Source: Acidobacteriota bacterium
Lineage (GTDB): Bacteria > Acidobacteriota > UBA4820 > DSQY01
NCBI GenBank assembly: GCA_040752915.1
Contig: JBFMHB010000024.1
Coordinates: forward strand, 1-42,438
Reading direction: 5' to 3'
DNA: 42,438 nt
A program made the translations under genes and the position numbers. The number at the start of each line of letters is the position of its first letter. Position 1 is the first letter of the stretch. The notes beneath the pieces are model-generated. The model saw only the letters and a list, made by a program, of their open reading frames with translations, was not told the DNA's origin and searched no databases. This document shows positions 1 to 42,438 of the stretch, one piece after another.

Positions 1-2662
1 GGCTGTTCACGATGGCGCCGATGCTCTGCAGGATGGCCTGCAGGTTGGAGGAGGTGGCGGCGGCGAAGTACTTGCCGCCCGTCTGGGTGGCGATGGCGTC
101 GAGGACCGTGGCGTCGGCGCTCCCGAACCCGATGGTGAACACAGGGATGCCCAGTCCCTGGGCGTAGGCGATGAGTTCGGACTGGGAGTGGGCCGAGGAG
201 TTGTCCTCGCCGTCGGTCATGGCGACGACGGCCTTTCGCCCGGTCCGGGTGGAGGTGTTGGAGAGGGCCTGGTAGACCCCGTCGTAGAAGGCCGTCATCC
301 CGCCCTTGTAGGGATACCCGTCGATGGCCGCGCCGAGGGCCGTCTTGTCCGTGGTGAAGTCCATGACCAGGTCCACGGTGCTGGTGAAGCCGTACACCGC
401 CGCCTGGTCGGTGGAGCCCAGGAGCGCCAGGAAGGCCTTGGCCGCGGTCTTCTCGTCGTTGAAGGCGGTGGAGCCGAGGCTTCCCGAATTGTCGAGGACC
501 AGGGCCGTGTAGAGGTCTCCGGCGCCGGCGGATCCGCTGGTCACCGTGAAGTTCGTGACGGGCACCCCGTCCTCGGTCAGGCAGAAGGCCGAGGCGGGCA
601 GGCCCGTGACGGGGTTGCCCAGGGCGTCCAGGACGCTCACGACGGCTTTCACCGTGGGGCACGCCGAGGCGTCCACCTGGTTGAGGAGGAAGGTGGCCGG
701 GCAGTTGGAGACCGAGCCCACGGCGATGGTGGTCTGGCAGATCGTCTGGAGCAGCCCCGAGGCCGTGTCGAAGATCAGCGACTCCACGGTGTAGAGGCCC
801 GATTCTCCCGAGGAGGGAAGATACAGGCTGAAAGTGGCGGGATCGTCCGCGCTGCCGTACGTGGTGAAGGTCGTGTCGTCCCCCGCCACGTTCACGCCGA
901 AGGGGTCGAGGATGTTGGTCTCGATCCGGATCTGCTGGGAGGCCAGGGTGGTGTCGGCCTCCGTGGTCACGATGACCTCCTCGCCGAAATCGTAGGAGGT
1001 CTTGTCCGTGCCGATGGTCCGGCAGGAGGCCGTGGCGGGGCACCCGCCGTCGATCACGATCTGGGCCTGCTTCATGTAGACGCACCAGCCCGTGTTATCC
1101 ACGTCCACGTGGATCTCGACGTAGTTGTTCCCTGAAAGGACCCAGGAGAGGTTCGGGATCGTGAAGACCGTGGTGGAATCCTGGTTGTTGGCCCCCGTGA
1201 GCGTCCCCAGGAGGTGGCCGTTGAAGTAGACCTCGTCCACCTCGCCGCTCGTCTCGTCCACGTCGTTGCACAGAAGGAGCAGTTTGGCGCTCGCCACCGG
1301 GAGGGGGCCGGTGACGGGCACGTTGAATTCGATGGGGTGGTTCCCGTCCGAGTTCCAGACGCAGGTGTTCCAGTCCCCGTCGGGCGTGCCCGTGCGGGCG
1401 TTGTTCTCGTTGTCGTCCGTGACGATGTAGGTCCCGCACCCCGCCTGGACGCACCCCGGGGGCACGTAGACCTGGCCCGTGACGGTCTTGGAGCCCAGGT
1501 TGGTGGAGTTGACCTGGATGGTGTAGGTCAGGGTCCCCGTGACGTCGCCCGTGGCCCGGATGTTCCACGACTTGAGGGAGGAGGCCCCCAGGGCCAGGTC
1601 CCCCACGGTCTGGCTGAGGGTCCCCGAGGCCAGGGAGAGGCCCGCGGGCAGGCTCAGGGTGGCCGTGACGCCGGTCACGGTGCCCGTGGCCCCCGAGAGG
1701 GTGTTGGACAGGTACAGGGATGCGGTGAAGGGGTTGGGGGAGAACTGGCCGAGGAGGCAGTCCAGGGTGGCGGGGGCGGTGAGGGCCGTGGCGAGGGGAG
1801 GGGTCGTGTTGACGGCCACGCTCCCCAGGCCGTAGTAGGTCCCGAAGGTGACGCTGGTGCCCGGCGGGATGACCCGGTCCACCCAGTAGGGCGCGTAGGC
1901 CGTGTCGTAGATGGTGGCGCCGGGGTCCACCGTGTAATCGAATTCAGTCCCGTAGATGTTCGACCAGTAAGCAACTTGGAACCGGTCCGGGGGCGAAGCC
2001 ACCTGTCCTCCCAAGAGGGTCCCTTGGCAGGTCACGGTGGGGTTGTAAAGGTCGTCGAAGACGAAGAAGTAGGGGGGGACCGAAGCCCCGGTCCACTCGG
2101 TCTCGTTGGAGATGGAGCCCGTGCCGGGCACCTGGAAGGGGGCGTTGTCGTTGTCCCCGATCTTGGTGTCGAGCATGACGCGCACGCCCACCGTGTGGCT
2201 CACCGAGTCGTTGTTCCCCACCTTGTACTCGATGAGGTAGGTGTCCTGGTGGCCCGTGGTGGCGCTCGTCACGAGGGTGATCTTCTGGTGGACCTTGAGG
2301 GGGCCCGTGCCCAGGTACCAGATGCCCTCGTTGGTGAGGCCCACGGTGGTGGGGGCCTGGACCAGGGTCCCGAAGGCGTGGCCGTCGTTCGTGTAGACCG
2401 TCCCGTCCACCTTGACGGAGGTGAAGGACGTTCCAGGGTAGGGATGCCCGTAAATCAGAACGGGCCCGCCCGGCACGCCCATGGTGAACTGGCCCGTGGT
2501 GTCGTCGATGGCCGACTCGATGTAGGACGACCCGGGTCCCCAGGAGGCGATCCCGACGGGCCCTCCCGACCGGGGCTGCTTGTCGGCGGCCGAGGCCGAC
2601 GCGGCGGTCAGGACCGAAACGGCCGCCAGGAACACGAGGAGACAACGAGTGAGCGCGCGCAT
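1..2662 (-). CDS. Large secreted von Willebrand factor A domain protein (C-terminus beyond window)
   Basis: The minus-strand frame is open from an ATG at 2662 to the left edge, giving 887 codons with no stop, so the C-terminus is missing. A strong Shine-Dalgarno (AAGGAGG) lies about 6 bases before the ATG. The N-terminus is a Sec signal peptide (basic start, hydrophobic core, ASASA-A cleavage region near residue 26). Residues 30-400 are beta-rich, Thr/Gly/Asn-rich and Ig-like. Residues about 410-545 look like a jelly-roll/galactose-binding fold with several Asp/Asn-rich loops. The von Willebrand A domain starts near residue 718, with the MIDAS motif D724-N-S-G-S728 and a TDGEDN segment at 816-821. 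Such proteins usually bind partners through a metal ion at the cell surface. Substrate and anchoring are unknown because the end is absent. I am confident of the frame and the vWA call, less so of the middle domains. Confidence 0.9.
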   Translation of the reverse strand, partial: MRALTRCLLVFLAAVSVLTAASASAADKQPRSGGPVGIASWGPGSSYIESAIDDTTGQFTMGVPGGPVLIYGHPYPGTSFTSVKVDGTVYTNDGHAFGTLVQAPTTVGLTNEGIWYLGTGPLKVHQKITLVTSATTGHQDTYLIEYKVGNNDSVSHTVGVRVMLDTKIGDNDNAPFQVPGTGSISNETEWTGASVPPYFFVFDDLYNPTVTCQGTLLGGQVASPPDRFQVAYWSNIYGTEFDYTVDPGATIYDTAYAPYWVDRVIPPGTSVTFGTYYGLGSVAVNTTPPLATALTAPATLDCLLGQFSPNPFTASLYLSNTLSGATGTVTGVTATLSLPAGLSLASGTLSQTVGDLALGASSLKSWNIRATGDVTGTLTYTIQVNSTNLGSKTVTGQVYVPPGCVQAGCGTYIVTDDNENNARTGTPDGDWNTCVWNSDGNHPIEFNVPVTGPLPVASAKLLLLCNDVDETSGEVDEVYFNGHLLGTLTGANNQDSTTVFTIPNLSWVLSGNNYVEIHVDVDNTGWCVYMKQAQIVIDGGCPATASCRTIGTDKTSYDFGEEVIVTTEADTTLASQQIRIETNILDPFGVNVAGDDTTFTTYGSADDPATFSLYLPSSGESGLYTVESLIFDTASGLLQTICQTTIAVGSVSNCPATFLLNQVDASACPTVKAVVSVLDALGNPVTGLPASAFCLTEDGVPVTNFTVTSGSAGAGDLYTALVLDNSGSLGSTAFNDEKTAAKAFLALLGSTDQAAVYGFTSTVDLVMDFTTDKTALGAAIDGYPYKGGMTAFYDGVYQALSNTSTRTGRKAVVAMTDGEDNSSAHSQSELIAYAQGLGIPVFTIGFGSADATVLDAIATQTGGKYFAAATSSNLQAILQSIGAIVNS

Positions 2663-2677
2663 GACCCCCTCCTTCGT

Positions 2678-2699
2678 CCGGACGCACGGGGGCGTCCGG
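2678..2699 (-). promoter_or_regulatory. Leader hairpin just upstream of the vWA gene's Shine-Dalgarno
   Basis: Perfect 8-bp inverted repeat (CCGGACGC at 2678-2685 and GCGTCCGG at 2692-2699) with a 6-base loop. In the minus-strand mRNA it ends only a few bases before the Shine-Dalgarno of the gene starting at 2662. It could modulate ribosome access or protect the 5' end; no known riboswitch class is recognised. Confidence 0.4.
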
Positions 2700-2767
2700 T
2701 CTGAACTGCCCTGTAAGTGTGCAATCGCCCCAAATTTCCGGGTGCCTCATCCCCGCTGGATGAGAAA

Positions 2768-2796
2768 AAAATATACCGCCTTCGGACCCTGTGCAA
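2768..2796 (-). promoter_or_regulatory. Candidate sigma-70-type promoter for the vWA gene
   Basis: Read on the minus strand: TTGCAC (2796-2791), a 17-base spacer, then TATTTT (2773-2768) inside the only A/T-rich patch of this intergenic region. It would give a 5' leader of roughly 100 bases containing the hairpin at 2678-2699. Motif match only. Confidence 0.4.
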
Positions 2797-3226
2797 GGCT
2801 GTTCCGCCCCCCGGGGGCCTGGCCGGGGCGGTTGGCCCGATCCGTTCCGGCCGCCGTGGGAACGAGGCGGGATCGTCAGGCTCCGGCACCCGCAGGCCCA
2901 CCTCGTGCCTTCTCGGCCCTCCGAGATTCGCCAGGAAAGCGCGGGTGGCTTCGGAGGGTCCTCAGGTTCACGAGGGAAAGGCGCGGCCTCTTGGACGGGG
3001 CGGGCCCGTCCCACCCCGCTCGCGGGCTCAGAGGGGGCGGCGGTGGAGGGCCGTCCCCCGTGAAGGAGACCTTCCGCGCGGGCTTTCGGAGGCCATCCCG
3101 TTGCCCGGCGCGGGATCTTGACCTGCCCTCCTCCCTTGTCGCCGTTCCGGGCCGGGGCGTAGACTGGTCCGGTAAAGCGAAGCGAATCCAGGGCGGGGCG
3201 GACGCGGCTCCGCGCGGGGAGGGACC
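2797..3226. other. Divergent intergenic region, no gene seen
   Basis: This stretch lies between the divergent vWA and macroglobulin genes. Short frames are open on both strands because of the GC content, but none shows a Shine-Dalgarno with protein-like composition. No convincing plus-strand promoter is visible; a TTGACC at about 3118 has no matching -10 box. Confidence 0.5.
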
Positions 3227-6200
3227 ATGAGGCACGGCGCGGGTAAGGCCATCGGGCTGGCGGCGATGCTGGCGGCGTCCACGGTCTTGTGGGGGGCGGA
3301 GGACGGGTTGCGGGTCTTGAAGGCGGGCCCCGAGGGGGAGATCGCCACCCTCACCGAAGCCAACGAGATCCGGGTCGTTTTTTCGGAGCCCATGGTGGCC
3401 CTCGGGCGCATTCCCGATCCGGTCCGGGCCCCCTACTTCTCCATCCAGCCCGCCGTGGACGGGGTCTTTCGCTGGTCGGGGACGGACACCCTCCTCTTCA
3501 CGCCCAAGGCCCCCCTCCCCTACGCGACACGCTACACCGTGACCCTCGCCAGGGAGGCCCGGGCGGTTTCGGGCCGGAGCCTCGAAGAGGCCTTCTCCTT
3601 TTCCTTCACGACCCCCACGGTGCGGCTGAAGAGCGTCCGATGGTACCGCAAGGACGGCACGGTTCGATCGCCTGCGGTTCTGGTCCTCGCCTTCAACCAG
3701 CCGGTGAAGGCCGCCGAAGTGGTCCGCCACCTAAACCTCGTCTTCAAACCCCATTCCTGGGAGCCCCCGCCCCTGCCTCCGGAGGGCCTCTCCTGGCTCC
3801 GCAGGGAAGATCCCCAGGCCCTGGAGGACTACCAGTTCAAAGTCGCCGAAGCCACCCTGGCGGCGCGCTCGAACCGGCCCGTCCCCTTCGGCCTGGCCTC
3901 TTCCTGGGACGAGAAGCGTTTTCCCAAGCAGGACGAGATCGTCGTTCTGGAGACCGTTTCCGTGCCGCCGCCCAACGCCTGGATGGGCCTCGAGGTCGCC
4001 CCGGGCGTCCCCAGCCCGGCGGGGTCCGAAACGCCGGGGGAATTCCAGGGCTACACGGTGGAGCTGGAGCCGGCCTTCTTCGTGGAGGGCCTGCGCTGTT
4101 CGGTGGGGTGCAACCCGGACCGGTACAATCCCCTCCGGTTCACGACGCCCCTCTATTTGGCGGACTTGAAAAGGGGCTTTACGGTTCGGCGGGCCACGGG
4201 CCCCGATACCTCCGAACCGCTGGCCCGGGGCGAGGAGGCGGCGGAGGACGGGTCCTGGGACTACCCCAGCGTGGCCTGGTCCTTGGACCAGACCGGCTTC
4301 CCCTTCGGCGCGGCCCAGACCTTCGTCCTGAAACTGGACCGGAGCCTCCGGTCCGCCGACGGCCAGACCCTGGGCTACACGTGGGTCGGAAGCCTCGTCA
4401 ACCTCCACCGCATGGCCTTTTCGAGCTTCGAATCGGGCTTCGGTGTCTGGGAGGCGGCGGGAGGCCCGGTGGTCCCCTTCAGCGCCCGGAACCTCAAGTG
4501 GGTGGATCAGTGGGTCTCTCCCCTGCGTCCGGAGGGCCTCATGGAGGCCATCCGCGCCCTGTCGGTCCGGCCCTCCACCAAGGACCCCGACACGGGCGAG
4601 GTCCAGGACGACTGGAACTGGGAGCCCTTCCGCCTTCCGCCCCCCGGGGAGCCGGTGAAACGGCCCCTGCGGTGGGTCAGCGACAAGACCCAATTTTACG
4701 GGTTGGACCTGAGTCCGGCCTTGAACTCCCAGGGGAAGGGGCTCGTCTGGGCGGCGGTCCGCAACGGGGAGGCCATCGCCAACGCCAGTCTCGAGCCCGA
4801 CGGGCGGCCCAAGGCCACCCTCCTCCAGGTGACGGACCTGGGCATCACCGTGAAGGACAGCCCCCAGAACACCCTGGTCTGGGTCACCCGCCTCTCCGAC
4901 GGATCGCCCGTGGAGGGCGCGCGGGTCACCCTCCTCCAGCCCGGCGGCGCGGCCTTCTGGAGGGGCGTCACCGACGAGGCCGGGTTGGCCCACGCCGAGG
5001 AGACGCCCCTTCGAAACCCCGACGGCTGGTGGCGCTTCGCCTACGTCGTGACTGCCGAGAAGGACGGGGACGTGGCCTACGCCTGCTCCGACTGGAACGA
5101 GGGGGTGGAGCCCTGGTCCTTCGGCGCGGACCTCGACCTCTTCGAGGCCAAGCCCGTCTTGCGCGGGGCCGTGTTCCCCGATCGGGGCGTCTACAAGCTG
5201 GGGGAGGAGGTTCACCTCAAGGCCATCCTGCGCAGCGACACGGCCTCCGGCATGAAAGTCCCCCCCGAGGGGCAGAAGGTGGAGGTCGTCCTCAAGGACA
5301 GCCGGGACGGCGACGTGGACAAGCGCATCGTGACCCTGAACGCCTGGGGGGCCGCCGACTGGACCGTGAAGATTCCCGAGGAGGCCCCCCTCGGGACCTA
5401 CTCCATCAGCGCCACCGTCGAGGGCCACCACCGCTCCACCTACGACACCTTCCTCGTGGCCGCCTACCGGAAGCCCGATTTCCGGGTGGACGCCGCCCTC
5501 GGCGCCCCCGAGCGGGTGGCCGGCGCGACCCTGACGGGCTCGGTCTTGGGCCGCTACCTCTTCGGCGCGCCCATGGCCGGGAAGCAAGTCGCGTGGGTGA
5601 CCTCGCGCCGGCGCCTCTTCTCCGTGCCCCCCGCCGTTGCCGATGCCTACCCCGAAGAGCGCTGGGCCTTCTTGGATGAGGCCGGCTGGGGAAGGTACCG
5701 CTCCCGCGAGGAGGACGTCCTCGAGCGGAAGGAGGGGGCGCTGGACGCCCAGGGCCAGGTGAAGGTCGAGATCCCCACCCGGCCCGACGACGGTGTCGCC
5801 TACACCTACACCCTCGAGGGCACGGTGACGGACGTCTCGCGCCAGAGCCTCTCGGGCCGAGCCTCCCTTCCGGTCTATCCGGCGCCCTTCTTCGTGGGCC
5901 TTCGCCGCCCCGGCTATTTCGTGGACGCGGGCAAGGAGCTGGAGAACGAGGTGGTGGCCGCGGGGCTGGACGGCCTGGCCGTCCCGGGCGTGACGGTGCG
6001 CCTGTCCCTGGTCCAGGTGCAGTGGCACAGCGTCCGCCGCGCCGAGGGCAACGGCTTTTACACCTGGGAGTGCGAGAGGCGGGAGGTGGAGAAGTGGACG
6101 GGCGAAGCGGAGACGGCCGCAGAGCCGGTTCCCGTCCGGATCCCCGTCCTCGAAGGTGGCTACTACCTCCTCAAGGGCGAGGCGGGGGACGCCTCCGGCC

Positions 6201-9070
6201 GCCGGACCTCCTCCTCCGTCTCCTTCTACGCCCTGGGCGCGGGGTACACGGCCTGGGAGCGGTACGACCACAATCGCATGGACCTCGTCCCCGAAAAGAA
6301 GACCTACCGGCCCGGCGAGACGGCCCGCATTCTGATCAAGTCGCCCTGGGAGAAGGCCAAGGCCCTGCTCACGACGGAGCGCGAGGGCGTGAGAACCCGG
6401 AAGGTCTTCGACCTCACCTCCACCCAGCAGACGGTGGAGGTCCCCATCGGCGAGGAACACGTCCCCAACGTCTTCGTATCGGTCCTTCTCGTGAAGGGCC
6501 GCACGGAAGCCTTCACCACCGAAGACGCGAGCGACCCGGGAAAGCCCTCCTTCCGGATGGGGATGGTGGAGCTGAAGGTGGAGGACCGCTCCAAGCGGCT
6601 CGCCGTGTCCATCGAAACGGACCGCGAGGAGTACCGGCCCGCCGCCCGGGCCAAGGTCACGGTGGCGGTCTCCGATCCCGCCGGGAAGCCCGACGCCGCC
6701 GAAGTCACCCTCTGGGCGGTGGACTACGGCGTCCTCTCCCTGACGGGGTACAAGACCCCCGACCTGCTCCCCGAGGTCTGGGTGCCCAAGGCCCTTCAGG
6801 TCCTCACCCAGGACTCCCGCCAGCGCATCGTCTCCCGCCGCGTGCTGACGCCCAAGGGCGCCGACGAGGGCGGAGGGGGAGGCGCCGAGGACGGCCCGGG
6901 GACGATCCGGAAGGACTTCCGCGTGCTCGCCTTCTACCTGGGCTCCCTCGTCACCGACTCCCGTGGAAAGGTGACCACAGAAGTCACATTACCAGACGGA
7001 CTCACCACCTATCGCATCATGGCCGTGGCCCAGGACAAGGCCTCGCGCTTCGGGTGGGCCCAGCGCGAAATCCGCACGAGCAAGCCCCTCCTCCTCCTGC
7101 CCGCCTTCCCTCGGTTCCTCGCCCTGAAGGACCGGGCCTCCTTCGGGTGCGTCGTCCACAGCCGAATGAAGGAGCCCGGCACGGTGCGCGTCACGGCGAG
7201 GAGCCTCGATCCCGAGCGCCTGAAGATCACCGGGCCGGCGGAGACAAACGTGGAGGTCTCGCCGGGAGCCCCAGCCGAGGCCCGCTTCGCCTTTGAGGCC
7301 GTGGGCGTGGGAAGGGCCCGCCTGCGGCTCGAGGCCCGGCTCGAGGGCGAGGCGGATGCCCTGGAAGAGTCCCTTCCCGTGGAGCTTCTCGTTTCCCCCG
7401 AGGTGGTGGCCGCCTACGGCCAGGCCCGGCCCGACGCCGCCGAGGCCCTGGAGGTCCCCCCGGGCGCCGTGGCCGATTTCGGAGGCCTCGACCTCGAACT
7501 CTCTTCCACGGCCCTGGTGGGCCTGGGCGAGGGCGCGCGCTACCTCGTGGACTATCCCTACGGCTGCGCCGAGCAGAGGTCCTCTTGCGCCCTGGCCCTG
7601 GTCCTCGCGTCGGACCTCGGCGACGCCTTCTCGCTTCCCGGCATCGAGCCGGAAAAACTGCGCTCCATCTCGCAGAGGACCCTCAAGGACCTGGAGGCCT
7701 ACCAGTGCGAGAACGGGGGGTTCGTCTACTGGAAGGGGGACCCCTGCTTCTACGCCTCCGCTTACCTGACGAGCTACGTCCTGCACGTCTACCAGAGGGC
7801 CCAGGGGCTGGGCTACGCGGTGAATCCCGCGGTCCTCCAGAAGGGCTACGGCTACCTCGAAGGGGAGCTGAACCGTCCCCACCCGGGTAACGAGGGGTGG
7901 TGGCCCGCCTACACCGCGTGGCAGGCCTTCTCCGTCAAGGTCCTCTCCGAGGGCGGCCGCAACGTGGACAGCCACCTCACTCGGCTCCACGGCTACGCGG
8001 ACCGCATGCCGGTCTTCGCCCTGGCCTACCTCGCCGACGCCATGCGGGCCTCCGGCCGCTTCGAGTCGGAGCGCGCCTCCCTCCTCAAGCGCATGGACAA
8101 CGCCATCCTTCCCGAGGGCGGGTCGGCCCACGTGGAGGAACTCTCGGACCCGTACCTGCTCTGGTTCTGGAACTCGAACGTGCGCTCCACGGCCATCGTT
8201 CTGAGGACCTTCGTGAAGGAGCCCTCGCGGGAGGAACTCGTGACCCGGATGGTCCGGTGGCTCCTGAAGGTCCGGGAGAAGGGCCGCTGGGGCAACACCC
8301 AGGAGAACGCCCTGTGCATGGAGTCTCTGGTGGACTACTACCGGGCCTATGAAAAGGAGATCCCCGATTTCACGGCCCTCGTCTCCCTCGGCGGGGACCC
8401 GGTCGCCTCGAAGGGCTTCCAGGGACGGTCGGCCCAGGCCTGGAAAAAGTCCCTGCCCATGCCCGGTATCCTGGCCCGGGGCCCGGCGGGAACGCGGCTT
8501 CCCCTCGCCTTCAAGAAGGAGGGAACGGGGACGCTCTTCTACGCGGCCCGCCTCAAGTACGCCGTGGACACGCTCTTCCAGGAGGGTCTGGACGCGGGGA
8601 TGCGGGTGGCCCGGACCTACGAGCCCTTCACGGAGAAGGGGGGCGCGGAGCCCTCCCGGACCTTCAAGGCCGGGTCCCTCGTGCGCGTCACGATCACCCT
8701 CGACCTGACCAAGGAGCGGCGGTACGTGGCCGTGACGGACCCGCTTCCCGCGGGCTTCGAGCCCGTGGAATCCTGGTTCGCCACGACGGCGCGGGACCTC
8801 GTCCGCGCCCAGAACGCTCCGGGGGAGGAGGACGCCGGGTACGACTGGACCGCCTGGTGGCGCCGGGGCGGCTTCGACCACGTGGAGCGGCACGACGATC
8901 GCGTGCTCCTCTTCGCCACGCGGCTCTCCGAGGGGAAGCACGTCTTCTCCTACGTCTGCCGCGCCACGACGCCGGGGTCCTACCGGACGGCGCCCGCACG
9001 CGCCGAGGAAATGTACGAGCCCGAGGTCTTCGGAAGGACCGCCACGGACCAGATCGAAGTCGGCGAGTAG
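3227..9070 (+). CDS. Bacterial alpha-2-macroglobulin family protein with intact thioester
   Basis: 1947 residues, the usual size for large bacterial alpha-2-macroglobulins (E. coli YfhM family), which trap attacking proteases in the periplasm after bait-region cleavage. The order fits: signal peptide (1 to about 23, ending near LWGA), an SbsA/Big_5-like Ig domain (45-130), macroglobulin domains including the MG segment near 645 (GVYKLGEEVHLKA), a Gly-rich bait-like stretch (about 1207-1228), the A2M core (about 1231-1290), the thioester domain with C1447-A-E-Q1450 in context YPYGCAEQ, and a C-terminal beta domain (about 1790-1947). The CxEQ motif implies covalent capture. There is no lipobox cysteine, so unlike YfhM it is probably a soluble periplasmic or secreted protein. 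The ATG follows GGGGAGGGACC. The secreted NTF2-like gene follows after 57 bases, and pbpC, its usual partner in E. coli, lies 6.8 kb downstream. Confidence 0.95.
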   Translation: MRHGAGKAIGLAAMLAASTVLWGAEDGLRVLKAGPEGEIATLTEANEIRVVFSEPMVALGRIPDPVRAPYFSIQPAVDGVFRWSGTDTLLFTPKAPLPYATRYTVTLAREARAVSGRSLEEAFSFSFTTPTVRLKSVRWYRKDGTVRSPAVLVLAFNQPVKAAEVVRHLNLVFKPHSWEPPPLPPEGLSWLRREDPQALEDYQFKVAEATLAARSNRPVPFGLASSWDEKRFPKQDEIVVLETVSVPPPNAWMGLEVAPGVPSPAGSETPGEFQGYTVELEPAFFVEGLRCSVGCNPDRYNPLRFTTPLYLADLKRGFTVRRATGPDTSEPLARGEEAAEDGSWDYPSVAWSLDQTGFPFGAAQTFVLKLDRSLRSADGQTLGYTWVGSLVNLHRMAFSSFESGFGVWEAAGGPVVPFSARNLKWVDQWVSPLRPEGLMEAIRALSVRPSTKDPDTGEVQDDWNWEPFRLPPPGEPVKRPLRWVSDKTQFYGLDLSPALNSQGKGLVWAAVRNGEAIANASLEPDGRPKATLLQVTDLGITVKDSPQNTLVWVTRLSDGSPVEGARVTLLQPGGAAFWRGVTDEAGLAHAEETPLRNPDGWWRFAYVVTAEKDGDVAYACSDWNEGVEPWSFGADLDLFEAKPVLRGAVFPDRGVYKLGEEVHLKAILRSDTASGMKVPPEGQKVEVVLKDSRDGDVDKRIVTLNAWGAADWTVKIPEEAPLGTYSISATVEGHHRSTYDTFLVAAYRKPDFRVDAALGAPERVAGATLTGSVLGRYLFGAPMAGKQVAWVTSRRRLFSVPPAVADAYPEERWAFLDEAGWGRYRSREEDVLERKEGALDAQGQVKVEIPTRPDDGVAYTYTLEGTVTDVSRQSLSGRASLPVYPAPFFVGLRRPGYFVDAGKELENEVVAAGLDGLAVPGVTVRLSLVQVQWHSVRRAEGNGFYTWECERREVEKWTGEAETAAEPVPVRIPVLEGGYYLLKGEAGDASGRRTSSSVSFYALGAGYTAWERYDHNRMDLVPEKKTYRPGETARILIKSPWEKAKALLTTEREGVRTRKVFDLTSTQQTVEVPIGEEHVPNVFVSVLLVKGRTEAFTTEDASDPGKPSFRMGMVELKVEDRSKRLAVSIETDREEYRPAARAKVTVAVSDPAGKPDAAEVTLWAVDYGVLSLTGYKTPDLLPEVWVPKALQVLTQDSRQRIVSRRVLTPKGADEGGGGGAEDGPGTIRKDFRVLAFYLGSLVTDSRGKVTTEVTLPDGLTTYRIMAVAQDKASRFGWAQREIRTSKPLLLLPAFPRFLALKDRASFGCVVHSRMKEPGTVRVTARSLDPERLKITGPAETNVEVSPGAPAEARFAFEAVGVGRARLRLEARLEGEADALEESLPVELLVSPEVVAAYGQARPDAAEALEVPPGAVADFGGLDLELSSTALVGLGEGARYLVDYPYGCAEQRSSCALALVLASDLGDAFSLPGIEPEKLRSISQRTLKDLEAYQCENGGFVYWKGDPCFYASAYLTSYVLHVYQRAQGLGYAVNPAVLQKGYGYLEGELNRPHPGNEGWWPAYTAWQAFSVKVLSEGGRNVDSHLTRLHGYADRMPVFALAYLADAMRASGRFESERASLLKRMDNAILPEGGSAHVEELSDPYLLWFWNSNVRSTAIVLRTFVKEPSREELVTRMVRWLLKVREKGRWGNTQENALCMESLVDYYRAYEKEIPDFTALVSLGGDPVASKGFQGRSAQAWKKSLPMPGILARGPAGTRLPLAFKKEGTGTLFYAARLKYAVDTLFQEGLDAGMRVARTYEPFTEKGGAEPSRTFKAGSLVRVTITLDLTKERRYVAVTDPLPAGFEPVESWFATTARDLVRAQNAPGEEDAGYDWTAWWRRGGFDHVERHDDRVLLFATRLSEGKHVFSYVCRATTPGSYRTAPARAEEMYEPEVFGRTATDQIEVGE

Positions 9071-9127
9071 CGGCCGATTCCCGTCGCCCGGACTCGGACC
9101 GGGGACGAAGAAAAGGGAGGGCGATTC

Positions 9128-9994
9128 ATGGACCTGAAGCGGGCTGTCGTGATGGCCGGATTCACGCTCGTCGCCTTGACGCGGGCCGCGGGGCAGGCGC
9201 CCTCCCCCTCGCCCGCGGCGTCTCTGGAGGCGGCCGAACACGCCTTCGCCCGCGCCGCCGCGGAGAAGGGGATCCGGGAGGCTTTTCTGGGGGTGCTGGC
9301 CGAGGAGGCCGTCGTCTTTCGTCCGGGCCCCGTGGCGGCCCGGCGCTGGTACGAGGAGAGACCGCCCCAGCCCGGCCTCCTCGCCTGGGCGCCCCAGAGG
9401 GTGGAGGTCTCCCGTGCGGCGGACCTCGGTTACACCTTCGGTCCCTGGGAATACCGGAAGGACCCCAAGTCCCCCTCGCCGGACGCCTGCGGCCGCTACC
9501 TCTCGATCTGGAAGCGGGAGAAAGGAGGGCCTTGGACGCTCCTCCTCGACACGGGTGTGGGCCATCCCTGTTCCGGTCCGCTGCCCGGTGGAGCGGCGGA
9601 ACTTCTCTCCCTCCAGGCCGCGATGGAGGAAAGCGCGGATCGGAAGGCCCTGGACGCGGACCACGCCTTCACGGCGGCCCTGAAAGGAAACGACGTGGCG
9701 GCGGCCGCCGCCCTGGCCGCGCCCGACGTGGCCGTCTTCCGGGAGGGGGCTTTGCCCGCCTCGGGCCCCGAAGCCCTCGCCGAGGCCCTCCGCCCGGCTT
9801 CCGGGCAGGCCTCCTGGACCGCTTCACTCGTGTGGCCCGCCTCGTCGAAAGACCTCACCCTCGTGGCGGGCATCGCCACCGTCCCTCCGGCGGCCGGCCA
9901 GGACGAGCCGCGGGCCATGGTCTTCGCGCGCATCTGGCGTCGAGACTCCGCGGGAATCTGGCGCCTCGCCGTGGACTACCTCGCGCCGAGGTGA
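9128..9994 (+). CDS. Secreted protein with two NTF2-like (DUF4440/SnoaL-type) domains
   Basis: 288 residues starting at an ATG behind GGGAGGG. A signal peptide covers residues 1 to about 22 (ends near RAAGQA). The mature part looks duplicated. Residues about 32-150 and 165-288 both begin with a helix of the form A-x-x-A-F-x-x-A, continue to a VVFR/VAVFR strand followed by a Gly/Pro turn, and end in strands of the type IWKRE...WTLLLD and IWRRD...WRLAVD. That pattern is typical of the DUF4440/SnoaL-like cone fold, used both as small-molecule binding pockets and as enzymes. No catalytic residues can be named. The 57-base gap after the macroglobulin, with no terminator, suggests co-transcription, so a periplasmic role linked to it is possible. 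Fold call moderately secure; function unknown. Confidence 0.75.
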   Translation: MDLKRAVVMAGFTLVALTRAAGQAPSPSPAASLEAAEHAFARAAAEKGIREAFLGVLAEEAVVFRPGPVAARRWYEERPPQPGLLAWAPQRVEVSRAADLGYTFGPWEYRKDPKSPSPDACGRYLSIWKREKGGPWTLLLDTGVGHPCSGPLPGGAAELLSLQAAMEESADRKALDADHAFTAALKGNDVAAAAALAAPDVAVFREGALPASGPEALAEALRPASGQASWTASLVWPASSKDLTLVAGIATVPPAAGQDEPRAMVFARIWRRDSAGIWRLAVDYLAPR

Positions 9995-10010
9995 GTCGAG
10001 GTGGGGAGGC

Positions 10011-10066
10011 GAGTGGGTGAGTGGGTGAGTAGGTGAGTAGGTCAGTAGGTCAGTAGGTGAGTAGGG
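10011..10066. repeat. 8-bp tandem repeat, seven copies
   Basis: Seven consecutive octamers of the pattern (G/C)AGT(G/A)GGT: two GAGTGGGT, two GAGTAGGT, two CAGTAGGT and a final GAGTAGGG. Point variants occur in adjacent pairs, as expected from slippage or stepwise duplication. It starts 17 bases after the stop codon at 9994. The copy number is a candidate strain-variable locus. Confidence 0.85.
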
Positions 10067-10142
10067 TGGAAGGGCGGTAGGGAACGGGAGAACAGGGAGA
10101 AGAGGGGGCGAAAAGAGACCTGTCTCCCGCATCCCTTTCCCC

Positions 10143-10168
10143 AAATCCGAAATCCGAAATCCGAAATC
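10143..10168. repeat. AAATCCG heptamer repeat (left cluster)
   Basis: Three perfect head-to-tail copies of AAATCCG followed by AAATC, with a stray CCGAAATC copy about 12 bases further on. The same words return at 10543-10586, so the two clusters bracket the GC-rich block between them. Confidence 0.8.
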
Positions 10169-10397
10169 ATGCGTGTCCGAAATCAAGCAGCGTGTCTCCT
10201 GCGAACGTCGGCCGGGCCCTGGCCGCGCCCTTGGCGCGGCACGGAGGGGCTGGTCCGGGCGCCTCCAGGCAGCCCGGCCGCGATCCGGCCTCAGCCCCTC
10301 CACCGCCCTTCGGGCTCCAGGCCCGGCCTCGTGCTGGAATGCCCGTCCACTCTGGTATTGCGCCGGCGGCGCCGGACCGATTGCGGCGTCAGCCTTG

Positions 10398-10447
10398 GGC
10401 GGCTCGCTCCTCGACGTACATCCCAGTACGCCTGCGTCGCAGCCGCC
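10398..10447. other. Nested inverted repeat inside the GC-rich block
   Basis: Outer arms GGCGGCT (10398-10404) and AGCCGCC (10441-10447) enclose inner arms CGTAC (10415-10419) and GTACG (10426-10430) with a 6-base loop. RNA from either strand could form a long imperfect stem. It resembles the hairpin core of dispersed intergenic repeats, but copies elsewhere in the genome cannot be seen from here. Confidence 0.45.
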
Positions 10448-10542
10448 TCGGCTTCCTTGCCGGGGGGCCGGACCCCTCCAGCCCACCGGCGCCGGGACGC
10501 GCCTTCCTCAGACGCGCAAAAAGATCTTGGACAGGCATGATC

Positions 10543-10586
10543 CCAAATCCGAAATCCCAAATCTCAAGTCCGAAATCCCATATCCC
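10543..10586. repeat. Degenerate AAATCCG/AAATCCC repeat (right cluster)
   Basis: Imperfect period-7/8 copies of CCAAATCCGAAATCC-type words, matching the cluster at 10143-10168 in sequence and orientation. Confidence 0.65.
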
Positions 10587-10624
10587 CCATGCCCCTTCCG
10601 CCTTCCCTCTTCCCTCCACCCCCC

Positions 10625-10653
10625 TTGACAATCGCCTCGGGCCGCATTAGTGT
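10625..10653 (+). promoter_or_regulatory. Promoter of the GntR/ABC operon
   Basis: Perfect -35 TTGACA (10625-10630), a 17-base spacer and TAGTGT (10648-10653) as -10. The predicted transcript start is near 10660, 45 bases before the preferred GTG start at 10705. The -10 lies inside the operator palindromes. Confidence 0.7.
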
Positions 10654-10671
10654 ATTACTACACTAATACAC
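10647..10671 (+). promoter_or_regulatory. Overlapping palindromic operator, probably for the adjacent YtrA-type repressor
   Basis: Two perfect 8+8 palindromes interlock. TTAGTGTA (10647-10654) pairs with TACACTAA (10659-10666) around a 4-base centre, and GTGTATTA (10650-10657) pairs with TAATACAC (10664-10671) around a 6-base centre. They cover the -10 and transcript start, the classic place for repression, directly upstream of a GntR-family gene. Self-regulation is the natural inference. Confidence 0.75.
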
Positions 10672-10704
10672 ATGGCGCGGCCGGGCCGGGTGGGAGGTGA
10701 GACG

Positions 10705-11106
10705 GTGAGCACGAGGCTGAAGGTGGATCCGAGGTCCGCCGTGCCCCTCTGGAGGCAGATCGAGGAGGGGCTTCGCGGGCTGGTGGCCGCGGGCCTGCTC
10801 CGGCCGGGGGGGGGCGTTCCCTCCGTCCGGGAGCTGGCCCGGGAGCTGAGGGTGAACCCCGCCACGGTGGTCAAGGCCTGCCAGCGCCTGGTGGAGGCGG
10901 GGCTCTTCGAGGTCCGCCGCGGGGAGGGGACCTTCGTGGCGGCGAAACTCCCCCAGCCCGGAAGGGCCGAGCGCCGCAGGGGCCTGGAAGAGGGGGCGCG
11001 GCGGTACGCCGCCCAGGCCCTGTCGGTGGGGGCGGAACTCGAGGAAGCGTCGTCGGCGTTGGAAGTCCAGTGGGGGCGGCTGGCCGGAAAGGGGGAGGAG
11101 CGATGA
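10705..11106 (+). CDS. GntR-family transcriptional regulator, YtrA subfamily
   Basis: 133 residues from the GTG at 10705, chosen over the ATG at 10672 because GGAGGTG sits 7 bases upstream and because 10672 falls almost on the predicted transcript start. Residues about 12-75 form the GntR winged helix-turn-helix (LWRQIEEGLRGLV, then SVRELARELRVNPATVVKA, then VRRGEGTFVA). The tail is a short helical segment (about 90-133) rather than a ligand-binding FadR or UTRA domain, which marks the YtrA subfamily. Members repress linked ABC transporter operons and respond to drugs or envelope stress. Its stop overlaps the ATG of the ATPase gene (ATGA), so translation is probably coupled. The palindromes at 10647-10671 are the likely binding site. 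Confidence 0.92.
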   Translation: MSTRLKVDPRSAVPLWRQIEEGLRGLVAAGLLRPGGGVPSVRELARELRVNPATVVKACQRLVEAGLFEVRRGEGTFVAAKLPQPGRAERRRGLEEGARRYAAQALSVGAELEEASSALEVQWGRLAGKGEER

Positions 11107-12020
11107 CGGAAGCGGCAAGCGCGGAAAACGCCCTGGAGCTCAGGGGCGTGACCGTACGCTATGGAAAGGCGGTGGCCGCGAAGGGGGTGAGTCTCTCGGT
11201 CCCCGCCGGGGAGGTGACGGCCCTCCTCGGGCGCAACGGCGCGGGGAAGACCTCGCTGATCCGGGTCCTTCTGGGCATGCGGAAGGCCCAGGAGGGCGAG
11301 GCCCTTCTCTGGGGCAAGGATGCCTGGAAGCACCGCCACGAACTCCTGGAGCGGGTCGGCGTGGTCCCCGAAACGCCCGACGCGCCCGAGGACCTCTCGG
11401 TGCGGGACCTGCTCGCCTTCTGTTCCCGCCTCTACCGCACGTGGGACGGAAAGGGAGCGGAGGATCGGTTGGAGCGCTTCGGCGTCCCGCTCGGCGTTCC
11501 CTTCGGAAGCCTCTCCAAGGGGCAAAAAGGCCACGCCATGCTGGCCCTGGCCCTGGCCCACCGCCCGGACTTGCTCGTCCTCGACGATCCAACGCTGGGC
11601 CTGGACGCCGTGGCCCGGAAGGCCTTCTTCGAGGAACTGGTGGCCGACCTAGCCGATCGGGGCGCCGCGGTTTTCCTCTCCAGCCACGACCTCTCGGGGG
11701 TCGAGTCCATCGCCGACCGCGTGGCCTTTCTGAGGGAGGGGCGCCTTCTCCTCGACGAGCCGCTGGAGGGTCTCAAGGCGCGTTTCCGCCGGCTCTCCTT
11801 CCGGCGGGAGAAGGAGGCGGGAGAGGCGGCCCTCCGTCCGCTCGAACCGGTCTTCGTCCGCCGGACGGCCTTCGGCGAGGAGTCCGTCGTCGCCGCCTAC
11901 GAAGAGACGGCCTTCCACGGCTTCGCCTCCTCTCCGGGGGTAGCCGCCGCCGAAGCCTCCGAAATGTCCCTCGAAGAGATCTTCATCGCCCTCACCGGCG
12001 AGGAAGGAGGTGCCCCATGA
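11103..12020 (+). CDS. ABC transporter ATP-binding protein (YtrB/BcrA-like)
   Basis: 305 residues. The ATG at 11103 overlaps the regulator's stop and follows GGGGGAGGAG. Walker A is GRNGAGKT at 43-50, the ABC signature is LSKGQ at 137-141, Walker B ends in D161-D162 (LVLDDPTLGLD), and the H-loop is H195 in SSHD. The residue after the Walker B aspartate, normally the catalytic glutamate, is aspartate (D162), which may slow hydrolysis. The C-terminal 90 residues are an extension typical of ATPases that power two-component exporters. It ends in an ATGA overlap with the permease gene, so regulator, ATPase and permease form one tightly coupled operon. Substrate unknown; export of an antimicrobial, or lipid/envelope stress response, is plausible by analogy with YtrA-controlled transporters. 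Confidence 0.92.
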   Translation: MTEAASAENALELRGVTVRYGKAVAAKGVSLSVPAGEVTALLGRNGAGKTSLIRVLLGMRKAQEGEALLWGKDAWKHRHELLERVGVVPETPDAPEDLSVRDLLAFCSRLYRTWDGKGAEDRLERFGVPLGVPFGSLSKGQKGHAMLALALAHRPDLLVLDDPTLGLDAVARKAFFEELVADLADRGAAVFLSSHDLSGVESIADRVAFLREGRLLLDEPLEGLKARFRRLSFRREKEAGEAALRPLEPVFVRRTAFGEESVVAAYEETAFHGFASSPGVAAAEASEMSLEEIFIALTGEEGGAP

Positions 12021-14029
12021 GGGGATTCGCCGCCGTCTATATGCGGGAAGTGCTTCTGCGCAAGGCCGCTTTTGCAGCAGGGCTCGCGTCGGGCCTGGTG
12101 GCCGTCCTTCTCGGAGGAATTCTGCGCCGATACGGCTTCATGGACGTGGCCAACCTCGCCGCGGCTACCTTTTCAGTCCTCTTGGGCGGTTTCGGCGCCC
12201 TGGCCGTTGGGGCCTCCGTAATTCCTAATGACCTGAGCTCTGGAAAAATAGGCTTCGATTTTGCTCGGCCCGTTTCCGGTTGGGCCATCTGGGCGGGCCG
12301 CTTCCTAGGGGGATTTTCCGTGGTCCTCTCTATGGCGGTCCTCCCACTGGCGCCGGTGACGCTCCTGGGGGAAGGCCTGCTTCGAGATTTCACCGTGATC
12401 AATCCGGCGTATCTGCATGGAATCGGCGACTACCTTCTTACGCCCGCCGGCCTCTATGGATCCGCTGTGCTCGCCCTGCTGGCTCTGTACGCCGCCTCCA
12501 TCTGCCTCTGGTCCATCCTTCGCATTCCCTCGCGCTGGCTGGCCTTGGACGCCCTAATGGCTGGCGTGTTGTTCGTGGCGGGCATCCTCAGCCTGTCAAG
12601 CCCGGTCACCCTTCATTTCCCCGGCGCACGCTATGTCTATCTCTTCGTCCTGGGGATCGTCTTCCTTGGGGCTCTGGTCGGCACCTTCCTTCTGGTGGTT
12701 CGGGGCCGCACGGATGCGCGGCGGGCGAGGACGGCGGTCTCCCTGTCCCTCGGGGCATCCCTGTTTTCCGCCCTCCTCCTTCTAGGGGCCGGCTGGGCTT
12801 ATGTCGAGACGCGGGGTCCGAAGCACCTGCAGCGGCTCACCATGGGCGAACGCTCTCCCGATGGCCGCTGGTGGCTCCTCTCGGGAAGCCACGTCGGCAA
12901 GGATTGGCTGGGCCTCCCCACCTATCTGCTGGACGCACGGGAGGGGGGGCATCGCCGCCTGAGCTGGTCCACAACCGGGTGGGGGGACGCCGCCATCTCC
13001 CCCGATGGAAAATTCGTCGCCTTCATCGAGAATCGATGGTCCCAAGAGGGGGCGCATTGGTTACTCACCTGCCGAACTCTCTCTGGAGAAAGGAAATGGG
13101 AGATCTTGGGGCCTGCGGATGGATGGGATGAGCCCAGTAGAGGCGCCGTGACGTTCTCGCCTTTTGGGAAGCGCCTTCTCTTTCTGACGGGGGGGGAAGG
13201 TCAGGTCCTGGATGCCGATGACGGGAGTTCCTTGGCCTCCTTCCGCGTCGGAGCGGATGCGGACCTCTGGCTCAGCGGGCGCTTCGAGAGTGAGGACCGG
13301 GTCCGACTCTACTCGCGGATTCGGGACCGGAGCAGGAGGCGCCCGGGTTGGCCCTCCACCCCCCTTCTGGATACGGCCCACGTCGACCTCTGGCGCTTTG
13401 ATGTCCCCAGCCGAACGCTGACCCGGACGGGTACCCTGGATACCGCCTTCTATTTCTTCTGGCCTGTGCCGACCGGGGATTCGATCGTCGTCCGCTCGGG
13501 CCCGAAGGACGCTCGGGGCCTCGACCTCCATGATGGATCCACGGGGGTGAAAAAGGTTCACCTTCTGGAGGGCCAAGAGCGTGTCTGGCCCCTCGTGCTC
13601 GCCGACGGCCGGATTGTCTGCACGGCGAGGTCTCGCGGGGAGGCCTCCGATGTCCTGCGCGTGTTTTCGCCGGAAGGATCGCTCTTGAAGTCCATTCCCC
13701 TCCCCCCCCGCTTAAAGTTCAGTCCGGTGGATGAACTCGCAGGAGGGAACATCCTCCTCGGGTCCGGCCCCGAGAAGGGCAGAATCTCTGAGGGCGATGC
13801 GTACGTCGCAGATCCGGCCTGTGCAACCGCGGAGCCCATCCACGGCCTGCGCATCCATCAAGGCTATCCCCTGGCGGAGGGGCGCCGGATGTCGCCCGAA
13901 CGCGAAGGGCTCCTGGAGAGTGTGCTCCTTCTGGACAAGGACAACCGCCTCGTTCGGTACGACGTTCGAAGCAGAGAACGTCATCCACTCGTCCGCCTCC
14001 CTGCTCCGTCAAAGACCGGCTCGGGATAG
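12017..14029 (+). CDS. ABC permease fused to a predicted periplasmic beta-propeller
   Basis: 670 residues. The ATG at 12017 follows AGGAAGGAGG and overlaps the ATPase stop. Residues 1-262 hold about seven hydrophobic segments of ABC-2 permease type. The basic N-terminus and the basic loop between segments six and seven (RGRTDARRAR) place both in the cytoplasm, so the part after segment seven faces the periplasm. Residues about 265-670 carry beta-propeller signals of the TolB/PD40 kind: SPDGRWWLL (about 279), SPDGKFVAF (about 328), SPFGKRLLF (about 382) and later blade-like strands. ABC-2 permeases normally end after the membrane part, so this is a fusion. A sensor or substrate-docking role is inference. 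By eye the gene uses more A/T-ending codons than its neighbours, a weak hint of transfer. Confidence 0.88.
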   Translation: MRGFAAVYMREVLLRKAAFAAGLASGLVAVLLGGILRRYGFMDVANLAAATFSVLLGGFGALAVGASVIPNDLSSGKIGFDFARPVSGWAIWAGRFLGGFSVVLSMAVLPLAPVTLLGEGLLRDFTVINPAYLHGIGDYLLTPAGLYGSAVLALLALYAASICLWSILRIPSRWLALDALMAGVLFVAGILSLSSPVTLHFPGARYVYLFVLGIVFLGALVGTFLLVVRGRTDARRARTAVSLSLGASLFSALLLLGAGWAYVETRGPKHLQRLTMGERSPDGRWWLLSGSHVGKDWLGLPTYLLDAREGGHRRLSWSTTGWGDAAISPDGKFVAFIENRWSQEGAHWLLTCRTLSGERKWEILGPADGWDEPSRGAVTFSPFGKRLLFLTGGEGQVLDADDGSSLASFRVGADADLWLSGRFESEDRVRLYSRIRDRSRRRPGWPSTPLLDTAHVDLWRFDVPSRTLTRTGTLDTAFYFFWPVPTGDSIVVRSGPKDARGLDLHDGSTGVKKVHLLEGQERVWPLVLADGRIVCTARSRGEASDVLRVFSPEGSLLKSIPLPPRLKFSPVDELAGGNILLGSGPEKGRISEGDAYVADPACATAEPIHGLRIHQGYPLAEGRRMSPEREGLLESVLLLDKDNRLVRYDVRSRERHPLVRLPAPSKTGSG

Positions 14030-14030
14030 A

Positions 14031-14082
14031 CCAGGGAATGGCAACCCAACCGCGGGCGTCGGTGGCCGGTTCCCCCCCCTGG
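14031..14082. terminator. Possible bidirectional terminator between convergent genes
   Basis: An imperfect long hairpin fills the 54-base gap: CCAGGG (14031-14036) against CCCTGG (14077-14082), with inner ACCG/CGGT pairing. There is no T-run on either strand, so this is tentative. Confidence 0.3.
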
Positions 14083-14083
14083 C

Positions 14084-15649
14084 TTACTTGTCGTAGGGCG
14101 CGAAGGCGACGGTGTTGGACGGGTAGTCGAACCACATGGCGAAAAGGTCGAGGACGTCTCGGCGGCCGAGGATCCCGTAGGACGGGAGCCCCCAGCCTCC
14201 GCCCAGGGGGGTCACCTGCACGGTCTGCATGTTGAGCCGGGTGTTGCCCAGGACCATGGTGACGTCGGCGGCCACGCCCGAGGCGAAGGCGCCCGACAGG
14301 CCGGAGCCCATCTGGGAGCCGAAGCGGGCCGAGTTGATGGTGACGTTCACCTCCCTGGCCCTCTCGGCGGCGATGAAGGTGGCGTAGGCGCCCGTGTCCA
14401 CGAGGAAGTAGCACCCCGGCCTTCCGTTGACCGAGGTCTCCACGAAGGGCCGGTCGTAGGGCCAGAGGGACTTGACCTTGAAGGCGTCGGGCCCGAGGGC
14501 AGCCTTGGGGTCGGTGCCGGCGGGGTGGAGCACGAGCTTGCTGTGCCGGCGGTCGTAGAGGATGCCGTGGCGGCGGAGGAGCGAGAGGGGGATGATCCCG
14601 CCCACCTCCTTGAAGAAGTCCTCCTTCTCGCTGATGACCATGGCGGGCACGTGGCGGAGGGTGAGGGGGCCGAATCTCACGGAATCCAGCAGGACCCACT
14701 TCGACGTCTGGGAGCCTTCGATGCCCAGCCCGAGGTACTCGGCCGTGGCCACGGGTTTGAGGCCCAGTTCCTCGACCCACTTGGGGCTCACGAGACACAG
14801 GTCGGACCCCGAATCGAGAAGCATGAGCTTTTCTTTGGTCCCGTTCACCGCCACGGGCGTGACCACGCGGGTGGAGGTGGTGACGCCCGCCGTGCCGATG
14901 TCGCCCGAGCCCCACGTGAGGGAGGAAATGTCGCGGAACTCCGACTTTTCCTTCAGGGGGAGGACGACGGGATAGGCGGCTTCGAGCTTCTCCTCGAAGA
15001 GCGATGCGCTTCCGATGGACGCGTACAGGCGCTTGAGTCCCTCGTACTCCTCCTTGTTGGCGGGATCGGCCAGAAGGAGGCGGTCGGCGAGCCGGACTCC
15101 CTCCTCGCCCTTGAGGGCGAGGCTGAGCGCCAGCCGCAGGATTCCGACGGGGGGCTTCTCGAACCGGGCCAGGGTCTCGTTCAGAAGGGCCCTGGCCTCG
15201 GCCTCCTTGCCGGTGGCGAGGAGGGCGTTCACGGCCCTCCGGCAGGCCGTCTCCGACCAGCCTGGAACGGAGAAGAGGGCCGACCAGTGCTGGACGGCCT
15301 GGGGGACCATGGCGAGATGGAAGGCCGATTCGCCGGCGAGAAAGCGGAACTCGGGGCGGTCCGGGTGGCGTCCCGCCAGGGGGACGGCCAGGCGGGCCGC
15401 CTCGAGGGGCCTGCCGAGGCCGAGGAGGGCCCGGATCTTTCCCAGGCCGAAGTCCGGGTTCGAGGGGTCGGCCTTCAGGCCTTCCTCGGCGGAGGTCAGG
15501 GCTTCCTGGTACCGGCTCTCGTCCAGAAGGCCTTCAATAGTCTGGCTCCGGTCGGCGGGGAGGGGGCCACCCGTCTGGCCACGAACAGCGAGCCCCGCAC
15601 CCCATACAATCGCGCCCAACAGCCACGCCCCCGCCACCCATCGCTTCAT
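14084..15649 (-). CDS. Secreted retropepsin-like aspartyl protease with two active-site motifs and a TPR-like N-terminal half
   Basis: 521 residues from the ATG at 15649, preceded on the minus strand by AAGGGGGAACGGGAG. A signal peptide covers 1 to about 24 (ends near LAVRGQ). Residues about 35-215 are helical repeats resembling tetratricopeptide units (EALTSAEEGLKADPSNPDF and similar). Then come two aspartyl-protease motifs: D279-S-G in LLLDSGSDLCLVS and D418-T-G in FLVDTGAYATFIAA, 139 residues apart. Retroviral-type enzymes give one aspartate per subunit. Two in one chain suggest a pepsin-like intramolecular pair or two tandem half-domains. It likely acts in the periplasm or outside the cell. 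It is convergent with the ABC operon and divergent from pbpC. Substrate unknown. Confidence 0.85.
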   Translation of the reverse strand: MKRWVAGAWLLGAIVWGAGLAVRGQTGGPLPADRSQTIEGLLDESRYQEALTSAEEGLKADPSNPDFGLGKIRALLGLGRPLEAARLAVPLAGRHPDRPEFRFLAGESAFHLAMVPQAVQHWSALFSVPGWSETACRRAVNALLATGKEAEARALLNETLARFEKPPVGILRLALSLALKGEEGVRLADRLLLADPANKEEYEGLKRLYASIGSASLFEEKLEAAYPVVLPLKEKSEFRDISSLTWGSGDIGTAGVTTSTRVVTPVAVNGTKEKLMLLDSGSDLCLVSPKWVEELGLKPVATAEYLGLGIEGSQTSKWVLLDSVRFGPLTLRHVPAMVISEKEDFFKEVGGIIPLSLLRRHGILYDRRHSKLVLHPAGTDPKAALGPDAFKVKSLWPYDRPFVETSVNGRPGCYFLVDTGAYATFIAAERAREVNVTINSARFGSQMGSGLSGAFASGVAADVTMVLGNTRLNMQTVQVTPLGGGWGLPSYGILGRRDVLDLFAMWFDYPSNTVAFAPYDK

Positions 15650-15898
15650 CTCCCGTTCCCCCTTTCGGGTCCCCCCAGGCGGGACCTTTGTGCAAGAGTA
15701 GCAGACCGCGAGCGTGTACACTATTGCTCCGGACGGAAGTATCGGACATGTGCAAGGGACTTCTTCGAAGTGAGGATGGGTGGACACCATGGGCGAAGCC
15801 GCGGGTCTGCCTGCGCCTGAGCCCCCCGCGGTGGGCTCTGCCCCCCCGGGCGCTGGGCGGGAAGGGGCCAACCCCTCCCCGTCCCAGATAAAGAGACC
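15650..15898. other. Divergent intergenic region between the aspartyl protease gene and pbpC
   Basis: 249 bases with no gene. It contains the palindrome GTGTACAC (15714-15721) and a small inverted repeat, ACTTC-TTC-GAAGT (15759-15771). No strong -35/-10 pair is evident on either strand. Confidence 0.4.
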
Positions 15899-18262
15899 AT
15901 GGGCGGCGCCGCAAAGAGGTTCGGACACCTGGCGAGATCCAGGCGGGCGAGGGCCGCGGCGGCATTCCTTCTGGCGTCTATCCCGCTCGTCCTGTGGCTG
16001 CGCTGCGGGCCTCTCCCCGAGGGTTTCCTGGACCCTTCCGCCCACCAGTCCACCCAGGTGGTGGACCGCCGCGGCGCTCCCCTCTACGAGAGCCTTTCCG
16101 AGCGGGAGGGCCGGAGCGCGTGGCTGGCGCCCGACTCCTTGCCGGCAACTCTCGTAAACGCCACGCTGGCCGCCGAGGACGGGCGCTTCTTCCTCCACCC
16201 GGGCCTGGACCCGCTGGCCCTCGGCCGGGCCCTCTGGCACGACGCGAAGGCGGGGCGGATCAAGGAGGGGGGCTCCACCCTCACCCAGCAGGCCGTGAAG
16301 CGGCTCATGGGCCGGCCGCGCACCGTGGGCGGCAAGCTGAGGGAAATGGTCTACGCGCTCCGCCTGGAGCACCGGCTTTCCAAGCGGGAGATCCTGGCCC
16401 TCTACCTGAATCTGGCCCCCTACGGAAACCAGTTCGTGGGGGCCTCGGCGGCGAGCCGGGGTTACTTCGGCTGTTCGCCCCAAGACCTGACTCCGGCCCA
16501 GGCCGCCTTCCTGGCGGGGCTGCCCCAGCGCCCCACGGCCCTCGACCCCTACAAGAACCTGGACTCCGCCCTGGGACGCCAGCGGTGGGTGCTGGGCCGC
16601 ATGAGGGCCCTGGGGTTCCTGAATGGGGAGGACCATGGCCGGGCGTTGAGGGAGCGCCTGAAGGTGGGCCGTCCGGACCGCCCCTTCCTTGCGCCCCACT
16701 TCGTGGAGCGGGTCCTTGGCGGCCTCGAAGGGCGCAGGGCCTCCAGGGTGGAGACGGCCCTGGACCTCGACCTGCAGGGCGACGTCCGGGGAATCCTGGC
16801 GGCCGGTCGGGAAGCCCGCCTCGCCCATGGCGCCCACAACGCGGCCGTGGTGGTCCTCCTCAACGAGACGGGCGAGGTCCTGGCCTACGAGGGCTCCGGG
16901 GACTACTTCGACGGGGCCCACGGTGGGGCCATCGACGGCGCCGCCTCCCCGCGCCAGCCGGGGTCGGCCCTCAAGCCCTTCACCTACGCCCTGGCCTTCG
17001 AGAAGGGCTTCACGCCGGCTTCGGTCCTGCCCGACGTGCCCTCCCATTTCCCCACGGCCCAGGAGGGCGTCCTCTACGCTCCCCGCAACTACGACGGCGT
17101 CTTCCGGGGCCCCATGCGGGCGCGGGTCGCCCTGGCGGGTTCGGAGAACGTCCCCGCCGTGTACCTGCTCTCCAAGGTCGGCGTGGCGGACCTCCTGGGC
17201 CTGCTGAGGGCGGCGGGGTTCTCGACCCTGGACCGGAACGCGGACTTCTACGGCTTCGGGCTCACCCTCGGGGACGCCGAGGTCCGCCTCGACGAGGTGG
17301 CCGCCGCCTACGCGGCCCTGGCCCGCGGCGGCCTCTACCTCCCGCCTCGGCTCGTGCGGCGCGTCCGGTGGAGCGACGGCTCGTCCACTTCCCCGGCCCC
17401 CGCCGAACCCCGTCGGATCCTCTCTCCCCGCGCGGCCTTCTGGGCGGCCGATGTCTTGAGCGACCCCTCGGCGAGGGCGTGGGCCTTCGGTTCGGGAGGG
17501 AGCCTGGACTTTCCCTTCCCCGTCGCGGTCAAGACGGGCACCTCCCAGGCCTACCGGGACAACTGGTGCGTGGGCTTCACGCGGGAAGTCACGGTGGGGG
17601 TGTGGGTGGGCAACTTCGACCGGACGCCCCTGGTGAACTCCTCCGGCGTGACCGGCGCCGGGCCCCTCTTTCACGACGTGCTCGTGGCCGCCCAGCGGCG
17701 GGCGACGGGGCGCCTGCCCGGGCCCGCGGACCCGCCCCTCGCGGACCTTCCGGAGGGGCTCTCCCCCCTCGAAATCTGCGCCCTTTCTGGGCTGACCGCT
17801 TCGCCCCTGTGCCCGCGGGTGGAGAGGGAATGGCTTCCTCCGTCCGCCGCGCCGGTCTCGTGCTCGTGGCATGGAAAGGGTGGAACGGTGGCCTGGCCCT
17901 CCGAGTACCGGTCCTGGGCGCGGAGCGCCGGCCGGCTCGAGGAGGGCGCCACGGCCCTGCCTGCTCCGCCTCCGCCGGGGGGGGAGCGCCGCGCGTCGGC
18001 GCCACCCTTGGTCCTGCTCAATCCTCCCGCGGGGGCCGTCTACCTCCTCGACCCCACCCTCCGCCCGGGTTTTCAGACCCTACCCTTCCGCGCGGCGGCG
18101 GAGGGCCCTCCCCGCACCCTCCTCTGGCTCGTAGACGGCGCCGAGGTGGGGCGGGCCTCCTCCGACGGGAGCCTGGACTGGCCCCTGACACGGGGGACGC
18201 ACGTGGTGGAGGTCCGGGACGGCCGGGGGCACTCGGCCCGGGCGGAGATCGTGGTGAAGTAG
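15899..18262 (+). CDS. pbpC: Penicillin-binding protein 1C
   Basis: 787 residues, close to E. coli PBP1C (770). One membrane anchor (about 20-35) precedes a GT51 glycosyltransferase domain (about 65-240) with E93-DGRFF and E123-GGSTLTQQ, the two catalytic glutamates that polymerise lipid II. The transpeptidase domain has S356-A-L-K359 (SxxK), S415-E-N417 (SxN) and K545-T-G. The tail (about 680-787) is the C-terminal BiPBP_C domain specific to the 1C group. All catalytic residues are present. E. coli PBP1C is encoded beside the macroglobulin YfhM and is thought to repair peptidoglycan after attack; here the macroglobulin gene is in the same window but not adjacent. The start at 15899 has only a weak ribosome site (AAAGAG). 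Confidence 0.95.
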   Translation: MGGAAKRFGHLARSRRARAAAAFLLASIPLVLWLRCGPLPEGFLDPSAHQSTQVVDRRGAPLYESLSEREGRSAWLAPDSLPATLVNATLAAEDGRFFLHPGLDPLALGRALWHDAKAGRIKEGGSTLTQQAVKRLMGRPRTVGGKLREMVYALRLEHRLSKREILALYLNLAPYGNQFVGASAASRGYFGCSPQDLTPAQAAFLAGLPQRPTALDPYKNLDSALGRQRWVLGRMRALGFLNGEDHGRALRERLKVGRPDRPFLAPHFVERVLGGLEGRRASRVETALDLDLQGDVRGILAAGREARLAHGAHNAAVVVLLNETGEVLAYEGSGDYFDGAHGGAIDGAASPRQPGSALKPFTYALAFEKGFTPASVLPDVPSHFPTAQEGVLYAPRNYDGVFRGPMRARVALAGSENVPAVYLLSKVGVADLLGLLRAAGFSTLDRNADFYGFGLTLGDAEVRLDEVAAAYAALARGGLYLPPRLVRRVRWSDGSSTSPAPAEPRRILSPRAAFWAADVLSDPSARAWAFGSGGSLDFPFPVAVKTGTSQAYRDNWCVGFTREVTVGVWVGNFDRTPLVNSSGVTGAGPLFHDVLVAAQRRATGRLPGPADPPLADLPEGLSPLEICALSGLTASPLCPRVEREWLPPSAAPVSCSWHGKGGTVAWPSEYRSWARSAGRLEEGATALPAPPPPGGERRASAPPLVLLNPPAGAVYLLDPTLRPGFQTLPFRAAAEGPPRTLLWLVDGAEVGRASSDGSLDWPLTRGTHVVEVRDGRGHSARAEIVVK

Positions 18263-18281
18263 GCCCCCCCGGATACGGAAG

Positions 18282-18310
18282 CGCCCCGCCCAAGGGGCGG
18301 GGCGTTTCTT
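18282..18310 (+). terminator. Rho-independent terminator after pbpC
   Basis: A 10-bp perfect GC stem (CGCCCCGCCC at 18282-18291 and GGGCGGGGCG at 18295-18304) with a 3-base loop, followed by TTTCTT. It lies in the 81-base gap between the converging ends of pbpC and the M16 operon, so the hairpin could also act for the minus strand, though without a T-run there. Confidence 0.75.
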
Positions 18311-18343
18311 GCTGTCGGTGCGGTCCGGCGGGCCGGCCGCGGG

Positions 18344-20503
18344 TTACTTGGATTCGGCCGCCGCGGGCTTCTCGAAGAGGGTGGGAGCGAAGCCGGCGTT
18401 GACGACCGCCGTCTGGATGACCTGCACGCCCACCTCCTTGTCGCCATCCTTCTGCACGGTCTTGAAGGGGATCTGGAGGCCGGAGACATCCCGGTAGTCG
18501 GAGAAGATCTCGGTCATGACCTTGGGTCCCTCCTGGGTCAGGACCCGGCGGCGGGCGCCGAGGACGGTCTTTCCGTCGGGGGAGAGGTAGAGGCGGACCT
18601 TCTCCGCGGGGGCCCGGAGGTAGACCTCCTCGGTTTCCTGACCCTCGAAGGTCGTCTTGCCGAGGGCCTGGGCCTCGACCTTGCCGTCGAGGAGGGCCTG
18701 CCACAGGAGGACGAAGCCGCCGTCCAGCCAGATCCCCTGCTTCATTTCCTCGGCGGTGGAGGCGGGGTGGAAGCGGTGCTGGTTCCCCACGGCCATCCAC
18801 GCATTCTTGCCGTCGAAGACCTGGGCCATGGTTCCCATGGGCGTCTCGATGGTGCTGTGGGAGCGGCCGGGCAGGGCGAAGACGGTCTTGACCTTGAGGT
18901 CCATCGCCCCCATGGGGGAGTGGACGGAGACGTTGCCGGTGGTGGTGAGGTCGTTGAAGGAGCGCAGGGCCTTCTCGGCGCTGGCGGCGGCGGCCTTCCG
19001 GAGGAGGGCCTTCCCCTGCTCGAGGGCCTCGGGCGTGGCCTCGGGGAGGGTCTCCTTGGCCGGCGGATCGGGGATCGTGATGTCCAGGGTCTTCACCGGT
19101 CCGAACTCCGAGAGGGGCCGGTCGAACTTCTCCTGAATCCCGATGGCGATGACGGCCAGGTCTTCGACCCGCAGGTGCTTTTTGGCCGCGGCGAGGACGT
19201 CGTCCTTCGTCACCTTCTCGATGGCGTCGCGGAGGCGGGCGTTGAAGTCGGCGGGGTATCCGTAGAAGTCGTAGGTCAGGAGCCGGTTCACGATCTTGTC
19301 CGTGGAATCGAACTCGAAGGCGTAGGAGTTGAGGTAGCCCTTCTTGGCCCGGTCCAGCTCCTCGTCGGTGACGGGCTCGACGCGGATCTTCTTCAACTCG
19401 TCGAGGAGGGTCTCCAGGGCCAGGGCCGTGGTGGAGGGCTTGGTGGAGGTGAAGAAGTAGAAGGCCCCGGGGTGGTCGTAGGCCGGCACCATGAACCCGC
19501 CGGCTCCGTAAGCCAGGCCCTTGAGGGTGCGGATCTGGGTGAAGAGACGCGAGGCCATGCTCCCGCCGAGGATCTCGGAAAGCATGTTGACCGCCGGGAA
19601 GTCGGGATCGTCGAGGCGGAGCCCCAGGAGGCCGGCGAAGAGGAAGGTCTGCTCGATGTCCTTCTTCTCGATGTAGTTCACCGAGGGCTCGGGCGGGAAG
19701 AGGAAGGGCTCGGGGATCTCGGGCCGGGGGCCGGAGGCCTTCCAGGAGGCGAAGGCCGCGGCCAGCTTGTCCTTCATGGCCGCCGTGTCGAAGTCGCCCC
19801 AGACGGCGAGGTGCGCGTTATCGGGCCGGTAGTACGCGCCGTGGAAGGCGAGGAGGTCCTCCCGGGAGAGGTTCTCCACGTCGGCGTATTCGATTTGGCG
19901 GGCGTAAGGCGAGCCGGCTCCGTAGATGACCTTGAGGATCTCCCGCCGGGCGATGTTCATCACCTCGTCGTTGCGCCGAGCGATGACGCTGTTGAGGTGC
20001 GTCTTGGCCAGGTCCACCTTGTCCCCGGCGAAGGCCGGGGAGGCCAGGAACTCCACGTAAAGCGGCAGGACCTGGTCGAAGTTCTCCTTGAGCGTCTTGG
20101 CGGAAAGGGACCCGTACGCGTCCGAAACGCCGGACTCGATGGAGGCGCCGATGCGCTCCAGGAACTCGTCCACCTTGTCGCCGCTCAGGCTCTGCACGCC
20201 GCCCGTGCGGTGGGACTCGCCGAAGAGGTCCGACAGGCCGGTCTTGCCCGCGGGCTCGGCCACCTTGCCGCCGCGGACCAGGGCGCGCATCTGGATGACG
20301 GGAAGCTCGTGGTCCTCCACGAGGATCACCTTGAGGCCGTTGGGAAGCTGGACGCGCTCCACCGCGGGCATCTTGATTTCGTTCAGCTTGGGATACTTCA
20401 GGGCGTCGATGGGGCGGGGCTTCTGGGCCCCCGCCGCGAGGACGGGCGCGGCGAGGAGCAGGGCGAGGGCGCCAAACAGGGGTTTCCTTTTCGTGATGTC
20501 CAT
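18344..20503 (-). CDS. M16 peptidase family protein lacking the zinc site, with C-terminal extension
   Basis: 719 residues from the ATG at 20503, with TGAGGAGG upstream. Signal peptide 1 to about 25. Residues about 50-475 have the M16 two-domain layout (LPNGLKVILVEDHELPVIQM; later ILGGSMASRLFTQIR and KGLAYGAGG). Where active members have HxxEH this protein has GLSDLFGESHRTGG, so it cannot bind zinc in the usual way and should be the non-catalytic partner of a heterodimeric M16B peptidase. The active partner is encoded 10 bases upstream. Residues about 495-719 form an extra beta-rich domain (MGAMDLKVKTVFALPGR, MAQVFDGKNAWMAVGNQ) similar in layout to LolA/outer-membrane lipoprotein-sorting folds, about 220 residues beyond a standard partner subunit. 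It is probably periplasmic. The domain call for the tail is tentative. Confidence 0.88.
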   Translation of the reverse strand: MDITKRKPLFGALALLLAAPVLAAGAQKPRPIDALKYPKLNEIKMPAVERVQLPNGLKVILVEDHELPVIQMRALVRGGKVAEPAGKTGLSDLFGESHRTGGVQSLSGDKVDEFLERIGASIESGVSDAYGSLSAKTLKENFDQVLPLYVEFLASPAFAGDKVDLAKTHLNSVIARRNDEVMNIARREILKVIYGAGSPYARQIEYADVENLSREDLLAFHGAYYRPDNAHLAVWGDFDTAAMKDKLAAAFASWKASGPRPEIPEPFLFPPEPSVNYIEKKDIEQTFLFAGLLGLRLDDPDFPAVNMLSEILGGSMASRLFTQIRTLKGLAYGAGGFMVPAYDHPGAFYFFTSTKPSTTALALETLLDELKKIRVEPVTDEELDRAKKGYLNSYAFEFDSTDKIVNRLLTYDFYGYPADFNARLRDAIEKVTKDDVLAAAKKHLRVEDLAVIAIGIQEKFDRPLSEFGPVKTLDITIPDPPAKETLPEATPEALEQGKALLRKAAAASAEKALRSFNDLTTTGNVSVHSPMGAMDLKVKTVFALPGRSHSTIETPMGTMAQVFDGKNAWMAVGNQHRFHPASTAEEMKQGIWLDGGFVLLWQALLDGKVEAQALGKTTFEGQETEEVYLRAPAEKVRLYLSPDGKTVLGARRRVLTQEGPKVMTEIFSDYRDVSGLQIPFKTVQKDGDKEVGVQVIQTAVVNAGFAPTLFEKPAAAESK

Positions 20504-20513
20504 GGCAGCCTCC

Positions 20514-22025
20514 TCAGTTCGCCGGGTCGGGGACCGTCTCGATGAGGCCCACGGTGCGGTTGGATTTCAGGAAGAGGGTCTTGGCCACGCGCTGGATGTC
20601 CTCCGCCGTCACGGCGTCGATCTTGTCCAGGGCCTTGAACATCTCGCGCCAGTCCCCGTGGACGTTCTGCGCCATGGCGAGCTGGATGCCCAGGCCCACG
20701 TTGGAGTCGATGGAGTCGATGAACTTCATCTTGGCCCGGGCCTTCACGCCGTCGAGCTCCTCCTGGGTCACCGGTTCCTTCTGGAGGCGGTCCAGCTCCG
20801 CGTAGATGGCGGCCTCGCACTCGGCGTTGCTCTTGCCCTTGTTGGGCACGGCGAAGATCACGAAGAGGCCGGGGTACTTCTCGCCCTCGATGGTGGGCAT
20901 GGAGGCCGTCTGCACGGCGAGCTTCTTCTCCTTGACGAGGGCGGTGTACAGGCGGGAGGACCGGCCTCCGCCCAGGATGTCCGCCAGGGCCTCGTAGGCG
21001 GCGCTGTCGGGATGGGTCACGGCGGGGCGGTGGTAGCCGATCACGAGGAAGGGCTGGGCCTTGTCCTCCATGATGACGCGCTTTTCGGCCCGCTGGGGAG
21101 GCTCCACGGTGACCGGCCCCTCGGGCTTGACGCCCGCCGGGATCCGGCCCAGGTGCTTTTCGAGCACGGGTAGCAGGGCCCCCGGATCCACGTCCCCCAC
21201 CACGGCGCAGGTGAGGTTCCTGGCGCGGTAGTAGGTGTTGAACCAGTTCATGGCGTCCTGTCGGGAGATGTGCTGCAGGTCGCTCATGTGCCCGATGACG
21301 AAGGAGCGGTACATGTGGGCCTTGTAGGCCACGGGGAAGAAGTCGTCGAAGAGGCGGCCGGTGGGGCTGCTCTCCCCCATTCGCTTCTCCTCCATGATCA
21401 CGTCCTTTTCCTTGTAGAACTCCCTCAGGACGGGGTTGGAAAAGCGGTCTGCCTCCAGGGCGGCCCAGAGCTCGGCCTTGTTGGAGGGCAGGGAATAGAA
21501 GTAGACGGTCTGGTCGAAGGCGGTGAAGGCGTTGATGCCCTGGGCGCCTTCGCGTTCGATGATCTTGTCGAACTCGCCCGTTTCCGAGTACTTCTGGGCT
21601 TCTTCCTGGGCGGCCTTGAAGGCGGCTTCCAGGGACTTCAGGCGCTCGGGATCGGGCGCAGGCCGGCGGTTCCGTTCGGCGCGGAGGGCCAGGAAGGCCT
21701 CGTCCTCCGCCTTCATGGCGGCGAGTTCCTTCTCGATGTCCTTGGTGCCCACGGAGGTGGTGCCCTTGAAGGCCATGTGTTCGAAGATGTGCGCGAGCCC
21801 CGTGGCGTTCTGCTGTTCGTTCACGCCGCCCACGTCGGCGTAGGTCACGAAGGAGGCCACGGGGGCCGAGGGCCTCGGCAGGATGATCACCTTCAACCCG
21901 TTGGGCAGGGTCTTTTCGACGACCCTTCCCTGCAGATCCTTGAAGCCCTCCGCCCGCAAGGCCGCGGAGATGCCCACGGCCAGCAAAGGCACGCAGAGGG
22001 CCGCGAAACGCCTCTTCCACGTCAT
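20514..22025 (-). CDS. Zinc-dependent M16 peptidase, catalytic subunit
   Basis: 503 residues from the ATG at 22025, chosen because AAGGAGA lies about 8 bases upstream and because it opens directly into a signal peptide (MTWKRRFAALCVPLLAVG, cleavage near residue 27); in-frame starts further up add unrelated sequence. The zinc-binding motif H79-I-F-E-H83 (context GLAHIFEHMAFKG) is intact, with the usual downstream acidic region and a C-terminal M16 domain containing LGGGRSSRLYTALV. An insertion of about 60 residues after the zinc motif (about 95-160, rich in Glu/Lys/Arg) is longer than in typical members. It is followed after 10 bases by the zinc-less homologue, matching the paired M16B arrangement in which both halves build one chamber for degrading peptides. 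Periplasmic by its signal peptide. Confidence 0.92.
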   Translation of the reverse strand: MTWKRRFAALCVPLLAVGISAALRAEGFKDLQGRVVEKTLPNGLKVIILPRPSAPVASFVTYADVGGVNEQQNATGLAHIFEHMAFKGTTSVGTKDIEKELAAMKAEDEAFLALRAERNRRPAPDPERLKSLEAAFKAAQEEAQKYSETGEFDKIIEREGAQGINAFTAFDQTVYFYSLPSNKAELWAALEADRFSNPVLREFYKEKDVIMEEKRMGESSPTGRLFDDFFPVAYKAHMYRSFVIGHMSDLQHISRQDAMNWFNTYYRARNLTCAVVGDVDPGALLPVLEKHLGRIPAGVKPEGPVTVEPPQRAEKRVIMEDKAQPFLVIGYHRPAVTHPDSAAYEALADILGGGRSSRLYTALVKEKKLAVQTASMPTIEGEKYPGLFVIFAVPNKGKSNAECEAAIYAELDRLQKEPVTQEELDGVKARAKMKFIDSIDSNVGLGIQLAMAQNVHGDWREMFKALDKIDAVTAEDIQRVAKTLFLKSNRTVGLIETVPDPAN

Positions 22026-22248
22026 GCCCGATTCTCCTTTCCGATTCATGCGCAACGTTCCGATGAACGGCCGCCGCATTCCCTCCCCGCCGACTCCCAT
22101 GGGGACTGCCGCGGATGATTGCAAACTTCTTTATACGGAGAGAAAGGGCCGGAGGTTTCGAGACGGTTCGGGCGGCGCTCCCGGTCCTCAACGGTTCCTT
22201 TTTCCGAGGGGCGGTTTCCCTGTATGCTGGACCGGGAAGGAGGGCCGG

Positions 22249-23460
22249 ATGCGACCTCTGAATCCTGCCGAACTCGAGATCGATCTTCTCTGCAAGGGCA
22301 TCCGCGTGGATCCTCGCGCCGTGGAGGGGGACGCCCGGTTTCTGGCCAAGGTGCGGGCGGGGTTGGGATCGGGCCTCGAGTTGTGTCTCCCGGCGGCCCA
22401 CAAGACGATTTGGGTCAACGTGCCGGTGGAAGAGCCCTTCGCGGCGTCTTCTCCCTACTCTCTCGAGCGGCGGGACGGGGGCTACGCCGTGTCCGACGCC
22501 CGAGAGGAGGGACTCATCTATCCCGTGCGCCTGCCGGCCCAGCCCTCCTGGTACGGCCGGCGGACCTCCCGCGGGACCCTCATGAGCCAGGTGGGCGTCC
22601 TCCAGGGGACCTACCTGGGAATTTACGTGGGGAGGGTCTGCCAGTTCTGGTCCGCCCGGCCCTCCCTCAACTGCCGCTTCTGCGCCACGGGCCTCAACGT
22701 GGGGGTCACGGAGGAGGCCGAAAAGGACATTCAGGACGTGGTGGAAACGGCCCTCGCCGCCAAGCGGGAGAGCGGCGTCACCTTCGTCCACTTCAACTCG
22801 GGGGACCAGGCGGGCGGGGGGCTGAAGACGGTGGAGCCCTACGTCCGGGCCGTGAAGGACCGGGTGGGAGCCCTCGTGGGCGTGCAGGTCCTGCCCGAGA
22901 AGGACCTCTCCCAGTACGACCGCCTCATCGACGCGGGAGCGGACCACTTCTCCTTCTGCTACGAGTTTCAGGACCCCGGCTGGTTCGAACGGGTCTGTCC
23001 CGGCAAGGCCGCCACGGTGGGCCAGGAGGCCTTCTTCCGGGCCATGGAGTACACGGCGAAGAAGATGGGGAAGGGGCGAAACTCGGGGGAGATCATCGCC
23101 GGCCTGGAGCCCCTGGAGAAGACCCTGGAGGCCATCGACTTCATCACCTCCCTGGGCTGTTTCCCCACGGTGTGCATCTTCCGGCCCCTTCAGGGTACGG
23201 CGATGGAGAACGAACCCTCGCCCCGTTTCGAGGACATGGTCGTGGTCATGCGGAGGGTCTTCGAATCCTGCATGGAGAGGGGGCTTCCCGTGGGCATGGC
23301 GCCGAATATCGAGGTGAGCCTCATCGTCAATCCCGATGACGCCAGGGACCTCGTGCCCTGGAGCTGGAGGAAGGCCTTCTACGTGGCCCGCCTGAGGGCC
23401 GTGAAGGCGCTGGCGAGGCCCTATTTCGCCCTGAAGATGCGCCCGAGAAAGCCCGCCTGA
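22249..23460 (+). CDS. Radical SAM-like protein with unusual C-X10-C-X2-C cysteine pattern
   Basis: 403 residues; the ATG at 22249 follows GGAAGGAGGG. The cysteines C131, C142 and C145 (segment VCQFWSARPSLNCRFCATGLN) give C-X10-C-X2-C instead of the standard C-X3-C-X2-C; proline sits where the first canonical cysteine would be. The rest looks like a radical SAM barrel: HFNSGDQAGGG (about 184-194) in the place of the SAM-binding GGE strand, VGVQVLPEKD, HFSFCYEFQDPGW, and FPTVCIFRPLQGT near 306-318. Further cysteines could bind a second cluster. Reaction unknown. Genes for a 101-residue membrane protein and a VAT-1-like oxidoreductase follow within 31 and 25 bases, so all three probably act together. 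Family call good; the cluster ligands need testing. Confidence 0.8.
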   Translation: MRPLNPAELEIDLLCKGIRVDPRAVEGDARFLAKVRAGLGSGLELCLPAAHKTIWVNVPVEEPFAASSPYSLERRDGGYAVSDAREEGLIYPVRLPAQPSWYGRRTSRGTLMSQVGVLQGTYLGIYVGRVCQFWSARPSLNCRFCATGLNVGVTEEAEKDIQDVVETALAAKRESGVTFVHFNSGDQAGGGLKTVEPYVRAVKDRVGALVGVQVLPEKDLSQYDRLIDAGADHFSFCYEFQDPGWFERVCPGKAATVGQEAFFRAMEYTAKKMGKGRNSGEIIAGLEPLEKTLEAIDFITSLGCFPTVCIFRPLQGTAMENEPSPRFEDMVVVMRRVFESCMERGLPVGMAPNIEVSLIVNPDDARDLVPWSWRKAFYVARLRAVKALARPYFALKMRPRKPA

Positions 23461-23490
23461 CGCGCTCGGGCGGTCCTTCGAGGAGTGGCC

Positions 23491-23796
23491 ATGCGCTGGA
23501 CGGAGAACACCGCGAAAGCCCTCTGCGCGGCCTGCGGGGTCGGGGTCGTCCTCCTCGGCGCGGCGGGCGCCTCGGCCCTGCTCGAGGCCAAGGGAATCCT
23601 CAGGCTGCCCGCCCTGCCCGAGCCCTGGGGCGGGATCGCCCTGTGGACGCTCCTTGCGCTGAGCCTTCTCTTCGCCCTGGACAAGGGGATTCCCAGGGAA
23701 TCCCCGTGGGAGATCCGGCTCCTGTGGATGCGGAGGGCGCTCTTTTTGACCGCCCTCGTGACGGTGCTGCTGGTGTCGAAGTTCGGGGGCCGATGA
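23491..23796 (+). CDS. Small integral membrane protein, function unknown
   Basis: 101 residues from the ATG at 23491, set by AGGAG 5 bases upstream (a GTG 6 bases earlier overlaps that site). Three hydrophobic segments at about 8-30, 48-64 and 80-97 predict a small inner-membrane protein; a Pro/Gly loop (RLPALPEPWGG) joins the first two. No conserved family is recognised. It lies between the radical SAM gene (30-base gap) and the oxidoreductase gene (24-base gap) on the same strand, so it may anchor or supply the other two. Confidence 0.75.
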   Translation: MRWTENTAKALCAACGVGVVLLGAAGASALLEAKGILRLPALPEPWGGIALWTLLALSLLFALDKGIPRESPWEIRLLWMRRALFLTALVTVLLVSKFGGR

Positions 23797-23820
23797 CGGC
23801 CCGGTAGGAAAGGAACCGCC

Positions 23821-24843
23821 ATGAAAGCCGTGGTCATTCCTAAATACGGGGACGCCTCCCTCTTGGAGGTCCGTGAAGTCCCGGCCCCACCGTGCGGGCC
23901 CGGGACTCTCCTCGTGGACGTGCGCGCCGCCGGCGTCAACTTCGCCGACGTGCTTTCCAGGCTGGGAATCTACAAGGCGGCGCCCAAGCCGCCCTTCGTT
24001 CCCGGAATCGAGGTGGCGGGCGTCGTGGAAGCCACAGGACAAGGTGTTAGGGCCTTCAAGCCCGGGGACCGGGTCATGGCCTTTTGCACCTTTGGGGGCT
24101 ACGCGGAGAAGGTGGCCGCGCCCGAGGCCTTCGTCTTCAGACTCCCAGAGGACATGGGGTTTCCCGAAGCGGCGGCCTTTCCGGTCCAGTACCTGACGGC
24201 CTGGCACGCCGTCCACCAACTGGCCCACGTCCGCGAGGGGGAGACGGTCCTCGTCCACGCCGCGGCAGGCGGGGTGGGCATCGCCTGCCTCCAACTGCTG
24301 AGGCATGCGGGCGCGAGGGTCTTCGCCACCGTGAGCAGCGAACCAAAGGCCGCCGTCGTGAAGGAGGAGTATCCCGAGGCCGTCCCCATCCTCTACACCC
24401 AGGAGGACTTCGCCGTGCGGATCCGGAAGGATTCGGGGCGGGGGGTGGACGTGGTCCTGGACTCCATCGGAGGCGACACCTTCCACAAATCCTGGGGTCT
24501 CCTGGAGCCTTACGGCCGCCACGTCCTCTTCGGGGCCGCAGCGGCGGTGAAGCCCGGAGCCATCGCGCGGCTGGGCGCTTTGTGGCGCTTGAGGCGCATG
24601 CTCCTGGTTTCGCCCCTCGCCATGATCGACAAGAACCGCACCCTCTCCGGCTTCAACCTCTACCACATGGCCTCCCGCAGCGACCTTCTGAGAGAGGCCG
24701 CCGCGCGGATGCTCGATCTGCGAGTCCAGGGGGTCGTGAAGCCCCGCGTGGGGCTCGCCCTTCCCCTGGAGAAGGCCGCCGAGGCTCACCGCCGCATGCA
24801 GGACCGGCGCACCGTCGGAAAGGTCGTCCTCACCGTCGGGTAG
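23821..24843 (+). CDS. Medium-chain NADPH-dependent oxidoreductase, VAT-1/quinone reductase type
   Basis: 340 residues. The ATG follows GGAAAGGAACC. The N-terminal GroES-like part has the family signatures [18 protein letters not shown] and [16 protein letters not shown], and the nucleotide-binding part has [17 protein letters not shown] (about 142-158). There are no structural or catalytic zinc cysteines, so it belongs to the zinc-free quinone-oxidoreductase branch. The region FNLYHMASR plus the late [24 protein letters not shown] matches VAT-1-like members. These enzymes reduce enones or quinones with NADPH. Last gene of the radical SAM operon, so the substrate may be that enzyme's product. 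Confidence 0.9.
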
Positions 24844-24941
24844 AGCGGGAGGCGAGGCGGACCTCAGAGGAAGAGAGGGAACGGGCCGACCCATTCCCTC
24901 CGGTTACCGGTCGCCCGTGTCGCCGGTTGCGCCGGATCCCC

Positions 24942-24971
24942 TTGCCAAGAGGGGGCAAACTGGGCTAAAAT
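24942..24971 (+). promoter_or_regulatory. Promoter of rpmE
   Basis: TTGCCA (24942-24947), an 18-base spacer and TAAAAT (24966-24971), giving a short leader before the ATG at 24998. TTGCC/GGCAA arms (24942-24946 and 24955-24959) form a small inverted repeat over the -35, a possible regulator site. Confidence 0.6.
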
Positions 24972-24997
24972 CCTCTTTTGCTAGGAGGTTTTGCTCC

Positions 24998-25204
24998 ATG
25001 AAGAAGGCCATTCACCCCGCATACCACGAAGTCACCGTGACGTGTGCCTGCGGGAACACGTTTCCGACCCGCTCCACGAAGAAGGACCTGAAGGTGGAAA
25101 TCTGCTCCAATTGCCACCCCTTCTTCACGGGCAAGCAGAAATACCTGGACACCGCGGGCCGGATCGAGAAGTTCAACCGCAAGTACAAGAACAAGTCGGA
25201 GTAG
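24998..25204 (+). CDS. rpmE: 50S ribosomal protein L31 (cysteine/zinc type)
   Basis: 68 residues, the usual length for L31. It opens [16 protein letters not shown] and keeps the zinc cysteines CACGN...[13 protein letters not shown], so it is the zinc-binding (C+) form rather than the zinc-free paralogue made under zinc starvation. It binds the large subunit at the central protuberance. The start has a strong AGGAGG. A recognisable promoter lies just upstream, and the DUF1385 gene and prfA follow, an arrangement common in many bacteria. Confidence 0.97.
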
Positions 25205-25216
25205 ACCGTCCCTCCC

Positions 25217-26188
25217 ATGATCGAATCCGGCGGTGCCCTGTCCCGGGCGACGCGGAGGGTGTTTCTGCCCCTCCTGGCCGAGGGGAGCGTGTTGGTGGGC
25301 GGGCAGGCGGTGATCGAGGGGGTCCTCATGCGGCTCCCCAAGACCTACGCCGTGGCCGTCCGCGACCCGAAGGGCGACGTCCAGGTCAAGAAGGAGCGGC
25401 TTCTGGAGACCGCCCGCGGCCGCTTCGGAAACCTCCCCGTGGTGCGGGGCTCGGTCATTCTCTTCAAGTCCCTCATGCTGGGCATCTCGGCCCTGAACTA
25501 CTCGGCCGAAGTGGCCATGGCCGAAGAATTGAAGGAGGGAGAGAAGCCCGCCGCCGCCTCCACCTGGTCCCTCGTTCTTACGGTGGCGCTCTCCCTGGCG
25601 CTGGGGGTGCTCCTGTTTTTCTACCTGCCCCTCGTGGCCACGCAGTTCATTTCCACGCGCTGGACCCTGGCCCAGAACTCCATCGGCTTCAACCTGGTGG
25701 ACGGGGCCCTGAGGGTGGCGGTCTTTCTGGTCTACATTCTCGGCATCTCACTTGCGAAGGACATCCGAAGGGTCTTCGCCTACCACGGCGCCGAACACAA
25801 GGTGGTCTTCACGTGGGAGGCGGAGGAAGACCTCACGGTGGAAAACGCGCGCCGGCACGTGCGCCTGCACCCGCGGTGCGGAACCTCCTTCCTCCTCTTC
25901 GTCATGGTGGTGTCCATCCTGGTCTTCTCCCTCGTCCCCCACTCCTTCCCGTTCTGGGCCAAGGCCCTGGCGCGGATCGTCTTTCTGCCTCTCATCGCGG
26001 GGATCTCCTACGAGCTGATCCGCTTCACGGCCAAGTTTCCGAAAAGCCCGTGGGTGCGCCCCCTCCTCTGGCCGGGCCTCGCCTTCCAGCTCCTCACCAC
26101 GCGCGAGCCCGACGACTCCATGCTCGAGGTGGCCCTCAAGGCCCTGAGCGAGGCGCGGGATCTGGACGCGGAAGCCGCCGCGGCCTGA
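25217..26188 (+). CDS. DUF1385 family membrane protein (YqhQ-like)
   Basis: 323 residues if translated from the ATG at 25217, which has no clear ribosome site. A GTG at 25289 (residue 25), preceded by GAGGGGAGC, opens directly into the family signature VLVGGQAVIEGVLMR and may be the true start. Conserved DUF1385 blocks follow: VVRGSVILFKSLMLGISALNYSAE, HGAEHKVV, and RLHPRCGTSFLLFVM. There are about four membrane segments between about 115 and 270. The family is widespread, often next to rpmE, prfA and prmC; B. subtilis YqhQ is the named member. Its biochemical role is not established. Confidence 0.9.
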   Translation: MIESGGALSRATRRVFLPLLAEGSVLVGGQAVIEGVLMRLPKTYAVAVRDPKGDVQVKKERLLETARGRFGNLPVVRGSVILFKSLMLGISALNYSAEVAMAEELKEGEKPAAASTWSLVLTVALSLALGVLLFFYLPLVATQFISTRWTLAQNSIGFNLVDGALRVAVFLVYILGISLAKDIRRVFAYHGAEHKVVFTWEAEEDLTVENARRHVRLHPRCGTSFLLFVMVVSILVFSLVPHSFPFWAKALARIVFLPLIAGISYELIRFTAKFPKSPWVRPLLWPGLAFQLLTTREPDDSMLEVALKALSEARDLDAEAAAA

Positions 26189-26206
26189 GGCGGAAGGAGA
26201 GACTCC

Positions 26207-27298
26207 ATGGACCCGGCTATCCTCTCGCGCCTCGACAGCCTCGTTCAGAGGCGGAACGAAATCGCCGATCAGCTGGGCCGGCCTGAGGTGATGGGCGATT
26301 CCGCCCGCTTCCGAGAACTCTCCAAGGCCTACGCGGACCTGGGCGACACCGTGCAGACCTACCTCCACTACCGGAAGGCGCTCTCCGATTATGAGGGCGC
26401 CAAGGAACTCGCCTCGGGAGAGGATGCCGAGCTGGCCGCCATGGGGCGCGAGGAGGCCGAGGCCCTCGCTCCGCGCCTCGAGGAGCTCGAGCGGGCCCTC
26501 ATGGTCTGCCTTCTGCCCACCGATCCGAACGATGCCAAGAACGCCATCCTCGAGATCCGCGCAGGGACGGGCGGCGAGGAGGCGGCCCTTTTCGCGGGGG
26601 ACCTGTTCCGGATGTACGCCCACTACGCCGAGCGGCGGGGCTGGAAAATCGAGGTCCTGGACGAGAGCCGGACGGACCTCGGCGGCTTCAAGGAAGTGGT
26701 GTGCTCCCTGTCGGGCGAGAGGGTCTACTCGCGCCTCAAGTTCGAGGCCGGCGTCCACCGGGTCCAGCGCGTGCCTTCCACCGAGGCCCAGGGCCGGATC
26801 CACACCAGCGCCGTCACCGTGGCGGTCCTGCCCGAGGCCGAGGAGATCGACGTCCAGATCGACGAGAAGGACCTCCGCATCGACCGCTTCTGCTCCTCGG
26901 GTCCCGGCGGCCAGAGCGTCAACACGACCTACAGCGCCATCCGCATCACCCACCTGCCCACGGGCCTGGTGGTCTCCTGCCAGGACGAGAAGAGCCAGAT
27001 CAAGAACAAGGCGAAGGCCCTCAAGATCCTCCGCTCCCGGCTCCTCCAGATGGAGGAGGAGAAACGCATGGCTCAGCTCAGCGCCACGCGCAAGTCCATG
27101 GTCCGCTCAGGCGACCGCTCGGAGAAGATCCGGACCTACAACTTCCCCCAGAACCGTTGCACGGACCACCGCATCAACCTCACGATCCACCGCCTCTCGG
27201 ACATCCTCGACGGCGACATGGACATGCTCCTCGAGCCCCTCGTCCAGACCTTCGAGGCCGAGCGCCTCGAAGCGGAATTCGCCAGGGCCGTGAAGTAA
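26207..27298 (+). CDS. prfA: Peptide chain release factor 1
   Basis: 363 residues, standard for RF1. The tripeptide anticodon region has P190-S-T192 (RF1 form PxT, reading UAA/UAG) in [17 protein letters not shown], and the peptidyl-hydrolysis motif G234-G-Q236 is intact in SGPGGQSVN. The ATG follows AAGGAGA. It is 18 bases from the DUF1385 stop and so in the rpmE operon. The usual next gene, prmC (methyltransferase for the GGQ glutamine), is absent here; a toxin-antitoxin pair follows instead. Confidence 0.97.
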
Positions 27299-27374
27299 GC
27301 AATCCTTACCGGGGGAGAATCTCGTCCTCATGGATGGATAGCTTTCCCAATGCGAAAGCGAGGGCGGCTATGCC

Positions 27375-27421
27375 TTGACTGTGCGTACTAAATCGTATAC
27401 ATTCGAATTTGAGGTGTACAC
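27375..27421 (+). promoter_or_regulatory. Promoter with palindromic operator of the toxin-antitoxin module
   Basis: TTGACT (27375-27380), a 17-base spacer and TACATT (27398-27403). Three short palindromes crowd the site: GTATAC (27395-27400), ATTCGAAT (27401-27408) and GTGTACAC (27414-27421, ending at the antitoxin ATG). This fits cooperative binding by a ribbon-helix-helix antitoxin or its toxin complex. Confidence 0.6.
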
Positions 27422-27658
27422 ATGGCCGAAAGACAACCATCTGTTGCAGTGACGGCAAGGCTATCCAGGAAGGAGGTGGAAAGCCTGGACCGCCTGGCCA
27501 AGAGCAGGAGACGCACCCGCTCTCAATTGGTTCGCGAGGCGGTGGCGGCCTACGTGGGGGAAAGCGCTGAATACGATCTCGCCCTGGAGCGTTTCCGCGA
27601 CCCGCAGGATAAAGTCCTCAGCGGCGACGAACTCTGGGCCTCCTTGGGCTGGTCGTGA
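27422..27658 (+). CDS. Ribbon-helix-helix antitoxin (CopG/RelB-like)
   Basis: 78 residues. Residues about 6-46 form a ribbon-helix-helix DNA-binding domain (beta strand SVAVTARLS, then EVESLDRLAKS and RSQLVREAVAAYV). The acidic C-terminal part (DLALERFRDPQDKVLSGDELW) would wrap and neutralise the toxin. The ATG follows GAGGTG. The stop overlaps the toxin start (GTGA), typical of such modules. Autorepression via the palindromes just upstream is expected. Confidence 0.88.
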   Translation: MAERQPSVAVTARLSRKEVESLDRLAKSRRRTRSQLVREAVAAYVGESAEYDLALERFRDPQDKVLSGDELWASLGWS

Positions 27659-27912
27659 CCTACGAGGTTCGTTGGAAAGCCAGCACTCGACAAGATCTCA
27701 AAGGGCTGGGACGGGAGGCCGCGGGAAGGGTGCGCACCTTCGTGGAGAGAAAGCTGGCGAAGGACCCGAGAATGGGCGAACCGCTCCAGGGCCGTTGGCG
27801 CCCCCTCTGGCGGGCCCGGACGGGCGATTACCGGGTCCTTTACGCTTTCAGCGACAAAGAACTATGGATCCTCGTCGTTCGCATAGCGCACAGGAAGGAA
27901 TCCTACCGGTAA
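27655..27912 (+). CDS. RelE/ParE-superfamily toxin
   Basis: 85 residues from a GTG overlapping the antitoxin stop. The sequence has the RelE fold pattern: YEVRWKASTRQDLKGL, ERKLAKDPRMGEPLQG, LWRARTGDYRVLYAF and ILVVRIAHRKESYR. The GDYRVLY and HRKESYR blocks are the family core, with Arg and Tyr residues placed as in ribosome-dependent RelE mRNA nucleases, though ParE gyrase poisons look similar at this length. It lies between prfA and an unrelated SDR gene. Confidence 0.88.
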   Translation: MTYEVRWKASTRQDLKGLGREAAGRVRTFVERKLAKDPRMGEPLQGRWRPLWRARTGDYRVLYAFSDKELWILVVRIAHRKESYR

Positions 27913-27980
27913 GGGCAAGCGGCCTGTCCACCGGGTGAAGGAGCGGCCGAGGGGTCGGACAGTCTTCTTTGGAGGTCCCC

Positions 27981-28778
27981 GTGGACCTGGGGCTCAAGGG
28001 CAAAGTGGCGCTGGTCTGCGGATCCAGCGCGGGCATCGGCAGGGCCGTGGCGGAGGCCCTGGCGGCGGAGGGGTGCGATCTGTTCCTCGTGGCCAGGCGG
28101 GAGGAGGCCCTGGCCGGGCTTTCGGGGGACCTTCGCCGCCGCTTCGGCGTCCGCGCCCTCTTCCGGGCCGCGGACCTGTCGGACAACGGGGAAATCTCAA
28201 CGGTCCTGAAAGACCTCCACGAAGGATACGGCCGCTGTGACGTGCTCTTCGCCAACGCGGGCGGGCCGCCCCCCGGTTCGGCCGCCTCGCTCCTCACGGA
28301 GGAGGCCCTTCGCAAGGGGTGGGAGCTGACCTTCCTGTCGGCGGCCCGGCTCATCCGCGGGGTCCTGCCGGGCATGCGGGAACGCAAGTGGGGCCGGATC
28401 GTGGCCCTCACGTCCGTGTCCGTATGGGAACCCATCGCGGGCCTTGCGCTCTCGAATGTTTACCGGCCCGCCGTCACGGGGCTCCTCAAGACCCTGGCGG
28501 CGGAGGTGGCGGCCGACGGCGTCACGGTCAACAGCGTGTGTCCGGGCTACACCCGGACCGAGCGGCTGGAAGACCTGGCCTCCGCCACCGCGGAGCGCGA
28601 GGGCACCGCGCCGGAATCCGTGCGCGCCGCCTGGGCGACCTCCATTCCCGCGGGCCGCCTCGGCGAGCCGGAGGAGATCGCGGCCGCCGTGGCCTTCCTC
28701 TGCTCCGAGAGAGCGTCCTACGTCACCGGCACGGCCCTGCCCGTGGATGGGGGCAGAACCCGCTTCCTGCTCGGGTGA
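27981..28778 (+). CDS. SDR-fold protein (BKR-like) without the canonical YxxxK
   Basis: 265 residues from the GTG at 27981, chosen because GGAGGT lies 4 bases upstream; a TTG 12 bases earlier would overlap that site. The Rossmann motif GSSAGIG (about 14-20) and NAGG (about 92-95) are present, with a serine in VALTSVSVW. The catalytic tyrosine region reads SNVYRPAVTGLLKTLA: a tyrosine is there but lysine is not at +4. This resembles a recognised SDR branch similar to 3-oxoacyl-ACP reductases with an incomplete tetrad. It may use a shifted lysine or bind rather than reduce. There is no operon partner; the sdh promoter follows. Confidence 0.82.
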   Translation: MDLGLKGKVALVCGSSAGIGRAVAEALAAEGCDLFLVARREEALAGLSGDLRRRFGVRALFRAADLSDNGEISTVLKDLHEGYGRCDVLFANAGGPPPGSAASLLTEEALRKGWELTFLSAARLIRGVLPGMRERKWGRIVALTSVSVWEPIAGLALSNVYRPAVTGLLKTLAAEVAADGVTVNSVCPGYTRTERLEDLASATAEREGTAPESVRAAWATSIPAGRLGEPEEIAAAVAFLCSERASYVTGTALPVDGGRTRFLLG

Positions 28779-28903
28779 GCACTTGCTCTTCGGCGCCAGG
28801 CGGAGAGGCCTTGGGCCGGACGAGTACCGCGTCACCCGCTCTGGAGGGCGGGGAGCGGGCGGCCCGGTCCGTCCCCATCGCTGGATCGGCTCGCGGGGGC
28901 CGT
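28779..28903. other. Intergenic stretch before the sdh promoter
   Basis: 125 bases between the SDR stop and the sdh promoter. No gene, hairpin with T-run or repeat is seen. Confidence 0.5.
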
Positions 28904-28932
28904 TTGACAGCGGCCTCCGGCGGCATTATCTT
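28904..28932 (+). promoter_or_regulatory. Promoter of the sdh operon
   Basis: Perfect TTGACA (28904-28909), a 17-base spacer and TATCTT (28927-28932). The predicted leader to the sdhA ATG is about 170 bases. Confidence 0.68.
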
Positions 28933-28985
28933 GGCCCCTTTGATGCTGGGGGACCTGTTTGAATCCATCGTCGAGGGGTGCCCGA

Positions 28986-29093
28986 CCGCGGTTCGGCCGG
29001 GGTGCGCGCCCCGTCCGCGGCCGCTGAGGGGCCGGCGGGATTCTCGGCGCAAGCCGACCCGCCCTGAAACGCACTTTCCCCCTGGAGGGGGAA
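28986..29093 (+). promoter_or_regulatory. Structured leader of the sdh operon
   Basis: Two stems are visible. CCGCGG (28986-28991) pairs with CCGCGG (29015-29020) around an inner CGGGG/CCCCG stem (28998-29002 and 29009-29013). TTCCCCC (29076-29082) pairs with GGGGGAA (29087-29093) directly before the GGAGGGAGG ribosome site. No known riboswitch is recognised; attenuation or an RNA-stability element is possible. Confidence 0.4.
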
Positions 29094-29108
29094 GGAGGGA
29101 GGAATCGA

Positions 29109-30827
29109 ATGGCTGAGGTCATCACCCACGACGTCCTGATCTTGGGGACGGGGCTCGCCGGACTCCGCGCCGCCGTGGAGCTGTCCATCCGAACGGGGGG
29201 CACGGCGAACATCGGCGTGGTTTCCAAGGTTCAGATCATGCGCTCCCATTCGGTTTGCGCAGAGGGGGGCACCGGGGCCGTCATGCGTCCCGAGGAGGGC
29301 GACAGCTTCGACCTGCACGCCTGGGACACGGTGAAGGGATCCGATTTCCTCGCCGACCAGGACGTGGTGGAGCGCTTCGTCCGGACCATGCCCGACGAGA
29401 TCCGCCTCCTCGAGCACTGGGGCCTCCCTTGGTCCCGCCGAGAGGACGGGCGGATCATGCAGCGGCCCTTCGGCGGTCACTCCTTCCCGCGCTCCTGTAT
29501 GGCGGCCGACAAGACGGGATTTTTCGAAATGCAGGCCCTCTACGACACCCTCCTGAAGTATAGAAACTTCCGGAGGTACGACGAGGTCTTCGCCACGAAG
29601 ATCCTCACCGAGGGCGGCCGCTTCGCCGGGCTGTGCTGCATCGACATGCCCACGGGCGAGTTCCTGGTGATCCGGGCCAAGGCGCTTCTCCTGGCCTCGG
29701 GCGGCCTGGGCAACCTCTACGGCTTCACGACCTACTCCCAGACCGTGACGGGCGACGGCCAGATCCTCGCGTGGGAGGCGGGGCTTCCCATGGAGGATCC
29801 GGAGTTCCTGCAGTTTCACCCCACGGGCCTGATCCCCTCGGGGATCCTCATGACCGAAGGATGCCGGGGCGAGGGCGGGTACCTGAGGAACAACTCGGGG
29901 GCCCGCTTCATGGAGAACTACGCGGCCAAGTTCATGGAGCTCGCGCCCCGGGACATCGTCTCCCGATCGGAGATGACGGAGATCCTGGAGGGGCGGGGCT
30001 TCCCCGGCCCGGACGGCCTGGACTACATCCACCTGGACCTCACCCACCTCGGGGCCGACCGGATCAACAAGCGCCTGCCCCTCATCCGCGAGGTCTGCAT
30101 CAAGTTCCTGGGCCTCGATCCCATCGAGAAGCCCATCCCCATCCGCCCGGTGGCGCACTACTCCATGGGCGGAGTCGAGGCGGACATCGACGGCCGCACG
30201 CGCATCGAGAACATCTGGGCCGCCGGGGAGGTGGCCTGCCACTCCCTCCACGGCGCCAACCGGCTCGGGTGCAATTCGACGGCCGAGTGCCTGGCCTGGG
30301 GAGGCATCACGGGAGCCAACATCGCCGCCTACCTCAAGCCGGGACCGAAGCTTTCGGGCTACTCCGAACAGGAGGCCAAGGACGAGGAGGGTCGCCTTTT
30401 CAAAGGGCTCCTGGAAAAGCAGGGCGACGAAAACCCGTACCACATCCGCCGGGAGCTCCGCCGCGTCATGGACGAGCACGCCGGCGTCTACCGGAGCGGC
30501 CCTTCCATGGAGGCCGGGCTCAAGAAAGTCGCGGAACTGAAGGACCGGTTCTCCCGCGTCTCCATCAAGGACAAGGGGCGGGTCTACAACTCCAACCTCA
30601 TGCACACCATCGAGACGAGCAACCTCCTCACCCTCGCCGAGATCCTGCTGTTGGCGGCCCACACGCGGCAGGAGTCGCGAGGCGGCCACGCAAGGACCGA
30701 CTTCAAGACGAGGGACGACGAGAACTGGTTGAAGCACACCCTGGTCTTCAACGACGGCGGGAAGCCCAAGCTGGACTACAAGGACGTGACGATCACCCTT
30801 TGGAAGCCCGTCGAGAGGAAGTACTAG
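29109..30827 (+). CDS. sdhA: Succinate dehydrogenase/fumarate reductase flavoprotein subunit
   Basis: 572 residues. The FAD-binding start is VLILGTGLAGLRAA; H47 in MRSHSVCAEGG is the expected site of covalent FAD attachment. Active-site blocks are present: FLQFHPTGLIPSG, the catalytic Arg region ELAPRDIVSRSE, RPVAHYSMGGVEAD and GLNR-like HGANRLGCNSTAECL. It oxidises succinate to fumarate, or the reverse, on the cytoplasmic face. The start follows GGAGGGAGG. It heads an sdhA-C-D-B operon, whereas E. coli has C-D-A-B. The sequence alone does not settle the direction of the reaction. Confidence 0.95.
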   Translation: MAEVITHDVLILGTGLAGLRAAVELSIRTGGTANIGVVSKVQIMRSHSVCAEGGTGAVMRPEEGDSFDLHAWDTVKGSDFLADQDVVERFVRTMPDEIRLLEHWGLPWSRREDGRIMQRPFGGHSFPRSCMAADKTGFFEMQALYDTLLKYRNFRRYDEVFATKILTEGGRFAGLCCIDMPTGEFLVIRAKALLLASGGLGNLYGFTTYSQTVTGDGQILAWEAGLPMEDPEFLQFHPTGLIPSGILMTEGCRGEGGYLRNNSGARFMENYAAKFMELAPRDIVSRSEMTEILEGRGFPGPDGLDYIHLDLTHLGADRINKRLPLIREVCIKFLGLDPIEKPIPIRPVAHYSMGGVEADIDGRTRIENIWAAGEVACHSLHGANRLGCNSTAECLAWGGITGANIAAYLKPGPKLSGYSEQEAKDEEGRLFKGLLEKQGDENPYHIRRELRRVMDEHAGVYRSGPSMEAGLKKVAELKDRFSRVSIKDKGRVYNSNLMHTIETSNLLTLAEILLLAAHTRQESRGGHARTDFKTRDDENWLKHTLVFNDGGKPKLDYKDVTITLWKPVERKY

Positions 30828-30929
30828 GGAGGGGAGGAGGGCCGGCGGCTTCGCCGGCGGCCCGGGAGTCGACTACTGGAGATTCCGGACACCCAGCCAA
30901 GGAGTTCGGAATTCGAAACGGAGGCGGAG

Positions 30930-31370
30930 ATGGCCGATCGAAAACGGCACGACAACCGGCTCGGGATTTGGGGCTGGCTGGGAGGCGGCCGGTGGGGCGT
31001 GGAGCGGTACGCGTACGCCCTGCACCGGATCACGGGCTTGAGTATCCTGCTCTACTTTCTCATGCACATCGTGGTGACGAGCCTCAGGGCCAAAGGCATC
31101 TACCTGTGGACCGATGGCGGCATGCTCCACAAGCCCATTTTCCGGGTGGGGGAGTTCATGGTGTTCCTGGCCTTCGCCTACCACGCCTTCAACGGTCTGA
31201 GGCTGGTGCTCGTGGAGCTGGGCTTCGCCGTGGGCAGGCCCATCGAGCCCGTGTATCCCTACAGGACGTCCCTGAACGTCCAGCGCCCCCTGCTGATCGT
31301 CATGATGATGCTGGCGGGGCTCTTCGTGGTGTTGGGAGGGGCCGAGTTCCTCGCGGCCCTGTCCAAGTAG
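30930..31370 (+). CDS. sdhC: Succinate dehydrogenase membrane subunit (cytochrome b, SdhC)
   Basis: 146 residues with three membrane segments (about 31-50, 75-95 and 117-140). H32 and R33 in LHRITG and H85 in YHAFNGLRLVL match the haem and quinone-site positions of SdhC. The ATG follows CGGAGGCGGAG. It lies 102 bases after sdhA, a larger gap than elsewhere in the operon, and 10 bases before sdhD. It anchors SdhAB to the inner membrane and passes electrons to quinone. Confidence 0.88.
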   Translation: MADRKRHDNRLGIWGWLGGGRWGVERYAYALHRITGLSILLYFLMHIVVTSLRAKGIYLWTDGGMLHKPIFRVGEFMVFLAFAYHAFNGLRLVLVELGFAVGRPIEPVYPYRTSLNVQRPLLIVMMMLAGLFVVLGGAEFLAALSK

Positions 31371-31380
31371 GAGGTCGGCC

Positions 31381-31767
31381 GTGAGCGAGACGAAATTCTG
31401 GACCTGGCACATGCTGGCCGGCGTTGTGATCCTTCTGCTCCTTGGGTTCCACATGGTGTACACCCACGCCGGAAACCTGACGGGTATCGCCGTGGCCGAC
31501 CGGAGCGAGGAGGCCGTCTCCCAGGCCAACTCCCTGGCCCGGGACGCCCAGCCGCTCTACCCGGTGTTCTTCACGCTCTTGTTGGGGATCGCTCTCTACC
31601 ACGGTCTCTACGGGCTCAAGAACATCCTCTTCGAACTCACGCTCAAGCCCGCGGTGGAAAAGGCCATTTCGGCGATCCTCCTGCTAGCGGGCCTGGGCCT
31701 CTTCGGGCTGGGGACCTGGGCGGCGTGGACCGTCCATTTCGCCGCAGCGGCCGGGGGGAGGGGCTGA
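31381..31767 (+). CDS. sdhD: Succinate dehydrogenase membrane subunit (SdhD)
   Basis: 128 residues from a GTG behind GAGGTC. Three membrane segments at about 11-29, 60-80 and 97-120. Histidines H10, H24, H29 and H74 (WHMLAG, FHMVYTH, YHGLYGLKNILFE) are candidates for axial haem ligation with SdhC. The sequence is more divergent than SdhC; the assignment rests on position between sdhC and sdhB and on topology. Two bases separate its stop from the sdhB start. Confidence 0.82.
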   Translation: MSETKFWTWHMLAGVVILLLLGFHMVYTHAGNLTGIAVADRSEEAVSQANSLARDAQPLYPVFFTLLLGIALYHGLYGLKNILFELTLKPAVEKAISAILLLAGLGLFGLGTWAAWTVHFAAAAGGRG

Positions 31768-31769
31768 CC

Positions 31770-32606
31770 ATGGCGGGAAAAGCAACCGAAGTGATCGACG
31801 TCGTCTTCAGCGTCCGCAGGTACACGCCGGAAAAGGACCCGGCGCCCTATTTTCAGAACTTCACGGTGCCCGTGAAGCCGGGCATGACGGTCCTGGAGGG
31901 CCTCCACTACATCAAGGAGAACCTGGACCCGACCCTGGTCTGGCGGTACTCCTGCCGCATGGGGGTCTGCGGCTCCTGCGGGATGCTCCTCAACGGGCGC
32001 CCCATGCTGGCCTGCAATACGCAGATTCTGGACATCGCCGACAAGGCGCTCGCCGTGGCTCCCCTGCCGAACTTCGACGTGGTGAGGGACCTGGTTCCCG
32101 ACCTCGTGACCATGTTCGACAAGCACCGCTCCCTGATGCCCTTCATCGTAAGGGACGAAGCCGAGCTCAATGACCCGGCGGGTGAGTACGAGCAGTCTCC
32201 CGAGGAATTGGAGGAATACCTCCAGTTCAGTTTCTGCATCCGCTGCGGCTGCTGCATGGCCGCCTGTCCCACCCTCGCCACGGACGTTCGCTACCTGGGG
32301 CCCATGCCCCTCGCCCAGGCCTACCGGTACAACGTGGACACGCGGGATGGCGCGCGCAAGGAGCGGTCCGCCGTGGCGGGCTCGGGCCACGGGGCCTTCC
32401 GATGCCACTACGCCGGCGAATGCTCCCGCGCCTGCCCCAAGGGCGTGGACCCGGCCAAGGCCATCCAGCACCTCAAGAGGCAGCTCGTCCTCGACTACCT
32501 CCACCTCTCCCGCAAGCACAAACCGTGCGACAAACTGCACGGTCCGGGCAAGCTCCCGAGAGATCCCAAGATCCCCGAGGCGCCCCCGTACACCGTGGGC
32601 AAGTAG
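31770..32606 (+). CDS. sdhB: Succinate dehydrogenase iron-sulfur subunit
   Basis: 278 residues from the ATG at 31770, two bases after the sdhD stop. The N-terminal ferredoxin domain holds the [2Fe-2S] ligands C62, C67, C70 and C82 (YSCRMGVCGSCG...ACN). The C-terminal domain has the [4Fe-4S] set C156, C159, C162, C166 (FCIRCGCCMAACP) and the [3Fe-4S] set C212, C218, C222 (CHYAGECSRACPKGVDP). All three clusters are intact, so the electron path from FAD to quinone is complete. The start has GGGGGGAGGGG upstream. A terminator follows. Confidence 0.95.
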   Translation: MAGKATEVIDVVFSVRRYTPEKDPAPYFQNFTVPVKPGMTVLEGLHYIKENLDPTLVWRYSCRMGVCGSCGMLLNGRPMLACNTQILDIADKALAVAPLPNFDVVRDLVPDLVTMFDKHRSLMPFIVRDEAELNDPAGEYEQSPEELEEYLQFSFCIRCGCCMAACPTLATDVRYLGPMPLAQAYRYNVDTRDGARKERSAVAGSGHGAFRCHYAGECSRACPKGVDPAKAIQHLKRQLVLDYLHLSRKHKPCDKLHGPGKLPRDPKIPEAPPYTVGK

Positions 32607-32629
32607 CCCGGCGGAGGTCCTTCCACGAG

Positions 32630-32660
32630 ACGCCCCGGTCTCCGGACTGGGGCGTTTCGC
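32630..32660 (+). terminator. Terminator after sdhB
   Basis: An 11-bp stem with one G-T pair (32630-32640 with 32645-32655; outer arm ACGCCCC/GGGGCGT), 4-base loop, then TTCGCTT. It closes the sdh operon. Confidence 0.6.
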
Positions 32661-32764
32661 TTGGATGCACTCCCAGGGCGCCTGCGGGGGAGGCTGCAAC
32701 TCAAGTCTTTTCAGTGTAATGGCTTCTCTACATCCGGAAGGTCCGGTCCGGGCCCAAAAAGCCC

Positions 32765-32794
32765 TTGACACCCCGTTTTAGCCTGTTTTAACCT
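32765..32794 (+). promoter_or_regulatory. Promoter of the FadL-like gene with tandem 10-bp repeat
   Basis: TTGACA (32765-32770), then two adjacent 10-bp direct repeats, GTTTTAGCCT (32775-32784) and GTTTTAACCT (32785-32794). The second supplies the -10 region (TTTAAC at spacing 16). Repeats one helical turn apart within the spacer suggest binding by a regulator on one face. Confidence 0.55.
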
Positions 32795-32830
32795 GACCGC
32801 GTATCTTTTCTTTTGGAAGAGGAGGATCGG

Positions 32831-34207
32831 ATGAGGATGAGAGGATTGGTAGGGGTCCTGCTACTGTTGGCGGCCACCGGCGCCTTCGCGTCCGGCACGC
32901 AGGTCTACGAACAAGGGTCCAAGGCCTCGGCCCTGGCCGGAGCCTTCGTCGCCCAGGCCGACGACCCGAGCGCCGTCTTTTACAACCCCGCCGGGATGGC
33001 CTTCCAGAAGGGCATGAACTTGTCCTTCAACCTGACGTACATCCGGGCGGACGTGAAGCACCTCAGCCCCACCTACGGCACGTTCCAGAACAACGCAAAG
33101 AACTTCTTCCTGCCGTCGTTCTTCTTCACCATGCCCATCAACGACAAGATCACCTTCGGCCTGAGCAACACGGCCCCCTTCAACCTGGCCACGGATTGGG
33201 CCGACGACTTCAACGGCCGCTTCGCCGGGCGCCACTCCAAAATCGTCACGTTCCAGGTGCGGCCCGCGGTCTCCTTCAAGCTGGACGACCACAACGCGGT
33301 GGCCATCGGCCTCGACTACTACGACTCCGAGATCAACCTGATCCGGAGCGCCAACACTTCGGCCATCTCCACCGCCATCAACCCCCACCGGCTCCCCTCG
33401 CCGCCCTTCCCGCCGGGCATTCCCTTCTACCGCTTCTCCGAGGTGAGCCTCGATACGCACGTCCGCGACCAGGCGCTGGGCTGGAACGTGTCCTACATGG
33501 GCCAGTGGGACCACCTGTCCCTCGGCCTCTTCTACCACAGCAAGGCGAAGTTCGACTACGACGGCCACGTCTCCTTCGAGGTGCCCGCGTCCCTCCGGTC
33601 CGTCAGCTACCTGTTCCCGGGACAGGGCGTCAATCTGAGCCTCACGTCGGTTCCGGCCAGCGCCCGTCTGGGCCTGGGCTACAAGTGGGACAAGTGGCGC
33701 GCCGAGGTGGACCTCAACTGGACCCAGTGGAGCACCTGGGGCACGGCGCCGGCCCACTTCCAGAAGCCCACCTCCTTCCACGGCTCGCCGGTGGTGGCGA
33801 ACGAGACCTTCGTCTTCAACTGGAAAGACGGCTACACCTATCGCGTGGGCGCCAGCTACCAGTACAGCGACCACTACACGATCAACTTCGGCGCCCTCTA
33901 TGATGAGACGGCCATCGGCAACAACGAGCGCTCCCCGCTCCTGCCCGACCAGGCTCGCTGGGCCTTCACTTTCGGCACCAGCTACAAGAAGGGCCACTGG
34001 GGGCTGGACTGGTACGCCATGTACCTGAAGTGGAACAACGCCCACGTGACCGAGTACAACCACTACCGGTCCGACAGCACGGGCCTTCCGCTCGTGGTGG
34101 TGCCCGTCTACGGCCAGCTCTATCCCACTTCGTACGACATCGTTCCGGACGGAAAGTACAAGGGCCAGGCCTACCTCTACGGCGTGTCCCTCAGCTACCG
34201 CTTCTAG
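32831..34207 (+). CDS. FadL/OmpP1 family outer-membrane transporter
   Basis: 458 residues from the ATG at 32831, placed 6 bases after GGAAGAGGAGG; an upstream TTG would overlap that site. A signal peptide (cleavage near residue 19, AFAS) is followed by the N-terminal hatch typical of FadL: GSKASALAGAFVAQADDPSAVFYNPAGMA. The rest is a beta-barrel of alternating strands with many aromatic residues (YIRADVKHL, FGLSNTAPFNLAT, WRAEVDLNWTQWS) and ends in the strand LYGVSLSYRF with the C-terminal Phe that outer-membrane proteins use for insertion. Such channels move long-chain fatty acids or other hydrophobic compounds across the outer membrane. It is a single-gene unit between two terminators with its own promoter. 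Confidence 0.93.
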   Translation: MRMRGLVGVLLLLAATGAFASGTQVYEQGSKASALAGAFVAQADDPSAVFYNPAGMAFQKGMNLSFNLTYIRADVKHLSPTYGTFQNNAKNFFLPSFFFTMPINDKITFGLSNTAPFNLATDWADDFNGRFAGRHSKIVTFQVRPAVSFKLDDHNAVAIGLDYYDSEINLIRSANTSAISTAINPHRLPSPPFPPGIPFYRFSEVSLDTHVRDQALGWNVSYMGQWDHLSLGLFYHSKAKFDYDGHVSFEVPASLRSVSYLFPGQGVNLSLTSVPASARLGLGYKWDKWRAEVDLNWTQWSTWGTAPAHFQKPTSFHGSPVVANETFVFNWKDGYTYRVGASYQYSDHYTINFGALYDETAIGNNERSPLLPDQARWAFTFGTSYKKGHWGLDWYAMYLKWNNAHVTEYNHYRSDSTGLPLVVVPVYGQLYPTSYDIVPDGKYKGQAYLYGVSLSYRF

Positions 34208-34233
34208 ACCGGACCGAACTTCGGGCTTGAATC

Positions 34234-34260
34234 GGGGCCGCCTTCGGGCGGCCCCTTTTC
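34234..34260 (+). terminator. Strong rho-independent terminator after the FadL-like gene
   Basis: Perfect 9-bp stem (34234-34242 with 34247-34255; GGGGCCGCC/GGCGGCCCC) capped by the extra-stable TTCG tetraloop and followed by TTTTC. Confidence 0.88.
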
Positions 34261-34344
34261 GTCTTGGCCACATGACACCTGAGGGGGTAGAATCCGGGTG
34301 CGGAAGGTCCGCACGCAGGCTCAGCTTTCTGTAAGGAGGCCGGC

Positions 34345-35568
34345 ATGCCGAGTCGTGGATTCTGGACTGCGTGGCTGTTCGTGGCCTCGGGACTTCTGTG
34401 CGCCGCACAGTCGCCCGATTTCTCCAACATCGTCCTGATCGGAGACAGCCTGACGGCGGGATTCGTGGACGGCGGGCTCCACGAGCACGGCCAGGAGCAT
34501 GCCCTGGGAAGCCTCATCTCGGAGCAGGTGGGCCACCCCGTCACCAACCCCCTCGTCTCCTATCCGGGCATTCCCATCTGCCTGACCCTCGCGGGCTTCG
34601 ACGCCAACGGGCTTCCCATCCTAGTTCCCGCCGGGACGACCATGGGGTCCCTCCTGAACCCCCTCCAGCAGCCCACCAACCTGGCCGTTCCCGGGCACAC
34701 CTCCCTGGACTGCCTCTCCAAAGCACCGGAGGGAGCCCCCGACTCCCTGACGGACCTCATCCTCGGCTTTCCCGGCCACTACCTGGGAGGGCAGCCGGCC
34801 CTCAGCCAGGTGGAGCTCGCCGCCCAGTTGAATCCCACCTTCGTCCTTCTCTGGATCGGCGCCAACGACGCTCTGGGAGGGGCCCTCTCCGGGGATCCGG
34901 CCAACACCATTCCCACGAGCGTCTTCTCCCAGACCTTTCCCGCCATCCTGGAGGCCCTTCTGGCCACGGGGGCCCAGGCGGTCGTGGGGAACATCCCCGA
35001 TCCCACGGTGGTTCCGGCCCTCACCTCGGGAAGGTACCTCAAGGACCTGGGCGTCCCCCTCCGGGTCCTGAGAATCACGCCCGCCGATTACGTCACCCCC
35101 GCGGGCATGGCCCACGTGAAGGCCATCCTGGCCGGCACGGCCCAGGGCCCCCTGGATCCTTCGGAGGTGCTGACCCGGAAGGAAGCGGAGAAGATCAAGA
35201 AGCTCGTGATCGAGGACAACAAGGTCATCGCGAAGGCCTGCAAGGCCGCCGGTGTCCCCGTGGTGGACGTCTTCAAGGAATTGAAGCTCATCCACAACCG
35301 CGGGTACGAACTGCCCAACGGACAGAGGATCTTCACGTCCTTTCTCGGAGGGATCTTCAGCCTGGACGGGGTCCATCCCACCTACACGGGGCAGGCCATC
35401 GTGGCCAACGCCTTCATCGACGCGATCAACGACGGCTACGGTACGGCCATCCCCCACGTGGACGTGATGGCGGAGAACCGGAAGGACCCCCTCGGCGTGG
35501 CGGAGGCGCCTGTCCTCCCGCAATTCGACCTCGGGGCCTACGAACCCATCCTGAGCCGCTGGCAATGA
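34345..35568 (+). CDS. Secreted GDSL/SGNH hydrolase
   Basis: 407 residues; the ATG follows TAAGGAGG. Signal peptide 1 to about 22. Block I is IGDSLTAG with nucleophile S35, block III is WIGANDALGG (the GxND oxyanion residues), and block V is D341-G-V-H344 (SLDGVHPT), so the catalytic triad is complete. At 407 residues it is long for the family; the extra sequence lies between blocks I and III and between III and V. Likely an esterase or lipase of the periplasm or cell surface. It begins a plus-strand run with an SDR (56-base gap) and a geranylgeranyl-reductase-like flavoprotein, suggesting lipid chemistry. Confidence 0.88.
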   Translation: MPSRGFWTAWLFVASGLLCAAQSPDFSNIVLIGDSLTAGFVDGGLHEHGQEHALGSLISEQVGHPVTNPLVSYPGIPICLTLAGFDANGLPILVPAGTTMGSLLNPLQQPTNLAVPGHTSLDCLSKAPEGAPDSLTDLILGFPGHYLGGQPALSQVELAAQLNPTFVLLWIGANDALGGALSGDPANTIPTSVFSQTFPAILEALLATGAQAVVGNIPDPTVVPALTSGRYLKDLGVPLRVLRITPADYVTPAGMAHVKAILAGTAQGPLDPSEVLTRKEAEKIKKLVIEDNKVIAKACKAAGVPVVDVFKELKLIHNRGYELPNGQRIFTSFLGGIFSLDGVHPTYTGQAIVANAFIDAINDGYGTAIPHVDVMAENRKDPLGVAEAPVLPQFDLGAYEPILSRWQ

Positions 35569-35624
35569 TCGGAGGGGCTCGGGGCCGCCCGGGTGCGGCC
35601 CAGGCCCTCTCCGGAGGACCGACC

Positions 35625-36350
35625 ATGGATCGGAAAGTCGTTCTGGTGACGGGAGCCACCTCCGGAATCGGGGAGGCCGCGGCCCGCGAACTCGCCGGCA
35701 GGCGCCACACGGTGGTCCTGTCGGGCCGCGACCGGGCGCGGATCGTGGCGCTGGAGCGGGAACTGAGCGCCAAGGGCCTGCGCGTTGTGGCCATCCCGGG
35801 GGACCTGGCCCTGGAAACGGACGCCCGGGAGGTCGTGGCCGAATCCCTGAAGACCTTCGGCGAAGTGCACGCGCTCGTGCACGCTGCGGGCGTCTTTCAG
35901 GTGTCCCGCCTGGAGGATACGTCTTCCGACGTCTTCCGCGCCGTCCTCGACGCCAATCTCACCGCCCTCCACCATCTGCTGCGCCACCTCCTTCCCCACT
36001 TTTATGCCCGGGGCCGCGGCCACGTGGTGGCCATCGGCTCCGTGGCCTCCCGCAGGGCCTTCCCCTTGGAGACAGCTTACTGCGCCGCGAAGTGGGGGCT
36101 CTCCGGCTTTCTGGAAGCCCTGCGGCTCGAAGGCCGGGAGAGGGGGCTCAAGGTGACGCTGGTGAACCCGGGCCCCACCGCCACTCCCATCTGGAGCGCC
36201 TATCCGGGCAAGGCGCCGCTGGACAGGATGCTCCGTCCCGAGGACGTGGCCCAGGTGGCCGCCTTCGCGCTGGACTTGCCCGAAAACGTCCTGTTGGAAG
36301 AGGTCACGGTCACGCCCTCCAGGGACCCCTTCCGGGGAGAAGGGGGCTGA
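35625..36350 (+). CDS. Short-chain dehydrogenase/reductase
   Basis: 241 residues from the ATG at 35625 behind GGAGGACC. Canonical SDR features: GATSGIGEAAA nucleotide loop (about 10-20), HAAG (NNAG equivalent), S in IGSVASR, and YCAAK (YxxxK) for catalysis. R/K residues after the first beta strand (SGRDRAR) favour NADPH. Intact, unlike the SDR at 27981-28778. It is 7 bases before the flavoprotein start and probably reduces a ketone or oxidises an alcohol in the same pathway. Substrate unknown. Confidence 0.9.
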   Translation: MDRKVVLVTGATSGIGEAAARELAGRRHTVVLSGRDRARIVALERELSAKGLRVVAIPGDLALETDAREVVAESLKTFGEVHALVHAAGVFQVSRLEDTSSDVFRAVLDANLTALHHLLRHLLPHFYARGRGHVVAIGSVASRRAFPLETAYCAAKWGLSGFLEALRLEGRERGLKVTLVNPGPTATPIWSAYPGKAPLDRMLRPEDVAQVAAFALDLPENVLLEEVTVTPSRDPFRGEGG

Positions 36351-36357
36351 GGGACCG

Positions 36358-37560
36358 GTGACCGAGAGGCCCTCCATTCAGGAGTCCCCCGAGTCCGCGA
36401 AAGGGAAGTGCTGGGATGCGGCGATCGTGGGGGCGGGCCCCGCCGGCTCCATCGCCGCCCTGCACCTCGCCCGACGAGGACACCGGGTGCTCCTCCTGGA
36501 TCGGGCACGGTTTCCCCGAGAAAAAGTCTGCGGGGACGGTCTGATCTCGGACGCCCTGCGCGCCCTCAAGCGGGCGGGGTTGTACGAGGAGGTCGCGGCG
36601 TCGGCTCACCGGCTTACGCTGGCGACCGCCTACAGCCCTTCCCGGATCGCCGTGGACGTGCCCGGGGAGGCCTTGACCCTGCGCCGCCTTCACCTCGATG
36701 CCATCCTGGCTTCGGGTGCGACCCGTGCGGGAGCCCGGTTCGTCCAGGGGGCGGCACGATCCGCCGAACCCGGGGAGGATTCGGTCCGGCTGGAGGTGGA
36801 GGGACTGCCCGATCCCCTCTACGCCCGGTATCTCCTGGTGGCCACGGGCGCGGGACTTTCGCTGATGAAGGAGCTGGGAATGGTGCGCAGGCCCGAACCC
36901 TCGGCCTTCGCGCTTCGGGCCTACGTCCAATCGGACATGACCCTCGACCGGCTCCTGTTCGCCTTCGACCGGGCCCTGGTGCCGGGGTACGGATGGATCT
37001 TCCCCCTGGGGGCAGGCGAGTTCAACGTGGGGGTGGGGCGGCCGGCCACAGCGGGAGGGACCATCCGAGACGGATTCGACCGCTTCCTGAGGGAGTTTCC
37101 GCCCGCGCGGGATCTCATGGCTTCGGGGCGCCTTCTCGGCCCTCCGAAGGGGGCCATGCTCCGGATGGGCCTGGAGGGCTCCATCCCGGCGGTACACCCC
37201 CGGGTCCTCGCCATCGGAGAGGCGGTGGGGACCACCTTTCCCTTCTCGGGCGAGGGGATCGGGAAGGCCATGGAATCGGCGGAAATCGCCGCCGAGGCGG
37301 TGGGGGAGGCCCTCCAAACGGGAGACGCCGCCCCCGTCCTCCGGTACCCGGAGATCCTGGAAAGGCGGTTGAGGCCCCGCTACCACGGCTACACCATGGC
37401 CGAGCGCTGGGTGGGCCGTCCCTGGCTGTGCGATCTCATCTTCAAGAGGGCGCGAAGGAGCCCCTGGATGCAGGAGGCGCTCCGCGGGCTGGCCGAAGAA
37501 ACCGTGGATCCGAGGGAAGTCTTTTCCTGGCGCGGGTTGTGGAGATCGCTGACGGGCTGA
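36358..37560 (+). CDS. Geranylgeranyl reductase family FAD-dependent oxidoreductase
   Basis: 400 residues from a GTG with GAGGGACC just upstream. A first segment of about 20 residues precedes the FAD motif AAIVGAGPAGSIAALHLARRGHRVLLLDR. The family motif PREKVCGDGL follows, then the ATG-type strand LLVATGAG and the late GEAVGTTFPFSGEGIGKAMES motif. This group includes chlorophyll and archaeal-lipid reductases as well as bacterial enzymes that saturate isoprenoid or polyprenyl chains, including menaquinone. Together with the SDR and GDSL genes it suggests modification of an isoprenoid lipid. It is convergent with the hemolysin III gene. Confidence 0.88.
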   Translation: MTERPSIQESPESAKGKCWDAAIVGAGPAGSIAALHLARRGHRVLLLDRARFPREKVCGDGLISDALRALKRAGLYEEVAASAHRLTLATAYSPSRIAVDVPGEALTLRRLHLDAILASGATRAGARFVQGAARSAEPGEDSVRLEVEGLPDPLYARYLLVATGAGLSLMKELGMVRRPEPSAFALRAYVQSDMTLDRLLFAFDRALVPGYGWIFPLGAGEFNVGVGRPATAGGTIRDGFDRFLREFPPARDLMASGRLLGPPKGAMLRMGLEGSIPAVHPRVLAIGEAVGTTFPFSGEGIGKAMESAEIAAEAVGEALQTGDAAPVLRYPEILERRLRPRYHGYTMAERWVGRPWLCDLIFKRARRSPWMQEALRGLAEETVDPREVFSWRGLWRSLTG

Positions 37561-37590
37561 TCCCTGGAGGGGGGCGGCGGCTTACCGATC

Positions 37591-38229
37591 TCAGGCCGGC
37601 GAGGGCGGAACCACGGTGACGAGCACGGCGAAGAAGTGAAGAACGCTTCCCGCGAGCACGAACAGGTGCCAGACCGCGTGGTGGAGGGGCATGCGGCGCA
37701 TTCCGAAGAAGACCGTCCCCAGCGTATAGGAGACGCCCCCCGCCAGCAGGAGCCAGAGCCCCAGGGGCGGGAAGGACGAGAGCATGGACCAGGGCGCGAT
37801 CATGATGAGCCAGCCCATGAGGATGTACACAAGGGTGGAGGCGATGCTGAAGCGGCCCGTGAAAAACGTCTTGAAGGCGATCCCCGCGGCGGCGAGCCCC
37901 CAGGTGACCCCGAAAAGGGTCCAGCCCCAGGGCCCCCTCAGGGAGACCAGCGTGAAGGGCGTGTAAGTGCCAGCGATGAGCAGGTAGATGGCCGAATGAT
38001 CGAGCACCTGGAAGATCTGCTTGGCCTTGGGCCAGGGGAAGCTGTGATAGAGCGTGGAGGCCGCGTAGAGGAGAACCAGGGTGGCCCCGAAAATGCTGCA
38101 CGACACGACGTGCCAGGCGTTTCCGCGAAGGGCGGCCAGGGTGACCAGGACCGGAAGGCCCGCCACGCTCAGCGCCAACCCGATCCCGTGGGTCACGGCA
38201 TTCGCCACTTCCTCGACCCAGGGCTTCAT
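37591..38229 (-). CDS. Hemolysin III family (PAQR-like) membrane protein
   Basis: 212 residues with seven predicted membrane segments. The family motifs are STLYHSFPWPK, the second metal/active-site block LDHSAIYLLIAGTYTPF, and the C-terminal HHAVWHLFVLAGSVLHFFAV, giving the histidines and aspartate that bind a zinc-like metal in PAQR proteins. Members are linked to membrane-lipid homeostasis; haemolysis is a historical name. It is the last gene of a minus-strand run (CNNM, cupin, GNAT, hemolysin III), 44 bases after the GNAT stop, with GAGAGG just before the ATG. Confidence 0.9.
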   Translation of the reverse strand: MKPWVEEVANAVTHGIGLALSVAGLPVLVTLAALRGNAWHVVSCSIFGATLVLLYAASTLYHSFPWPKAKQIFQVLDHSAIYLLIAGTYTPFTLVSLRGPWGWTLFGVTWGLAAAGIAFKTFFTGRFSIASTLVYILMGWLIMIAPWSMLSSFPPLGLWLLLAGGVSYTLGTVFFGMRRMPLHHAVWHLFVLAGSVLHFFAVLVTVVPPSPA

Positions 38230-38273
38230 CCTCTCGCGGCCCTCCTCCTCCCGCCCACGGGGAGTGGCACACT

Positions 38274-38873
38274 CTAGCGCGTTCGGCGCCCCAAGTCCAG
38301 ACGCATGACGGGGCGGGAGGGCGATCGGCGGGCGGCCTCCCGAAACCCCGCCTTTACGAAGAGGGAGGTGACGCCGGTGTAGACAAAGGGCGCGGGAAGG
38401 GGCTTCGGGGGGTCATCCGTCGGGTAACCCTCCAGGATCCGCGCCCCCCGGGCGAGGGCGAAATCGGCCGCCGCGCGAAGCAACGCCCCCGCCACCCCGC
38501 GCCCCCGGGCATCCTTGGCGACGAAGAAGCAGACGACCGACCACACGGCCCGGTCGTCCACCGGCGCGAGCGTCCGCGACCGGGCCAGGCGGGTAAATTG
38601 GGCGCGGGGCCCCAGGGATACCCAACCGACGGGCCGCCCGGCCGAGTAGGCGAGCAGACCGGGAACTTCCCCGGATTCCACGAGCGCCCGCATGGCGCCC
38701 CGGTTTCCCTCTCCCTTTCCGGCCAGAAAATCGGCCCGCGTCCGCCGCCACCACATGCACCAGCAGCCCCCGCAGGCGCCCCTCATCCCGAAAAGCGATT
38801 CGAAATCGGCCCAGCGGTCGGGTGTCAGGGGATGGATCTCCAGCGTCTTCGGAGCCGGGTTCGCGTTCCTCAT
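38274..38873 (-). CDS. GNAT-family N-acetyltransferase with Cys-rich N-terminal motif
   Basis: 199 residues from the ATG at 38873, which overlaps the cupin gene's stop (ATGA) and gives MRNANPAPKTL; longer versions would run through the cupin gene. A distinctive segment RGACGGCWCMWWRR (about 31-44) marks a GNAT subgroup with clustered cysteines, possibly metal-binding. The acetyl-CoA loop is DARGRGVAGALLRAA, and the following helix and strand are typical. Acceptor substrate unknown. Confidence 0.87.
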   Translation of the reverse strand: MRNANPAPKTLEIHPLTPDRWADFESLFGMRGACGGCWCMWWRRTRADFLAGKGEGNRGAMRALVESGEVPGLLAYSAGRPVGWVSLGPRAQFTRLARSRTLAPVDDRAVWSVVCFFVAKDARGRGVAGALLRAAADFALARGARILEGYPTDDPPKPLPAPFVYTGVTSLFVKAGFREAARRSPSRPVMRLDLGRRTR

Positions 38874-39349
38874 GCCAGATCCTCGATCAGCGGCGCGAAG
38901 GCCGGGTAGGCCGGGGTCAGGCGGTCCGCTTCGCCCGCTTCGAAGTCGCCCGGAGAAAACCCGGGGGCCATCGTCGTGCCCAGGAGGGCGAACCGTCCTC
39001 CCGGAAGGAGCCGCGCCCCCTGCCAAACCCCCGCCGGAACCCTGACCTGCGGGCGTTCACCCCCGAGAACGTCCCTCCCCAGCAGGAGGGCCCGTCCCGT
39101 TCCGTCGGGGAAGAGTTGAAGCATCTCCACGGGGTCCCCGTCGTAGAAGTGAAACAGCTCATCCTTGGGGAGGCGGTGGAGGCGCGAGCGGGTGTCCGCC
39201 GTAAGGAGGTAGTAAATGGCCGTGCAAAGGGGTTCGTTCCCTTTTTCGCCCGCCCCTCGGTTCGAACGGTACGTCTCGGCGAAGAACCCGCCTTCGAAGG
39301 TGAGGGGCCGCAACCCGAGAGCGGCGATGAGGCGATCTGCCTGGTCCAC
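38870..39349 (-). CDS. Cupin-fold protein, DUF985 family
   Basis: 159 residues from a GTG at 39349 with AGGAGA upstream. DUF985/Cupin_5 signatures: LGLRPLTFEGGFFAETYRS, CTAIYYLL, SRLHRLPKDELFHFYDGDPVEML and GVWQGARLLPGG. The H/E residues in the HRLPKDELFH block are the likely metal ligands of the beta-barrel. The family is small and its reactions are mostly unassigned; some members resemble sugar epimerases. Cotranscribed with the CNNM gene (27-base gap) and the GNAT gene (overlap). Confidence 0.88.
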   Translation of the reverse strand: MDQADRLIAALGLRPLTFEGGFFAETYRSNRGAGEKGNEPLCTAIYYLLTADTRSRLHRLPKDELFHFYDGDPVEMLQLFPDGTGRALLLGRDVLGGERPQVRVPAGVWQGARLLPGGRFALLGTTMAPGFSPGDFEAGEADRLTPAYPAFAPLIEDLA

Positions 39350-39376
39350 GGGCTTCTCCTGGCCGGATGGCCGGAC

Positions 39377-40699
39377 CTACGCCTCCGGCCTGTCCGCGCC
39401 GACCTGGGGCCTGGACACGAGAACCTTGTCCACGCGCCGTCCATCCATGTCCACGACCTCGATGCGCATCCCCTGCCAGAGAACCGTGTCGGCGGCCTTG
39501 GGAATGCGTCCCATCTGCCGCATGACGAAGCCTCCCACCGTTCGAAAGTGGCCGCGGTCTTCGCCCGGAAGCTTGTGGATTTGGAAGATCTCCTTGAACC
39601 GGTCGATGGGGAGCATGCCGTCCAGGAGCCAGGAGCCGTCCTCCCGTTGGATCGCCTCCGCTTCCGCTCCATGGCCCACGTGTGCCATCTCGCCCACCAC
39701 GTTCTCCAGGAAGTCGTTCAGCGAGACAACGCCCTGGAAGGCTCCGTACTCGTCCACCACGAAGGCCATGTGGACCTTGTTGCCCCGGAAAACCTCCAGG
39801 AGTTTGAGGGCGGGCGTGTTTTCGGGAACGAAGGCGGGGGGGCGCAGGCACGCCAGGAGGTCGAAGGGTTGTCCGCCCAGGCTTCTCAGAAGGAGGTCCC
39901 GGGCGTGCACGACACCCAGGACGTTGTCCAGACTCCCCCTGGCCACCGGGTAGCGGGCGTGAGGCGTCTCCGAGAGGACCTTCCGGGCGTCCTCCGCTCC
40001 CGCCGCGGCGTCGAGCCAGACCACGTTCTGCCGCGGCGTCATGACGTCGGCGGCCCGGCGGTTGCTCAACCGAAAGACGCTGTGCACCATGTCCCGCTCG
40101 GCCGCCTCGAAGGTGCCGGCGGCGGTCCCCTGGTCCATCAGGATCCGGAGTTCCTCCTCGGTGAGCGGGGCATCGGCGTGGTCCTGGATTCGAAAAGTCT
40201 TCAGGACCAGGCGCGTGGAGGCGGCCAGCAGCCAGACGGCGGGCGCGGAAAGCCGCGAGAAAGCCCGGAGCGGGAGGGCCACCGCCGTCGCCAGGCGCTC
40301 GGGGTTGGAGAGGGCCAGGTGCTTGGGGACCAATTCGCCCAGCAGGATCGAGAGGTAAGTGATGGTCAGGACCACCACCCCGAGGGCCAGAGGGTGGAGG
40401 TAGGGCTTGGCGATGGGCAGGCCTTCGAGGAGACGCGCCAAAGGCTCGGCAAGGGTCGCCCCTCCGAATGCCCCCGCCAGGACGCCCACGAGCGTGATTC
40501 CCGTCTGAACCGTGGACAGAAACCCCCCGGGATCGCGCTGGAGGTCGAGCGCCGCCTGGGCCCGGCGGTCCCCCCGGGCGGCCCATTTCATGAGCCGGGT
40601 CTTTCGCGCGGACACGACGGCGATCTCCGAGAGGGCCAACAGACCGTTGGCCGCGATGAGGAGCAGGATGACCGCCGCGTTCCAGAGCGCCGATTCCAT
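39377..40699 (-). CDS. CNNM/CorC-type transporter with CBS domains
   Basis: 440 residues. An N-terminal DUF21 membrane domain (about 1-190) with ANGLLALSEIAVVSARKTRL, GITLVGVLAGAFGG and SILLGELVPKHLALSNPE; a cytoplasmic CBS pair (about 210-335) with DVMTPRQNVVWL and FVVDEYGAFQGVVSLND; then a CorC_HlyC domain (about 350-430). This family exports magnesium, and some members move other divalent ions. First gene of the minus-strand run ending with hemolysin III. The divergent neighbour is bacterioferritin, with a palindrome between them that could control both. Confidence 0.92.
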   Translation of the reverse strand: MESALWNAAVILLLIAANGLLALSEIAVVSARKTRLMKWAARGDRRAQAALDLQRDPGGFLSTVQTGITLVGVLAGAFGGATLAEPLARLLEGLPIAKPYLHPLALGVVVLTITYLSILLGELVPKHLALSNPERLATAVALPLRAFSRLSAPAVWLLAASTRLVLKTFRIQDHADAPLTEEELRILMDQGTAAGTFEAAERDMVHSVFRLSNRRAADVMTPRQNVVWLDAAAGAEDARKVLSETPHARYPVARGSLDNVLGVVHARDLLLRSLGGQPFDLLACLRPPAFVPENTPALKLLEVFRGNKVHMAFVVDEYGAFQGVVSLNDFLENVVGEMAHVGHGAEAEAIQREDGSWLLDGMLPIDRFKEIFQIHKLPGEDRGHFRTVGGFVMRQMGRIPKAADTVLWQGMRIEVVDMDGRRVDKVLVSRPQVGADRPEA

Positions 40700-40760
40700 G
40701 GGCCTCGTGCCCCCGTCCCGACCCGAAGGTCCTGACCAGCATACCTCAGATCACTGGAGT

Positions 40761-40775
40761 CCAAAATCATTTTGG
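40761..40775. promoter_or_regulatory. Palindromic site between the CNNM operon and bfr
   Basis: Perfect inverted repeat CCAAAAT-C-ATTTTGG in the 194-base gap between two divergent metal-related genes, 62 bases from the CNNM start and about 85 from the bfr -10. The layout fits a metal-responsive regulator site, but it is not a match to a consensus Fur box. Confidence 0.45.
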
Positions 40776-40844
40776 GGCGTTTCTTTTGCGGCCTCCTGAA
40801 AAGGGGCCGGGGGCCTACGTGCATGACCCAGGGCCGGCAAAGTG

Positions 40845-40853
40845 TTGTACAAT
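40845..40853 (+). promoter_or_regulatory. Candidate -10 of bfr with overlapping palindrome
   Basis: TACAAT (40848-40853) is a good -10; the 8-bp palindrome TTGTACAA (40845-40852) overlaps it. The -35 is weak (TGACCC at 40824-40829, spacing 18), suggesting an activator or repressor-controlled promoter. Confidence 0.4.
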
Positions 40854-40893
40854 CCTCCGTAGAGCGAGAAGCCGGCAGAGAAAGGAGCGAAAC

Positions 40894-41367
40894 ATGAAAG
40901 GCGATCCCAAGGTGGTGAAGGCGCTCAACGACCTTCTGGCCGAAGAACTTACGGCCATCAACCAGTACATGGTCCATTCGGAAATGTGCGACAACTGGGG
41001 GTACGAAAAGCTCCACAAGGCCATCGAGAAGCTGGCCTTCGACGAGATGCACCACGCCGAGTGGCTCATCCAGCGCATCCTCTTCCTGGAGGGTGGGCCG
41101 ACGGTGTCCAAACTCAACAAGATGAACATCGGCAAGTCCGTGAAGGACATGGTTCTCAACGACTACAAGTCCGAAGTGGACGCGGTGAAGGCTTACAACG
41201 CCGCCATGAAACTGGCGGTGGAGTGCGCCGACAACGGCACCCGCGACCTCCTGAACAAGATCCTGAAGGACGAGGAATCCCACGTGGATTGGGCCGAGAT
41301 CCAGCGCGACCAGATCGACCAGATGGGGCTGGAGAATTACCTCCAGAACCAGGTCGTGCCGAAGTAG
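40894..41367 (+). CDS. bfr: Bacterioferritin
   Basis: 157 residues from the ATG at 40894, which follows AAAGGAGCG and gives the standard start MKGDPKVVKALN; in-frame starts upstream add unrelated sequence. All di-iron ferroxidase ligands fall at the E. coli numbers: E18, E51, H54, E94, E127 and H130. The haem ligand M52 is present too, so this is a true haem-binding bacterioferritin, forming a 24-subunit shell that stores iron and removes peroxide. It is monocistronic, closed by a terminator, and divergent from the CNNM transporter gene. Confidence 0.97.
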   Translation: MKGDPKVVKALNDLLAEELTAINQYMVHSEMCDNWGYEKLHKAIEKLAFDEMHHAEWLIQRILFLEGGPTVSKLNKMNIGKSVKDMVLNDYKSEVDAVKAYNAAMKLAVECADNGTRDLLNKILKDEESHVDWAEIQRDQIDQMGLENYLQNQVVPK

Positions 41368-41397
41368 CGGGACCTCCAGAACCATCCTCCGATCCTC

Positions 41398-41422
41398 GGG
41401 CCGGCCTCTTGGCCGGCCCTTG
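41398..41422 (+). terminator. Terminator after bfr
   Basis: Perfect 9-bp stem GGGCCGGCC/GGCCGGCCC (41398-41406 and 41411-41419), loop TCTT, weak T tail (TTG). Confidence 0.65.
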
Positions 41423-41488
41423 CGCGTCCGGACTAAACCATCCGAGACAGGACCCGGTCCTTGGAATCTGGACGTAAGGAGAACAGCC

Positions 41489-42130
41489 ATGAAGACGTGG
41501 ACGAAGATCGGAATCGTAGGGGCCGCGATCGCCGTGGCCCTGGCCGCCGTAGCCCGCAATCCCTTGAGGGATCCCCAGGTGGCCAAGGATCTCGGCCTCA
41601 CACCGGAGCAGATCCAGAAACTCGAAGACCTGCGCTACCGCCACCAGGCGGAGATGATCGACCAGCGAGGCGACCTCCAGAAGAAGATGCTGGACCTTCG
41701 CCGGGAGATGGAGAAGGACACGCCCGACCCGGCGGTCGTCAACCGGCTCATCGACGAGACCGCCATGCTTCGCGCCGCCATGGGCAAGGCCCGAGCCTCC
41801 CACCAGCTGGAGCTTCGCAAGGTCTTCACGCCCGAGCAATGGGACAAGGTGAAGGGCCGGTTCGCGGCGGGTAGGGCAGAGCGTCCCGGACGGGGCGGAC
41901 GGATGGGTCGCGGCGCCGGCTTCCGCGGCCCGGGACCCCGCGAGGGTTTCGGGCCGGGCGCACCCGGCTGTACCGGGTCGGGACCCGGAATCGGCGCTGG
42001 ACCGGCCGAGGGCTTCGGCCCTGGATCCCCTGGATGCACGGGCCAGGGGCCCGGCATGTGGGCCTTCGATCCGCCGGAACCGGAGCTCGGTCCCGAGGAG
42101 GACGAGGACCCTCCCGGCCCCCAGCCCTGA
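41489..42130 (+). CDS. Spy/CpxP-like (LTXXQ) periplasmic protein with Gly/Pro-rich repeat tail
   Basis: 213 residues from the ATG at 41489 behind TAAGGAGA. A signal or anchor segment covers 1 to about 22. Residues about 30-125 are helical with two LTXXQ-type motifs: LGLTPEQIQKLEDLR and VFTPEQWDKVK, as in Spy, CpxP and heavy-metal-sensor (CnrX/ZraP) proteins. Helix residues are rich in E, K, R and Q. The tail (about 130-213) is low complexity and contains two copies of EGFGPG(A/S)PGCTG(S/Q)GPG beginning at residues 152 and 174, each with one cysteine, then an acidic PEPELGPEEDEDPP end. Likely a periplasmic chaperone or metal-stress protein. Between two terminators, so monocistronic. Confidence 0.83.
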   Translation: MKTWTKIGIVGAAIAVALAAVARNPLRDPQVAKDLGLTPEQIQKLEDLRYRHQAEMIDQRGDLQKKMLDLRREMEKDTPDPAVVNRLIDETAMLRAAMGKARASHQLELRKVFTPEQWDKVKGRFAAGRAERPGRGGRMGRGAGFRGPGPREGFGPGAPGCTGSGPGIGAGPAEGFGPGSPGCTGQGPGMWAFDPPEPELGPEEDEDPPGPQP

Positions 42131-42166
42131 GAGGCCGGGGAACGGGCCATCTTGCGCGGTGCCCGA

Positions 42167-42196
42167 GGGGGCGGCTTCGGCCGCCCCCTTCTTCTT
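42167..42196 (+). terminator. Strong terminator after the Spy/CpxP-like gene
   Basis: Perfect 9-bp stem GGGGGCGGC/GCCGCCCCC (42167-42175 and 42180-42188), TTCG tetraloop, then TTCTTCTT. Confidence 0.88.
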
Positions 42197-42316
42197 CGCC
42201 GGGACGCCGCCTTCCGCCTGTGGCGGATGGCGATCCGTCTCGGGAGCCTGCACAATTTCTCCAGACGGGCCTCGTAAAGAGGTCGCCCCCCATCGAGCCT
42301 CCAAGGCGCCGCGCCT

Positions 42317-42380
42317 GTTGCCTCACGTAAGAATCTTCCCGAAATGGTATTTGTTGCCTCATGTAAAAATCAATCCGAAA
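42317..42380. repeat. Two-copy direct repeat at 36-bp spacing
   Basis: GTTGCCTCA(C/T)GTAA(G/A)AATC and the following CCGAAA recur at 42317-42343 and 42353-42380. The second copy has about six substitutions. No third copy follows before the edge. No gene is seen between 42197 and the edge. It could be the terminal repeats of an element extending to the right. Confidence 0.7.
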
Positions 42381-42438
42381 CGCGGTGCCTTCTGACCGCA
42401 GCAGGGACTGTGGGAAGGGTGGGAAACCCCGGAGGGGT

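Follow-up and report, generated by a model that had tools for sequence, protein, structure and literature searches.

The window analysed here, a stretch of 42,438 nucleotides from an Acidobacteriota bacterium (contig JBFMHB010000024.1), carries a compact unit of three forward-strand genes, encoding a GntR-family regulator, an ABC ATPase and an ABC-2-type permease that continues into a C-terminal beta-propeller (Table 1). The original prediction held that all three genes are joined by start/stop overlaps, and both junctions were indeed located, at 11103-11106 (gntR/ATPase) and at 12017-12020 (ATPase/permease). Third-position GC is 0.74 in the permease gene and 0.86-0.94 in the adjoining genes. 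The operon is flanked upstream by a gene at 3227-9070 and downstream by one at 15899-18262, which by reading we take to be alpha-2-macroglobulin-like and penicillin-binding protein 1C-like, respectively. Genes of these two kinds usually adjoin each other elsewhere. Neither was found near the operon in the relatives, so function was not deduced from the flanking genes.

Table 1. Features of the permease-propeller operon and its upstream region (positions in the window)
Feature	Coordinates	Strand	Basis
Putative -35 box, TTGACA	10625..10630	+	Sequence reading; TTGACA-like box in most palindrome-bearing operons
Putative -10 box, TAGTGT, 17 nt after the -35 box	10648..10653	+	Sequence reading, inference
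Operator-like palindrome, GTG-TATTACTACACTAATA-CAC, with TGTA-N12-TACA inside	10650..10671	+	Upstream-region comparison
gntR, YtrA-type repressor, 133 aa from GTG 10705	10705..11106	+	PF00392, 52 bits; nearest YtrASa 6sbs
ABC ATPase, 305 aa, ABC-2/ABCA type	11103..12020	+	PF00005, E 7e-24; nearest solved chains
Walker B, LLVLDDPTLGLD, Asp replacing catalytic Glu	11571..11606	+	Operon ATPase comparison
Fused permease-propeller protein, 670 aa	12017..14029	+	ORF reading, full-length homologues, profile search, AlphaFold2
Six-helix ABC-2 domain, residues 1-224	12017..12688	+	NosY profile match; ABC2_membrane matches in relatives
TM2-3 cytoplasmic coupling loop, residues 67-96	12215..12304	+	Conservation 0.58, mean K/R 4.0
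Basic TM6-7 loop, GRTDxRR motif, residues 224-242	12686..12742	+	Conservation 0.60, mean K/R 3.6
TM7, residues 243-261, helix beyond the canonical six	12743..12799	+	Hydropathy, charge, comparison with other permeases
Beta-propeller, residues ~268-660, about seven or eight blades	12818..13996	+	Profile, AlphaFold2, Foldseek

Homologues of the 670-aa protein cover its entire length, and a frameshift or assembly artefact as the origin of the fusion was ruled out, since dozens of genomes repeat it with the identical start/stop overlap. Using the membrane-domain profile, the permease family was retrieved from 48 of the 396 Acidobacteriota genomes sampled (34 of 210 genera); the copies are mostly fused, most open frames exceeding 560 aa. 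The named relatives are Acidobacteriota, Holophagae and Thermoanaerobaculales assemblies among them, and the window protein clusters in the tree with its own taxonomic family, on a long branch. The fusion and a YtrA-type gntR were found together across the phylum: the order gntR, ATPase, permease holds wherever the contig extends far enough, six more distant genomes each have an adjacent gntR and ATPase, and ATPase and permease genes overlap by exactly 4 nt in 28 of 34 adjacent pairs. Two loci carry tandem fused permease genes (L041, 4914-8675; L050, 6758-11129), so that heterodimers are possible there. No fused relative and no match to the regulator turned up among the plasmids searched. Anti-phage defence was considered as a role and rejected, PADLOC returning only generic P-loop and HTH matches.

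The assignment to the ABC-2 permeases, made in the original prediction, was supported through relatives. Pfam applied to the window protein alone gave no ABC2 match; the relative L063 passed the cut-off for ABC2_membrane_2 and the fused relative L094 that for ABC2_membrane_4, and a profile of the membrane domain searched against the PDB had NosY as its sole match (E=0.0014). Hydropathy of both the window protein and the average over 28 sequences recovered the seven membrane segments that had been claimed, near residues 20-33, 49-66, 93-119, 144-168, 172-197, 201-223 and 245-260, and the basic loop announced ahead of the seventh is present (FLLVVRGRTDARRARTAVS in the window protein, with 5 K/R). 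In NosY and four other permeases, the chain stops a few residues past TM6, mostly with an R-x-D-like motif. Here, the end of TM6 is followed by a conserved QVARGRTDxRRGH loop, beyond which the chain runs on through TM7 into the propeller; few family members were matched when the DNA was scanned for GRTDxRRGH. We therefore read the permease part as a six-helix ABC-2 core with one appended helix.

From the N-terminus onward, the mean number of K/R per loop is 3.6, 1.3, 4.0, 1.25, 2.0, 0.3 and 3.6, followed by 1.07 past TM7. Because of this pattern along the chain, the N-terminus is very probably inside and the C-terminus outside, which would leave the final ~400 residues out of the cytoplasm, as was originally proposed; the charge bias over the 28 homologues thus supports that claim. 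By this assignment the protein, with seven segments and its C-terminus outside, departs from the six helices and inside C-terminus of ABC-2 permeases. A topology in which TM6 represents the re-entrant helices, TM7 the canonical TM6 and the propeller an intracellular scaffold on a cytoplasmic C-terminus appears quite improbable. The spacing suggests that TM7 and a canonical TM6 are about equally distant from the TM4-5 motif, certain Pfam alignments extend to TM7, and several permease-only proteins (L055, L057, L059, L061, L062 and L063) keep TM7 and end in a short, strongly basic tail, with which an outside C-terminus fits badly for those proteins. However, a cytoplasmic C-terminus would place one of the most basic loops outside, with inside/outside K/R totals of 10.6/6.4 vs 13.2/3.9 for the seven-helix model, and TM6 is a solid hydrophobic stretch of ~20 residues followed by an R-x-D motif resembling canonical TM6 ends.

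The beta-propeller predicted after residue 265 was recovered by three approaches. A profile of the 28 homologues matched WD40 (designed and natural), YVTN (surface-layer protein) and TolB propellers in the PDB, with E values from 5e-25 to about 1e-9, over profile positions ~294-580; since the membrane-domain profile alone, used as an internal control, matches NosY only, these matches stem from the C-terminal half. AlphaFold2 run with 12 sequences gave ~30 strands over residues 271-660, with pLDDT 70-95 for most of 265-666, low confidence in the membrane domain and poor closure of the propeller ring (the run from a single sequence was poor, pLDDT 41, and was set aside). The best Foldseek matches of this model were beta-propeller proteins, among them DPP-IV, YVTN, TolB, Atg18 and NirF, with modest TM-scores (up to 0.56). 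PD40 reached 11.2 bits in the window protein, below the Pfam cut-off of 20.9, which makes the propeller invisible to Pfam on a single protein. In terms of profile and model, the blades of the C-terminal domain are well supported; a closed ring and the blade count stay tentative. The best conserved parts are the cytoplasmic loops (0.57-0.60); the propeller scores low (0.34) and keeps chiefly turn residues, as would be expected of a constant motor with a variable recognition surface.

Permease-only proteins of 265-273 aa were found in one genus (g30) and at L056, and the tree requires two separate changes to account for them; these independent origins indicate that the propeller is separable. 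Downstream of the permease-only genes, no separate propeller gene was found. The permease-only L056 (6039-6860) and the fused L040 (5526-7472) belong to the same genus and share their last residues, LLGGKR, which makes an in-frame internal deletion of the propeller likely in L056; the loss could be a genuine deletion or an assembly effect. The two loci constitute a natural plus/minus-propeller pair for probing the role of this domain.

The most unexpected feature of the operon, absent from the original prediction, lies in the ATPase. The solved chains nearest to this protein are ABCA1/A7/A3, Rv1218c and NosF, as would fit a type V system. Asp (LDDPTLGLD) stands in for the catalytic Glu after Walker B in 40 of the 42 operon ATPases compared (loci L033-L069 and L093-L098), permease-only operons included; only L067 and L068 keep the Glu, and their H-loop His is Gln. 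The other motifs of the window ATPase are intact (Walker A GRNGAGKT, signature LSKGQ, H-loop SHD), and Walker A, the signature and, in most, the H-loop histidine are preserved across the operon ATPases, so the departure from a canonical active ABC ATPase consists of the Glu to Asp change. All 14 clear Walker B motifs elsewhere in the source genome have Glu (three further pattern matches were spurious and left out), as do five readable ATPases from other phyla, one of them a NosF. Asp in place of Glu can still sustain hydrolysis. In exporters with two unlike sites, it is the degenerate site that shows the same change, and hydrolysis there is slowed (PMC7756269). As the operon has a single ATPase gene, both sites of the dimer would carry Asp; for an ABC ATPase that is apparently homodimeric, conservation of this residue predicts that each site hydrolyses slowly. 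The change favours a slow switch or a mechanical device no less than it favours export; export, and sensing or docking by the propeller, stay hypothetical parts of the original prediction.

The assignment of the regulator to the YtrA type was also supported. This subfamily combines a GntR DNA-binding domain with a short (~50 aa) C-terminal part (PMC4494728); PF00392 covers residues 28-89 of the 144-aa reading of gntR, leaving ~55 aa at the C-terminus, and the gene shares an ABC transporter operon preceded by a long palindrome. The nearest solved sequences include YtrASa (6sbs) and 2du9. GTG 10705 is more likely the start than ATG 10672, since GGAGG precedes it at 10693-10697 while the ATG abuts the operator. 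The palindrome, GTG-N16-CAC, overlies the putative -10 box and had gone unmentioned in the original prediction; GGTG-N16-CACC, with the same spacing, is quoted for a YtrA-like regulator of Xanthomonas citri (PMC6746942). Of 35 operons compared, 21 carry its inner motif TGTA-N12-TACA ahead of gntR, against 0.08 predicted from the background rate; a TTGACA-like box usually precedes the motif by 25-27 nt. The YtrA-type regulator would probably repress its own operon by binding this palindrome. Imperfect repeats of AAATCCGAAATCCC-like units, noticed by eye, lie at 10538-10590, after the upstream gene and before the promoter. One relative (L046, 7726-8628) has tandem gntR genes, so that heterodimers are possible there as well.

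Taken together, we give about even weight to the view that the operon encodes an autorepressed ABC-2 (type V) machine that moves or loads an attached recognition domain, NosDFY-like and most likely serving the envelope. Repressor dimers bound to the palindrome would keep the promoter shut until a signal comes from the envelope, after which a complex of two ATPases and two permeases would form, its two propellers reaching into the periplasm. When ATP drives the ATPases closed, the motion may travel through the coupling loops (TM2-3 and TM4-5) and TM7 to the propellers, whose ligand could be lipid-linked, a peptide or a protein. With Asp in the catalytic place, the cycles would be slow and switch-like, which suggests recognition joined to mechanical transmission or to extraction, as opposed to pumping in bulk. 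The homodimer, the outside propeller, autorepression and propeller movement through TM7 are all steps that we infer. The nearest working model would be NosDFY with its periplasmic partner fused onto the permease. By analogy with NosDFY, clnRAB and ytr, we propose envelope (lipid or cell-wall) homeostasis or a stress response as the likeliest role; both the NosDFY and the envelope-stress analogies are drawn through distant homology only. The permease-only relatives, from which it is seen that the propeller can be lost, count against this explanation.

Two other functions may be weighed against it. An ordinary exporter of drugs, peptides or lipids under YtrA-type control, with the propeller as a cap or stabiliser devoid of a recognition role, is a possibility of limited probability: permease-only versions survive in matching operons under the same regulator, and the ATPase is near those of exporters, e.g. 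Rv1218c and the ABCA proteins, but most copies keep the propeller across a large divergence, and a fast pump with its catalytic Glu replaced is unusual. A flux or ligand sensor, in which the propeller would perceive a signal from outside and the GntR repressor would be informed by the transport cycle, as in ClnAB-ClnR, seems improbable. ClnAB does contribute to ClnR-dependent induction in C. difficile (PMC6117091), gntR is always linked to the operon here, and the short C-terminal domains of YtrA regulators may restrict direct ligand binding (PMC4494728); on the other hand, the transporter here has no known physical link to the repressor, and the permease-only operons retain gntR, several of them also the palindrome. 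A bolder reading, which we hold rather unlikely, would be a phylum-wide class of ABC-2 proteins that are not pumps: with Asp at both sites of the ATPase homodimer, slow switching driven by ATP would move two propellers, tethered to the permeases, that read or remodel the envelope from its outer side, with feedback on the YtrA-type repressor.

Several known systems resemble this operon in part. NosD, the periplasmic partner of NosFY, is a separate beta-helix protein. NosDFY (PDB 7o0y), which serves the maturation of nitrous oxide reductase, is likewise a type V ABC-2 permease and ATPase linked to an extracytoplasmic beta-rich partner, NosY being the solved permease nearest to ours and NosF among the nearest ATPases. 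It differs in that NosD is a separate protein, the permease has six helices, the gene setting is nos rather than gntR and the NosF examined has LDEPT where LDDPT is found here; no nos genes were found around the operon, which sets it apart from NosDFY systems, whose nosD, nosF and nosY genes lie near nosZ/nosL. The ytrGABCDEF operon of Bacillus subtilis, for which recent work points to the lipid II cycle, also pairs a YtrA-type repressor with an ABC transporter, but has two ATPases, several membrane subunits and a separate YtrF, with no propeller described. Closer in layout, clnRAB of Clostridioides difficile comprises three genes for a YtrA-type regulator, an ATPase and a permease, the regulator repressing its own operon; it belongs to another phylum and no propeller fusion has been reported for it. 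Type VII machines (MacB, FtsEX, LolCDE) similarly transmit an ATP cycle to a periplasmic domain, but have four helices and carry that domain within the permease, whereas the present operon joins a propeller to the C-terminus of an ABC-2 fold. Other extracytoplasmic domains also occur at the C-terminus of ABC-2 permeases, in GldG-type and M1-peptidase fusions, which share the single chain and differ in the domain. In the literature searched, covered in part, no description of a propeller fused to an ABC-2 permease was found. Each part of the operon is of a known kind, the combination of an ABC-2 permease, an extra helix and a propeller under a YtrA-type regulator appears undescribed, and the few ABC-2 machines listed as acting through an extracytoplasmic domain would gain a case with covalent linkage.
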